A stretch of 45,686 nt of DNA from Myxococcota bacterium (GCA_035498015.1 DATKAO010000196.1:1-45686); one strand, 5' to 3'. Positions 1-45,686 are shown, counted from the stretch's first letter. Notes: generated from the letters alone by a model not told the origin. Numbers and translations: made by a program.

Positions 1-457
1 AGTGCGGCTCCCGAAGCTCGCCGGCTCCATCGCGCACCGCGCGCCTGAACGCCGCGACGCGAGCATCGTTCGCGCGCATCCCGATCGCCCTCCCTTGTGG
101 CGACAGGAGCGCCCCTCGTACCACTTCGGCCTGCTCGTCGAACCGTGGAAAGACGGTGCGCGCGGCGGCGACGAGATCGGCTCTGCTCTCGGGATAAGGC
201 CCCTGTCCGATCGAGGCCTGGTGCGAGGTCCACCAGGCGTCGAAGAGCGCCTCGCGCGTGGGGAAGTGGCGGTAGATCGTGCGCTCGGTGACCCCCGCCT
301 CGGCGGCGATGCGCGCGAAGCCGAGCTCGCTGATGCCGACGTCCTTCAGGCACCGGCCGACCGCCTCGAGAATGAGGTCTCGGGTCGCTGCCTTCTGGCG
401 CTCGCGCAGCGACCGGCGCGGGCCCGGCCGCGCATCTGTCAGTCGTAGTGCCCTCAT
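1..457 (-). CDS. TetR/AcrR family transcriptional regulator (partial, C-terminus outside window)
   Basis: A dimeric DNA-binding repressor by family. Reading the minus strand from ATG at 457 gives at least 152 residues with no stop before the window edge. After a basic N-terminal extension (about 20 residues) comes a typical TetR N-terminal domain: a helix with EAVGRCLKDVGISELGFARI, then the helix-turn-helix AAEAGVTERTIYRHFPTREALF at about residues 50-72. The rest is helical ligand-domain sequence without recognisable specificity. The ligand and targets are unknown. A perfect 17-bp palindrome (457-473) overlaps the first base of the start codon and lies downstream of a TTGACA on the minus strand (489-494), so the gene is probably autorepressed. 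Family assignment is strong; function beyond that is not visible. Confidence 0.9.
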   Translation of the reverse strand, partial: MRALRLTDARPGPRRSLRERQKAATRDLILEAVGRCLKDVGISELGFARIAAEAGVTERTIYRHFPTREALFDAWWTSHQASIGQGPYPESRADLVAAARTVFPRFDEQAEVVRGALLSPQGRAIGMRANDARVAAFRRAVRDGAGELREPH

Positions 458-473
458 GTCAGTACTACTGACA
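457..473. promoter_or_regulatory. Palindromic operator TGTCAGTA-C-TACTGACA
   Basis: Perfect inverted repeat with 8-bp arms around a single central C at 465. It abuts and overlaps by one base the ATG of the TetR-family gene. A TTGACA hexamer on the minus strand (494 to 489) lies 17 bp from the position where a -10 would fall, inside the palindrome. The size and symmetry fit a TetR-type operator. Binding is inferred, not shown. Confidence 0.65.
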
Positions 474-555
474 CGAGAACGGATCGGTTGTCAAGCCGTG
501 TGCGCTCGATGACCGAGCACGGCCAATGACGGCCTCCGGAAGCGGGTACGCTCGC

Positions 556-908
556 TCATCCGCCCGCGCACGAGGAGCGTCGGGCAACGCAGGCGGCGCG
601 CGCCGAGGTTTCGCTGGCTGCGCGCGGCTTTGCGGACCTGAAGGTGCGGAACAGCCTGAACTGGACGTCGTCGAGATTCAGGAAGGGATACTTACTCTTG
701 AACTCGGCAAGGAGCTTCGGGAGCTCCCCGCGAGGCGTGTATTCGCGCCAGAGGATCGGGCCGCCCGAGCAGGCGAGATTGAAGTTCCCCACGTAGACGG
801 TCTCTCCGGCGCCGACCGTGCGACACTTCCTCTCCAGGCGCATGCGCTCGCGAAGAGACACAGCCCGAGACACACCATCGACAGGCCGAGTCGCGGGCTG
901 CGAATCAC
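556..908 (-). pseudogene. Small lipoprotein, reading frame disrupted
   Basis: Two minus-strand frames look like halves of one protein. The first, from GTG 908 (or ATG 878), encodes a lipoprotein-like signal: basic start, hydrophobic LGLSMVCLGLCLFASAC ending in Cys. The second, ending at the TGA at 556-558, encodes a plausible globular segment (LERKCRTVGAGETVYVGNFN, then a stretch rich in aromatic and Lys/Asp residues through about 640). The frames differ by one base and cross near 835-845, around a GGAGAGGAAG run. A one-base loss in the genome, or an assembly error, would explain this. Alternatively, a short cytoplasmic protein could start at ATG 843, but no Shine-Dalgarno precedes it. No family recognised. 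Confidence 0.45.
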
Positions 909-992
909 AGCACGTTGCCCTTTTTCAGCATCCGCGATCAGCGGCTATGGTTCTACACATCGAGCACCCCCCGACGGGAGAGGAGAAAAGCG

Positions 993-1412
993 ATGAATCG
1001 GCTAGTTGCGCTGGGTGGAGTGTTTGTCGTCGGAATCGTGTTGGGTGGCCTGTCGACCGAGTTGGTTCATGCGCAGGCTCCCCCTCAATACGAAACGAAG
1101 CAGGTTCTGCAGGCGGATCTGACCAATCTTCCCGGTCAAGAAATCGTCGTCTTTGCATCGACGTGGCAGCCGGGCTTCAGCCTGCCTCTGCACATGCATC
1201 CGGACGGCCATGAGATCACATACGTCGTCGAAGGAGAGCAGACCTTCGAGATCGAAGGCGTCGGGACAAAGGTCGTAAAGGCAGGCGAGGCGATCTACAC
1301 GCCGCCCAACACGCCGCACTTCGGTCGCAATGCCACGGACAAGATATCCAAGACCGTAGTGATCCGAGTCAAGGACAAGGCCAAGCCGATCATGGTCGAG
1401 ATCAAGAGGTAG
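993..1412 (+). CDS. Secreted cupin-domain protein
   Basis: A 139-residue exported single-domain cupin. ATG 993 is chosen because GGAGAGGAG precedes it and it begins a clean signal peptide (MNRLVALGGVFVVGIVLGG, cleavage after AQA near residue 29). The cupin_2 barrel shows motif 1 with the metal-binding pattern HMHPDGHEITYVVEGE and motif 2 with GEAIYTPPNTPHFGRN; the His and Glu residues would hold a divalent metal. Such proteins are small enzymes or sensors; the substrate is unknown. It diverges from the disrupted lipoprotein gene. A TATGGT at 946-951 could be its -10. Base composition is less GC-rich than the rest of the window. Confidence 0.85.
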   Translation: MNRLVALGGVFVVGIVLGGLSTELVHAQAPPQYETKQVLQADLTNLPGQEIVVFASTWQPGFSLPLHMHPDGHEITYVVEGEQTFEIEGVGTKVVKAGEAIYTPPNTPHFGRNATDKISKTVVIRVKDKAKPIMVEIKR

Positions 1413-1439
1413 CTCGCCGAGGTCAACGAGGAGTCGAAC

Positions 1440-1934
1440 TCACTCTCTCGCGCGATGTCCGGCCGCGGTGGCGCGGTTCGCGAGCGCGCGGGCGATCGCG
1501 TACGGCGTGGCGATCAGGGTCGGCCCGACCACGAGCGCTGCGCCTGGATAGGACGCTCCGAGGATCAGCCATTGGAAGACGGAGTCCATCAGGACTCCCA
1601 TCAGAACGAGATTCGAGACGCTCTGCAGGCCGCTTCGCAGGAGCTGTCGCCGAAGGCTTCGCTCGAAGAGGAGTGCCCGCAGATACGGTGGCTGACCGGT
1701 GCGCGCATCGACTCGGCCCGCTCGAATTCCGAGCAGCGTCGCGATCAGAGGCTGGAGCAGGAAGCGGAAGCGGCCCGGGCCGACCAGCCGTTTGGGAATG
1801 TCGCTCAGGAACTCGCGAGAGAACAGGTAGAGCTGCCCTCGATCGAGGGCGTCGCGCAGTGACTGCGGCACCGATATCGCGAGCACGAGCAGCGTGAGCC
1901 CCGCGAGAGCGAGCGTCAGCCGTCGACCTCTCAT
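1440..1934 (-). CDS. Small membrane protein of unknown function
   Basis: 164 residues from ATG 1934. The N-terminus (MRGRRLTLALAGLTLLVLAISV) is a signal anchor. Two more hydrophobic stretches occur near the C-terminus (LVLMGVLMDSVFQWLILGAS and GAALVVGPTLIATPYAIARA). Between them lies a basic soluble region containing RLVGPGRFRFLLQPLIATLLGIRAGR, followed by an Arg-rich segment. I do not recognise the family. It starts 32 bp after the stop of the glycoside hydrolase on the same strand and is probably cotranscribed with it. Its convergent neighbour, the cupin gene, ends only 27 bp away. Confidence 0.7.
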   Translation of the reverse strand: MRGRRLTLALAGLTLLVLAISVPQSLRDALDRGQLYLFSREFLSDIPKRLVGPGRFRFLLQPLIATLLGIRAGRVDARTGQPPYLRALLFERSLRRQLLRSGLQSVSNLVLMGVLMDSVFQWLILGASYPGAALVVGPTLIATPYAIARALANRATAAGHRARE

Positions 1935-1966
1935 CGCTGCGGGCGAGCCGGCCCGTCCATGCCGGC

Positions 1967-4696
<2,730 letters not shown>

Positions 4697-4859
4697 CGAT
4701 GTACTCCTCCTGATTTCCTCGGGTTCCGCAGCGGAGCGCACTGCCAGCCACGTGCCAGCCTGCGCCGGGCGCGCGGTCTCACCAGTGGGGAGCGTTGCCA
4801 CAGCCGGGCGTGGCTGAGGCGCGGAGTCATTCCCACCGAACGGGTCGGGATCGAACTCA

Positions 4860-4868
4860 TGATAGGAT
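4860..4868 (+). promoter_or_regulatory. Extended -10 promoter element (TGATAGGAT)
   Basis: TG-A-TAGGAT matches an extended -10 element and lies 35 bases upstream of the DUF2254 start codon, in the 207-bp divergent intergenic region. No good -35 is visible, which is tolerated by extended -10 promoters. Nothing else is recognised in 4697-4903. Confidence 0.45.
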
Positions 4869-4903
4869 CATCCGGGGAGGGCTGCCGCCGCAGTGAGTCG
4901 AGA

Positions 4904-6163
4904 ATGAGCTGGCTGCTGCGCTTTCGGCTGAGACGGTTCGTTCGCCGCTCGCTCTGGCTCACGCCGGTGCTGGCGCTCGGCCTGGTCTGCATGGTCGCGC
5001 CGCTTCTCCTCCGGCTCGACCGCGCCATGGGCTGGGAATGGTTCGGCTTCACGCCGGATGGGGCGCGCGCGGTCCTGAGTGCGTTCACGGCTTCGATGCT
5101 CACCCTGGTCGTGTTCGTCGTGTCTTCGTTGCTGATCATCGTGCAGCTGGCCAGCGCGCAGCTGACTCCGCGGATCATTGCCATGGTCTTCGTCGACCGG
5201 CGCCTCAAGTGGGTGCTCAGCATCTTTGCCTTTGCCTACGGTTACACCATTGCCGCGTCGGGGCGAATCGAAGCGACGGCGCCGCAGCTGCCGGTCGCGT
5301 TCGCCATCTTCTGCAACCTGGCCTGCATCGCGCTCTTCTTCTGGTACGCGCAGTGGCTGGGTTCCTCGATGCGGCCGATCGCGGTGCTCCAGGCCGTGGC
5401 CAGTGAGGGGCACGCCGTGGTGGAGAGCGTCTATCCCGATCCGTTCGAGCCCGACGAGAAGCGGCCCGGCTGGTCCCCGGCTCCAGAAGCCGACGTCGTG
5501 GTGGTCGATCAGACCGAGAAGTCCGGCGTCGTTCTCGCGTTCAGTCTCGGCGACCTGCTGGCGTTGGCGCAACGCGCCGACGCGGTGATCGAGCTCGTGC
5601 CGCAGGTCGGTGACTTCGTGGCCCGAGGAGATCCGCTGTTTCGCATACGCAGGGGCGCTCGCGCCATCGACGTCGCTGCGCTGCGCGCGTGCATCGCCAC
5701 CGGCCCCGAGCGCACGGTGGAGCAGGATCCGCGCTTCGCCTTTCGCATCATCGTGGACATCGCCAACAAGGCGCTGTCACCGGCCATCAACGATCCGACG
5801 ACCGCCGTCCTGGCACTGGATCAAATCCATCACTTGCTGCTGGAGGTCGGCAAGCGCCGGCTCGACGCGGGACAGACGCGAGATGCGCAGGGTCGGCTGC
5901 GCCTGTGCTACCGGACACCCGACTGGATCGACTTCGTCGGCCTGGCCGTCACCGAAATTCGCCACTTCGGGGCCAGCAGCATGCAGGTGGCCCGCCGACT
6001 GCAAGCCATGATCGACCACCTGTTGAAGGTGCTGCCCGAGGCCCGCAAGGCGGCCTTGCGAGACGAGCTCGCCTTGCTGCGCGGCTCGGTCCAGCGCGTG
6101 TTTCCCGACGAGCAGGACCGCGCTCTGGCTCAGGTCGGCGACTTGCAAGGCTTGGGCAGCTGA
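4904..6163 (+). CDS. DUF2254 family integral membrane protein
   Basis: 419 residues matching the DUF2254 pattern: an N-terminal membrane domain with four hydrophobic segments (about residues 20-40, 60-85, 105-125 and 135-155) and a large soluble C-terminal domain. Family-typical stretches include VVFVVSSLLIIVQLASAQLTPR after the second helix, DPRFAFRIIVDIANKALSPAINDPTTAV in the middle, and HFGASSMQVARR near the end. The role of the family is unknown; some members sit with ion-transport genes. ATG 4904 begins MSWLLRFRLRR, a basic inside-facing start; an in-frame start at 4858 would add 15 residues. The SD is weak. It stands alone, downstream of its own extended -10 element. Confidence 0.85.
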   Translation: MSWLLRFRLRRFVRRSLWLTPVLALGLVCMVAPLLLRLDRAMGWEWFGFTPDGARAVLSAFTASMLTLVVFVVSSLLIIVQLASAQLTPRIIAMVFVDRRLKWVLSIFAFAYGYTIAASGRIEATAPQLPVAFAIFCNLACIALFFWYAQWLGSSMRPIAVLQAVASEGHAVVESVYPDPFEPDEKRPGWSPAPEADVVVVDQTEKSGVVLAFSLGDLLALAQRADAVIELVPQVGDFVARGDPLFRIRRGARAIDVAALRACIATGPERTVEQDPRFAFRIIVDIANKALSPAINDPTTAVLALDQIHHLLLEVGKRRLDAGQTRDAQGRLRLCYRTPDWIDFVGLAVTEIRHFGASSMQVARRLQAMIDHLLKVLPEARKAALRDELALLRGSVQRVFPDEQDRALAQVGDLQGLGS

Positions 6164-6233
6164 GAGCCTGGCGCCACGCGCACTGACTCGTCGGCGCGTG
6201 CTAAGCTGCGCTCCTGAACGGAGGGAGTCAGTC

Positions 6234-6596
6234 ATGCGCATTTTCGCAATTGCAGCCGCACTCGGTCTGTCACTCGCCCTGGGCGCGAGCGCTCACGCGG
6301 ATACGGTGATGGCGACGCCGGTCTATCTGATCGCCGCGACCGGCACGACCTGTGCCGTCACCAACGTGGGCAAGAAGCCGGTCACGGTGACGATCCAGGT
6401 GATCAAGTACAGCGAGGCCGGCGACGTGCTGCAGCATTCCACGCAGCAGGTCGAGCCCAATGGGTCGACCGGCCAGGGCGCGAGCACTCCGGATCCCACG
6501 TACGTCTACTGCCGGGTCAGCGGCAAGTTCTCGAGGAGCAGCCTGCGCGTGGCGGGACTCGTAGGCGCGACCAGCACCACGATTCCGGGCTACTGA
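6234..6596 (+). CDS. Small secreted protein of unknown function
   Basis: 120 residues with a clear signal peptide (MRIFAIAAALGLSLALGASAHA, cleavage near residue 22), preceded by GGAGGGAG at good spacing. The mature part of about 98 residues contains two Cys that could pair (TGTTCAVTNVGKKPVTVTIQ and YVYCRVSGKFSRSSLRV). It reads as an immunoglobulin-like beta sandwich with the NVGKKPVTVTIQVIK pattern seen in small surface proteins. No named family recognised. TAAGCT at 6202-6207 may be its -10 element. It ends 6 bp from a convergent gene. Confidence 0.75.
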   Translation: MRIFAIAAALGLSLALGASAHADTVMATPVYLIAATGTTCAVTNVGKKPVTVTIQVIKYSEAGDVLQHSTQQVEPNGSTGQGASTPDPTYVYCRVSGKFSRSSLRVAGLVGATSTTIPGY

Positions 6597-6602
6597 CGGG
6601 AG

Positions 6603-7149
6603 TCACCAGCCGCCGGTCCGCAGCCATTCTTCGACCATGGGGATCCGGTCCCAGCCCCAGAAGGGCTCGCCGTCCACCACGAAGAACGGCGAGCCGAAGA
6701 TCCCGCGCGCGACCGCGGCCTCACTCAGCGCGCGTGCGCGGTCCTTGATCACCGGCGCTTCCATGCCGGCCCGCACGAGAGTCACGTCGAGACCCAGCTC
6801 GCCGGCGAGCGCCGCCACGGCTTCCGCGTCGCTCGTGTCCAGCCGCCCGGAGTAGTAGCGGCGGAAGGTCTCGCGCGCGAAGGCCGTCTCGACGCCGGGT
6901 CGAGTCGTCTCGAGAAAGTAGAAGGCGCGCGTGGCGGGCAGGGCGACCTTCGGATGGTCCGCGGGTGGCTGGAAGGGCACCTGCAGGCGCCGCGCCGCCC
7001 GGGCCCAGTAAGGCCGTGCCCGACATGTAGGGGCGCCAGAGGATGGCGCGGCCGACGCGCGCGCCCAGCGCATCGACCTCCTGCGCGGCGAGATAGGCGT
7101 AGCCCGAGGAGAAGTCGAACCCGAATTCGATCGGCGCGCCGGCGGTCAT
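6603..7149 (-). pseudogene. 2-hydroxychromene-2-carboxylate isomerase-like (DsbA/kappa-GST fold), broken by an internal deletion and frameshift
   Basis: The intact family is a glutathione-dependent thioredoxin-fold isomerase used in aromatic degradation. From ATG 7149 one frame gives the N-terminal strand and helix (MTAGAPIEFGFDFSSGYAYL and RAILWRPYMSGTALL). The matching C-terminal part lies in another frame (WARAARRLQVPFQPPADHP, then ARGIFGSPFFVVDGEPFWGW with the cis-Pro region), ending at TGA 6603. The span of 547 bp is not a multiple of three. Compared with the family, about 20-25 residues normally found between the WRP-motif strand and the ARR helix are missing at about 7000-7030, so a deletion of 3n+2 bases fits. 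It could be an assembly error. It lies 8 bp behind the SDR gene, so the two formed an operon. Confidence 0.6.
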
Positions 7150-7157
7150 GGCGAGCG

Positions 7158-7895
7158 CTACACGAGCGTCATGCCGCCGTCGACGATCAGGACCTGGCCG
7201 GTCGAGTAACTCGCGCGCATGAGGTGCAGGTAGGCCTCGGCCACTTCGTCCGGTGCGCCGGCGCGCGGCAGGGGCAGGCGCGCAGTCATGCGGCGGAGCT
7301 GCTCTTCGCGGCGCTCTTCGGGGATGCTGTTCCACACCTCGGTGAGCACGAGGCCCGGGCACACGGCATTCACGCGCACCGGGGCAAGGTCGACCGCGAG
7401 CGCACGAGTCAGGTGCTCGATGGCCCCCGCCATCGCCGTGTTGAGCGCCGCGCCCTTGCGCGGGCGGTGAGCGACCACGCCGTTGGTGAGGGTGATCGAG
7501 CCATCGGGCGAGATGCGGCCCTGCGCGTGCTTGATGGCCGCGAGCGCGCCCCAGAAGCGGACGGCGAACACCGCGGTGGCGCCGCTGAAATCCAGCTCGG
7601 CGACGGGCGTGCCGCTGCGCAGCGCGGGCCAGTCTCCGGCGGTGAACACCAGGTGATCGAAGGGGCCGAGATTGGCGAAGAAGGCGGCGACGCTGGCTTC
7701 ATTCTTCACGTCGACTGCGGATCCGGACGCGCCGGCGCCCAGACGCTTCACTGCGTCCTCGACGTGGGCCGCGTGGCTCGACCCGACGACGACCTGCGCC
7801 CCCTCGCGGATGGCACGGTCCGCCACGGCAAAGCCGATGCCGGAGCTGCCGCCGATCACGACGACGCGCTTTTCCTCGAGCGTGGCAAGCGGCAT
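7158..7895 (-). CDS. Atypical short-chain dehydrogenase/reductase lacking the catalytic Tyr-Lys pair
   Basis: 245 residues of Rossmann-fold SDR. ATG 7895 follows AGGAGGTG at ideal spacing. The NAD(P)-binding motif is VVVIGGSSGIGFAVA (residues 11-25), with Asp62 (AVDV) for adenine binding and the usual C-terminal IVDGG. Where classical SDRs have YxxxK this protein has N152-T-A-M-A156, and the Ser-bearing strand reads SITLTNGVV. The catalytic Ser-Tyr-Lys triad is therefore not conserved, while the following helix (EHLTRALAVDLAPVRVNAV) aligns well. Such divergent SDRs exist; whether they are active enzymes is unclear. It is cotranscribed with the broken isomerase gene and diverges from the LLM oxidoreductase across 79 bp. 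Confidence 0.85.
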   Translation of the reverse strand: MPLATLEEKRVVVIGGSSGIGFAVADRAIREGAQVVVGSSHAAHVEDAVKRLGAGASGSAVDVKNEASVAAFFANLGPFDHLVFTAGDWPALRSGTPVAELDFSGATAVFAVRFWGALAAIKHAQGRISPDGSITLTNGVVAHRPRKGAALNTAMAGAIEHLTRALAVDLAPVRVNAVCPGLVLTEVWNSIPEERREEQLRRMTARLPLPRAGAPDEVAEAYLHLMRASYSTGQVLIVDGGMTLV

Positions 7896-7974
7896 GACGA
7901 CACCTCCTGTGGGCTGCGAGAGCATGGCACACGGCGCTTCCGGTTCGGGCATTCTGTGCCCAGGAGGACCCCAG

Positions 7975-8958
7975 ATGAAGCTCGCGCTCTACCTGCCCAA
8001 CCTTCGCGACCGGATCACCGTCAGCGAGATCGTCGATCTCTCGCACGAGGCAGAGGCGCTGGGCTTCGACTCGGTGTGGTCACTCGACCGGATCGTGGTG
8101 CCCGAGGCCTCGGACCGCGCGGCGCTGGAGAAGCCGTTCGGCTTCATCCAGGAGTTTCCGCGCGCGCTGCCGGTGCCGGCGCGCGGGGCCTTCCTGCACG
8201 GCATGCCACTCATTCCGTATCTCGCCGCGATCACCAAGCGCGTGCGCCTGGGCGTGAGCATCATCGTCACGCCGTACCGCGCGCCGGGCGTCCTGGCTGC
8301 CGAGCTCGCGACCTGGGATCACCTGTGCAACGGGCGACTCAACGTGGCCGTGGGCTCGGGCTGGATGCCCGAGGAGTTCGCCGCGGCCAGCGCCGCGCAC
8401 GTGTACGAGAAGCGCAACAAGCACGTGCGCGAGACCATCGAGGTCATGCAGGGCGTGTGGACCCACGAGCTGTTCGAGTATCACGGTGAGTTCGCCGACT
8501 TCCCGCTCTGCGGCTTCGGCGCGAAGCCGTTGCAGAAGCCGCGCCCGCCCATGTTCGTGGGCGGTCTGGCCAAGCCCGAGCTCGCGGCGAAGCGCGTGGC
8601 GAAATACGGCCTCGAGGGCTGGATCGGCATCATGGACACGCCCGGCGTGATCGCCGAGTGGCGCAAGGCGATCGAGAGCGAGCTCTCCAAGCTCGGACAC
8701 GCGCGCAAGATCGACGAGCTCGAGATCATGAGCATGCTGCCGTTCGAGATCACGCGCGAGAAGACCGACCAGACCGACCGCGGCAAGGCGACGCCGACGC
8801 TCGTCGGCACCGCGCAGCAGCTCACCGACAACCTGAAGCGCTACCGCGACGCGGGACTCACCATGCCGCTGCTCTGGCCGCCGTTCAGCGGTACCCCGAC
8901 CGCGAAGACCATCGGTGACATGCGGCGGCTGGTCGAGGAGATCCTGCCCAAGGTCTGA
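7975..8958 (+). CDS. LLM-class (luciferase-like) oxidoreductase, probably F420-dependent
   Basis: 327 residues forming a luciferase-like TIM barrel. The start is MKLALYLPNLRDRITVSEIV, followed by GFDSVWSLDRIVVPE, KRVRLGVSIIVTPYRAPGVLA, and the hallmark GRLNVAVGSGWMPEEFAA around residues 120-140. These match the TIGR03619-type F420-dependent group, abundant in Actinobacteria and several uncultured lineages; FMN use is the alternative. The substrate is unknown. ATG 7975 follows AGGAGG (7961-7966). It is divergent from the SDR gene, suggesting a shared redox catabolic theme. A pair of overlapping palindromes follows the stop. Confidence 0.88.
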   Translation: MKLALYLPNLRDRITVSEIVDLSHEAEALGFDSVWSLDRIVVPEASDRAALEKPFGFIQEFPRALPVPARGAFLHGMPLIPYLAAITKRVRLGVSIIVTPYRAPGVLAAELATWDHLCNGRLNVAVGSGWMPEEFAAASAAHVYEKRNKHVRETIEVMQGVWTHELFEYHGEFADFPLCGFGAKPLQKPRPPMFVGGLAKPELAAKRVAKYGLEGWIGIMDTPGVIAEWRKAIESELSKLGHARKIDELEIMSMLPFEITREKTDQTDRGKATPTLVGTAQQLTDNLKRYRDAGLTMPLLWPPFSGTPTAKTIGDMRRLVEEILPKV

Positions 8959-8972
8959 CGAGGCTCGTGACC

Positions 8973-8993
8973 GAAGTCTGACTTCTGCAGAAG
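8973..8993. promoter_or_regulatory. Two overlapping palindromes in an intergenic spacer
   Basis: GAAGTC-T-GACTTC (8973-8985) and the perfect 12-mer CTTCTGCAGAAG (8982-8993) share bases, so RNA from this region could form either of two exclusive hairpins. They lie 15-35 bases after the LLM gene stop and 52 bases before the next start. There is no T-tract, so a standard terminator is not supported; an operator is possible. Confidence 0.35.
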
Positions 8994-9031
8994 GTGATGC
9001 GCGTTTAATCGTCGCCGGTCCGCGCGGTCCG

Positions 9032-9037
9032 TAAGAT
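9032..9037 (+). promoter_or_regulatory. -10-like element TAAGAT, leaderless start proposed
   Basis: TAAGAT ends 7 bases before the ATG at 9045 and no Shine-Dalgarno sequence is present. A transcript from this element would begin at or next to the start codon. Confidence 0.4.
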
Positions 9038-9044
9038 CGCGCGC

Positions 9045-10217
9045 ATGAGACACACGAAGATCCTCGGCATCGCGCTGGCGCTGTGCATGGCCCAGGCCCT
9101 TCCCGCCCGAGCCGCGCAAGTCAGCTTCCAGCTCTTCGGCAAGGTCACCAAAGTCACGGGCACGGCGCTCTCGGGTCTCGCCGCGCTCGGCGTGAAGAAG
9201 AACGCGCCGGTCACGATCGAGTGGACCGAGGAGCTCACGACGCCCGTCCACGACACGAATCCCGCGATTCACAGCACGAGCTACTGGGCCACCACGCCCG
9301 ACAACGGGATCACCGCCTTCACGATCCAGATCGGAAGCTGGACCGCCACGGCCGCGAACGCGCCCGATCCGAATGCGATCACGGTGAACGTGATCAGCGT
9401 GGTCGACGGCTTCGAGGGCGGCTCGCAAGATACGCTGGACCTGTCCCACACGTCGACCGACACGGGAGACCTGATCAGCGACGGCGGCTCGCTCGGGTCG
9501 GAGATCGTGGTCAACCTGCTCGCCAAGCTCGGCGGCGGCAGCACGAGCCAGGCGCTGGGCGACCAGACGCCGAGTCAGTACCCGGACAGCTCGGGCTTCG
9601 TGAGTGGCTCGGGCGGCGAGGTCGACTTCACCATCCCCGGCCCCGACCCCACCGTGAAGTGCCGCGCGGCGCAGATCGCGAGCGCGGGCACGCTGTGCAA
9701 GAGCGCGCTGGGCTGCCTCGCGAGCCACGCGAAGGCGCCGGACAAGGATCCGATGAGCGTGAAGGTCGAGGCCTGCCTGGACAAGGCGCGCCAGAAGTTC
9801 ATCACGGCCTTCGACAAGGAGACGTCGTCGGCGCTGAGTCACGGGCTGAGCTGCGGGACCGCCGAGGACGGCGCAACCTTCGAAGCCCACTTCGAGGTCG
9901 CCGCACTGGCGACCAAGAATCTCATCGATTCGGTCCAGCCTCAGGATCCGCCGGTCATCGCGCCCTTGTTCTCGGGCGCGGGCACGATGTGCAGCACGGG
10001 CGCCAAGGCCGAGTCCAAGAACGTGCAGAAGCCCTCCTCGAAGGTCGTGCTGTTGCGCGAGAACGCGCGCATCAAGCTCGGCAACGCCGCGAGCCAGCTC
10101 GTCGCGAAGGCCGAGAGCAAGGGAGTCACGTTCGATCCGGCGCCCGACGTTCCCGGAATCGTGTCGTCGGTCGACGCGCTGATCGACGACATCGTCGCGG
10201 AGGTCGACGGCGACTGA
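9045..10217 (+). CDS. Secreted six-cysteine protein, paralogue of the 12923-14086 gene
   Basis: 390 residues with a signal peptide (MRHTKILGIALALCMAQALP, cleavage after ARA near residue 23). The N-terminal domain (about 25-195) is Thr/Ser-rich beta sequence with the segment TIQIGSWTA. The C-terminal domain (about 200-385) is helical and carries Cys at 206, 218, 224, 244, 270 and 316, followed by FDPAPDVPGIVSSVDALIDD. The paralogue on the opposite strand has six Cys with exactly the same spacings. No named family is recognised; a disulfide-bonded secreted or periplasmic protein is likely. It has its own leaderless-type promoter and ends 1 bp from the convergent amidohydrolase gene. Confidence 0.85.
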   Translation: MRHTKILGIALALCMAQALPARAAQVSFQLFGKVTKVTGTALSGLAALGVKKNAPVTIEWTEELTTPVHDTNPAIHSTSYWATTPDNGITAFTIQIGSWTATAANAPDPNAITVNVISVVDGFEGGSQDTLDLSHTSTDTGDLISDGGSLGSEIVVNLLAKLGGGSTSQALGDQTPSQYPDSSGFVSGSGGEVDFTIPGPDPTVKCRAAQIASAGTLCKSALGCLASHAKAPDKDPMSVKVEACLDKARQKFITAFDKETSSALSHGLSCGTAEDGATFEAHFEVAALATKNLIDSVQPQDPPVIAPLFSGAGTMCSTGAKAESKNVQKPSSKVVLLRENARIKLGNAASQLVAKAESKGVTFDPAPDVPGIVSSVDALIDDIVAEVDGD

Positions 10218-10218
10218 G

Positions 10219-11928
10219 CTACGCGGCCCGGATCAGCCGTCCCGGCAGCGCGCCCGTGGGCTCGTCGCGGAGTGACACGACCTCGCCCGAGACCAGAGTC
10301 GCCTCGTAGCCGCGCGCCCTCTGCAGGAAGCGCGCACCGCCGGCGGGCAGGTCGTGGGCCATGCGCGGCGGCTCGAGCTGCAGGCGCGTGAAGTCGACGA
10401 GGTTCAGGTCCGCCTTCTGGCCCGGCGCGATGCTTCCGCGGTCGGGCAGCCCGTACAGGTCGGCGGTGTCGCGCGTCATGCGCCGGATCACGAGCTCGAG
10501 CGGCAGGGTCGGGCCGCGCTTCCGGTCGCGCACCCAGTGCGTGAGCATGAACGTGGGAATGCTCGCGTCGCAGATGATGCCACAGTGCGCGCCGCCGTCG
10601 CCCAGGCCGAGCGCGGCACGCGGGTGCAGCAGCATCTCGCGGATCGGGTCACACGAGAGATCGCTGTAGTTCAGCACCGGCACGAGCAGGAGCTCCAGCC
10701 CGTCCTTCTCGAGCAGCTTGTCGTACAGCACGTCTTCGGGCTCGCGGCCGGCGCGCTTCGCCAGTGCCTCGATCGAGGCCTCGTACGGCGGCTCGTAGTC
10801 GGGCGGGTCGCCGATCGGGAAGGTCTTTCCGTACAGCGCCGCGAGCATCGACGGCACCTGCGCGCGCTCGGCCAGGATGCGCCGCTTCACCTCGGGATCG
10901 CGCAGCCGGGCCACGCGCTCGACCAGCGGCAGCGGGCGCAGTGACTCGAACGCGGGCCGGCCCGCGAACGGGTGGATCTTGGTCTGGTGTCCGATCAAGA
11001 GGCCGAACGGGCGGCCGGCGACCTGCGGAAACACCTGCGCGCCCTCGCGCGTGGCCTCGGCAGAGACTTCGAGCAGCTCCCGCCACAGCTTGGGGGCCGC
11101 GTCGAACTGCAGCATGGCGAACGTGACTGGCCGGCGGATCTCGGCCGAGAGCCGCCGCATCCAGTCCATCTCGCGCATGGGGCCGGCGATGTCCTCGCCC
11201 GCGGCACCGGCGCCCGCGAGCTCGAAGATGCCGCGGCCGAGCTCGCCCAGCACGCGCCCGATCCCGAACAGCTCGTCCTCCGCGGCGAACGTGCCCGGCA
11301 CCGGCTCGCCGGTGATCGCGCGATGCACGATCGTGCGCGAGGTCGAGAAGCCCAGCGCCCCCGCCTCGAGCCCGCCGCGCACCAGCTCCGCCATCTGCGC
11401 GATGTCCTCGGCCGTGGCGGCCTCGTTCCGCGCGCCGCGCTCGCCCATCACGTACGCGCGCACCGCGCCGTGCGGCACCTGGGTGCCCACGTCGGCCGCG
11501 AAGCGGCGCCGCGCGAGCGCGTCGAGATACTCGGGAAAGGTCTCCCATTCCCACTGGATGCCTTCGGCCAGCGCCGCGCCGGGAATGTCCTCGACGCCTT
11601 CCATGAGTCCGATCAGGAACGGGTGCTGGTCCGGGCGCACGGGCGCGAAGCCCACGCCGCAGTTGCCCATCACCAGCGTAGTGACTCCGTGCCAGGTCGA
11701 TGGCGCGAGCTGCGGGTCCCAGGTGGCCTGCCCGTCGTAGTGCGTGTGGATGTCGACGAAGCCGGGAGTGACCAGCAATCCGTCGGCGTCGAGCGTGCGC
11801 CGCGCGTCGCCCGACACCCGGCCCAGCTGGGCAATGCGCCCGCCGGTCACGGCCACGTCGGCCGTGCGCGGGGGCGCGCCCGTGCCGTCGACGACCGTCC
11901 CGCCGCGGATCACGAGATCGAACGACAT
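10219..11928 (-). CDS. Amidohydrolase, N-acyl-D-amino-acid deacylase (D-aminoacylase) type
   Basis: 569 residues of the amidohydrolase superfamily, D-aminoacylase branch, which releases D-amino acids or related amines from N-acyl compounds using bound zinc. The start is MSFDLVIRGGTVVDGTGAPP, with the metal motif GFVDIHTHYDGQATWDP (about residues 53-69), GNCGVGFAPVRP, FSTSRTIVHRAITGEPVPGT, and a late metal-site segment GLGDGGAHCGIICD; it ends with the beta-sandwich strands (GSIAPGQKADLNLVD). Length is close to family members. ATG 11928 follows GAGGAGAG. It lies 21 bp behind the SMP-30 gene and is probably cotranscribed. Exact substrate unknown; homologues in uncultured bacteria are often simply called amidohydrolases. 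Confidence 0.88.
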   Translation of the reverse strand: MSFDLVIRGGTVVDGTGAPPRTADVAVTGGRIAQLGRVSGDARRTLDADGLLVTPGFVDIHTHYDGQATWDPQLAPSTWHGVTTLVMGNCGVGFAPVRPDQHPFLIGLMEGVEDIPGAALAEGIQWEWETFPEYLDALARRRFAADVGTQVPHGAVRAYVMGERGARNEAATAEDIAQMAELVRGGLEAGALGFSTSRTIVHRAITGEPVPGTFAAEDELFGIGRVLGELGRGIFELAGAGAAGEDIAGPMREMDWMRRLSAEIRRPVTFAMLQFDAAPKLWRELLEVSAEATREGAQVFPQVAGRPFGLLIGHQTKIHPFAGRPAFESLRPLPLVERVARLRDPEVKRRILAERAQVPSMLAALYGKTFPIGDPPDYEPPYEASIEALAKRAGREPEDVLYDKLLEKDGLELLLVPVLNYSDLSCDPIREMLLHPRAALGLGDGGAHCGIICDASIPTFMLTHWVRDRKRGPTLPLELVIRRMTRDTADLYGLPDRGSIAPGQKADLNLVDFTRLQLEPPRMAHDLPAGGARFLQRARGYEATLVSGEVVSLRDEPTGALPGRLIRAA

Positions 11929-11949
11929 CGGCGCTCTCCTCGAGCTGAC

Positions 11950-12870
11950 TCAGGCGTTGAAGTCGAGCCGCAGCCCCGGCTTGGGCCAGGGCATCTTGAG
12001 CAGCAGCCCGCGGCCCGACACGGTGATCCACGCGGTCTTCATGTCCTTGCCGCCGAACGCGATGTTGGTGACCAGTGGGTCCTTGTACTGCGCGAGCGAG
12101 GTGAACTTCACCTTGCCCTTGGGTGAGATGGTCGAGATGCCGCTGTTGATCAGCGTGGCCACGCACACGTCGCCGTTGGCCTGCACCGCGAGTGAGTCGT
12201 AGAGCGAGTAGCCGGGCGTCTGGCCCACGTACACCCCGCCCGGCAGGAGCCCTTCCGATTTCGCGAGCTGGCCGGGCTTGCCGATCTTCGCGGCGAACAG
12301 CCGACCCGAGAACGTCTCGGCGTAGTACACGGTCTTCTCGTCGGGTGAGAGACCCACACCGTTCGGCCCGGCGAGCTCGTGGATCTGGCAGGAGATGTGA
12401 CTGCCGTCGGGCCGCGCGTAGAACAGGCCGCCGTGCACGCGGTGGTGACTCGTCGACTTCGCGTGGTCGGTGAACCAGAAGCCGCCGGTCTTGTCGAACA
12501 CGATGTCGTTCGGCCCCGAGAGCATGCGGTCGTCGCAGTGCGTGTAAAGCGTGTCGACCTTGCCGGTCGAGAGGTCCACGCGCTGGATCGAGCCGCTCTT
12601 GTAGTCCTCGGCCTGGTGACCCGGCAGCAGCACGCCTTGCACCTTGGCCCAGGCGAAGCCGCCGTTGTTGCAGATGTAGAGCGCGCCGTCGGGGCCGATC
12701 GCGGCGCCGTTCGGCCCGCCGCCCACGTGCGCCACGAGCTGCTTCTTCCCGTTCGGAAGCACGCGCGTGACGTCGCCGGAGTTGATCTCGACCACGATCA
12801 CCGAGCCGTCGTCCATGACGACCGGCCCCTCGGGGAACTTCAGACCGGAGGCAACCTGGGTGATGGCCAC
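11950..12870 (-). CDS. SMP-30/gluconolactonase/LRE-family protein
   Basis: 306 residues forming a six-bladed propeller of the SMP-30 family; members are lactonases or related metal-dependent hydrolases. Family features include GLKFPEGPVVMDDGSVIVVE near the start with the first metal Glu, GGPNGAAIGPDGALYICNN, LSGPNDIVFDKTGGFWFTD with Asn/Asp ligands, and AGPNGVGLSPDEKTVYYAE. GTG 12870 is chosen because ACGAGGAG precedes it. A TATGCT on the minus strand (12903-12898) is a candidate -10. No signal peptide. Next gene downstream is the amidohydrolase; together they suggest hydrolysis of a lactone or amide substrate. Confidence 0.87.
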   Translation of the reverse strand: MAITQVASGLKFPEGPVVMDDGSVIVVEINSGDVTRVLPNGKKQLVAHVGGGPNGAAIGPDGALYICNNGGFAWAKVQGVLLPGHQAEDYKSGSIQRVDLSTGKVDTLYTHCDDRMLSGPNDIVFDKTGGFWFTDHAKSTSHHRVHGGLFYARPDGSHISCQIHELAGPNGVGLSPDEKTVYYAETFSGRLFAAKIGKPGQLAKSEGLLPGGVYVGQTPGYSLYDSLAVQANGDVCVATLINSGISTISPKGKVKFTSLAQYKDPLVTNIAFGGKDMKTAWITVSGRGLLLKMPWPKPGLRLDFNA

Positions 12871-12922
12871 GTGCGTGCTCCTCGTTGGTTCGAGGCCAGC
12901 ATACACCGCGCGCGGTCGCGGC

Positions 12923-14086
12923 TCAGTGGGCCTCGAGCGCGTTCGCCGCGCCGTCGATCGCGTCGTCGACCGAGCCGACGAAGCCCGGGACGTCGGGGTC
13001 GGGGTCGAACACGACGCCCTTCTTCTCGGCCTTCTCGACGGCCTTGCCGGCGGCGGTGCCGAGTTTGTCGCGGCCCTTCTGGCGCGCGACGGCGAGCTTC
13101 GACGCGTCGGGCTTCGCGCTGTTCTTGCCCTCGGCCTTGATGCCCGCGCCGCAGGCGCTGGCGGCCGCGCCCAGCCACGACGACTCGAGCGCGGGGGTCG
13201 GAGGAGTCACCGCGTCGGCCCGGACGGCCGAGAAGGCGACCAGGTTGCCGATCACCATGCGCGCCACGTCGCCCGAGACGGAGAGCGGGCACGCGAGGTG
13301 CTTGCGCTCGGCGCCGACTCCGGCCTTGTCGAAGGCGGTCAGGAACTTGCCATCGGCCTTGGCCGTGCAGGCGTTCAGCACGGCGCTCGCGGGGTCCTTC
13401 TCGGGCGCCTTGGCGCGCCTGGCGAGACACTGGAAGCGCGACTGACAGAGCGCCGCGGCGGCGTTCAGCCGGGCCGTGTGACAGGCCGCCTTCGGGTCCT
13501 TGGTGCTGCCGCCCCCGCCGCTGCCTGGCTTGAACTCGAAGTACACCTGTCCGTAAGTGCCGGTGGCTGCGCCGACGAGGGTCGTGTACTTGTTCGGGTT
13601 CTGATCCAGCGCCTGCCCGTTGCTGGCGCTGGCCGAGCCCACGAACTGCAGCGAGAGGACCAGCTCGGGGGCGAGGTTCGGGTCGCCCAGCATGACGTGA
13701 TTCGTGTCGTCGCCGGGCGCGGTGAGATACAGGATGTCCGCCGACGCGTTGTCACTCACCGAGACCAGATTCTGCATGGCCACCACCGCGTCGCTGCGGG
13801 ACGCGGTCCAGCTCCCGATCTGGAGCTTTAGCTCCGCGATCGCGCCGGTGTAGTGGGTCTGGTCGGCGGCGTCCTGCGAGCCGGGTGTCGAGAGCTCGAG
13901 CGTGTAGTCGACCTGCACGGTCGCACCCTCGCTCACCCCCAGGTCGTGGAGAGCGCCGGTGTGGTCGCCGCCCAGCCCAGCCAGGACGTGCAGCACGCGC
14001 CCGGTGACGTGGTAGCTCTTGGTCGCGGCCCCGGCGGGGTCCGTCCAAGCGAAAGCCAGCAAAAGAAACGCGAAGACCCGCCGCAC
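12923..14086 (-). CDS. Secreted six-cysteine protein, paralogue of the 9045-10217 gene
   Basis: 387 residues from GTG 14086 (preceded by CCGGAGGCGG). A signal peptide (MRRVFAFLLLAFAWTDPAGA) is followed by a beta-rich domain that includes ELKLQIGSWTA, a Gly-rich linker (GSGGGGSTKDP, about 188-198), and the helical Cys domain with Cys at 202, 214, 220, 240, 266 and 312. These spacings equal those of the plus-strand paralogue. The end repeats the motif FDPDPDVPGFVGSVDDAID. Function unknown. It lies between the monoheme cytochrome and the SMP-30 gene on the same strand. A role in the electron-transfer locus is possible only by position. Confidence 0.85.
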   Translation of the reverse strand: MRRVFAFLLLAFAWTDPAGAATKSYHVTGRVLHVLAGLGGDHTGALHDLGVSEGATVQVDYTLELSTPGSQDAADQTHYTGAIAELKLQIGSWTASRSDAVVAMQNLVSVSDNASADILYLTAPGDDTNHVMLGDPNLAPELVLSLQFVGSASASNGQALDQNPNKYTTLVGAATGTYGQVYFEFKPGSGGGGSTKDPKAACHTARLNAAAALCQSRFQCLARRAKAPEKDPASAVLNACTAKADGKFLTAFDKAGVGAERKHLACPLSVSGDVARMVIGNLVAFSAVRADAVTPPTPALESSWLGAAASACGAGIKAEGKNSAKPDASKLAVARQKGRDKLGTAAGKAVEKAEKKGVVFDPDPDVPGFVGSVDDAIDGAANALEAH

Positions 14087-14151
14087 GCCGCCCGCCTCCG
14101 GATGAGAGCGCGCTCATTCTTTCAGAGCTCGAGGCTTCGCGCAAAGCTGGA

Positions 14152-14460
14152 TCAGCGCGGCACGGCGGCGGCGATCGCCGCGAGCTCCTCGTCCGACAGC
14201 TTCCCCGAGAGTGTCTTGTGGCGCGGGCTCGTGCGCACGTGCTTCACGATGTCGTCGGCGCTGAGCTTGGTGCCGGCGAGCGCGGGCACCTTCATGGCCT
14301 TGGCGGCGGCGCTGTCGGCCTTGCCGTCGGCGCCGTGACAGCCGGCGCAGTTCTTGGTGAACAGCGCGGCGCCTTCGACCGCCGCCCCCGAGACGCGGGC
14401 CGTGAAGGGGAATGCGAGCACGAGTGCGAGGACGGCGAGGCGTGACTGCAGGGTGCGCAT
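14152..14460 (-). CDS. Small class I cytochrome c, monoheme, His in place of the usual distal Met
   Basis: 102 residues, exported (signal peptide about residues 1-26, ending VSGA). One heme motif CAGCH (C38, C41, H42). The C-terminal helix follows the class I pattern (SGKLSDEELAAIAAAV), but where relatives have a Met in a MPxF-type loop this protein has His81 (RHKTLSG). Met56 (KAMKVPAL) is an alternative ligand but lies at an unusual position. It follows the barrel gene by 12 bp and should be periplasmic, fitting a soluble electron carrier for the porin-cytochrome complex. SD on the minus strand is AAAGGGAGAAATTC. Confidence 0.9.
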   Translation of the reverse strand: MRTLQSRLAVLALVLAFPFTARVSGAAVEGAALFTKNCAGCHGADGKADSAAAKAMKVPALAGTKLSADDIVKHVRTSPRHKTLSGKLSDEELAAIAAAVPR

Positions 14461-14472
14461 GAATTTCTCCCT

Positions 14473-16602
14473 TTAGAAGTGGTAGACCACACTCAGACTG
14501 AACAGGTGGGCGCCGTAGTTCTCGAGCCCGTCGTTCAGGAACACGTCGTTGTTCGTGCCGAGCAGGGGCTGTCCCTCCACGTTGCTCGTCAGGCGAGTCA
14601 CTCCGAGCCCGTCGAACTGCCAGTCGTGCTGGTCGTAGCTCTCGTAGCGGTAGCGCGCGATCAGGCTCAGGTGCTCGTCGTAGCGATAGCGGAGGCTCGT
14701 GTTCGCCGCCCACAGCGTGTCGGCGATCTCGGGGAAGTCGACCGCGTCGGGCGGCGTGCCATTGGTCTGGTTGCGGCCGTTGCCGGCCTGGATGAAGAAT
14801 CCGGCGCTGAACAGCACGCGCTCGGGCACGAGCTGGAGTGTCAGGTCGATGCCGCCGGTATGCGCGGTGTCCTGCTCCTGGCTGCGCCACACGGCCGTGC
14901 CGCCCGACGCCGCGCTGCGCATCAGCATCGCGATCCAGTCGTAGCTGTAGTAGGCCGAGATCTCGACGCGCGGATGCGGGTGGTAGCTGAGCTCGAAACC
15001 CACGTCCCAGCGGTCGTCGGAGAGCAGGCCGAAGTCACCCTGGGTCCAGTCCGTCAGGTGCATGTCGCCGGTGAGCGTGAGGTCCACGTTCTCGCGCAGG
15101 AAGAACTGCGACAGGAGCTGCAGGTTGTGACTGTGGTTGTCGGCCTCGTCGAACTTGCGGATCGGCGGAGTGAGTGGCGAGTGCGGCACGCCCGGCTCGA
15201 TCGCGTCGAACGGGGCCAGCTCGTCGTAGCTGCTGCCGGTGCGCGTGCGATAGACGTACGACGTCTGGAAGCGCGCCCAGCTCCCGGCGCGGTAGTCGAG
15301 CCGCGCCTCGGGGCTGAACTCGTCCAGGTGCCGCACCTCGCGCTCGGGCCCGCGGTCCCAGTGCTCCCAGTTGAAGGCGAGCGTGGCCTTGGCCGCGCTG
15401 GTGATCCGGTAGGCGCCTTGCACGCCGGCGTTCTGCGTGATGAAGCTCGGCGCGAAGGAGCGGCGGGTCTCGGCGGTGAGTCCCGCGTCGGTGGTCGAGG
15501 TCTGCGTGAACAGGATCTCGTTGCTCTTGTTGTCGTAGTCGTAGATGCGGTAGCGCGCGGTCACGTCGAACGCGCGCGCCGGCCGCGCGGTGAACACGAA
15601 GTTGGCGAGCAGCGGGCGGACGTCGCCGCCCAGGTTGCTCGCGGGCAGCGGCGCGGGAGTCGACAGCGGATTCACCGTGAGCGCCACGAAGCTCTCGTCC
15701 TGGCGCCGGAAGCCGTAGGCGATCGTGCCCGCGAGACGTGACACGAACGGGGTCGGCAGCACGGTCGAGCCGCTCAGCGAGATCATGTGCGACAGGTTGT
15801 CCGGCGCCGCTGCGATCGCGCCCAGCGACGAGCCGCCCGCGAACGGCGCCGGGTTCTCGACCTGGAACGAGCGGAAGTGATTGTCGAAGTAGCTGAGCGT
15901 GTAGCTCGCGCCCAGGCTGTACGAGTCACGCGCGAACAAGAGCTCGGCCGAGCCCTCGCGCGTGTGCTCGTCGACCGGCTCGGGAAAGTGCACGAAGTTG
16001 CTGAAGCCGAAGGTGATCTGATCGGGCCGCCGCCCGTCGCGGTCGAGCGCGCGGTAGCCGGCGCGCAGCTCGGTGTCCTGGTTGGGCTTGTAGAACGCGC
16101 CGACGTTGGCCTCGTTGGCGTCGAAGCCGAGCTTCGCGTCCACGGCCGAGCTCGTGACCAGCGACTCGAAGCCCGCGGTGTCGGCGGGCGGAGCGCCGGG
16201 CAGGAACAGCTTGCCGCTGTCGACGCCGAGATAGGGCGACAGCGCCTGGTTGCTGTAGTTGTGCGGCAGGAGTGAGTACGCCCCCGAGATGCCCCAGTGA
16301 CCAAAGCGCCCGCCCTCGAGGAAGTAGTCGGCGTCCTTCTCGCCCATGTCGAAGCCGCCGAAGTGGAGATAGTGCAGGTCGTCGAGATCCTGCAGCGTGA
16401 AGTCGGCCGCGCCGAACACTCCCTCGTGCGGGTCGCGGTATTCGAGGAACTTCGCCGAGTGGTCGTCGCCGAGGACTCCGCGCCCGCCCATCTCGAGCCA
16501 GCCCGAGAGAGTCGTGGGGCCCAAGTCCACGTCGGCGCGCGCCGGCGCGGCCCAGAGCGCCAGCCAACCGAGCGCGAGCAGCCATGGCTGGAGTCGGCGC
16601 AT
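14473..16602 (-). CDS. MtrB/PioB family decaheme-associated outer-membrane beta-barrel
   Basis: 709 residues. Signal peptide MRRLQPWLLALGWLALWAAP (cleavage after ARA near 23), then a long run of alternating amphipathic strands and a C-terminal outer-membrane signature ending SLSVVYHF. The N-terminal part (LSGWLEMGGRGVLGDDHSAKF and EYRDPHEGVFGAADF) and length match the MtrB/PioB/DmsF family, the pore that sheathes an MtrA-type decaheme cytochrome. I see no cysteine in the protein, so it lacks the N-terminal CXXC of Shewanella MtrB. It starts 9 bp after the decaheme gene stop, so expression is coupled. Role: outer-membrane half of an electron conduit. Confidence 0.88.
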   Translation of the reverse strand: MRRLQPWLLALGWLALWAAPARADVDLGPTTLSGWLEMGGRGVLGDDHSAKFLEYRDPHEGVFGAADFTLQDLDDLHYLHFGGFDMGEKDADYFLEGGRFGHWGISGAYSLLPHNYSNQALSPYLGVDSGKLFLPGAPPADTAGFESLVTSSAVDAKLGFDANEANVGAFYKPNQDTELRAGYRALDRDGRRPDQITFGFSNFVHFPEPVDEHTREGSAELLFARDSYSLGASYTLSYFDNHFRSFQVENPAPFAGGSSLGAIAAAPDNLSHMISLSGSTVLPTPFVSRLAGTIAYGFRRQDESFVALTVNPLSTPAPLPASNLGGDVRPLLANFVFTARPARAFDVTARYRIYDYDNKSNEILFTQTSTTDAGLTAETRRSFAPSFITQNAGVQGAYRITSAAKATLAFNWEHWDRGPEREVRHLDEFSPEARLDYRAGSWARFQTSYVYRTRTGSSYDELAPFDAIEPGVPHSPLTPPIRKFDEADNHSHNLQLLSQFFLRENVDLTLTGDMHLTDWTQGDFGLLSDDRWDVGFELSYHPHPRVEISAYYSYDWIAMLMRSAASGGTAVWRSQEQDTAHTGGIDLTLQLVPERVLFSAGFFIQAGNGRNQTNGTPPDAVDFPEIADTLWAANTSLRYRYDEHLSLIARYRYESYDQHDWQFDGLGVTRLTSNVEGQPLLGTNNDVFLNDGLENYGAHLFSLSVVYHF

Positions 16603-16611
16603 GCGGCGTCC

Positions 16612-17580
16612 TCAGCGGGTGAGCGCGAAGCCCGACGGGTGGTTCGAGCCGTGCACCTGGGTGTGACACTGCAGGCACGACGTGGCCACGGCGAAGCGGT
16701 CGTTGGGGTTGCGCGGACTGGTCGCGTGGCCGGTCGACACGTGACAGGTCTGGCAGAGCCGCGGCACGTTCATCTTCAGCATCGCGTGCCGCGTGCTGCC
16801 GTGGGGGTCGTGACAGTTCAGGCAGTCCTCGACCACCGGCGAGTGCTCCCACAGGAACGGGCCGCGCTTGTCGCCGTGGCAGGAGAGACATTCGTCGTTG
16901 ACGGTGACGTGGCGGATCAGGTTCGGGTTCACGGTGCCGTGCGGCTGGTGACAGGAGCTGCAGCGCATCTTGCCTTCCGCGGCGGTGCTCACCTCGAACG
17001 AGCCCGGGCGCAGCGGCATGTGCGCATTGCGGAACGCGCGCGAGTACTGGGCGGGATGACAGCGCGCGCACGTCTCGACCTCGGTCGGCCCGGCGAGCAG
17101 GCGCGTCTGCGAGACACTCTCCATCAGCGTGTGGCACTTCGTGCACGCCACGTCGGCGGCCTGGTGCGCGCTGCCCGCCCAGTAGGTCCGGTCACCCCCG
17201 TGGTGACAGGCCATGCAGGCCGTGTTGATGCGCTGGGTGGCCTCGGGTGAGTCGTCGCCGAAGGGCACGAAGCCGCCGACGCCACGCCCGCCGCCCTGGC
17301 TCACGTGCGCCTCGCCGGGGCCGTGACAGGCCTCGCAGCCGTGCGCGGCCAGGGCCCCCTGCGCGTTCTTCGCGCTCAGCACGTGCGCGTGCGCGGTGTG
17401 TCCGTACTTCGCGCTGAAGCCGGGCTTCATGGACTCGTGACACGCCAGACAGGCCTCGTCGCCCACGTAGCCCGAGGCCGCGGCCTCCGGCTCGGCCGGC
17501 TTCGCCTCGGGGGTCTGCGTCCGGCACGCGCTCACTGCGGCGAGCAGCGCGCCGAAGAGCAGCCCCAGGCCGCGGCTCAA
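16612..17580 (-). CDS. Decaheme c-type cytochrome, DmsE/MtrA/PioA type, predicted lipoprotein
   Basis: 322 residues from TTG 17580. That start is supported by GGAG 8 bases upstream, by the TTGA overlap with the preceding stop, and because it yields a lipoprotein signal (LLFGALLAAVSAC, Cys19). Ten CXXCH motifs start at about residues 44, 82, 122, 146, 171, 207, 231, 253, 276 and 302: CLACH, CEACH, CMACH, CTKCH, CARCH, CSSCH, CLSCH, CLNCH, CQTCH, CLQCH. Spacing and additional His residues fit the DmsE/MtrA family that fills the MtrB barrel as a molecular wire. A lipid anchor is not typical of MtrA, which is soluble until it binds MtrB. If real, it would tie the wire to a membrane. Confidence 0.92.
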   Translation of the reverse strand: MSRGLGLLFGALLAAVSACRTQTPEAKPAEPEAAASGYVGDEACLACHESMKPGFSAKYGHTAHAHVLSAKNAQGALAAHGCEACHGPGEAHVSQGGGRGVGGFVPFGDDSPEATQRINTACMACHHGGDRTYWAGSAHQAADVACTKCHTLMESVSQTRLLAGPTEVETCARCHPAQYSRAFRNAHMPLRPGSFEVSTAAEGKMRCSSCHQPHGTVNPNLIRHVTVNDECLSCHGDKRGPFLWEHSPVVEDCLNCHDPHGSTRHAMLKMNVPRLCQTCHVSTGHATSPRNPNDRFAVATSCLQCHTQVHGSNHPSGFALTR

Positions 17581-17750
17581 TCCGAGCTCCGCGTGCGGAA
17601 GCGCGCCAAGAGAGCCAGCGCCACGCCCAGCACGACGCTGGGCGTTCCCAGGAACGTCGCGCGCGTGGCGGTGTCGCCGTTCAGATCGAAGAGTGACTGC
17701 GCCAACGGCACCAGACCCAGCGCGATCAGCACGCTCGCGAGCCGGATCAT
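17577..17750 (-). CDS. 57-residue membrane protein inside the porin-cytochrome operon
   Basis: Two hydrophobic segments, MIRLASVLIALGLVPLAQSL and GTPSVVLGVALALLARF, separated by FDLNGDTATRATFL and ending in a basic tail (RTRSSD). ATG 17750 overlaps the stop of the NapC-like gene (ATGA), and its own TGA overlaps the decaheme TTG start (TTGA). It is therefore translated from within the operon and coupled on both sides. Family not recognised. By position it may help assembly or link the inner-membrane cytochrome to the decaheme lipoprotein; this is inference. Confidence 0.75.
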   Translation of the reverse strand: MIRLASVLIALGLVPLAQSLFDLNGDTATRATFLGTPSVVLGVALALLARFRTRSSD

Positions 17751-18379
17751 TTCCTGCTCCCATTCAGCGCTTCGGCTGGGTGCGCGGAAGGGTGACAGGC
17801 CCCGGTGCACGACATCTCGCGCGAGACGAGCGCCTTCTGGGTCTCGGGGTCGGTGTGGAACGGGACGGCGCGAAACTTCGGCGACTGCATGTGACACTCG
17901 AGGCAAGAATCGATGTCGAAAGGCTCGTTCATCGCGAGCGGGTACTGGTAGCTGCCCCAGAGCTCGTGCCACATGTGCCGCAGCCCGGCGCGCTTCGCGC
18001 TGAAGTCACCGAGCAGGCCGTACCCGCTGTGACACGTGTAGCAGGCGGTGTCTCCCTTGATCGCGCCGCTCTGGTAGTGGATCGAGGCCAGCGAGTCGTT
18101 GGCTTGCTTCATGCTCGCGACGACCGGGGCCATGGGCTCGTGGCAGGAGCCGCAGAACACGACCTCCTGGGTGCGGTCGAGCATGACCAGGTTCGCGATC
18201 AGGAGCGCGAATGCGGGCATTGCGACCAGCCCGAACAGTCCGACCTCGCCAGACACCCGGCCTCGGACCAGCGCGAACAGTGCAAAGCCGAACGCTGCGG
18301 CCGTCGCCGCGATCCCCAGCGCCCAGAGCAGGTGGAAGTGCGGCTTGGCCGCGAACAGCGGTCCCAGGTCTTCGCCCAT
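17747..18379 (-). CDS. NapC/NirT-like membrane-anchored multiheme cytochrome c
   Basis: 210 residues. Two hydrophobic segments (about residues 15-38 and 46-66) precede the heme domain, whereas NapC proteins usually have one. Heme motifs: CGSCH (76, in the family-typical FCGSCHEPM), CYTCH (113), CLECH (159) and a fourth, CTGACH (191-196), which is CX3CH rather than CX2CH. The family oxidises menaquinol/ubiquinol at the inner membrane and passes electrons to periplasmic partners (as NapC, NrfH, CymA do). First gene of the tightly overlapped cytochrome set. ATG 18379 is preceded by a GGCGC-rich leader and by TATCAT on the minus strand (18402-18397) as a possible -10. Confidence 0.88.
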   Translation of the reverse strand: MGEDLGPLFAAKPHFHLLWALGIAATAAAFGFALFALVRGRVSGEVGLFGLVAMPAFALLIANLVMLDRTQEVVFCGSCHEPMAPVVASMKQANDSLASIHYQSGAIKGDTACYTCHSGYGLLGDFSAKRAGLRHMWHELWGSYQYPLAMNEPFDIDSCLECHMQSPKFRAVPFHTDPETQKALVSREMSCTGACHPSAHPAEALNGSRK

Positions 18380-18396
18380 CGGCGCCCCCCGGCGCG

Positions 18397-18405
18397 ATGA
18401 TATCA
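18397..18405 (-). promoter_or_regulatory. Extended -10 element (TGATATCAT) before the cytochrome operon
   Basis: On the minus strand TG-A-TATCAT lies 17 bases before the NapC-like ATG and overlaps the stop codon of the SLC13 gene. It resembles the extended -10 at 4860-4868. It could give the cytochrome genes their own promoter in addition to read-through from upstream. Confidence 0.4.
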
Positions 18406-19803
18406 GCGCGCCGCGCCCCAGAGCAGGAGAATCCACGGCGTGCCCGCGATCAGGAAGATCGCGAGCAGGACCGCGGTCGACACCGCGCCCACGCGATACA
18501 GCTCGCGCTGGGTCACATAGCCGCTCGCGGCGAACAGCACGTTGGCGCTCGACGCCTGCGGAGTGAGTCCCGAGAAGTAGTTGCTCGCGAACAACAGCCC
18601 GAAGGCGAGCAGCGCCGCCGGCACGCCCCGGTCGACGCCGACCTCCAGGAACACCGGGAGCAGCGCCATCAGGTGCGCGGTCTGACTCACGAACAGGTAG
18701 TGCAGCACCACGTAGAGCGCGACCAGCAGCGCGTACACCGCCGGCCAGGGCAGCCCGGCGAGCGCCGCGGCGAGCTGGTGGCCCGCGAAGGTGGTGAAGC
18801 CGTAGCGATCGAGCGCGCTGGCCAGCGCGAACAGCGCCGCGAACCAGATGAACGTGCCCAGCGCCTCGCCCTCGCTCTTCAGGTGGTCGGCGGTGTAGAC
18901 GCCGGTCGCCATGAGCAGCCCCAGCCCGAGAAACGCGACCGCCGTATTGTCGAGCCCGAGCACAGACGAGGTCGCCCACGCCAGCACCATGAGCACGAAG
19001 ATCAGCGCGACCGTGCGCTCGTCGCGGGAGAGCGGTCCGAGCCGTGCGAGCGCCTCACGCGCGCGCTGCGGAGCATCGGGTGTGCGCTCGATCTCGGGCC
19101 GCGCGAGCCGGTACACGACCCACGGCATCGCGGCCAGCGCCACGAGCGAGGGCACGATCGCCGTCGCGAGCCAGCTCGCGAAGCCGATCTCGACCCCGTG
19201 CTCGCGCGCGAACTCGGCGCCCACCGGGTTGGCCGCCATGGCAGTCAGCCACAAGCCCGACGAGACCGCGAGACTCGTGATGCCACACAACATGAGATAT
19301 TTGCCCATGCGCCCGGCGCTCCCGTCGTCGGGCCGCGAGTCACCGTGCAGCGCGAGTGACAGCGCGAGCGGATAGATCACGCCCGAGCGCGCGGTGTTGC
19401 TCGGGAAGCCCGGCGCGATCAGCGCATCGGTGAGGAACACGCTGTAGCCCAGTCCGAGCGTCGAGCCGCCGAAGCGCGCCACGACCAGGTGGCCGATGCG
19501 CGCGCCCAGGCCCGAAGTCACCACCGTGCGCGCCACCAGGAACGCCACCATGATCAGCAGGATCACGCTGCGCGAGAAACCCTGATAGGCGTCCTCGGCG
19601 GTCAGAGCGCCGGACAGCACCGCAATGGCCAGCGCCAGGATCGCGACCACCAGGATCGGGAAGGCCTCGAGCAGGATGGCCAGGATGGCGGCTGCGAACA
19701 CGGCGAACGCGTGCCAGGCGCGCGGATCCAACCCCTCGGGCGCCGGCACGAGCCAGAGCGCCAGGCCGAGTGCGAGCGGCACGGCGACTCGCCACGGCTT
19801 CAA
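18403..19803 (-). CDS. DASS/SLC13-family sodium/anion transporter
   Basis: 466 residues with about 12 hydrophobic segments. The DASS pattern shows in a first half with VILLIMVAFLVARTVVTSGLG and FLTDALIAPGFPSNTARSG (the SNT-like substrate loop) and a second half with HYLFVSQTAHLMALLPVF and SNYFSGLTPQASSANVLF (the second SNT-equivalent loop). Family members import or exchange di- and tricarboxylates or sulfate across the inner membrane. The start appears to be TTG 19803, overlapping the stop of the preceding gene by TTGA; the SD is poor, so the start is less certain. Immediately upstream of the cytochrome genes. Confidence 0.87.
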   Translation of the reverse strand: MKPWRVAVPLALGLALWLVPAPEGLDPRAWHAFAVFAAAILAILLEAFPILVVAILALAIAVLSGALTAEDAYQGFSRSVILLIMVAFLVARTVVTSGLGARIGHLVVARFGGSTLGLGYSVFLTDALIAPGFPSNTARSGVIYPLALSLALHGDSRPDDGSAGRMGKYLMLCGITSLAVSSGLWLTAMAANPVGAEFAREHGVEIGFASWLATAIVPSLVALAAMPWVVYRLARPEIERTPDAPQRAREALARLGPLSRDERTVALIFVLMVLAWATSSVLGLDNTAVAFLGLGLLMATGVYTADHLKSEGEALGTFIWFAALFALASALDRYGFTTFAGHQLAAALAGLPWPAVYALLVALYVVLHYLFVSQTAHLMALLPVFLEVGVDRGVPAALLAFGLLFASNYFSGLTPQASSANVLFAASGYVTQRELYRVGAVSTAVLLAIFLIAGTPWILLLWGAAR

Positions 19804-20234
19804 GTCCCATCACCCTCGAGGTCGGCGCGGCCCGTGTCCCGGATTCCTCTCACCAGATTCTCGCGCGCGCTCCTGGCCAGCCTGCGATAGGTGCTGCGCA
19901 CCTCGTCGAACTCGCGCTCCTCGAGCTCCTCCAGGTCGAGCAGCGCGTTGTGCGCGCCCTCGGTGACTCGAATGAGCTCGTCGAGCTTGATCTGCAGAGA
20001 CTCGGTGTCCCGGTTCTGGGTGTTCTGGATCAGGAATACCATCAGGAAGGTCGCGATCGTGGTGCCCGTGTTGATGATGAGCTGCCAGGTGTCGCTCCAC
20101 TGGAACAGTGGACCGGTGGCTGCCCACGTCAGCACGATCGCACAGGCGAGGACGAACGACGCGGGCCGGCCGGTCGCGTGCGAGGTCGCCTTGGCGAGCC
20201 TCGCGAACCAGGAAGAAGCTTTGGTGGGTCTCAT
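19800..20234 (-). CDS. Low-affinity iron permease-like protein
   Basis: 144 residues. Two hydrophobic segments (ASFVLACAIVLTWAATGPLF and TWQLIINTGTTIATFLMVFL) are followed by the signature FLIQNTQNRDTESLQIKLDELIR and an acidic coiled-coil-like region (LLDLEELEEREFDEVRSTYR). This is the PF04120 family, named for yeast low-affinity iron transport although many bacterial members are uncharacterised. ATG 20234 follows GGAGGTTCCCG. First gene of the long minus-strand run that contains the extracellular-electron-transfer genes. An iron link is attractive but unproven. Confidence 0.85.
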   Translation of the reverse strand: MRPTKASSWFARLAKATSHATGRPASFVLACAIVLTWAATGPLFQWSDTWQLIINTGTTIATFLMVFLIQNTQNRDTESLQIKLDELIRVTEGAHNALLDLEELEEREFDEVRSTYRRLARSARENLVRGIRDTGRADLEGDGT

Positions 20235-20256
20235 CGGGAACCTCCGCTGCGCAGGG

Positions 20257-20262
20257 TATGCT
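20257..20262 (+). promoter_or_regulatory. -10-like element TATGCT, leaderless start proposed
   Basis: Ends 7 bases before ATG 20270 of the glutathione S-transferase gene, in the 35-bp divergent spacer. The spacing implies transcription starting at the start codon. It also argues for 20270 rather than the in-frame ATG at 20258. Confidence 0.4.
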
Positions 20263-20269
20263 GGTGAGG

Positions 20270-20836
20270 ATGGTCACCCTCTATCACGCTCCGCGCTCGC
20301 GCTCGACGCGAATCATCTGGCTGCTCGAAGAGCTCGGCGCCCCTTATGAAATCACCTACGTCGACATCCAGCGCCCCACGGGAGGCGCGCGCGATCCGCG
20401 CAATCCGCACCCGGACGGACGTGTGCCCACGCTCGTGCACGACGGAAGGCTCGTGACCGAGTCGATCGCGATCGCGCTCTACCTCACGGACCTGTTCCCG
20501 GCGAACGGCGTCGGGCCCACCGTGGCCGACCCCGAGCGCGGGGAGTATCTGACCTGGCTCGCGTACTACGCCGGGGTCATGGAGCCGGCGCTGATCGACC
20601 GCGCCAACCGCGCCGAGGAGGCGGCGAAGGTGGACCGGCGGGTGACCGACGCGCTGGCCAAGGCTCCCTATCTATTAGGTGAGAAGTTCTCGGCGGCCGA
20701 CGTCTTTCTCGCCAGCATCATGCAGTTCCAGCGCAGCTTCCTGCCCCAAGTGAAGCTCCTGGACGACTTCATGGCGCGAGTCAGCGCGCGGCCGGCGCTG
20801 CAGCGCGCGATCCAGCGCGACGTCCCGCGTGTATGA
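20270..20836 (+). CDS. Glutathione S-transferase-like protein
   Basis: 188 residues with an N-terminal thioredoxin-like domain (MVTLYHAPRSRSTRIIWLLE; cis-Pro at DGRVPTLV; glutathione-contacting TESIAIALYL) and a helical C-terminal domain (LLGEKFSAADVFLASIMQF with the conserved N-capping SAAD box near residue 145). Ser/Arg at the active-site position (PRSRST) resembles bacterial beta/theta-like GSTs. It conjugates or isomerises electrophiles with glutathione in the cytoplasm; substrate unknown. An alternative ATG at 20258 would add four residues. Divergent from the iron-permease-like gene. Confidence 0.88.
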   Translation: MVTLYHAPRSRSTRIIWLLEELGAPYEITYVDIQRPTGGARDPRNPHPDGRVPTLVHDGRLVTESIAIALYLTDLFPANGVGPTVADPERGEYLTWLAYYAGVMEPALIDRANRAEEAAKVDRRVTDALAKAPYLLGEKFSAADVFLASIMQFQRSFLPQVKLLDDFMARVSARPALQRAIQRDVPRV

Positions 20837-20837
20837 T
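20832..20837 (+). promoter_or_regulatory. -10-like element TATGAT, leaderless start proposed
   Basis: Overlaps the last codon and stop of the GST gene and ends 9 bases before GTG 20847. No SD sequence precedes that GTG. Confidence 0.35.
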
Positions 20838-20846
20838 GGCGGCCCC

Positions 20847-21569
20847 GTGAGCACCGAGACGATCACCACCGTACAGACCGCAGACGGGCCGATGGACCTC
20901 TACGAATCGCTGCCCGACGGCAAGCCGGTCGGGGCGGTGATCGTGATCCAGGAAGCGTTCGGCGTGAACGACCACATCCAGGACGTGACTCGCCGCTTCG
21001 CCGCCGCGGGCTACCGCGCCGTGGCGCCGACCCTCTTCCACCGCGCGGGCGGCGGCACGGCGGGCTACACGGACTTCGCCAAGGTCATGCCGCTGTTCAA
21101 GGGCCTGAACGACGACGCGATCGGAATGGACGTGGACGCGGCGCTCGCGCACCTGCGCGCCGCCGGCTTCCGCGACGCGCAGATCGGCATCGTGGGCTTC
21201 TGCTTCGGCGGGCGAGTCACCTTCCTGGTCGCGACCCGGCGCAAGCTCGGCGCGGCGGTCGGCTTCTACGGCGGCGGCATCGCGGTCGCGCGCCGGCCCG
21301 GCTTCCCGGTGCTGATCGGCGAGGTGGCCAAGCTCGCCACGCCCTGGCTCGGCCTGTTCGGCGACAAGGACCAGGGCATCCCCGTGGAAGACGTCGAGTT
21401 ACTGCGCGAGACACTGAAGCGCGAAGCCGGGGTTCCGAACGCGATCGTGCGCTACCCCGACGCCGAGCACGGCTTCCACTGCGACGTGCGCGCGTCGTAC
21501 CACGAAGCCTCGGCCAAGGACGCCTGGGCGCGGACCCTCGACTGGCTTCGGAGCCACCTCTCGGCCTGA
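20847..21569 (+). CDS. Dienelactone hydrolase family protein
   Basis: 240 residues of alpha/beta hydrolase fold. GTG 20847 gives the family-typical start (STETITTVQTADGPMDLYE); GTG 20829 is an alternative that would overlap the GST stop. The nucleophile elbow has Cys119 in GIVGFCFGGRV, as in dienelactone hydrolases. The acid is Asp in LFGDKDQGIP and the His is in DAEHGFHCD. The family opens dienelactones in the chlorocatechol pathway, but many members have other ester substrates. It follows the GST gene by 10 bp, suggesting a joint detoxification or catabolic role. Confidence 0.9.
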   Translation: MSTETITTVQTADGPMDLYESLPDGKPVGAVIVIQEAFGVNDHIQDVTRRFAAAGYRAVAPTLFHRAGGGTAGYTDFAKVMPLFKGLNDDAIGMDVDAALAHLRAAGFRDAQIGIVGFCFGGRVTFLVATRRKLGAAVGFYGGGIAVARRPGFPVLIGEVAKLATPWLGLFGDKDQGIPVEDVELLRETLKREAGVPNAIVRYPDAEHGFHCDVRASYHEASAKDAWARTLDWLRSHLSA

Positions 21570-21587
21570 GACCGCGCAGGACGGTGC

Positions 21588-21593
21588 TACGAT
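21588..21593 (+). promoter_or_regulatory. -10-like element TACGAT
   Basis: GTGC-TACGAT lies 25 bases upstream of GTG 21619 of the MBOAT gene, giving a short leader that contains the SD GGAGGGGGG. Confidence 0.3.
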
Positions 21594-21618
21594 CCCCGCC
21601 GTTCCGGAGGGGGGACGG

Positions 21619-23022
21619 GTGCTCTTCCACAGCGTGCGCTTCTTCTACCTGTTTGCCGCGGCGTTCGCGCTGTACTGGGCGCTGCGCAGCCAGCGCGCGC
21701 GCATGCTGGTGCTGCTGTTCGCCAGCATCTACTTCTACGCGCGCTGGAATCCGTGGCTCGTGGGACTGGTGCTGGGCACGGCGCTGTTCGACTACTGGAT
21801 CGCGATTCGGATCGAAGACACCGAAGACCCGCGCCGGCGCCGCCTGCTCCTCTCGGCGAGCCTGTGCGTCACGCTCGGCCTGCTGGCTTTCTTCAAGTAC
21901 ACGAACTTCCTCGTGTCACTCGCCTGGCCGCTGGCTCGCACGCTGGGCGCGGCCGGCGCGGCGCCGTTCTTCCACATCGTGCTCCCGCTCGGTATCTCGT
22001 TCTACACGTTCGAGACGGTGAGCTACGTGGTCGACGTGTACCGGCGGCGGCTGCCTGCCGAGCGCAAGCTCTTGGACTACTCGCTCTTCCTCTTGTTCTT
22101 CCCGCACCTGATCGCGGGGCCGATCGTGCGGCCCGCCGACTTCCTGCCGCAGCTGCGGGTCTTGCAGCGCTTCGACTGGACCCGCATGGAGCTCGGGCTG
22201 CGGTTCTTCGTGCTGGGCTTCATCAAGAAGGCGGTGATCGCCGACCAGGTCGCTCTGCTGGTCGACCCGGTGTACGCCGCGCCGGGTGACTACTCGACGG
22301 GCGCACTGTGGGCCGCCACCATCGCGTACGCGATCCAGATCTACTGTGACTTCTCGGGCTACTCCGACATGGCGATCGGCTGCGCGCACGCGTTCGGGCT
22401 GCGCCTGCCGCAGAACTTCGACCTGCCGTACTTCTCGCTGAACATCGCCGAGTTCTGGCGCCGCTGGCACATCTCGCTCTCGAGCTGGCTGCGCGACTAT
22501 CTGTACATCCCCCTGGGCGGGAACCGCGGCTCGTCCGCGGCGACCTACCGCAATCTGCTCGTGACCATGCTGCTGGGCGGGCTCTGGCACGGCGCCGCCT
22601 GGACCTTCGTGTTGTGGGGCGCGTATCACGGGGCGCTCCTGGCGCTGCACCGCGCGCTGCCCTGGCCGCGCTGGCTCGACCAGCCGCTGTTCGCGCCGCT
22701 GCGCGCGGGAGTCACCTTCGTGGCGGTGTGCCTGGGCTGGGTGCTGTTCCGGGCGCACAGCCTGGCCGACGCCGGCACGATCTACGCGCGGCTGCTCGCA
22801 CCGGCGGCGGGCATCTCACTCACGCCCGCCGTCGCCGGCACGTTCGCGCTCTTGTCCGGGGTGGTGCTCGTGGCGCACGTGGTCGGCCGCTTCGCCGACG
22901 TGGATGCGCTCGCGCGCCGGCTGCCCGTGCCGCTGGCGGCCGCGGCGTTCGCGGCGGCGCTGATTGCCGCGCAGCTCTTCATGCCCGACGAAGGCGGTGC
23001 CTTCATCTACTTCCAGTTCTGA
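21619..23022 (+). CDS. MBOAT-family membrane O-acyltransferase (AlgI/DltB-like)
   Basis: 467 residues from GTG 21619, preceded by GGAGGGGGG. About 11 membrane segments. Family landmarks: YFYARWNPWLVGLVLGTALF near the start, FFKYTNFLVSLAW, LPLGISFYTFETVSYVVDVY, PHLIAGPIVRPADFLPQLR, DFSGYSDMAIGCAHAFG, FWRRWHISLSSWLRDYLYIP, and the catalytic-His segment LLGGLWHGAAWTFVLWGAYH. The family moves acyl (usually acetyl) groups across the inner membrane onto a polysaccharide or cell-wall polymer, working with a periplasmic SGNH-type partner; the next gene fits that partner. No polysaccharide synthase genes are nearby, so the acceptor is unknown. Confidence 0.92.
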   Translation: MLFHSVRFFYLFAAAFALYWALRSQRARMLVLLFASIYFYARWNPWLVGLVLGTALFDYWIAIRIEDTEDPRRRRLLLSASLCVTLGLLAFFKYTNFLVSLAWPLARTLGAAGAAPFFHIVLPLGISFYTFETVSYVVDVYRRRLPAERKLLDYSLFLLFFPHLIAGPIVRPADFLPQLRVLQRFDWTRMELGLRFFVLGFIKKAVIADQVALLVDPVYAAPGDYSTGALWAATIAYAIQIYCDFSGYSDMAIGCAHAFGLRLPQNFDLPYFSLNIAEFWRRWHISLSSWLRDYLYIPLGGNRGSSAATYRNLLVTMLLGGLWHGAAWTFVLWGAYHGALLALHRALPWPRWLDQPLFAPLRAGVTFVAVCLGWVLFRAHSLADAGTIYARLLAPAAGISLTPAVAGTFALLSGVVLVAHVVGRFADVDALARRLPVPLAAAAFAAALIAAQLFMPDEGGAFIYFQF

Positions 23023-23028
23023 GACGCG

Positions 23029-24027
23029 ATGGACCAGACACGACCTCCGGACGAGCAACGCAAGTCACGGCGCACGCTGGCGCTGGCGGCGCTGCTCTTT
23101 CTGGCGGCGGAGCTCGCGATCGGGCTGGCGCTCGACCGCGCGCCGCTCCACGTGCGCTTTCGCGAGGCGTCCGACGCCCTGGCGCGGGTGCGCTCTGCAG
23201 GGCCGAGCCCCGACGTGCTCTTGTTCGGCAGCTCGCGCTTCAAGGCGCTGATCCTGCCCTCGGTGGTCGAAGCGCGTCTGCGCGAGAAGTTCGGCGACCG
23301 CGCGCCGCGAGTCACCACGCTCTCGTTCAACGGCGGCGATCTGGTGGGCACCGACATCCTGCTCGACCACGTGCTCGCCCAGGGCGCGCGGCCGAAGCTC
23401 GCGCTCATCGAGCTGACTCCCGAGTGGGTGCGCTACCCGATCCCGTTCCTGAACGGCCAGCTCCTGCGCGCGTTCACCTGGCGCGACGTCTACGAGTGGC
23501 TGCCCGAGCTCATGCTCGGCACGCGGCGCACGCTGTTGTGCGCGCGGCTGTTCCCCGCGTACTGCTACCGCAACGAGCTCCTGACCTGGATGGTCGGCTG
23601 GCCACCGCCCTATCTCGCCGCGCCGGCGAGCCCGAGTCAGCCGCCCGCGCGCGGTCACGCCGACGACCCGAAGCACGGCGCGGGCCGCTGGGCGCGCCGC
23701 ATGCACGGCTACCAGACCAGCCCGCGCGCGCTCGCGCTGCTCGAGCGCGTGCTCGTGCGCTGCCGTGCCCACGGCATCGAGTGTGTGGTGGTCGTGCCGC
23801 CGATCTCGAGCACCCACCGCCAGCTCTTGAGTGGCCACATCCAGCAAACGTTTGCCGCCTCCGTGGCGCGCCTGGAGGCGCAAGACCCGTTTCCGCTGGC
23901 CGACTTCAGCGACCGGCTGCCCGACGACGGCTTCCACGACAGCACGCACGGCAACCGCTCGGGCGGCGAGCGCTTCAGCCAGATCGTCGCCGACGAAGTG
24001 ATCGCGCCGAGATGGAAGGGCCCCTAG
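23029..24027 (+). CDS. Membrane-anchored SGNH-like protein, MBOAT partner
   Basis: 332 residues, starting 6 bp after the MBOAT stop. One N-terminal membrane anchor (LALAALLFLAAELAIGLAL, about 17-35) puts the rest in the periplasm. Features suggesting an SGNH/GDSL-like esterase or acetyltransferase fold are VLLFGSSRFKALI (Ser block, about 65) and, near the end, DDGFHDSTHGNRSGGERFSQ, where Asp and His could form the rest of the catalytic set. A Cys-containing central region and VVVVPPISSTHRQLL are seen. Gene order parallels AlgI-AlgJ/X and similar acyl-transfer pairs. Exact family assignment is less sure than the context. Confidence 0.7.
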   Translation: MDQTRPPDEQRKSRRTLALAALLFLAAELAIGLALDRAPLHVRFREASDALARVRSAGPSPDVLLFGSSRFKALILPSVVEARLREKFGDRAPRVTTLSFNGGDLVGTDILLDHVLAQGARPKLALIELTPEWVRYPIPFLNGQLLRAFTWRDVYEWLPELMLGTRRTLLCARLFPAYCYRNELLTWMVGWPPPYLAAPASPSQPPARGHADDPKHGAGRWARRMHGYQTSPRALALLERVLVRCRAHGIECVVVVPPISSTHRQLLSGHIQQTFAASVARLEAQDPFPLADFSDRLPDDGFHDSTHGNRSGGERFSQIVADEVIAPRWKGP

Positions 24028-24047
24028 CCGAGCGAAGGCCGTCCTAC

Positions 24048-24911
24048 TCAGAGGGGAAGGAAGCGGAAGGCGTCGCCCCGACGCTCGACCCGGCCTGCGG
24101 GACGGGTCGCGAAGTGAGTCCCGAGGAACAGCGCGCGCGTGTCGGCGGCCCGGCCCAGCATCCGGCGCCGGGTGGCGCGCGCCTGATCGGGGTCCTCGTC
24201 GCCGGTCTCGGCCCAGGCGAGCTCCGCGCACTGCACCGGATGGTGCAGGAAGTCACCGGAGACGAGGGCGGTCTCGCCGCGTGACTCGACCCAGAGCGAC
24301 ACGTGGCCGGGCGTGTGACCCGGCGTGGGCTCGAGCCGCAGCCCGCCGCCCAGGTCGAGGTCGGGCGGCACCACGTCGGCCAGCCCCGCAGCCAGGATCG
24401 GCGCGATCGAGTCCTCGTACACGCCGTCGATGCCCGGGTTGCTCTCCTTGCGGATCCAGTCGAGCTCGGCCTGCGTGTAGAGGTGCCGCGCGTTCGGGAA
24501 CGTGGGCACCCACGTGCCGTCGGTGAGCCGCGTGTCCCAGCCGCAGTGGTCGGCGTGCAGGTGCGTGTGGACCACCGTGTCGATGCGCTCCGGTGCGAAG
24601 CCGGCGGCCGCGAAGCGCTCGAGGAACGGCCAGCTCTGCATGTTCCAGAACGGCATCGGCCGCGGCTTCTGGTTGCCGACGCAGGGATCGACCAGCACGC
24701 GCCGCCCGCGCGACTCGATCACGAACGCCTGCACGCGCAGAGTGACTCGCCCCTGCGCGTCGGCGAAGTCGGGCACGAGCCACGCCGCGTGCCGCGCCAC
24801 GTCCTCGTCCGAAACACCCACGAAGAACAGGCCGGGGGGAATGTGCGGAGTCTCGTTCTCCACCACGGCGGTCAGCGTGCAGTCGCCGACCTGCCAGCGT
24901 TGGACGTCCAT
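24048..24911 (-). CDS. Metallo-beta-lactamase-fold hydrolase
   Basis: 287 residues of MBL-fold hydrolase, probably cytoplasmic. The dinuclear metal motif is THLHADHCGWD (about residues 115-125), followed by PTPGHTPGHVSLWV with the third His, VSGDFLHHPVQ with the bridging Asp and later His, and LGTHFATRP near the C-terminus. The pattern is that of AttM/AiiB- or methyl-parathion-hydrolase-like members, which hydrolyse lactones or esters; specificity cannot be read. It lies 10 bp downstream of the secreted helical protein gene and ends 20 bp from a convergent gene. Confidence 0.9.
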   Translation of the reverse strand: MDVQRWQVGDCTLTAVVENETPHIPPGLFFVGVSDEDVARHAAWLVPDFADAQGRVTLRVQAFVIESRGRRVLVDPCVGNQKPRPMPFWNMQSWPFLERFAAAGFAPERIDTVVHTHLHADHCGWDTRLTDGTWVPTFPNARHLYTQAELDWIRKESNPGIDGVYEDSIAPILAAGLADVVPPDLDLGGGLRLEPTPGHTPGHVSLWVESRGETALVSGDFLHHPVQCAELAWAETGDEDPDQARATRRRMLGRAADTRALFLGTHFATRPAGRVERRGDAFRFLPL

Positions 24912-24921
24912 TGCGGGCGAG

Positions 24922-25386
24922 CTACTTGGCCCCCGACTTCGCCGCCGGTGACTCGGGCTCGGCCGGGTAGTAGGGCTCGATCTTCTCGAGGATGCCCTTG
25001 GCCTCGTCGAGCTTGGGGCGCGTGACGGCCGTGATGTCCACGCGCTGCGCCAGCACCTCGGTGTCGCGCCGGATCTGCTGCAGCCGCTTGTACGTGGGCA
25101 GCGTCTCCTCCATGCCGGCGCCGTCCTTCAGCGACGCGTGCATCGAGGTCGCGGACTGCTCGATCATCCGCAGGTTGTCCATGATCTCGTAGAGCTTCCG
25201 CTTGTAGGCCGGGTTGTTGTAGTTGGGGCTTCCACGCACCACGTCGCGCAACCCACTCACTGACTTCTCGAGCTGTCCGGCCAGCGCAGTCACCACCTCT
25301 TGGTTCCACGCCTGCGTCTGCGCATGCGCCCCGGTGCTCGCGAAGACCAGGAGCGCTGCCAACGGGACGACGAGTGAGCGGGCCAT
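24922..25386 (-). CDS. Small exported helical protein of unknown function
   Basis: 154 residues. ATG 25386 follows AGAGGGAGACC. Signal peptide MARSLVVPLAALLVFASTGA with cleavage after HAQ or HA near 23. The mature part is nearly all helix, with patterns SVSGLRDVVRGSPNYNNPAY, NLRMIEQSATSMHASLKDG and LQQIRRDTEVLAQRVDI, and a Pro/Ala/Lys tail. No Cys. Family not recognised. On the minus strand TG-C-CATGCT (25427-25419) may be its promoter; the SDR gene has the same GCCATGCT about 25 bases before its start. Confidence 0.7.
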   Translation of the reverse strand: MARSLVVPLAALLVFASTGAHAQTQAWNQEVVTALAGQLEKSVSGLRDVVRGSPNYNNPAYKRKLYEIMDNLRMIEQSATSMHASLKDGAGMEETLPTYKRLQQIRRDTEVLAQRVDITAVTRPKLDEAKGILEKIEPYYPAEPESPAAKSGAK

Positions 25387-25528
25387 CGCGGTCTCCCTCT
25401 TGCGGTTCGGCCGGCGGCAGCATGGCACGCCGCAAGCGCGCCTGTCGACTGCGAAAACCAGCGATTGCAGAGCGCACGTTCGCCCTCGCGCCCGATCGTG
25501 TACGATTTCCCCCTGAGGAGGTTCGGGC

Positions 25529-26980
25529 ATGAGGCGTCGCCGGGCGGTCACTCTCGCGTGGTTCACCGCGATAGTGTTGGGGTGCTCGCAGACCGGCGCG
25601 CAGGAGTCACCGCCGGCTCCGCCACAGACGCCGCCGCCCCCGCCGCCCGCGCAGAGTGCGCCCGCGCAGCCCGCCGCCGATCAGGCGAGCCAGCAGAAGC
25701 TCAGCGCGAGTGAGATCGAGCAGCTCGTTGCGCCGATCGCGCTCTATCCCGACGACCTGATCGCGAGCGTGCTCATGGCATCGACCTATCCGCTCGAGGT
25801 GGTCGAGGCGGCGCGCTGGATCAAGGACCCGGCCAACGCGAAGCTGAAGGGCGATGCGCTCGACAAGGCGCTCGCGAAGCAGGACTGGGACGACAGCGTG
25901 AAGGCGCTGGCTCCATTCGCGTCGGTGCTCGAGAACATGGACAAGAACCTCGACTGGACGCAGAAGCTCGGCGACGCGGTGCTCGAGCAGCAGAAAGACG
26001 TCATGGACGCGATCCAGCGCCTGCGCGGCAAGGCCCAGGCGGCGGGCAATCTCAAGACCGACGACAAGCAGACGGTCAAGACCGAGACCAACCCGACGAC
26101 GAACACGCAGACCATCATCATCCAGCCGACGAATCCCCAGACGGTGTACGTGCCGACATACCAGCCCACCGTGGTCTACGGCGGCTGGCCGTACCCGGCG
26201 TATCCGCCCTACTACTGGGCGCCGCCGCCGGGAGCCGCGTTCGCGGCCGGCATGTTCTGGGGCGCGGCGATCACTGCCAGCGTCGGCTACTGGGGTCACG
26301 CGGGCTGCGGCTGGGAAGGCGGTGACATCAACATCAACAACAGCACCAACATCAGCCGCGGCGACAACACGAACATCGATCGCGGTGACCGCGGAGATCG
26401 CGGTGACCGGGGTGACCGGGGCGACCGGGGTGACCGCGGGGACCGTGGCGACCGCGGCGGACGCAACGACAAGGCCGGCAACCGCGGCGGCGGCGGAAAC
26501 CAGAAGTGGTCACACGACCCCAGTCACCGCAAGGGCGTGAACTACAAGGACAACGCCACGCGCGACAAGTTCGGCAAGGGCCAGGCGCGCGACGCGCAGG
26601 CGCGGCAGGACTTCCGCGGCCGCTCGCAGAACGGCGGCGCCGGCAACCGGGCCAACTCCGGTCTCGGCACGGGCGGCAACCGGCAGGGCGTGGGCGATCG
26701 CGGCGGCCAGGGCATGGGCACCGGAGGCAATCGCCAGGGTGCGGGCGACCGGGGCAACAAGGGCATGGGCTCGGCCGGCGACCGCGGCGGCGCCAGCGCG
26801 TCGAACCGGAGCAGCGGCGCGTTCGACCGCGGCGGCGGCGGCAGCGCGGCGCGCGCCAGCTCCTCGCGCGGCAACAGCAGCTTCGGCGGCTCACGTGGCG
26901 GCGGCGGCGGTTCCCGTGGCGGCGGCGGCGGACGGGGCGGTGGCGGTGGCGGACGCGGCGGCGGCGGCCGGCGGCGCTAG
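25529..26980 (+). CDS. DUF3300 domain protein with Asp-Arg-Gly repeats and a Gly-rich tail
   Basis: 483 residues. The signal region (MRRRRAVTLAWFTAIVLGCS) ends in a Cys at 19 that could be lipidated. A Pro-rich linker follows, then the DUF3300 domain (about 55-205): LVAPIALYPDDLIASVLMAS, YPLEVVEAARWIKDP, DDSVKALAPFASVLENM. Next come a Tyr/Pro-rich segment (VYVPTYQPTVVYGGWPY), a hydrophobic stretch, Asn repeats, nine tandem DRG triplets and about 170 residues rich in Gly, Arg and Ser. Function of the family is unknown; low-complexity tails suggest surface or nucleic-acid/polyanion contact. SD is GAGGAGG. Followed by DUF2950, a common partner. Confidence 0.88.
   Translation: MRRRRAVTLAWFTAIVLGCSQTGAQESPPAPPQTPPPPPPAQSAPAQPAADQASQQKLSASEIEQLVAPIALYPDDLIASVLMASTYPLEVVEAARWIKDPANAKLKGDALDKALAKQDWDDSVKALAPFASVLENMDKNLDWTQKLGDAVLEQQKDVMDAIQRLRGKAQAAGNLKTDDKQTVKTETNPTTNTQTIIIQPTNPQTVYVPTYQPTVVYGGWPYPAYPPYYWAPPPGAAFAAGMFWGAAITASVGYWGHAGCGWEGGDININNSTNISRGDNTNIDRGDRGDRGDRGDRGDRGDRGDRGDRGGRNDKAGNRGGGGNQKWSHDPSHRKGVNYKDNATRDKFGKGQARDAQARQDFRGRSQNGGAGNRANSGLGTGGNRQGVGDRGGQGMGTGGNRQGAGDRGNKGMGSAGDRGGASASNRSSGAFDRGGGGSAARASSSRGNSSFGGSRGGGGGSRGGGGGRGGGGGGRGGGGRRR
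26378..26458 (+). repeat. Nine tandem 9-bp units encoding Asp-Arg-Gly
   Basis: 81 bp made of nine imperfect copies of GAYCGNGGN inside the DUF3300 gene. Codons vary (GAT/GAC, CGC/CGG/CGT, GGT/GGA/GGC/GGG) while the amino acids stay the same. Copy-number variation between strains would be expected to keep the reading frame. Confidence 0.9.
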
Positions 26981-26995
26981 CGAGAGGAAACGGAG

Positions 26996-27961
26996 ATGAA
27001 GACGACTCACTCGATGACCCGGAGACTCGCGATCGCGTGTGCCGCGGCGTTCCTCGCGCTGGGCGCGACGAGCAAGGTCGCGCCGCAGAAGTTCGACTCA
27101 CCGGAGGCCGCGGCGGACGCGCTCCTCAACGCGGCCAAGACGTCCGACAACAAGGCGCTGTGGGCAGTCTTCGGCTCGGGAGCCGAGGGCGTGATCGGCT
27201 CGGGCGATCCGGTGGCCGACCAGAACACGCGGGACGACTTCGTCACGAGCTACGGGGCCAAGCACAGCATCGAGCGCGACGGCGACACGAAGGCGGTCCT
27301 GGTCTACGGCGACGACGACTTCCCCTTTCCCGTACCGATCGTGAAGCACGGGGACAAGTGGAGCTTCGACGTCGAGGCGGGCAAGGAGGAGATCCTCGCG
27401 CGGCGTGTCGGGCGCAACGAGCTCGCCGCGATCCAAGTGTGTCTCGCCTACGTCGACGCGCAGCGCGAGTACGCGTCGGTCGACCGCAACCACGACGGCC
27501 TGTTCGAGTACGCGCAGAAGCTGATCAGCTCGCCCGGTCAGCACGATGGCCTGTACTGGCCCACCCAGGACGGCGAGCCTCCGAGCCCGGTCGGCGAGCT
27601 GGTCGCGAACGCACGCAGCGAGGGTTACTCGATCAAGGGCGGCGGACGGGAGCCGTACCACGGCTACCTGTACAAGTCACTCAAGAGGCAGGGCAAGAAC
27701 GCGCCGGGTGGCGCCTACGACTACATCGTGCGCGGGCACCAGATCGGCGGCTATGCGCTGGTCGCGTACCCGGCGCAGTATCGCAACTCGGGCATCATGA
27801 CCTTCGTCGTGAATCACGACGGCGCCGTGTACTCGAAGGACCTCGGCCCGAACACGGCGAAGGTCGCGTCCGCGATGACCAGCTTCGACCCCGACAAGAC
27901 CTGGAAGAAGGAAGAGGACCTCTCCTCGGGCTCGGAGGCGCCCGCGCCGCCGAGTCAGTGA
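26996..27961 (+). CDS. DUF2950 family exported protein
   Basis: 321 residues from ATG 26996, preceded by GAGAGGAAACGGAG. Signal sequence of about 25 residues (RRLAIACAAAFLALGATS). DUF2950 features: KFDSPEAAADALLNAAKTSD near the N-terminus, QVCLAYVDAQREYASVDRNHDGLFEYAQK in the middle, a Trp-containing DGLYWPTQDGEPPSP block, and GYLYKSLKRQGKNAPGGAYDY followed by FVVNHDGAVYSKDLG. Family function unknown; it is usually adjacent to DUF3300, as here (15 bp gap), so the two probably act together in the envelope. Its stop overlaps a convergent gene by 7 bp. Confidence 0.88.
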   Translation: MKTTHSMTRRLAIACAAAFLALGATSKVAPQKFDSPEAAADALLNAAKTSDNKALWAVFGSGAEGVIGSGDPVADQNTRDDFVTSYGAKHSIERDGDTKAVLVYGDDDFPFPVPIVKHGDKWSFDVEAGKEEILARRVGRNELAAIQVCLAYVDAQREYASVDRNHDGLFEYAQKLISSPGQHDGLYWPTQDGEPPSPVGELVANARSEGYSIKGGGREPYHGYLYKSLKRQGKNAPGGAYDYIVRGHQIGGYALVAYPAQYRNSGIMTFVVNHDGAVYSKDLGPNTAKVASAMTSFDPDKTWKKEEDLSSGSEAPAPPSQ

Positions 27962-29805
27962 ATGTCGGCGTGCTTGTAGAGGATGCGCCGCACCTCTTCG
28001 ATGGTCTGCGTGGTCGCCTGAGTCGAGTGACCGCAGGGGCAGACCACGAGCTCGGATTCGACCGGCTCGATGTGCGCGCTGGAGTAGCGCACCACGCCGT
28101 CCTCGCCGGTCTGGATCGGCTCCTGCAGCACGGGGATGATCGAGTTCACCCTCACCCAGGACGCGATCGGGAGTGAGTAGAGCGTCCGGAGCCCCGGGTT
28201 GGACCAGTCCATGTTGTCGACTGCGGTGGGCATCTTCCACGAGCCGCGCAGCGCGACCTGCTCGCGCAGCTGGCCCAGCTCGAGGGCGGCGTTGGTGAAC
28301 GCCGCGGGCATGGCCACGAAGCGCCGCGCGAGCATGCCGAGCCAGTTCTCGGCGATGTAGCTGCCCTTGTGCGGCGTGGAGATGAACACCACGCGCTTCA
28401 CGAACGGCAGCGCGTCGAAGAACACCGCACGCTTCAAAAGCGTGCTCGTGTCTTGGCTCAGCTTCACCGACGTGAACGAGACGCCCGAGATGTTGTTCCA
28501 GAACTGGTTCCCGCTGCTCACCACCATGAGCTTGGTGAGCAGCCCGCCCTGGCTGTGGCCGATCACGACCATCTGCCGGAGCGCCGGGTCCTTGCCCTCG
28601 GGGTCGATGTCCGAGAGCGCCGCCTCCAGTGACTCGCGCAGGTTCGCCGCCGAAGTCAGCACGGGTTGGCCGCTGTTGTAGACGAAGAACCAGAGCTGGT
28701 AGCGGCTCGCCACGCGCGGGTCGCCCAGCAGCTCGTTGCCCATCTCCGCCCAGCGCGCCGGGCTCGACGCGGTGCCGTGCACGAACACGACCGGGATGCG
28801 TCCGGGCCGGTAGGGAGTCAGGAAGATCAGGCCCTTGTTCTTGCCCGCGCTGGGCAGCGTGAACTCCGGGCGCCGGAAGCCGGCGATCTCGAAGTCCCAC
28901 ACGGGCGCGTGATCGAGCCGGTAGGCGATCGTGGCGCTGGGCTCGGACTCGAGCGGGACCTGGCGGCCGTCGATCTCGACCGAGGGTGTCTCGTCGGCGT
29001 CGTAGATCTCGAGTGACCCCTTCACCTTGGCGCGGTCGAGGCCGGCGCGGGCGTCCGGCATGCGGAGCAGGACCGTCAGCGGCACCTTCGCGTTCGGCGG
29101 GATCCAGCGGTCGTGGGCGGTCCCCTCGCCATCGACCTGCGCGGCGACCGCGGCGCCGATGCCCGCGCGGCGATAGCGGTTGCGCAGGCCGTGGATCTTC
29201 AGGTCGCGCAGCGACACGAAGTGCTGGAGCTGGTAGCCGCCGTAGCGAAACTCGTGCTCCGGAGGACTCAGCACGAACGCGCCGAAGGGCAGCGGGATCT
29301 CGCGCGGCGAGAGATCGAGCGTGGTCTGGTCGTCGCGCTCCGCGGCTGCCAGCCCCTCGGTGATGCCGCGGTTGTACAGGTCGAGCGCCAGGCGGATGTG
29401 CCCGTCGTAGGGCGTGGGATTCAGGGCGGGATTCTTCGGGAACAGGAACGCCCAGGCGTAGACCGCCGCTGCGAGATACTCGCCGCGGTCGCCGGTCTTG
29501 AGCGCCGACTCGAACCAGAGCTCCGAGAGCGCGAACAGCCGGCCGACCTCGTCGGGGCCGCCCAGCCCGCTCCGGAGCTGCGCGAGCGCCTCGCGCGGGT
29601 TCTCGCGGTAGAGATCGGCCAGGCCCAGCCGCTCGAGATACTCGCGCGACAGGCTGGTCGGCTCGTCGCCGGTGAGCGCGCTCTGCCCGAGCTCGAGGTC
29701 CGCCTCGCGCGGCGAGACGGGGTCGACGCCGATCGGCGTGGCGCAGGCGACAAAGAGCGCGCTGGCCAGGAGCAGCGCGCCCAGGCGGTCAGTGAATGCC
29801 CGCAT
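27955..29805 (-). CDS. Alpha/beta-hydrolase lipoprotein, downstream copy of a tandem pair
   Basis: 616 residues. Lipoprotein signal LGALLLASALFVACATPIG (Cys near 21). A helical N-terminal region (LSREYLERLGLADLYRENP, LFALSELWFESALKTGD) precedes a beta-rich part and a C-terminal alpha/beta-hydrolase domain: VVFVHGTASSPARWAE (oxyanion region, about 335), VVIGHSQGGLLTKLM (nucleophile Ser, about 410), VVFISTPHKGSYIAEN. His is likely in the C-terminal GHSTQAT segment. The fold resembles PGAP1-like or lipase-type serine hydrolases; substrate unknown. Its start lies inside the end of the upstream copy, so translation is coupled. Confidence 0.85.
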   Translation of the reverse strand: MRAFTDRLGALLLASALFVACATPIGVDPVSPREADLELGQSALTGDEPTSLSREYLERLGLADLYRENPREALAQLRSGLGGPDEVGRLFALSELWFESALKTGDRGEYLAAAVYAWAFLFPKNPALNPTPYDGHIRLALDLYNRGITEGLAAAERDDQTTLDLSPREIPLPFGAFVLSPPEHEFRYGGYQLQHFVSLRDLKIHGLRNRYRRAGIGAAVAAQVDGEGTAHDRWIPPNAKVPLTVLLRMPDARAGLDRAKVKGSLEIYDADETPSVEIDGRQVPLESEPSATIAYRLDHAPVWDFEIAGFRRPEFTLPSAGKNKGLIFLTPYRPGRIPVVFVHGTASSPARWAEMGNELLGDPRVASRYQLWFFVYNSGQPVLTSAANLRESLEAALSDIDPEGKDPALRQMVVIGHSQGGLLTKLMVVSSGNQFWNNISGVSFTSVKLSQDTSTLLKRAVFFDALPFVKRVVFISTPHKGSYIAENWLGMLARRFVAMPAAFTNAALELGQLREQVALRGSWKMPTAVDNMDWSNPGLRTLYSLPIASWVRVNSIIPVLQEPIQTGEDGVVRYSSAHIEPVESELVVCPCGHSTQATTQTIEEVRRILYKHADIH

Positions 29806-31651
29806 GCTCGTAGAGGATGCGCCGCACTTCCTCGATCGTGGGTGGAGTGGCCTGCGTGGAGTGACCGGACGGATACACGACGAGCTCCGACTCCACCGGC
29901 TCGATGTGCGCGCTCTGATACGCCACCACGCCGTCCTTGGCCGTGGCGTACGGCTCGCTCAGCACCGGGATGATCGAGTTCACCTTCACCCAGGGCGCGA
30001 TCGGCAGCGAGTACAGCGTGCGCAGGCCGGGGTTCGACCAGTCCATGTTGTCGACGGCCGTGGGCACGCGCCAGCCGCCGCGCAGCGCCGCCTGCTGGCG
30101 CAGGGTCCCGAGCTCCGTCACCGAATTGGTGACGGCCGCCGGGAAGTTCACGAACCGGCGCGCGAGCATGCCGAGCCAGTTCTCGGCGATGTAGCTGCCC
30201 TTGTGCGGCGTCGAGATGAACACCACGCGAGTCACGAAAGGCAGAGGCTCGAAGAAGGCTGCGCGCTTCAGGAGCGCGCGCGTGTCGTCGCTCATCTTCA
30301 CGTCTGCGAAAGGCACGTCGCTGGCGTTCTTCCAGAACGCGTCGCCGCTCTTCACCACCAGGAGCTTGGTGAGCAGCCCCCCCTGGCTGTGACCGACCAC
30401 GACCACGTTCCGGAGCGCGGGGTCCTTGCCCTGCGGGTCCATGTCGTGCACAGCCGACTGAAGTGACTCGCGCAGGTTCGCGGCAGAGACCAGGATCGGC
30501 TGACCGCTGTTGTAGATGAAGAACCAGAGCTGGAAGCGGCTGGCGACGCGCGGGTCGCCGAGCAGCTCGTTGGCCATCTCGGCCCAGCGCGCCGGGCTCG
30601 AGGCCGTGCCGTGCACGAACACCACGGGGATCCGCCCCGGCCGGTACGGATTCAGGAAGAACAGACCCTTGGTCTTGGCTGCGCCGGGCAGCGTGAAGTC
30701 GGGCCGGCGGAAGCCGGCGATCTCGAAGTCCCAGACGGGCGCCTTGTCGAGCCGGTAGGCGATCGTCGCGCTGGGCTCGCTCTCGAGCGGGACGGGCCGG
30801 CCGTCGATCTGGACCGACGGTGTCTCGTCGGCGTCGTAGAGCTCGAGTGACCCGTTCACCTTTGCGCCGGCAATGCCCGCGCGCACGTCGGCCAGGCGGA
30901 CCAGCGCAGTCACCGGAACCTTCGCGTTCGGCGGGATCCACTTCGTGCCCTCGGCGCCGGGCGCTGCCTCCACCTGCGCGCCCAGCGCCGAGCCGATGCC
31001 CGCGCGCCGGTAGCGATTGCGCATGCCGCGGATCTCCACGTCTCGCATGGACACGAAGTGTTTCAGCCGGTAGCCGCCGTAGCGGAACTCCGTGGCCGGT
31101 CCGGTCATGACGAACGTGCCGAACGGCAGCGGGATCTCGCGCGGCGTGAGATCGAGCACCGTCTCGTCGTCGCGGTCCGGCGCGGCCAGACCCTCGGTGA
31201 TCCCGCGGTTGTACAGGTCGAGCGCCTGGCGCATGTGGCCGTCGTAGGGCGTGGGGTTCTGGGCCGGGTCCTTCGGGAACAGGAACGCCCAGGCGTAGAT
31301 CGCCGAAGCGAGATACTCGCCGTGGTCGCCGGACTTCAGCGCCGACTCGAACCAGAGCTCGGACAGGGCGAACAGCCGGCCGACCTCGTCGGGGCCGCCC
31401 AGCCCGTTGCGCAGCTGCGACAGGGCCTCATGCGGGTTCTTCTCGTACAGGTCGACCAGCCCCAGCCGTTCCAGATACTCGCGGGAGAGCGTGGTCGTGC
31501 GGTCGCCGTTGAGGATGCTCTGACCGAGACCGCGGTCGGCGTCGCGCGCGGACAGATGGGTGACGCCGATGGGCGTCGCGCACGCCAGCACCAGCGTTGC
31601 CGCGAAGCCGAACGCCAGCGCCGCGGCGCGCTTTTCTCGCCCCGAGCCCAT
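29789..31651 (-). CDS. Alpha/beta-hydrolase lipoprotein, upstream copy of a tandem pair
   Basis: 620 residues, aligning with the downstream copy along its whole length and very similar in the hydrolase domain. Lipoprotein signal AALAFGFAATLVLACATPIG. Same motifs: SREYLERLGLVDLYEKNP, FVHGTASSPARWAEMANELL, VVVGHSQGGLLTKLLVV, STPHKGSYIAENWLGMLARR. It differs mainly at the N-terminus and in scattered substitutions, e.g. YPSGHSTQAT for CPCGHSTQAT. ATG 31651 lacks an SD; a minus-strand TACGCT (31667-31662) ends 10 bases upstream, so a leaderless transcript is likely. Function presumably a periplasmic or outer-membrane serine hydrolase. Confidence 0.85.
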   Translation of the reverse strand: MGSGREKRAAALAFGFAATLVLACATPIGVTHLSARDADRGLGQSILNGDRTTTLSREYLERLGLVDLYEKNPHEALSQLRNGLGGPDEVGRLFALSELWFESALKSGDHGEYLASAIYAWAFLFPKDPAQNPTPYDGHMRQALDLYNRGITEGLAAPDRDDETVLDLTPREIPLPFGTFVMTGPATEFRYGGYRLKHFVSMRDVEIRGMRNRYRRAGIGSALGAQVEAAPGAEGTKWIPPNAKVPVTALVRLADVRAGIAGAKVNGSLELYDADETPSVQIDGRPVPLESEPSATIAYRLDKAPVWDFEIAGFRRPDFTLPGAAKTKGLFFLNPYRPGRIPVVFVHGTASSPARWAEMANELLGDPRVASRFQLWFFIYNSGQPILVSAANLRESLQSAVHDMDPQGKDPALRNVVVVGHSQGGLLTKLLVVKSGDAFWKNASDVPFADVKMSDDTRALLKRAAFFEPLPFVTRVVFISTPHKGSYIAENWLGMLARRFVNFPAAVTNSVTELGTLRQQAALRGGWRVPTAVDNMDWSNPGLRTLYSLPIAPWVKVNSIIPVLSEPYATAKDGVVAYQSAHIEPVESELVVYPSGHSTQATPPTIEEVRRILYEHAGIH

Positions 31652-31661
31652 CGCCGCGGCG

Positions 31662-31667
31662 AGCGTA
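31662..31667 (-). promoter_or_regulatory. -10-like element TACGCT, leaderless start proposed
   Basis: Minus-strand TACGCT ends 10 bases before ATG 31651, with no SD between them. Confidence 0.3.
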
Positions 31668-31698
31668 CGACGGACGCCCCCGCGTAGCCAGCTTGGCG

Positions 31699-31704
31699 TA
31701 TGAT
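31699..31704 (+). promoter_or_regulatory. -10 element TATGAT
   Basis: TATGAT in the divergent spacer, 34 bases upstream of ATG 31739. It leaves a short leader carrying the SD GGGGAGGA. No clear -35. Confidence 0.4.
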
Positions 31705-31738
31705 TCGCGAAGCGGTCCGTCCGCATGGGGAGGATTTC

Positions 31739-32239
31739 ATGAAAGCGGTCAGCGCGTTTGCAGCGGTAGCAGCAGTGTCTGCGGGGCTCGTCGCGAGCCA
31801 CGCCGCGGCGCAGCTCGTGATCTACCCGGCGAAGAACCAGTCGGCGGAGCAGCAGAGCAAAGACGAATCGGAGTGCCAGACCTGGGCGAAGGGCAACACG
31901 GGCGTCGATCCGGTAGCCGTGGCGAACTCGGCCGCGCAGCCCGCGCCGGTAGCTGCGGCACCCCCGGCGCAGGGCCAGCGCGTGCGCGGTGCCGCGCGCG
32001 GTGCGGCGGCGGGCGCGGCCATCGGCGCGGTCGCCGGCGACGCAGGCAAGGGCGCGGCGATCGGCGCGACCACGGGCGCGGTCGCGGGCGGCGTGCGCAA
32101 GCGGCGCCAGGCCGACGCGGCGAACCAGCAGGCCCAGGCCCAAGGCCAGCAGCAGACCGCGGACCGACAGGCGCAGATGGCCACGTTCAACAAGGCATAC
32201 ACGGCGTGTCTCGAGGGCCGCGGCTACAGCGTGAAGTGA
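31739..32239 (+). CDS. Exported glycine-zipper protein
   Basis: 166 residues. Signal peptide MKAVSAFAAVAAVSAGLVAS (cleavage after AAAQ or AA near 24), SD GGGGAGGA. After IYPAKNQSAEQQSKDESECQ with one Cys and an Ala/Pro linker comes a glycine-zipper segment (about residues 82-118: GAARGAAAGAAIGAVAG, then GAAIGATTGAVAGG) able to insert into membrane, then RKRR and a Gln/Ala-rich helix with a second Cys (YTACLEGRGYSVK). This resembles YMGG-like/glycine-zipper 2TM envelope proteins. Role unknown. It heads a plus-strand group with MscS and DUF4136. Confidence 0.8.
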   Translation: MKAVSAFAAVAAVSAGLVASHAAAQLVIYPAKNQSAEQQSKDESECQTWAKGNTGVDPVAVANSAAQPAPVAAAPPAQGQRVRGAARGAAAGAAIGAVAGDAGKGAAIGATTGAVAGGVRKRRQADAANQQAQAQGQQQTADRQAQMATFNKAYTACLEGRGYSVK

Positions 32240-32252
32240 GAGGAAGATCCGG

Positions 32253-33074
32253 ATGCCCCCGACGGACCGACTGACCGACATCTACCAGACGGCGACTCTG
32301 TGGCTCGTGCCGTTCGGGCTCAAGGTGCTCGGCGCGATCGCGCTGTGGATCATCGGCCGCCAGCTGATCCACCTGGTCGTGTCACTGATGCAGCGTGGCT
32401 TGCGCCGCCAGCCGATCGACCCCACGGTGATCGGCTTCGTCGGCTCGGCGGTCACGGTCACTCTGAACATCATTCTGGTCGTCGCCCTGCTGGGCTTCTT
32501 CGGCGTCGAGACCACGAGCTTCGCAGCGCTGCTGGCGGGCGCGGGCCTGGCGGTCGGCACCGCCTGGAGCGGGCTGCTCGCGAACTTCGCGGCCGGGATC
32601 TTCCTGATGGTCCTGCGGCCGTTCAAGGCGGGTGACTTCGTGACCGCCGGCGGAATCACCGGCACCGTCGAGGAAATCGGTCTGTTCGCGACCACGCTCA
32701 ACACGCCCGACAACATCCGCACCTTCGTCGGCAACAACAAGGTGCTGTCCGACACGCTGCAGAACTTCTCGTCGAACCCGTACCGGCGCGTCGACCTGGT
32801 CGCGCAGCTCGCGGCCAGCGTCGATCACAACGCGGCGATCCGCATCCTGCGCGAGCGCGTCGCGAAGGTGCCGCACGTGCTGGCCGATCCGGCGCCGTCG
32901 CTCGAGATCCTGGAGTTCACCTCGTTCGGCCCGAAGCTGGCGGTCCGCCCGTTCTGCCACAACGACCACTACTGGCAGGTGTACTTCGACACGAACCGGG
33001 TGATTCGCGAGGCGCTCGGCGAGGCGGGCTTCCCTGCGCCCGAACAGCTCGTGCTCGTGCGGCAGAGCGCCTAG
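32253..33074 (+). CDS. Small-conductance mechanosensitive channel (MscS family)
   Basis: 273 residues, close in length to E. coli MscS. Three hydrophobic helices: about residues 15-38, 62-85, and the pore helix TM3 rich in Ala/Gly (FAALLAGAGLAVGTAWSGLL, about 90-110), followed by the MscS beta-domain sequence LRPFKAGDFVTAGGITGTVE, FATTLNTPDNIRTFVGNN, and a C-terminal alpha/beta domain. It releases solutes on hypo-osmotic shock through the inner membrane. ATG 32253 is preceded by GAGAGGAAGA. It starts 13 bp after the glycine-zipper gene and is followed after 1 bp by the DUF4136 gene. Confidence 0.94.
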   Translation: MPPTDRLTDIYQTATLWLVPFGLKVLGAIALWIIGRQLIHLVVSLMQRGLRRQPIDPTVIGFVGSAVTVTLNIILVVALLGFFGVETTSFAALLAGAGLAVGTAWSGLLANFAAGIFLMVLRPFKAGDFVTAGGITGTVEEIGLFATTLNTPDNIRTFVGNNKVLSDTLQNFSSNPYRRVDLVAQLAASVDHNAAIRILRERVAKVPHVLADPAPSLEILEFTSFGPKLAVRPFCHNDHYWQVYFDTNRVIREALGEAGFPAPEQLVLVRQSA

Positions 33075-33075
33075 A

Positions 33076-33630
33076 GTGAAACGCCGCAGTCTCTCGGTCG
33101 CGGTGTGTGTGGGGCTGCTCGCGCTCGCTGCGTGCAGCACGGTCGAGGTGAACTCCGACTGGGATCCGGGGGCCCGCTTGGACGGGCTCCACACCTGGGC
33201 CTGGCAGTCGCAGACCCCCACGGTCACGGGCAACGCGCGCCTGGACGACCCGCTCGTCCACGAGCGCATCCAGGGGGCGGTCGAGAAGTCTCTGGCGGCG
33301 AAGGGCTTCAGCAAGTCGCTCTCGGGCAAGCCGGACTTCTGGGTGGCCTACCACATCGCCTTGCAGCAGAAGCTGGACGCCCACACGATCTACACCGGCT
33401 ACGGACCTTACCGGGGCTGGTATGGTGTCGGCGGCGCCCAGACGGTGGTGGATACCTACGACGTGGGTACCCTGCTGATCGACTTCATCAGCCCTGATTC
33501 GAACAATGTAATCTGGCGCGGAAGCGGCCAGTCACGTATTCAGGAGCTGAAAACCCCCGAAGAACGGCAGGCTCGCATTCAGGACGCCGTAGACCGTATT
33601 CTCAGACAGTTCCCGCCTCAGAAGAAGTAG
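33076..33630 (+). CDS. DUF4136 domain lipoprotein
   Basis: 184 residues from GTG 33076, only one base after the MscS stop. Lipoprotein signal MKRRSLSVAVCVGLLALAAC (Cys20). DUF4136 features: VNSDWDPGARLDGLHTWAWQ near the start, ERIQGAVEKSLAAKGFSK, then KPDFWVAYHIALQQKLD, a Gly/Tyr-rich loop (YTGYGPYRGWYGVGG), YDVGTLLIDFISPDSNNVIW and a final helix ending in ILRQFPPQKK. Outer-membrane or periplasmic lipoprotein of unknown function, probably in the cell-envelope stress group with MscS. Confidence 0.88.
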   Translation: MKRRSLSVAVCVGLLALAACSTVEVNSDWDPGARLDGLHTWAWQSQTPTVTGNARLDDPLVHERIQGAVEKSLAAKGFSKSLSGKPDFWVAYHIALQQKLDAHTIYTGYGPYRGWYGVGGAQTVVDTYDVGTLLIDFISPDSNNVIWRGSGQSRIQELKTPEERQARIQDAVDRILRQFPPQKK

Positions 33631-33656
33631 TCTCGGGAGACGCAAGCGCTGACTCT

Positions 33657-33672
33657 CCGCGCCAAGGCGCGG
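33657..33672. other. GC-rich hairpin between the DUF4136 gene and the first barrel gene
   Basis: CCGCGCC-AA-GGCGCGG, a perfect 7-bp inverted repeat 26 bases after the DUF4136 stop and 23 bases before the next start. It could attenuate or terminate transcription, but no T-tract follows. Confidence 0.35.
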
Positions 33673-33695
33673 CGAAACTGCAAGGAGGGCCACCC

Positions 33696-34313
33696 ATGAG
33701 ATATCTCGCGATCGCCTCACTGTTCCTCGTTTCTACATTCGCGGCCCACGTGGCGCGCGCGGATGACAAAGACCCGTACGAGCGGTCAGGGGGATACGTC
33801 GGGGTCGGCGGCACCTATGGAATCGAGTTCATGAACCACGCCTTCGACGACGCGCTCGCGCCGCTGAATGCGACCACCACGAACTCGTGGGGCGCGCACG
33901 GCACGGCGGGCTACCAGTTCTCGAAGTGGATCTCGACCGAGGTCGAGTACGAGTGGATGAAGGGCTTCAACACGCGCGCCGCCGGGGTCGCCATCACCCG
34001 GCTGGAGACACAGACCGCGACGCTCAACCTGAAGGTCCACGCGCCCTACCGCCAGTTCCAGCCCTACGTGCTGGTGGGCGCGGGCGCCGGGTGGATCAGC
34101 CAGGACAAGAACTTCTTCGGGCAGCTCGACGTGACCTCACCGGCCTTCGTGGCCCGCTTCGGCGCCGGCTTGGACTACTACTTCACGCCGAGCTTCTTCC
34201 TGAACGTCGGCTCCGACTTCGTGCTCAACTCGGCACGAGTCTCGCAAGGTGGCGGCAAGGGCCGTGGACTCGACTATCTCGCGACGCAGATCGGATTCGG
34301 ATACCGCTTCTGA
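33696..34313 (+). CDS. Outer-membrane beta-barrel protein, copy 1 of 3
   Basis: 205 residues, SD AAGGAGGGCC. Signal peptide MRYLAIASLFLVSTFAAHVA ending RADD. It reads as an eight-stranded OmpA/OmpW-like barrel: SGGYVGVGGTYGIEFMNHAF, GYQFSKWISTEVEYEWMKGF, RQFQPYVLVGAGAGWIS, GAGLDYYFTPSFFLNVGSDF, and the C-terminal outer-membrane signature IGFGYRF ending in Phe. Same architecture and motifs as the next two genes, so the three arose by duplication. Ligand or function unknown. Confidence 0.85.
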   Translation: MRYLAIASLFLVSTFAAHVARADDKDPYERSGGYVGVGGTYGIEFMNHAFDDALAPLNATTTNSWGAHGTAGYQFSKWISTEVEYEWMKGFNTRAAGVAITRLETQTATLNLKVHAPYRQFQPYVLVGAGAGWISQDKNFFGQLDVTSPAFVARFGAGLDYYFTPSFFLNVGSDFVLNSARVSQGGGKGRGLDYLATQIGFGYRF

Positions 34314-34983
34314 GCTGAATCTCGACGCCGGCGCGGCGCGGAGTCGGAGCGGCTCCGCGCTGCGCCCGCTCGTCGCTGCCTGCCTCGGGCTCGCGGCCCT
34401 CTTGTGCGCCTTCTCGGCCAGCGCCGACGAGGGCGATTTCGCGCGGCGCGGCCCGTATTTCGGGGTCGGCGCCTCGCGCGCCATGAACACCTTCGAGCAC
34501 ACCTTCGACGACGCCGTACCCGTCGCCGGAGTCAGCGTGAGCGACACGTGGGGCCTGAACGCGCGCGCCGGCTACCAGTTCGCGCGCTGGTTCTCGACCG
34601 AGCTCGAGTACGAGTTTCTCGACGGCTTCGGCGTGCGCGCGGCCGGCGTGCGCGTGGCCGAGCTCACGACTCACGCGATCACCGTGAACGCGAAGTTCAG
34701 CATCCCGGCGGGCCGCTTCCAGCCCTACCTGCTCGTGGGCCTGGGTGTGATCGTGCCGGACATCGAGGACAAGTCGTTCGTCGACTTCAGCGCCGACAAC
34801 GCGCCCGCCGGGCGCCTGGGTCTGGGCGTGGACTTCTACGCGACGCGCAACGTGACTCTCTGCCTCGGCTTCGAGTCGATCGTGAACGGCGCTCGGGTGA
34901 AGTCCCGCGTGTCGGGTATCTCGGACGAGAGCCACGGCCTGAACTACGTGGCGCTGCAGCTCGGGCTGGCGTTCCACTTCTGA
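34249..34983 (+). CDS. Outer-membrane beta-barrel protein, copy 2 of 3 (start uncertain)
   Basis: The mature barrel (from about 34425) follows copy 1 closely: GPYFGVGASRAMNTFEHTF, ARAGYQFARWFSTELEYEFL, GRFQPYLLVGLGVIV, and terminal LQLGLAFHF. A signal-like hydrophobic run (LRPLVAACLGLAALLCAFSA) precedes it, but no ATG, GTG or TTG lies just before that run. The in-frame options are GTG 34249 and GTG 34264, inside the end of copy 1, which would give an unusual hydrophilic N-terminal extension of about 35-40 residues, or a CTG at 34315. A CGGAGC-G-GCTCCG palindrome sits near 34345-34360. The gene may be translated from the upstream message. Confidence 0.7.
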   Translation: MAARAVDSTISRRRSDSDTASELNLDAGAARSRSGSALRPLVAACLGLAALLCAFSASADEGDFARRGPYFGVGASRAMNTFEHTFDDAVPVAGVSVSDTWGLNARAGYQFARWFSTELEYEFLDGFGVRAAGVRVAELTTHAITVNAKFSIPAGRFQPYLLVGLGVIVPDIEDKSFVDFSADNAPAGRLGLGVDFYATRNVTLCLGFESIVNGARVKSRVSGISDESHGLNYVALQLGLAFHF

Positions 34984-34985
34984 GC

Positions 34986-34991
34986 TAGCCT
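34986..34991 (+). promoter_or_regulatory. -10-like element TAGCCT, leaderless start proposed
   Basis: Ends 9 bases before ATG 35001 in the 17-bp spacer between barrel copies 2 and 3; no SD is present there. Confidence 0.25.
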
Positions 34992-35000
34992 CCCCGCCCG

Positions 35001-35624
35001 ATGAAAACGCGTGTCGCCGCCGCGCTCCTGGTCTGCCTCGTGAGCCTCGTGACTCGCACCGCGCGCGCGGACGGAGAGTTCGCCCGCTCGGGGGCGTACA
35101 TCGGCGTGGGCGCTTCGCGCTCGCTCAACCTGGTGGAAGACTTCCTGGCCGACGATCCCGTGCTGAAGCACATCGACGCCAGCGACAACTGGGGCGTGAA
35201 CGCGCGCGCGGGCTACCGCCTGACCTCCTGGTTCGCGCTGGAGGCGGAGTACGAGTGGCTCGACGACTTCAACGTGCGCTTCGGCGGCATCGACCTGGGC
35301 ACGATCGGCGCCCAGTCGGCCACCGCGAACTTGAAGCTGATCGGACCGTTCGGACGCTTCCAGCCGTATTTCCTGCTGGGCGCCGGCGCAATCTGGGTCT
35401 CTGTCCACGACCGCTTCGGCGCGATCGACGTCACGAGCCCCGCCTTCGCGGGTCGCGTCGGCATCGGCATGGACGTGTTCCTGACGCAGAGCTTCTACCT
35501 GAACGTCGGGGCCGAGGGCCTGCTCTCTCCCGCCAAGGTCAGCCTGAATACCGGCAGCCTCGACGCCTCGGCGCACGGCGTGGGCGCGGTGAACATTCAG
35601 GCCGGGCTCGGCTGGCGCTTCTGA
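35001..35624 (+). CDS. Outer-membrane beta-barrel protein, copy 3 of 3
   Basis: 207 residues. Signal peptide MKTRVAAALLVCLVSLVTRT ending ARAD. Barrel sequence with SGAYIGVGASRSLNLVEDFL, ARAGYRLTSWFALEAEYEWL, GRFQPYFLLGAGAIWVS, GIGMDVFLTQSFYLNVGAEG and final IQAGLGWRF. Aligns with copies 1 and 2 throughout, with conserved Gly and aromatic positions. No SD precedes the ATG; a -10-like TAGCCT lies just upstream. Its 3' end overlaps the convergent MFS gene by 28 bp. Confidence 0.85.
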   Translation: MKTRVAAALLVCLVSLVTRTARADGEFARSGAYIGVGASRSLNLVEDFLADDPVLKHIDASDNWGVNARAGYRLTSWFALEAEYEWLDDFNVRFGGIDLGTIGAQSATANLKLIGPFGRFQPYFLLGAGAIWVSVHDRFGAIDVTSPAFAGRVGIGMDVFLTQSFYLNVGAEGLLSPAKVSLNTGSLDASAHGVGAVNIQAGLGWRF

Positions 35625-36817
35625 GCGGCGCGCCCCACGGCCAGCGCCGCCCCCGCGGCCAGGGCCGCGAGGCCCGCGCCGGCGACCAAGGTGGCGCGCA
35701 GCCCCAGTGACTCGCCCAGCCAGCCGCCCGCCGCGGCACCCGCCAGCATGGCGGCGCCGTTCAACAGCCGCAGCGCGCCGCCCACGCGCCCCAGCAGGTG
35801 TCCGGGCGTGATGCGCTGGCGCAGGCTGCGCTGGTGCACCTCGTACAGCACGTAGCCGCCGTCGCCCACGACTTGCTGCGCCGAGACCGCGGCGACACCG
35901 AGCAGTGTCGCCCCGGGCGCGGCCGAGAGCACGAGCGGCCCGGCCGCGTACAGCGCGAGGCCCGCGACCATCGCCGGTCCGCCCGCGAGGCGCTCGGGCA
36001 CGCGGTCGGCGAGCAGGGCGCTCGTGAGCGAAGCCACCGCGCCCAGCGCCGCCAGCACGCCGATCACGCCCGCGCCGAAGCCGAGCTCGCGGTACACGAA
36101 CAGCATGTAGACCGTGCCGACCATCTGGCCGGCGGCCCCTGCCAGCATGCCGGCCGCGGCCACGCCGCGCAGCACGGGCACGCGGCCGATCTCGCGCACG
36201 CCGGCGAACAGCTCGCTCGCGCGGCGCCGGCCGGGTGCCGGCGGCGCAAGCTCGGGCTCGGGCGTGCGGATGCGCGCGATCATTGCCGCCGACGCCAGGT
36301 AGCTGAGTGCGTCGGCGAGCAGCGCGACCGGCGCCGACAGCCACTGCACGAGCCAGCCGCCCAGCGCGAAGCCGAAGGCCTCGGCGCTCGAGTCACCCGC
36401 CTGCAGCCGGCCGTTCGCGCGCACGAGCTCCGCGGGCGGCACGAGCGTCGGCAGGAGCGCGTGCTCCGCCACGTCGAACGCGAAGTCGAACAGCCCGCGA
36501 CAGAACGCGAACGCGACCAGGTGAGTCATGGTGAGCGCGCCCGCGAAGGCCGCCGCCGGCACCGAGACCAGCAGCACGGCGCGCGCCAGGTCGGCAGTGA
36601 CCAGCACCGGGCGCCGCCGCACGCGGTCGATGCCGTGCGCCGCGAACAGCCCGAGCGCGAGCCCGGGGATCAGCGCCGCCGAGTTCAGCGCCGCGAGCTG
36701 GCCCGGAGTGGCGTGCAGCAGCTCGATCGCCGCCAGCGGCAGCGCGAGCGCCGTCAGCATCGAGCCGAAGTTCGAGACCGTGGCCGCAGCCAGCAGCCGG
36801 ACGAAGTCGCGGTTCAC
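35597..36817 (-). CDS. MFS transporter (major facilitator superfamily)
   Basis: 406 residues, about 12 membrane helices. Typical segments: LLAAATVSNFGSMLTALALP (helix 1), IDRVRRRPVLVTADLARAVL (the MFS loop 2-3 with basic residues), MTHLVAFAFCRGLFDFAFDV, and late LRLLNGAAMLAGAAAGGWLG. It resembles the DHA3/enterobactin-exporter-type group, so an efflux role is plausible; substrate unknown. GTG 36817 overlaps the stop of the phosphotransferase gene (GTGA), so the pair is one operon. Its 3' end overlaps the convergent barrel gene by 28 bp. Confidence 0.88.
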   Translation of the reverse strand: MNRDFVRLLAAATVSNFGSMLTALALPLAAIELLHATPGQLAALNSAALIPGLALGLFAAHGIDRVRRRPVLVTADLARAVLLVSVPAAAFAGALTMTHLVAFAFCRGLFDFAFDVAEHALLPTLVPPAELVRANGRLQAGDSSAEAFGFALGGWLVQWLSAPVALLADALSYLASAAMIARIRTPEPELAPPAPGRRRASELFAGVREIGRVPVLRGVAAAGMLAGAAGQMVGTVYMLFVYRELGFGAGVIGVLAALGAVASLTSALLADRVPERLAGGPAMVAGLALYAAGPLVLSAAPGATLLGVAAVSAQQVVGDGGYVLYEVHQRSLRQRITPGHLLGRVGGALRLLNGAAMLAGAAAGGWLGESLGLRATLVAGAGLAALAAGAALAVGRAAQKRQPSPA

Positions 36818-37866
36818 GCGCCCAGTGACTGCGCGATCTGCCAGCCGGCGACCGCGAGCGGACCGACGCTGCTCGCCAGCAGCGTGGCGTGCTCGCTCGA
36901 GGCCGTGCCGTCGCGCACGCGCCCCTGGATGCCCTGCAGGATGCACGCGTTGCGGAACAGGTGGAACGCGCGGTACCAGGCGAACGACTCGATCGACGGA
37001 CGCCCGGTGCGCCGGCAATAGCTCGCCGCGTAGGCATCGAGCGAGGGCAGGCCGAACGCCTCGAGGTCCAGCCCGCGGAACGCGCCCAGCTCGAACCACG
37101 GCATGCACAGGTAGGTGAAGTCACCGAGCGGATGACCCAGGGTCGAGATCTCCCAGTCGAGCACGGCGACCACCCGTGGCTCGCTCGGGTGGATGATGAC
37201 GTTGTCGAGCTTGAAGTCGCCATGGATGATCGACGTGTCGTCGCCCGGCGGAATGCTGCGCGGCAGCCACTCGGCGAGCCGGTCCATCTCGGGCTGGGGC
37301 GCCTCGACCGAGGCGTAGTACTGCTTCGACCAGCGCGAGATCTGGCGCGTGAAGTAATTGCCGGGCCGCCCGTAGTCTTCGAGCCCGAGCCGCTCGGGGT
37401 CGAGCGCGTGCAGGCGGGCCAACACCTCGCAGAGTGAGTCGTAGATCGCGAAACGCTCGCGCTTCGACTGGTCGGGCAGGTGCGGCTCCCAGAACACGCG
37501 GCCTTCCACGCACTCCATCACGTAGAACCAGGTGCCGATCACCGAGTCATCGGTGCAGAGCGCGTGGGTGCGCGGCACGGGCACGCCCGAGCCCTGCAGC
37601 GCCGACAGCACGCGGTACTCGCGGTCCACGGCGTGCGCCGAGGGCAGGAGCTGGCCGGGCGGCTTGCGCCTCACCACGTAGCGCGTGCCGCCGGCCGCCA
37701 CGCGGTAGGTCGGATTGCTCTGGCCGCCCTTGAACTGCTCGACCTCGAGCGCGCCGCGAAAGCCGTCCACGTGCTCGCGCATCCAGGCCTCGAGCCGGGC
37801 GCGGTCGAACCGGTGTCGCTCGCGCACCGGTTCGGTACCGGAGAAGATCTCCTGCCGTTCCCCCAT
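36814..37866 (-). CDS. APH-family phosphotransferase (ACAD10/11-like kinase fold)
   Basis: 350 residues. Kinase-like fold with FKGGQSNPTYRVAAGGTRYV near residue 45 (phosphate-binding loop), VVRRKPPGQLLPSAHAVDRE with the nucleotide Lys, the catalytic loop SIIHGDFKLDNVIIHP (Asp of HGD), and the metal-binding AVLDWEISTLGHPLGDFTYL. This matches the phosphotransferase family found next to or fused with acyl-CoA dehydrogenases (ACAD10/11), thought to phosphorylate hydroxyacyl-CoA, rather than aminoglycosides. ATG 37866 has no SD; TAGGAT on the minus strand ends 11 bases upstream. Divergent from the deoxyhypusine-synthase-like gene. Confidence 0.87.
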   Translation of the reverse strand: MGERQEIFSGTEPVRERHRFDRARLEAWMREHVDGFRGALEVEQFKGGQSNPTYRVAAGGTRYVVRRKPPGQLLPSAHAVDREYRVLSALQGSGVPVPRTHALCTDDSVIGTWFYVMECVEGRVFWEPHLPDQSKRERFAIYDSLCEVLARLHALDPERLGLEDYGRPGNYFTRQISRWSKQYYASVEAPQPEMDRLAEWLPRSIPPGDDTSIIHGDFKLDNVIIHPSEPRVVAVLDWEISTLGHPLGDFTYLCMPWFELGAFRGLDLEAFGLPSLDAYAASYCRRTGRPSIESFAWYRAFHLFRNACILQGIQGRVRDGTASSEHATLLASSVGPLAVAGWQIAQSLGA

Positions 37867-37877
37867 GAGTGGCCCGT

Positions 37878-37883
37878 ATCCTA
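37878..37883 (-). promoter_or_regulatory. -10-like element TAGGAT, leaderless start proposed
   Basis: On the minus strand, ending 11 bases before ATG 37866, with no SD between. It lies in the 54-bp divergent spacer, next to a plus-strand TAAGCT. Confidence 0.3.
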
Positions 37884-37886
37884 CGC

Positions 37887-37892
37887 TAAGCT
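37887..37892 (+). promoter_or_regulatory. -10-like element TAAGCT
   Basis: GCTAAGCT, 28 bases before ATG 37921. The same GCTAAGCT occurs before the 6234 gene (6202-6207). The leader would include GGGAGA as SD. Confidence 0.3.
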
Positions 37893-37920
37893 TCGCGCGC
37901 GTTTTCCTGGGAGACCCCCG

Positions 37921-38970
37921 ATGAAGATCTCCGAGTTCATCCAGCACCACTATCGGCACTTCAACGCCGCGAGCGTCGTGGACGCGGCCGAGGCCTACAA
38001 GAAACAGCTCGAGGGCGGCGGGAAGATGTTTCTCGCCATGGCCGGCGCGATGAGCACCGCCGAGCTCGGCCTGTCACTCGCCGAGATGATCCGGCGCGAC
38101 AAGATCCACGCGATCTCGTGCACCGGGGCGAACCTCGAAGAGGACGTGTTCAACCTGGTCGCGCACGACCACTACAAGCGCATCCCGGGCTGGCGCAACC
38201 TGACCCCCGCGGACGAGAAGGCGCTCGAGCGCGCCGGTCTCAATCGGGTCACCGACACGTGCATCCCCGAGGACAAGGCGTTCCGCGCGATCGAGAAACA
38301 CGTGCTCGACCTGTGGCTGCGCGCCGACCAGCAGAAGAAACGCTACTTCCCGCACGAGATCCTGTACCAGCTCCTGCTCGAGGGTCGGGTGCGTGACTCG
38401 TACCAGATCGACCCGGCCGGCTCGTGGCTGCTCGCGGCGGCCGAAAAGAACCTGCCGATCTTCGTGCCCGGCTGGGAGGACTCGACGCTCGGCAACATCT
38501 TCGTGTCTCACGTGCTGTCGGGGGAGCTGTCGAACTTCCAGATCGTGAAGGGCGGGCTCGAGACCATGGCCGAGCTGGCGCGCTGGTACGTTTCGACCAC
38601 CATGGGCAAGTCCCTCGAGGAGCTGCCGCAGGTGGAAGTCACCGGGCACGATGCGGTCGGCATGCGCGCCATTCCGGGCTCGAAGGCGCGCTCCACGGTC
38701 GGCTTCTTCCAGATCGGCGGCGGCATCGCGGGTGACTTCCCGATCTGCGTCGTGCCCATGATCCACCAGGACCTGCGCCGACCGTGCCCGTACTGGGCGT
38801 ACTTCTGCCAGATCAGCGACTCCACCACGAGCTACGGAAGTTACTCTGGCGCATTCCCGACGGAGAAGATCACCTGGGGCAAGCTCGACGAGGCGACGCC
38901 GATGTTCCTGATCGAATCCGACGCCACGATCGTGGCTCCGCTGATCTTCGCCTCCGTCTTGGGCTGGTAG
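37921..38970 (+). CDS. Deoxyhypusine-synthase-like protein
   Basis: 349 residues, the usual length of the family. Features: KMFLAMAGAMSTAELGLSLA (about 35-54), ISCTGANLEEDVFN (NAD-contacting SCTGAN), PIFVPGWEDSTLGN, GFFQIGGGIAGDFPI (GGG loop), and SYSGAFPTEKITWGKL, where Lys321 in WGK matches the catalytic Lys of deoxyhypusine synthase. In eukaryotes and archaea the enzyme modifies eIF5A/aIF5A using spermidine and NAD. Bacteria have no eIF5A, and bacterial relatives are thought to act in polyamine synthesis (homospermidine-type reaction) or on unknown targets. Start ATG 37921 follows GGGAGACCCCCG. Single-gene transcript, convergent with the SEC-C gene after 7 bp. Confidence 0.93.
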   Translation: MKISEFIQHHYRHFNAASVVDAAEAYKKQLEGGGKMFLAMAGAMSTAELGLSLAEMIRRDKIHAISCTGANLEEDVFNLVAHDHYKRIPGWRNLTPADEKALERAGLNRVTDTCIPEDKAFRAIEKHVLDLWLRADQQKKRYFPHEILYQLLLEGRVRDSYQIDPAGSWLLAAAEKNLPIFVPGWEDSTLGNIFVSHVLSGELSNFQIVKGGLETMAELARWYVSTTMGKSLEELPQVEVTGHDAVGMRAIPGSKARSTVGFFQIGGGIAGDFPICVVPMIHQDLRRPCPYWAYFCQISDSTTSYGSYSGAFPTEKITWGKLDEATPMFLIESDATIVAPLIFASVLGW

Positions 38971-38977
38971 GGCTCCA

Positions 38978-39454
38978 CTAGGCCCCGTGGCACTTCTTGA
39001 ACTTCTTGCCCGAGCCGCACGGGCAGGGGTCGTTGCGGCCGATCTTCGGCTCGCCGCGCACGTACGGCGCCTGCGGCTCTTCGTCGTGGTCATCGTGGTG
39101 GTGGTGCGAGTGACCGTGCTCTAGAGCGTGCTCGAGGTCCTCGAGTGAGTCGTTCACCGCGTTGCGCAGGCGGGCGAGCTTGTCGCCGCTGGTGCGCGCG
39201 GCGAACGCGACCAGCGCCTTCAGCACCGGGCCGACGTGCCGCGCGAGCGAGTCACCAGGCTCGAATCGCTCGGGCACCGAGTGGAACAGCCAGCCGTGCA
39301 CGTCGCCGGTGGAGAGCTGCGCGAGCGGCCGGCCGACCTCGTCGAGCGCCGCGCGCAGCCGGTGCGCGATCTCACGGCGCTCGTCCTCGCTCGGGCCCGA
39401 GATCGCGGCCGCCTCTGCGGAGCGCAGGAAATCTTCGAGCTCGAAGCTACTCAC
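38978..39454 (-). CDS. SEC-C motif protein with a His/Asp cluster
   Basis: 158 residues from GTG 39454, which overlaps the stop of the EamA gene by 8 bp. A helical N-terminal domain ([20 protein letters not shown], then [19 protein letters not shown]) is followed by a His-rich acidic linker, [14 protein letters not shown] (about 115-128), and a C-terminal SEC-C zinc motif [22 protein letters not shown] domains occur in SecA and many small proteins of unclear role and bind zinc; the His/Asp cluster could bind more metal. Function unknown. Confidence 0.88.
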
Positions 39455-40367
39455 GAGCGGTCACACTCGGGTTCAAGGCGAAAGTCAGTACGCCCGCGGC
39501 GGCGAGCAGGAACCCGCACAGCTCGCGCAGGCTGACGTGCTCGCCCAGGACGAGATAGGACACCCCGAGCGACAGGATCGGCGCCGACGGCACCACGATC
39601 GCCGTGGCGCGCGGCAGGTCGAGTCGTTTCACGGCCGCGTACCACGCGAGAGTCCCTCCGAACGACAGCAGCGCTCCTTGTAGCGCGACGATCGGAAGAA
39701 AGCTCCCGAGATCGGAACGCGGGGGCAGCGCGGCCGGACCGTCGAGCGCGAGCCACGCCACGGCGAGGGCGAGGCTCCCGTAGACGTAGCGCGCGCCCGA
39801 GAGCTGCAGCGGGTCGAACGTGGTGAGCTGCTTGAGCGCGATCCAGTGCGAGGTCTGCCAGGCCAGGGGCGTCGCGAGCAGGAACGCCAGCCCCAGCCAG
39901 GGGGAGCTCGGCGCCGTGCCGATGGCCAGCGCGATCCCGGCGGCGATCGCGAGCACGGCCGCGATGCGCCGCTTGGCCGTCGGATAGCCGAGCACGAAGC
40001 GCGTGCCGATCAGCGAGTAGATCGGCTCGGTCTGCACGCAGAGCGCGGTCTCCACGGCCGTGGAGCGCTGCGCGCCCGAGTAATACAAGAGAAACGCCAC
40101 GGCCGTGCCGAGCGTGCCGATCAGCACGAGCCAGCGGAAGTCGCGCAGCAGGAGCCGCAGCTTGCCTTGCGCGACCAGGAACACGAGACAGACCAGCGCC
40201 GCGAACGCGCTGGTGAAGAGCGCGATCGTGAGTCCGTCGGCGTGCGCGGTCGTGAGCTTCGCGACCGCGGGCACGAACGCGCTGTTCACGACGCAGTAGC
40301 CGGCGAAGGCGAGGCCGGAGGCATCGCCGCGCCGGCGCGTCAGGGACTCACTCGCGCTGCTCTCCAC
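39447..40367 (-). CDS. EamA/DMT-family transporter
   Basis: 306 residues, ten predicted membrane helices in two EamA repeats (first about 20-145, second about 160-300). Characteristic parts: [22 protein letters not shown] before [17 protein letters not shown] in repeat 1, and [20 protein letters not shown] before [20 protein letters not shown] in repeat 2. Likely exporter of a metabolite or amino acid; substrate unknown. GTG 40367 is 11 bp after the preceding stop; a TATACT on the minus strand (40395-40390) could be a separate promoter. Confidence 0.9.
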
Positions 40368-40378
40368 CCCACCCTCGC

Positions 40379-42013
40379 TCAGGCGCGCAGTATAGACGGC
40401 AGCCCGTCGCGCAGCAGCGCCTGGGCGGCGCGCGCGCCGTCGATCGCGGCGCTCATGATGCCGCCCGCGCTGCCCGCGCCCTCACCCACCGGGAACAGGT
40501 TCGAGAAGCCGCGCGCGCGCAGCGTCTCGGGGTCGCGCGCGATGCGCACCGGCCCCGAGCTGCGAGACTCGACGCCGACCAAGAGGCCCGACTCGGTCGC
40601 AAAGCCGGGGAGCGTGCGCTCGAATTGGCTGAGCGCCCGACGCAGGGCGTCGCGCACGAGCTCGGGCAGGAGTGAGTCGACGCGCGCGGGTCGTGTGCCG
40701 AAGCGGTAGCTCGAGCGGCCGGTCGCGGCGGACACGGCTCCCGCGAGAAAGTCGGGCGCGCGCTGCGCGGGCGCCGTGTAGTCGCTGCCGCCTGCTTCGA
40801 ACGCGCGGCGCTCGAGCGCCTCCTGCAGCTCCACGCCCGCGAACGGGCCGTCGCCGAATTCGCGCGGCCCCAGCGTGGTGACCACGGCCGCGTTGGCCCA
40901 CGGGGACGAGTGGCGCGAGTTGCTCATGCCGTTCGTGCACAAGAGCCCGGGCGCCGAGACACTCGCCACGATCTGTCCGCCCGGACACATGCAGAAGCTG
41001 TGCGCTCCCGGCGCGCCCGCGCCCGGCCGGCAAGTCAATGCGTAGTACGCGGGCCCGAGCGAGCGCGCCTCGGCCGAATCACCGTAGCGGCCCAGGTCGA
41101 CCAGCGTCTGGGGGTGCTCGATGCGCACGCCGAGCTGGAACGGCTTGGCCTCGACGGGCAGCCCCTGCGCCGCGAGCGCGCGCCAGGTGTCGCGCGCGGA
41201 GTGACCGGGCGCGAACACGAGCGCGGCACAGGGCAGCTCGCCCGCGGGAGTCACCAGCGCCGTCACGGCGCCGCTCTCGATGCGAAGCTCGCCGACCCGC
41301 GTGCGCCAGTGGAAGCGCACGCCCGCCGACTCGAGGCGCCCGCGCAGGGCCGGCAGCACGCGGTGCAGCCGGTCGGTGCCCACGTGCGCGCGGGCGTCGT
41401 ACAGGATGTCGGCAGGCGCGCCGCACGCCACGAGCTCCTCGAGCAGCGGCACCTCGAGCTCGTGCTCGACGCGCGTGTAGAGCTTGCCGTCCGAGTAAGT
41501 GCCCGCGCCGCCCTCGCCGAACAGGAGGTTGCTCTCGGGGTCGGGCACGCGCGTGCGCTGGAAACGGGCGAGGTCCCGGCCGCGCTCGCCGAGCTCTGCG
41601 CCCCGGTCGACGAGGTCGACCGGCACGCCGTTGCGAGCGAGCACGAGCGCCGCGAACAACCCGGCCGGGCCCGCGCCGAGCACGGCCACCCGCCGGCCCG
41701 CGAGCGAGGCGTGCACGCGCTCGAGCTCGATCCGGCCCGGCTCCGGCGCCGGCACGACCCGGCCCGTGCGCTCCGCGCGCGCGAGTGACTCGGAGCGGAA
41801 GCCCGCGTCGACCACGAGGTCCACGTGCACCACGAAGCGCAGCTGCCGCACGCCGCGCACGCGCCGCGCGTCGACCGACTTGCGCGCGATGCGCAGGCCG
41901 CGCAGTGCGTCGGCGGGAACTCCGGCCGCCGCGAGCGCGCGCTCGCGCAGCACCGACTCGGGCTCGCCGATGCCGAGCTCCAGGCCGAGCACGCGCCAGG
42001 TCGCCAGGGCCAA
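40379..42013 (-). CDS. FAD-dependent oxidoreductase (COG2509-like)
   Basis: 544 residues. N-terminal ferredoxin-like region (about 1-85, with ALRGLRIARKSVDARRVRGV), then the FAD-binding dinucleotide fold VAVLGAGPAGLFAALVLARN (about 110-130), NLLFGEGGAGTYSDGKLYTR, VFAPGHSARDTW, and SFCMCPGGQIVASVSAPG; it ends with the FAD-contacting LFPVGEGAGSAGGIMSAAID. This order matches the uncharacterised FAD-dependent dehydrogenase family often annotated as NAD(P)/FAD-dependent oxidoreductase. Start assigned to TTG 42013, 7 bp after the ABC ATPase stop; a GTG eight codons later is possible. Substrate unknown. Confidence 0.87.
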   Translation of the reverse strand: MALATWRVLGLELGIGEPESVLRERALAAAGVPADALRGLRIARKSVDARRVRGVRQLRFVVHVDLVVDAGFRSESLARAERTGRVVPAPEPGRIELERVHASLAGRRVAVLGAGPAGLFAALVLARNGVPVDLVDRGAELGERGRDLARFQRTRVPDPESNLLFGEGGAGTYSDGKLYTRVEHELEVPLLEELVACGAPADILYDARAHVGTDRLHRVLPALRGRLESAGVRFHWRTRVGELRIESGAVTALVTPAGELPCAALVFAPGHSARDTWRALAAQGLPVEAKPFQLGVRIEHPQTLVDLGRYGDSAEARSLGPAYYALTCRPGAGAPGAHSFCMCPGGQIVASVSAPGLLCTNGMSNSRHSSPWANAAVVTTLGPREFGDGPFAGVELQEALERRAFEAGGSDYTAPAQRAPDFLAGAVSAATGRSSYRFGTRPARVDSLLPELVRDALRRALSQFERTLPGFATESGLLVGVESRSSGPVRIARDPETLRARGFSNLFPVGEGAGSAGGIMSAAIDGARAAQALLRDGLPSILRA

Positions 42014-42020
42014 GGGACGG

Positions 42021-43004
42021 TCAGCGCTCGGCCGAGCGGCGGTACAGCTCGGCGACGATGCGCTCGATCGGAGTCTCTTCGAGGGTCAGGTCGGCGATCG
42101 GCGCGCGCTCGGCGAGCCAGGCGATCAGCCGCGCCGCCGGGATCCGGTCGCGGTCGAAGCGGATCACGAGCCGCGTGCGCGCGCGCTCCTCGAGCTGCGC
42201 CCCGTCGGGCAGCCCGCCCGCCGGCGCGTCCGTCTCGAAGTCGACGCTGAGCCGGCGCTCGGCGGTCACCGTGCGCCGCACGTCGTCCACCGAGCCGTCG
42301 TAGACCACGCGTCCGTGATCGATCAGGATCATGCGCGGGCAGAGTCTCTCGATGTCGGCCAGGTCGTGGGTGGTGAGCAGGATGGTCGTTCGGCGCTCAC
42401 GGTTCTCGGCGGCGAGAAACTCGCGGATCGCCTCCTTCGCCACCACGTCGAGGCCGATCGTCGGCTCGTCGAGGAACAAAATGCGCGGCGCGTGCAGCAG
42501 CGCCGCGCCCAGCTCGCAGCGCATGCGTTGCCCGAGCGAAAGCTTCCGCACCGGCACGTCGAGCAGCGCGCCGACCCCCAAGAGCTCCGACAGGCGCGCG
42601 AGCTGCTCGCGGTGCTCGCGCTCCGGCGTGCCGTATACGTGACGCAGAAGTGTGTAGGACTCGATCACCGGCAGGTCCCACCACAGCTGGGTGCGCTGCC
42701 CGAACACGGCCCCCAGCCGCGCGGTGTGTGCGATCCGGTCGCGGCGGGGCTCGAGACCGCCGACCAGCGCGCGACCTCCGGACGGCTCGAGCACGCCGGT
42801 CAGCATCTTGATCGTGGTCGACTTGCCGGCGCCGTTGGGGCCGATGAAGCCCACGAACTCGCCGTCGGCGATCCGGAACGAGACACCATCGACCGCGCGC
42901 ACCAGGTCGGACTGCCGTTCGACCAGGTTGCGGAACGCGCCCAGGAACCCGCGGTGGTGCCGCGCGACGCGGAAGGTCTTCTCGAGCTTCTCGACCTCGA
43001 TCAC
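42021..43004 (-). CDS. ABC-2 exporter ATP-binding protein (COG4586-like)
   Basis: 327 residues from GTG 43004, with GGGAG upstream and only 2 bp after the permease stop. The N-terminus VIEVEKLEKTFRVARHHRGF is followed by a basic insertion (FLGAFRNLVERQSDLVRAVD) typical of this subgroup. Walker A GPNGAGKST (about 55-63), Q-loop FGQRTQLWWDLPV, signature LSLGQRMRCE, Walker B RILFLDEPTIGLD and H-loop TTHD are complete. The C-terminal extension of about 80 residues is an accessory domain. With the two permeases upstream it forms a complete inner-membrane ABC-2 exporter; cargo unknown. Confidence 0.93.
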   Translation of the reverse strand: MIEVEKLEKTFRVARHHRGFLGAFRNLVERQSDLVRAVDGVSFRIADGEFVGFIGPNGAGKSTTIKMLTGVLEPSGGRALVGGLEPRRDRIAHTARLGAVFGQRTQLWWDLPVIESYTLLRHVYGTPEREHREQLARLSELLGVGALLDVPVRKLSLGQRMRCELGAALLHAPRILFLDEPTIGLDVVAKEAIREFLAAENRERRTTILLTTHDLADIERLCPRMILIDHGRVVYDGSVDDVRRTVTAERRLSVDFETDAPAGGLPDGAQLEERARTRLVIRFDRDRIPAARLIAWLAERAPIADLTLEETPIERIVAELYRRSAER

Positions 43005-43006
43005 GC

Positions 43007-43807
43007 TCAGCTCCCCGTCGACTCGTAGCGCCGCAGGCCGCGCGCAAACGCCGCCATGCCCAGGCCCATGCACGCCAGACACGCGAACGGCGACAGCCAG
43101 GGCAGCGCCACCGGCCAGCCCGCCGACTCGGTGCGGCCCAGCGCCGCCAGCGCCGGGAAGTAGTTCGCAAACGCGAGGGGCACGCCCCAGGTGATCGCGC
43201 GCCGGAACCAGTCGGCGTAGATCGACACCGGGTACGACAGCGCGGCGCTGCCGCCGTAAGTCAGGATGTTCTGCAGCTCCGACGCCTCGCCCAGCGTGTA
43301 GAAGGCGGACGCCGCGCCCAGCATGACCACGCCGGCGAAGCAGGCGATGCCCCCGAGGACTCCCAGGCCCACCCAGGCCAGTGACTCGGGCCCGAGACGC
43401 AGCGCGGCGCAGGCCAGCACCAGCACGACCAGGCCCTGCGCGATGCGCGCCAGCTTGCGCGCCTCGAATTCGTACGCCGCGACCTGCAGGATCAGCGAGC
43501 GCGGCCGCAGCAGCAGCCGGTCGAGGTCGCCGCGCAGGAGATACACCGTGAAATTCTCGAAGCCGCGCAGGGTCACCTCCACCGTGCCCCACGACGTGGC
43601 CACCATACCGTAGAGCAGCGCCAGCTCGGGGAAGCGCCAGCCGTCCAGGTGCCCGAAGTAGCGCGCGAGCACCCAGACCGGCGCGAGGTCCGACACGATC
43701 ACGCCGAAGTCGATCGCGCTGCGCAGCGCGAACGAGCCGCGGTACTGCATCTGCGAGCGCAGGCCCGCCGAGGCCATGTGGAGATACAGCCGGATCGCGT
43801 CGAGCAC
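43007..43807 (-). CDS. ABC-2 family permease (second subunit)
   Basis: 266 residues, six membrane segments. N-terminus MLDAIRLYLHMASAGLRSQM then QYRGSFALRSAIDFGVIVSD, as in ABC-2/DUF990-type permeases of the COG3694 kind. Later, YLLRGDLDRLLLRPRSLILQ is a conserved cytoplasmic loop, and NILTYGGSAALSYPVSIYAD comes near the C-terminal helices. GTG 43807 is one base after the stop of the first permease gene. Works with the ATPase gene that follows. Confidence 0.9.
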   Translation of the reverse strand: MLDAIRLYLHMASAGLRSQMQYRGSFALRSAIDFGVIVSDLAPVWVLARYFGHLDGWRFPELALLYGMVATSWGTVEVTLRGFENFTVYLLRGDLDRLLLRPRSLILQVAAYEFEARKLARIAQGLVVLVLACAALRLGPESLAWVGLGVLGGIACFAGVVMLGAASAFYTLGEASELQNILTYGGSAALSYPVSIYADWFRRAITWGVPLAFANYFPALAALGRTESAGWPVALPWLSPFACLACMGLGMAAFARGLRRYESTGS

Positions 43808-43808
43808 G

Positions 43809-44612
43809 CTAGCCCCCCTGCGTCACGAGCCGGCGCAGGCCACGGGTCTCGAGCAGCCGACCCAGCGTCGCGAGCGCCGCTGCCCACACGACCTGGTGCA
43901 GCAGGCCGAACGCCAGCGCGCCGCCCGACAGCCGCCCTGCGAGCAGCGCCACGGGCGTGTAGAGCGTGGCTCGGAACGGCAGCGCGTCGGCCAGCCAGCG
44001 CAGTGTCTCGGGGTAGAAGTCGAGTGGCACGAACACGCCGCCCAGGAAGCTGTTCACGAACACGATCGCCGAGAGCTCTGCATTCGACGACTCGCGCCAG
44101 AACGCCGACGAACAGGCGGCGAACCACAGCCCCGCCGACACGGCGAGCGACAGCGCGAGTGACACGGGGAACAGCGCGAGCTCCCAGCGCAGCGGCGGCA
44201 GCAGCCCGTACACGAGCCAGCCCGCCGCGAACACGGCTGGCGCGCGAGTCAAGAGATAGTAGAGCCCCGTGCCGTACCGCTCGGCCAGCTCGCGCCCGTA
44301 GAGAGTCACGGGCCGGAGCAGGTCCGAGACGATCTCACCGGTGCGGATGCGCTCGCCCAGGTTGAAGCGCCAGTCGGGGAAGATCCCGATCACCATCAAG
44401 AGTGATTCCGACGCGGCGAAGTACAGCACGGCGTCCTGCGGCCGCCAGCCGGCCGCGTCGCCGCGCGCCCGGAAGAACGCGAGCAGCACCTGCGCGTGGA
44501 CCAGGAGGAAGAAGAAGTTCACGGCCACGCCGGTCCAGTTGGCCAGCCGGTAAGTCGCGCGCCGCTGGAACGCGAGCCGCGCGAACTGGAGGTAAGGGCG
44601 CAGCGATCCCAT
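43809..44612 (-). CDS. ABC-2 family permease (first subunit)
   Basis: 267 residues, six membrane segments. MGSLRPYLQFARLAFQRRAT, ANWTGVAVNFFFLLVHAQVL, ERIRTGEIVSDLLRPVTLYG (the loop that parallels the second permease), SAIVFVNSFLGGVFVPLDFY. This is the COG4587-like partner subunit. ATG 44612 has SD GGAGGGG. First gene of a six-gene minus-strand set running to 38978 with gaps of at most about 12 bp. Divergent from the methyltransferase gene; a strong inverted repeat lies in the spacer. Confidence 0.9.
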   Translation of the reverse strand: MGSLRPYLQFARLAFQRRATYRLANWTGVAVNFFFLLVHAQVLLAFFRARGDAAGWRPQDAVLYFAASESLLMVIGIFPDWRFNLGERIRTGEIVSDLLRPVTLYGRELAERYGTGLYYLLTRAPAVFAAGWLVYGLLPPLRWELALFPVSLALSLAVSAGLWFAACSSAFWRESSNAELSAIVFVNSFLGGVFVPLDFYPETLRWLADALPFRATLYTPVALLAGRLSGGALAFGLLHQVVWAAALATLGRLLETRGLRRLVTQGG

Positions 44613-44628
44613 CGGGCCCCTCCGCGCG

Positions 44629-44650
44629 TCGACCGCCCGCCGGCGGTCGA
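44629..44650. promoter_or_regulatory. 9-bp inverted repeat between divergent operons
   Basis: TCGACCGCC-CGCC-GGCGGTCGA, perfect arms with a 4-base loop, between the ABC operon start (44612) and the methyltransferase start (44697). On the ABC side it lies 16 bases before ATG, inside the expected 5' leader, so it could be an operator or an RNA hairpin that controls translation. Confidence 0.45.
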
Positions 44651-44680
44651 ACCGGGCGGGGATGGTTAGCGGATCCCCGG

Positions 44681-44686
44681 TATCCT
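44681..44686 (+). promoter_or_regulatory. -10-like element TATCCT, leaderless start proposed
   Basis: Ends 10 bases before ATG 44697 with no SD between them. Confidence 0.3.
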
Positions 44687-44696
44687 GCAACCGGCG

Positions 44697-45407
44697 ATGC
44701 CCGCGAACGAGCTCTCGCGCGAGTGGTACGAGACCTTTCTCGACCCCATCCCGGCCGAGCTGACCGAGTCCGAGGTGGCCTGGATCGAGCGCCAGGCGCC
44801 GCCCGGGCAGTTCCCGCGGGTGCTCGACGTGTGCTGCGGACCCGGCCGGCACACCGCCGCGCTCGCGCTGCGGGGCTACCAGGTGCTGGGCGTGGACGCG
44901 AACGGCGACGCGCTGGCTCGCGCCGTCCTTTCCGCGCCGCGCGCTGCCGCCTTCCGCCGGCTGGACATGCGCTCACTCGACTCACTGGCCGAGTCGTTCG
45001 ATCTGATCACGAACCTGTGGCACAGCTTCGGCTACTTCGACGACGCCGGAAATGCCGACGTGCTGCGCCAGATGGGCGCGCGCCTGCGGGTGGGCGGGCG
45101 GCTTTTGATCGACCTGTACAACCGCGACCACATCGCGACGCTGCCGCTGGTGGAGAGCTACGAACGCGGCGGCCGGCGCGTGGCGAGCCGCCGCTCGTGG
45201 GACGGGCCGCGCCACCGGGTCGAGCTCGAGTACGAAGGCGGCGGCCGGGACGAGGTCGAGTTCCGCCTGTACGACCCGGCCGAATTCGCCGCGCTCGCGC
45301 GCGGCGCGGGTCTCGGCCCGAAGCTCGCCTGCGCCTGGTTCCGGGAGTCACTCGTCCCGAGCGCCGAGCACGCGCGCATGCAGTTCGTGCTCGCGCCCGA
45401 GCCATGA
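44697..45407 (+). CDS. Class I SAM-dependent methyltransferase
   Basis: 236 residues. SAM-binding motif I is VLDVCCGPGRHTAALALRGY (about residues 42-61), motif II has the acidic VLGVDANGDAL, then FRRLDMRSLD and FDLITNLWHSFGYFDDAGN, LRVGGRLLIDLYNR. The C-terminal half is beta-rich. This resembles the small-molecule methyltransferase_25/11 group. Substrate unknown. ATG 44697 lacks an SD. It may belong functionally with the divergent ABC exporter (modify then export), but only position suggests this. Confidence 0.88.
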   Translation: MPANELSREWYETFLDPIPAELTESEVAWIERQAPPGQFPRVLDVCCGPGRHTAALALRGYQVLGVDANGDALARAVLSAPRAAAFRRLDMRSLDSLAESFDLITNLWHSFGYFDDAGNADVLRQMGARLRVGGRLLIDLYNRDHIATLPLVESYERGGRRVASRRSWDGPRHRVELEYEGGGRDEVEFRLYDPAEFAALARGAGLGPKLACAWFRESLVPSAEHARMQFVLAPEP

Positions 45408-45452
45408 TGCAGAGCGCGGCGCGAGCGGCGCTGTCGCGCGGCCGAAGCCGGG

Positions 45453-45686
45453 GTGCGCCGGGCGATCCGCGGCCTGCTCGAAGAGATGCAGGAGCGCGCG
45501 CTCGCTCCGTGCGGCGCGGGGGTCGTCGTCGTGCGCCCGGTCGACCCCGCGCGCGTGCGCGGCGCCCATGCGCGCGCGCACGCGGCCGAGCGCCAGCTGT
45601 ATCTCGACGCGGTGCTGGCCTGCTTCGCGCAAGCCGACGTGCCCATCGTCGTCTCGGTCGACGAGCGGGTGCGGGCTGAAGCGGCC
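45453..45686 (+). CDS. Hypothetical protein, 3' end outside the window
   Basis: After the methyltransferase stop, the same frame stays open to the window end. GTG 45453 starts a coding-like stretch of 78 residues: RRAIRGLLEEMQERALAP, then GVVVVRPVDPARVRGA and RQLYLDAVLACFAQADVPIV followed by VSVDERVRAEAA. Hydrophobic strand and helix alternation (VVVV, LYLDAVLACF, IVVSVD) looks like an alpha/beta enzyme, and the other frames look less protein-like. Start is uncertain; an ATG at 45492 is possible. No family recognised. Confidence 0.4.
   Translation, partial: MRRAIRGLLEEMQERALAPCGAGVVVVRPVDPARVRGAHARAHAAERQLYLDAVLACFAQADVPIVVSVDERVRAEAA

Follow-up and report, generated by a model that had tools for sequence, protein, structure and literature searches.

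We identified a five-gene cluster that in all likelihood encodes an electron conduit spanning the whole cell envelope, leading from the quinone pool via a tetraheme cytochrome and a small membrane protein to a decaheme cytochrome seated in an outer-membrane barrel, and from there to the outside. The conduit itself is of a known kind (MtrAB/MtoAB), and the new part is its inner-membrane end. There, a tetraheme cytochrome and a small protein, each predicted from sequence to contain two membrane helices, make up a putative inner-membrane pair that is previously undescribed in the open-access literature. Within the bacterial phylum sampled, we found MtrAB-type conduits in a single class, and we uncovered a conserved two-gene candidate quinone module, present in all 30 genomes examined, with a small member that none of the family libraries used names. 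Electron exchange with the quinone pool is one of the less settled points in extracellular electron transfer, and the putative association of a tetraheme cytochrome with a small membrane subunit lends itself to direct testing.

Organization of the conduit locus

The cluster occupies positions 14152-18379 on the minus strand of a 45,686-nucleotide stretch of DNA (the window; Table 1). The initial annotation had described five co-directional genes separated by gaps of 12 bp or less, and we confirmed all five at their coordinates, with junctions of -4, -4, +9 and +12 bp when read from the tetraheme to the monoheme gene. As judged from the sequence, the decaheme gene most likely starts at a TTG codon overlapping the stop codon of the small gene. 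A scan for sigma-70 promoters and terminators returned counts close to those obtained with shuffled sequences.

Table 1. Genes of the conduit cluster and its upstream neighbors, in window coordinates.
Feature	Position	Strand	Length (aa)	Remarks
Tetraheme membrane cytochrome, NapC/NirT/NrfH-like	17747..18379	-	210	two TM
Small membrane protein	17577..17750	-	57	two predicted TM segments; no known family
MtrA/DmsE-family decaheme cytochrome c	16612..17580	-	322	10 CxxCH; TTG start; lipobox VSAC
MtrB/PioB-family outer-membrane beta-barrel	14473..16602	-	709	26 predicted strands; no cysteine
Periplasmic monoheme class I cytochrome c	14152..14460	-	102	putative MtoD/PmcA-like role
DASS symporter	18403-19803			upstream of tetraheme gene, 23 bp away
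PF04120 'low affinity iron permease'	19800-20234			upstream

The iron-permease and dicarboxylate-type transporter genes that had been noted next to the cluster are present as described, but they are absent from the loci of all relatives examined. Since tblastn located no homologue of either gene at any relative's locus, we excluded both as members of the system.

We also compared the order of the genes among relatives. In the window, it is tetraheme-small-decaheme-barrel-monoheme. Relative L066 has the order monoheme-tetraheme-small-decaheme-barrel, and L052 has decaheme-barrel-tetraheme-small-monoheme. In L056, the tetraheme, small and monoheme genes are convergent with the decaheme-barrel pair, and in L049 the tetraheme-small pair is followed by two cytochrome genes on the opposite strand and then by decaheme and barrel. 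Thus, the combination of genes recurs but the five-gene order looked for in relatives varies, and the set represents a recurring combination rather than one frozen operon.

Decaheme cytochrome and barrel belong to the MtrA and MtrB families

The decaheme cytochrome matches the DmsE-family model TIGR03508 with 233.9 bits (cut-off 192.2), and its residues 39-321 align with MtrA from the solved Shewanella Mtr complex (6R2Q_A, E = 2.7e-58). In 25 relatives, each of the ten CxxCH motifs is kept without exception, and another nine histidines recur in 96% or more of the sequences, a pattern that fits bis-histidine heme ligation. The structural model of the decaheme is poor (pLDDT 57), and a fold search with this model gave no match. 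The barrel is recognized by PF11854 (323.7 bits, cut-off 23) and TIGR03509 (291 bits, cut-off 240) and matches MtrB of 6R2Q by sequence. For both proteins, the family scores are well above anything expected by chance. Its model (pLDDT 83.4, pTM 0.78) contains 26 long strands, the number predicted for both PioB and MtoB (PMC10654088), and the top match in the PDB is again MtrB (6R2Q_B, E = 7.6e-37, TM-scores 0.82/0.90), with TonB-type barrels ranking next at TM-scores of about 0.4. No CXXC motif occurs anywhere in the cysteine-free barrel. The initial assignment of an MtrA-MtrB core is thus borne out by sequence for both proteins and by fold for the barrel.

The decaheme had also been predicted to be lipidated. 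Its lipobox is present but not conserved in the nearest orthologues, and as L058, L060, L066 and L070 all lack one, we discarded lipidation as a defining trait of the decaheme.

Barrel and decaheme genes are paired throughout one class

A search with PF11854 in 91 genomes of the class yielded a match in 26 genomes, 23 of them over the cut-off. Barrel homologues that lack a decaheme partner had been named as evidence against the conduit reading. We looked for them and found a ten-heme MtrA-family gene adjoining the barrel in all 22 class loci with a readable neighborhood, window included, which rules out chance adjacency. A decaheme is missing only from four barrel loci (L008, L061, L067 and L072), each of them cut at a contig end. 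Of the 379 phylum genomes sampled, 22 have a barrel at E <= 1e-20, every one of them from this class, and no barrel was found in the approximately 290 sampled genomes outside it. In the trees of the decaheme and of the barrel alike, the window groups within a clade of six members (supports 99/94 and 99/99).

Among the 23 barrel-positive genomes of the class, the tetraheme pair lies beside the conduit in only five, and the barrel-decaheme core can therefore use other inner-membrane partners. Within the window's own clade, L058, L060 and L070 have no tetraheme pair and carry CBS-domain and monoheme genes. NqrF-like genes lie beside the conduit in L058 and L060, and an ApbE-like gene in L070, marking a subtype of conduit linked to Na+-NQR; neither type of gene is found beside the window conduit.

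The genome that contains the window has a second decaheme gene, distinct from the first, where contig C27 ends, and another barrel gene where contig C175 begins; the two are probably one split pair. This second decaheme also has a lipobox.

No surface cytochrome of the MtrC/OmcA type is detected

No MtrC/OmcA gene had been seen in the window. This holds, and it extends to the entire 95%-complete genome, where TIGR03507 produced no match over its cut-off. The same is true for the 22 conduit-bearing genomes, among which G023 has a match that is partial and reaches 190.6 bits. A search of the rest of the genome for surface multiheme proteins had been suggested as a check, and we additionally scanned all contigs for closely spaced CxxCH pairs. 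Matches were restricted to five contigs (none with a reversed-pattern control), corresponding to this locus, the second decaheme and three other multiheme proteins. Lack of MtrC is not new: MtoAB and PioAB regularly do without it, and MtrAB on its own suffices for electron transfer across a membrane (PMC4245776, PMC5566968).

A tetraheme cytochrome with a constant small membrane partner

The tetraheme cytochrome combines three CX2CH motifs (CGSCH, CYTCH and CLECH) with a fourth motif of the CX3CH type (CTGACH). It has two N-terminal hydrophobic segments, and a methionine directly follows the heme I motif (CGSCH). Hydropathy analysis predicts two TM segments in all class members, in contrast to the single N-terminal TM segment of NapC/NirT/NrfH proteins, whose four heme motifs are all CX2CH. 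The fourth heme motif is CX3CH within the class and CX2CH or CX4CH in other clades. The protein barely passes the Pfam NapC/NirT family (PF03264, 27.7 bits, gathering score 24.1), which all 13 scanned tetraheme relatives match at E <= 0.01. Scores against NCBIfam stay far below the cut-offs for both NapC/NirT (TIGR02161, 16.6 versus 310.6 bits) and NrfH (TIGR03153, 20.8 versus 134.2 bits), placing the tetraheme outside these named subfamilies. A phylum-wide search returned strongly matching relatives in eight genomes of the class and weaker matches in 31 further genomes.

The small membrane protein had been regarded as an addition to the conduit. It is present, with its 57 residues, but it is not incidental, as it is the constant neighbor of the tetraheme: a small hydrophobic open reading frame lies directly 3' of the tetraheme gene in each of the 30 phylum genomes examined, and overlaps it by 4 bp in 26. 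As a control, a two-TM reading frame at a -4 overlap follows only 3 of 271 other genes in our set of loci. In L066, the small protein has a C-terminal cNMP-binding domain. Pfam, NCBIfam and the PDB offered nothing convincing as a family for the small protein, and DUF202 was rejected for the window protein (13.9 bits, cut-off 23.4).

The pair adjoins the conduit in five genomes, each from a different genus, with differing gene orders. Elsewhere it is found beside OmcA/MtrC-family cytochromes (L107, 251 bits; L110, 454 bits; cut-off 209) or next to other cytochromes with ten or more hemes (L109, L113 and L115).

Known membrane-bound multiheme quinone modules of extracellular electron transfer have one TM segment in CymA, usually six in CbcL/MtrH/MtoC and three in ImcH (PMC6295460). 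CymA shares the four hemes of our tetraheme, which in turn has two TM segments and a separate two-TM protein; the same two-plus-two arrangement differs from the six segments usual in CbcL/MtoC. ImcH holds about seven hemes and its CX3CH motif is located next to the TM domain, whereas in our protein CX3CH is the last heme. The two-TM tetraheme together with its constant two-TM partner could represent a quinone module of a fourth architectural type, beside CymA, CbcL/MtoC and ImcH. Such a module would be widespread in the phylum and would serve MtrAB conduits and OmcA/MtrC-type surface cytochromes interchangeably, a proposal for which we consider the chances to be even.

Comparison with known conduits

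The gene composition of the locus is nearly that of the Mto cluster, which likewise has no MtrC. In Sideroxydans lithotrophicus ES-1, this cluster (slit_2494-2498) comprises MtoA, MtoB, MtoD, ImoA and PmcA (PMC13390432), and shares with our locus a decaheme, an MtrB-type barrel, a tetraheme of the NapC/NirT family, a monoheme cytochrome c and the lack of MtrC (PMC13390432, PMC5566968). It differs in that a single uncleaved N-terminal TM segment has been reported for ImoA, whereas our tetraheme has two predicted segments and a CX3CH fourth heme, in that the conserved small membrane protein is extra here, and in having two monohemes rather than one. The genome analyzed here also differs from the Sideroxydans host in containing menD and no detectable RuBisCO. 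The PioAB system of Rhodopseudomonas palustris TIE-1 likewise consists of a decaheme and a barrel with no surface cytochrome, but PioC is a HiPIP, a tetraheme is lacking, and the system serves phototrophic Fe(II) oxidation (PMC5566968, PMC6831781). The decaheme and barrel of Shewanella MtrCAB (6R2Q) are homologous to ours by sequence, the barrel also by fold. Unlike MtrCAB, our locus has no MtrC gene, its barrel contains no CXXC motif, and its inner-membrane module differs from the single-TM CymA.

Proposed mechanism and direction of electron flow

We propose that, at the inner membrane, the tetraheme and the small protein trade electrons with the pool of quinones, which is probably menaquinone; in the genome, MenD is present (465.7 bits, cut-off 244.2) and no match was found for the futalosine pathway. 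The periplasm would be crossed directly or by way of the monoheme cytochrome c. The decaheme, placed inside the 26-strand barrel, would then span the outer membrane with a wire of ten hemes, the outermost of them at the surface as in MtoAB and PioAB. As this heme would reach the surface, a separate surface cytochrome would be unnecessary.

The initial annotation held that the direction of electron flow cannot be told. It is correct that the genes alone do not fix it: in Shewanella, ImoA can work in the direction of quinol oxidation, even though its native host oxidizes iron (PMC9600427), and direction is thus unreadable from genes alone. We nevertheless somewhat favor outward flow, from menaquinol oxidation to an extracellular acceptor, because menaquinone synthesis is predicted in a genome in which RuBisCO was not found (95% complete), and because the same pair accompanies OmcA/MtrC cytochromes in relatives. 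The direction thus rests on genomic indicators, which are weak. Inward flow is the less likely but serious alternative. By analogy with MtoAB/PioAB, electrons from extracellular Fe(II) or minerals would pass from the decaheme to the monoheme, with the tetraheme reducing quinone or the monoheme feeding an oxidase. The shared composition with the Mto cluster, down to the monoheme c and an ImoA-type tetraheme (PMC13390432, PMC5566968), would agree with this, as would the lack of an MtrC/OmcA match over the cut-off and of any CXXC in the barrel. It is at odds with the missing RuBisCO, with the presence of MenD, as Sideroxydans ES-1 is reported to have no menaquinone synthesis (PMC13390432), and with the company that the tetraheme pair keeps in relatives with OmcA/MtrC-type cytochromes.

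A DmsEF-type system feeding an extracellular enzyme such as a molybdoenzyme, instead of minerals or electrodes, appears very unlikely to us. Shewanella DmsEFAB has a barrel and a decaheme of the TIGR03508 family in common with our locus, and our decaheme indeed falls within this DmsE model, but the model also matches the genome's second decaheme, and no DmsA/DmsB-like or molybdoenzyme gene was noticed next to the conduit among the inspected neighbors in the window and in readable relatives. It is only slightly less improbable that the tetraheme and the small protein serve another periplasmic reductase and lie beside the conduit by accident. Such a role could account for the pair in G017 and G033, in which MtrB was not found, and in G045, where it is located away from the conduit and next to an octaheme cytochrome. 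An accidental association is, however, difficult to reconcile with a pair that adjoins the conduit in five genera in varying gene orders, and that stands beside surface multiheme cytochromes in several relatives.

Further conduit candidates and conduit surroundings

Besides the pair in the window, the genome that carries it encodes another decaheme as well as another MtrB-family barrel, which probably represent a single MtrAB pair split between contigs C27 and C175. Both proteins are placed outside the six-member clade of the window's conduit in the decaheme and barrel trees. A third contig encodes a fusion protein with nine CxxCH motifs in its frame. Two secreted proteins encoded in the window, flanking the region, have similar C-terminal cysteine patterns, and neither has a match in Pfam.

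Loci and genes discussed in this section
Feature	Position	Strand	Remarks
Second decaheme	L007:5132-6082	+	own genome, C27, contig end
Second MtrB-family barrel	L008:1-2403	+	own genome, C175, contig end
Redoxin/thioredoxin-like domain fused to cytochrome c554-type multiheme domain	L010:5394-7409	-	own genome, C125
Secreted protein, cysteine-patterned C-terminus	window 9045-10217	+	flanks region
Secreted protein, cysteine-patterned C-terminus	window 12923-14086	-	flanks region
Small membrane protein fused to cNMP-binding domain	L066:1240-1842	+	C-terminal PF00027
Tetraheme, small protein, triheme, porin-sized outer-membrane candidate, OmcA/MtrC decaheme	L110:4198-9112	+	one run

Upstream of the decaheme, the conduit is adjoined by NqrF-like genes in two relatives (L058, L060) and by ApbE-like genes in another (L070). 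In all three, one gene for a CBS-domain protein and one for a monoheme cytochrome lie alongside as well. This context suggests that a Na+-translocating NADH:quinone reductase is linked to the outer-membrane wire. The L110 run, whose decaheme matches OmcA/MtrC at 454 bits, may encode a porin-cytochrome conduit of another kind that lacks MtrA and MtrB. Given its C-terminal fusion, the small partner protein in the L066 lineage may be ligand-regulated. Among tetraheme relatives (L074-L103), the fourth heme motif is CX2CH, CX3CH or CX4CH depending on the clade, within one cytochrome family.
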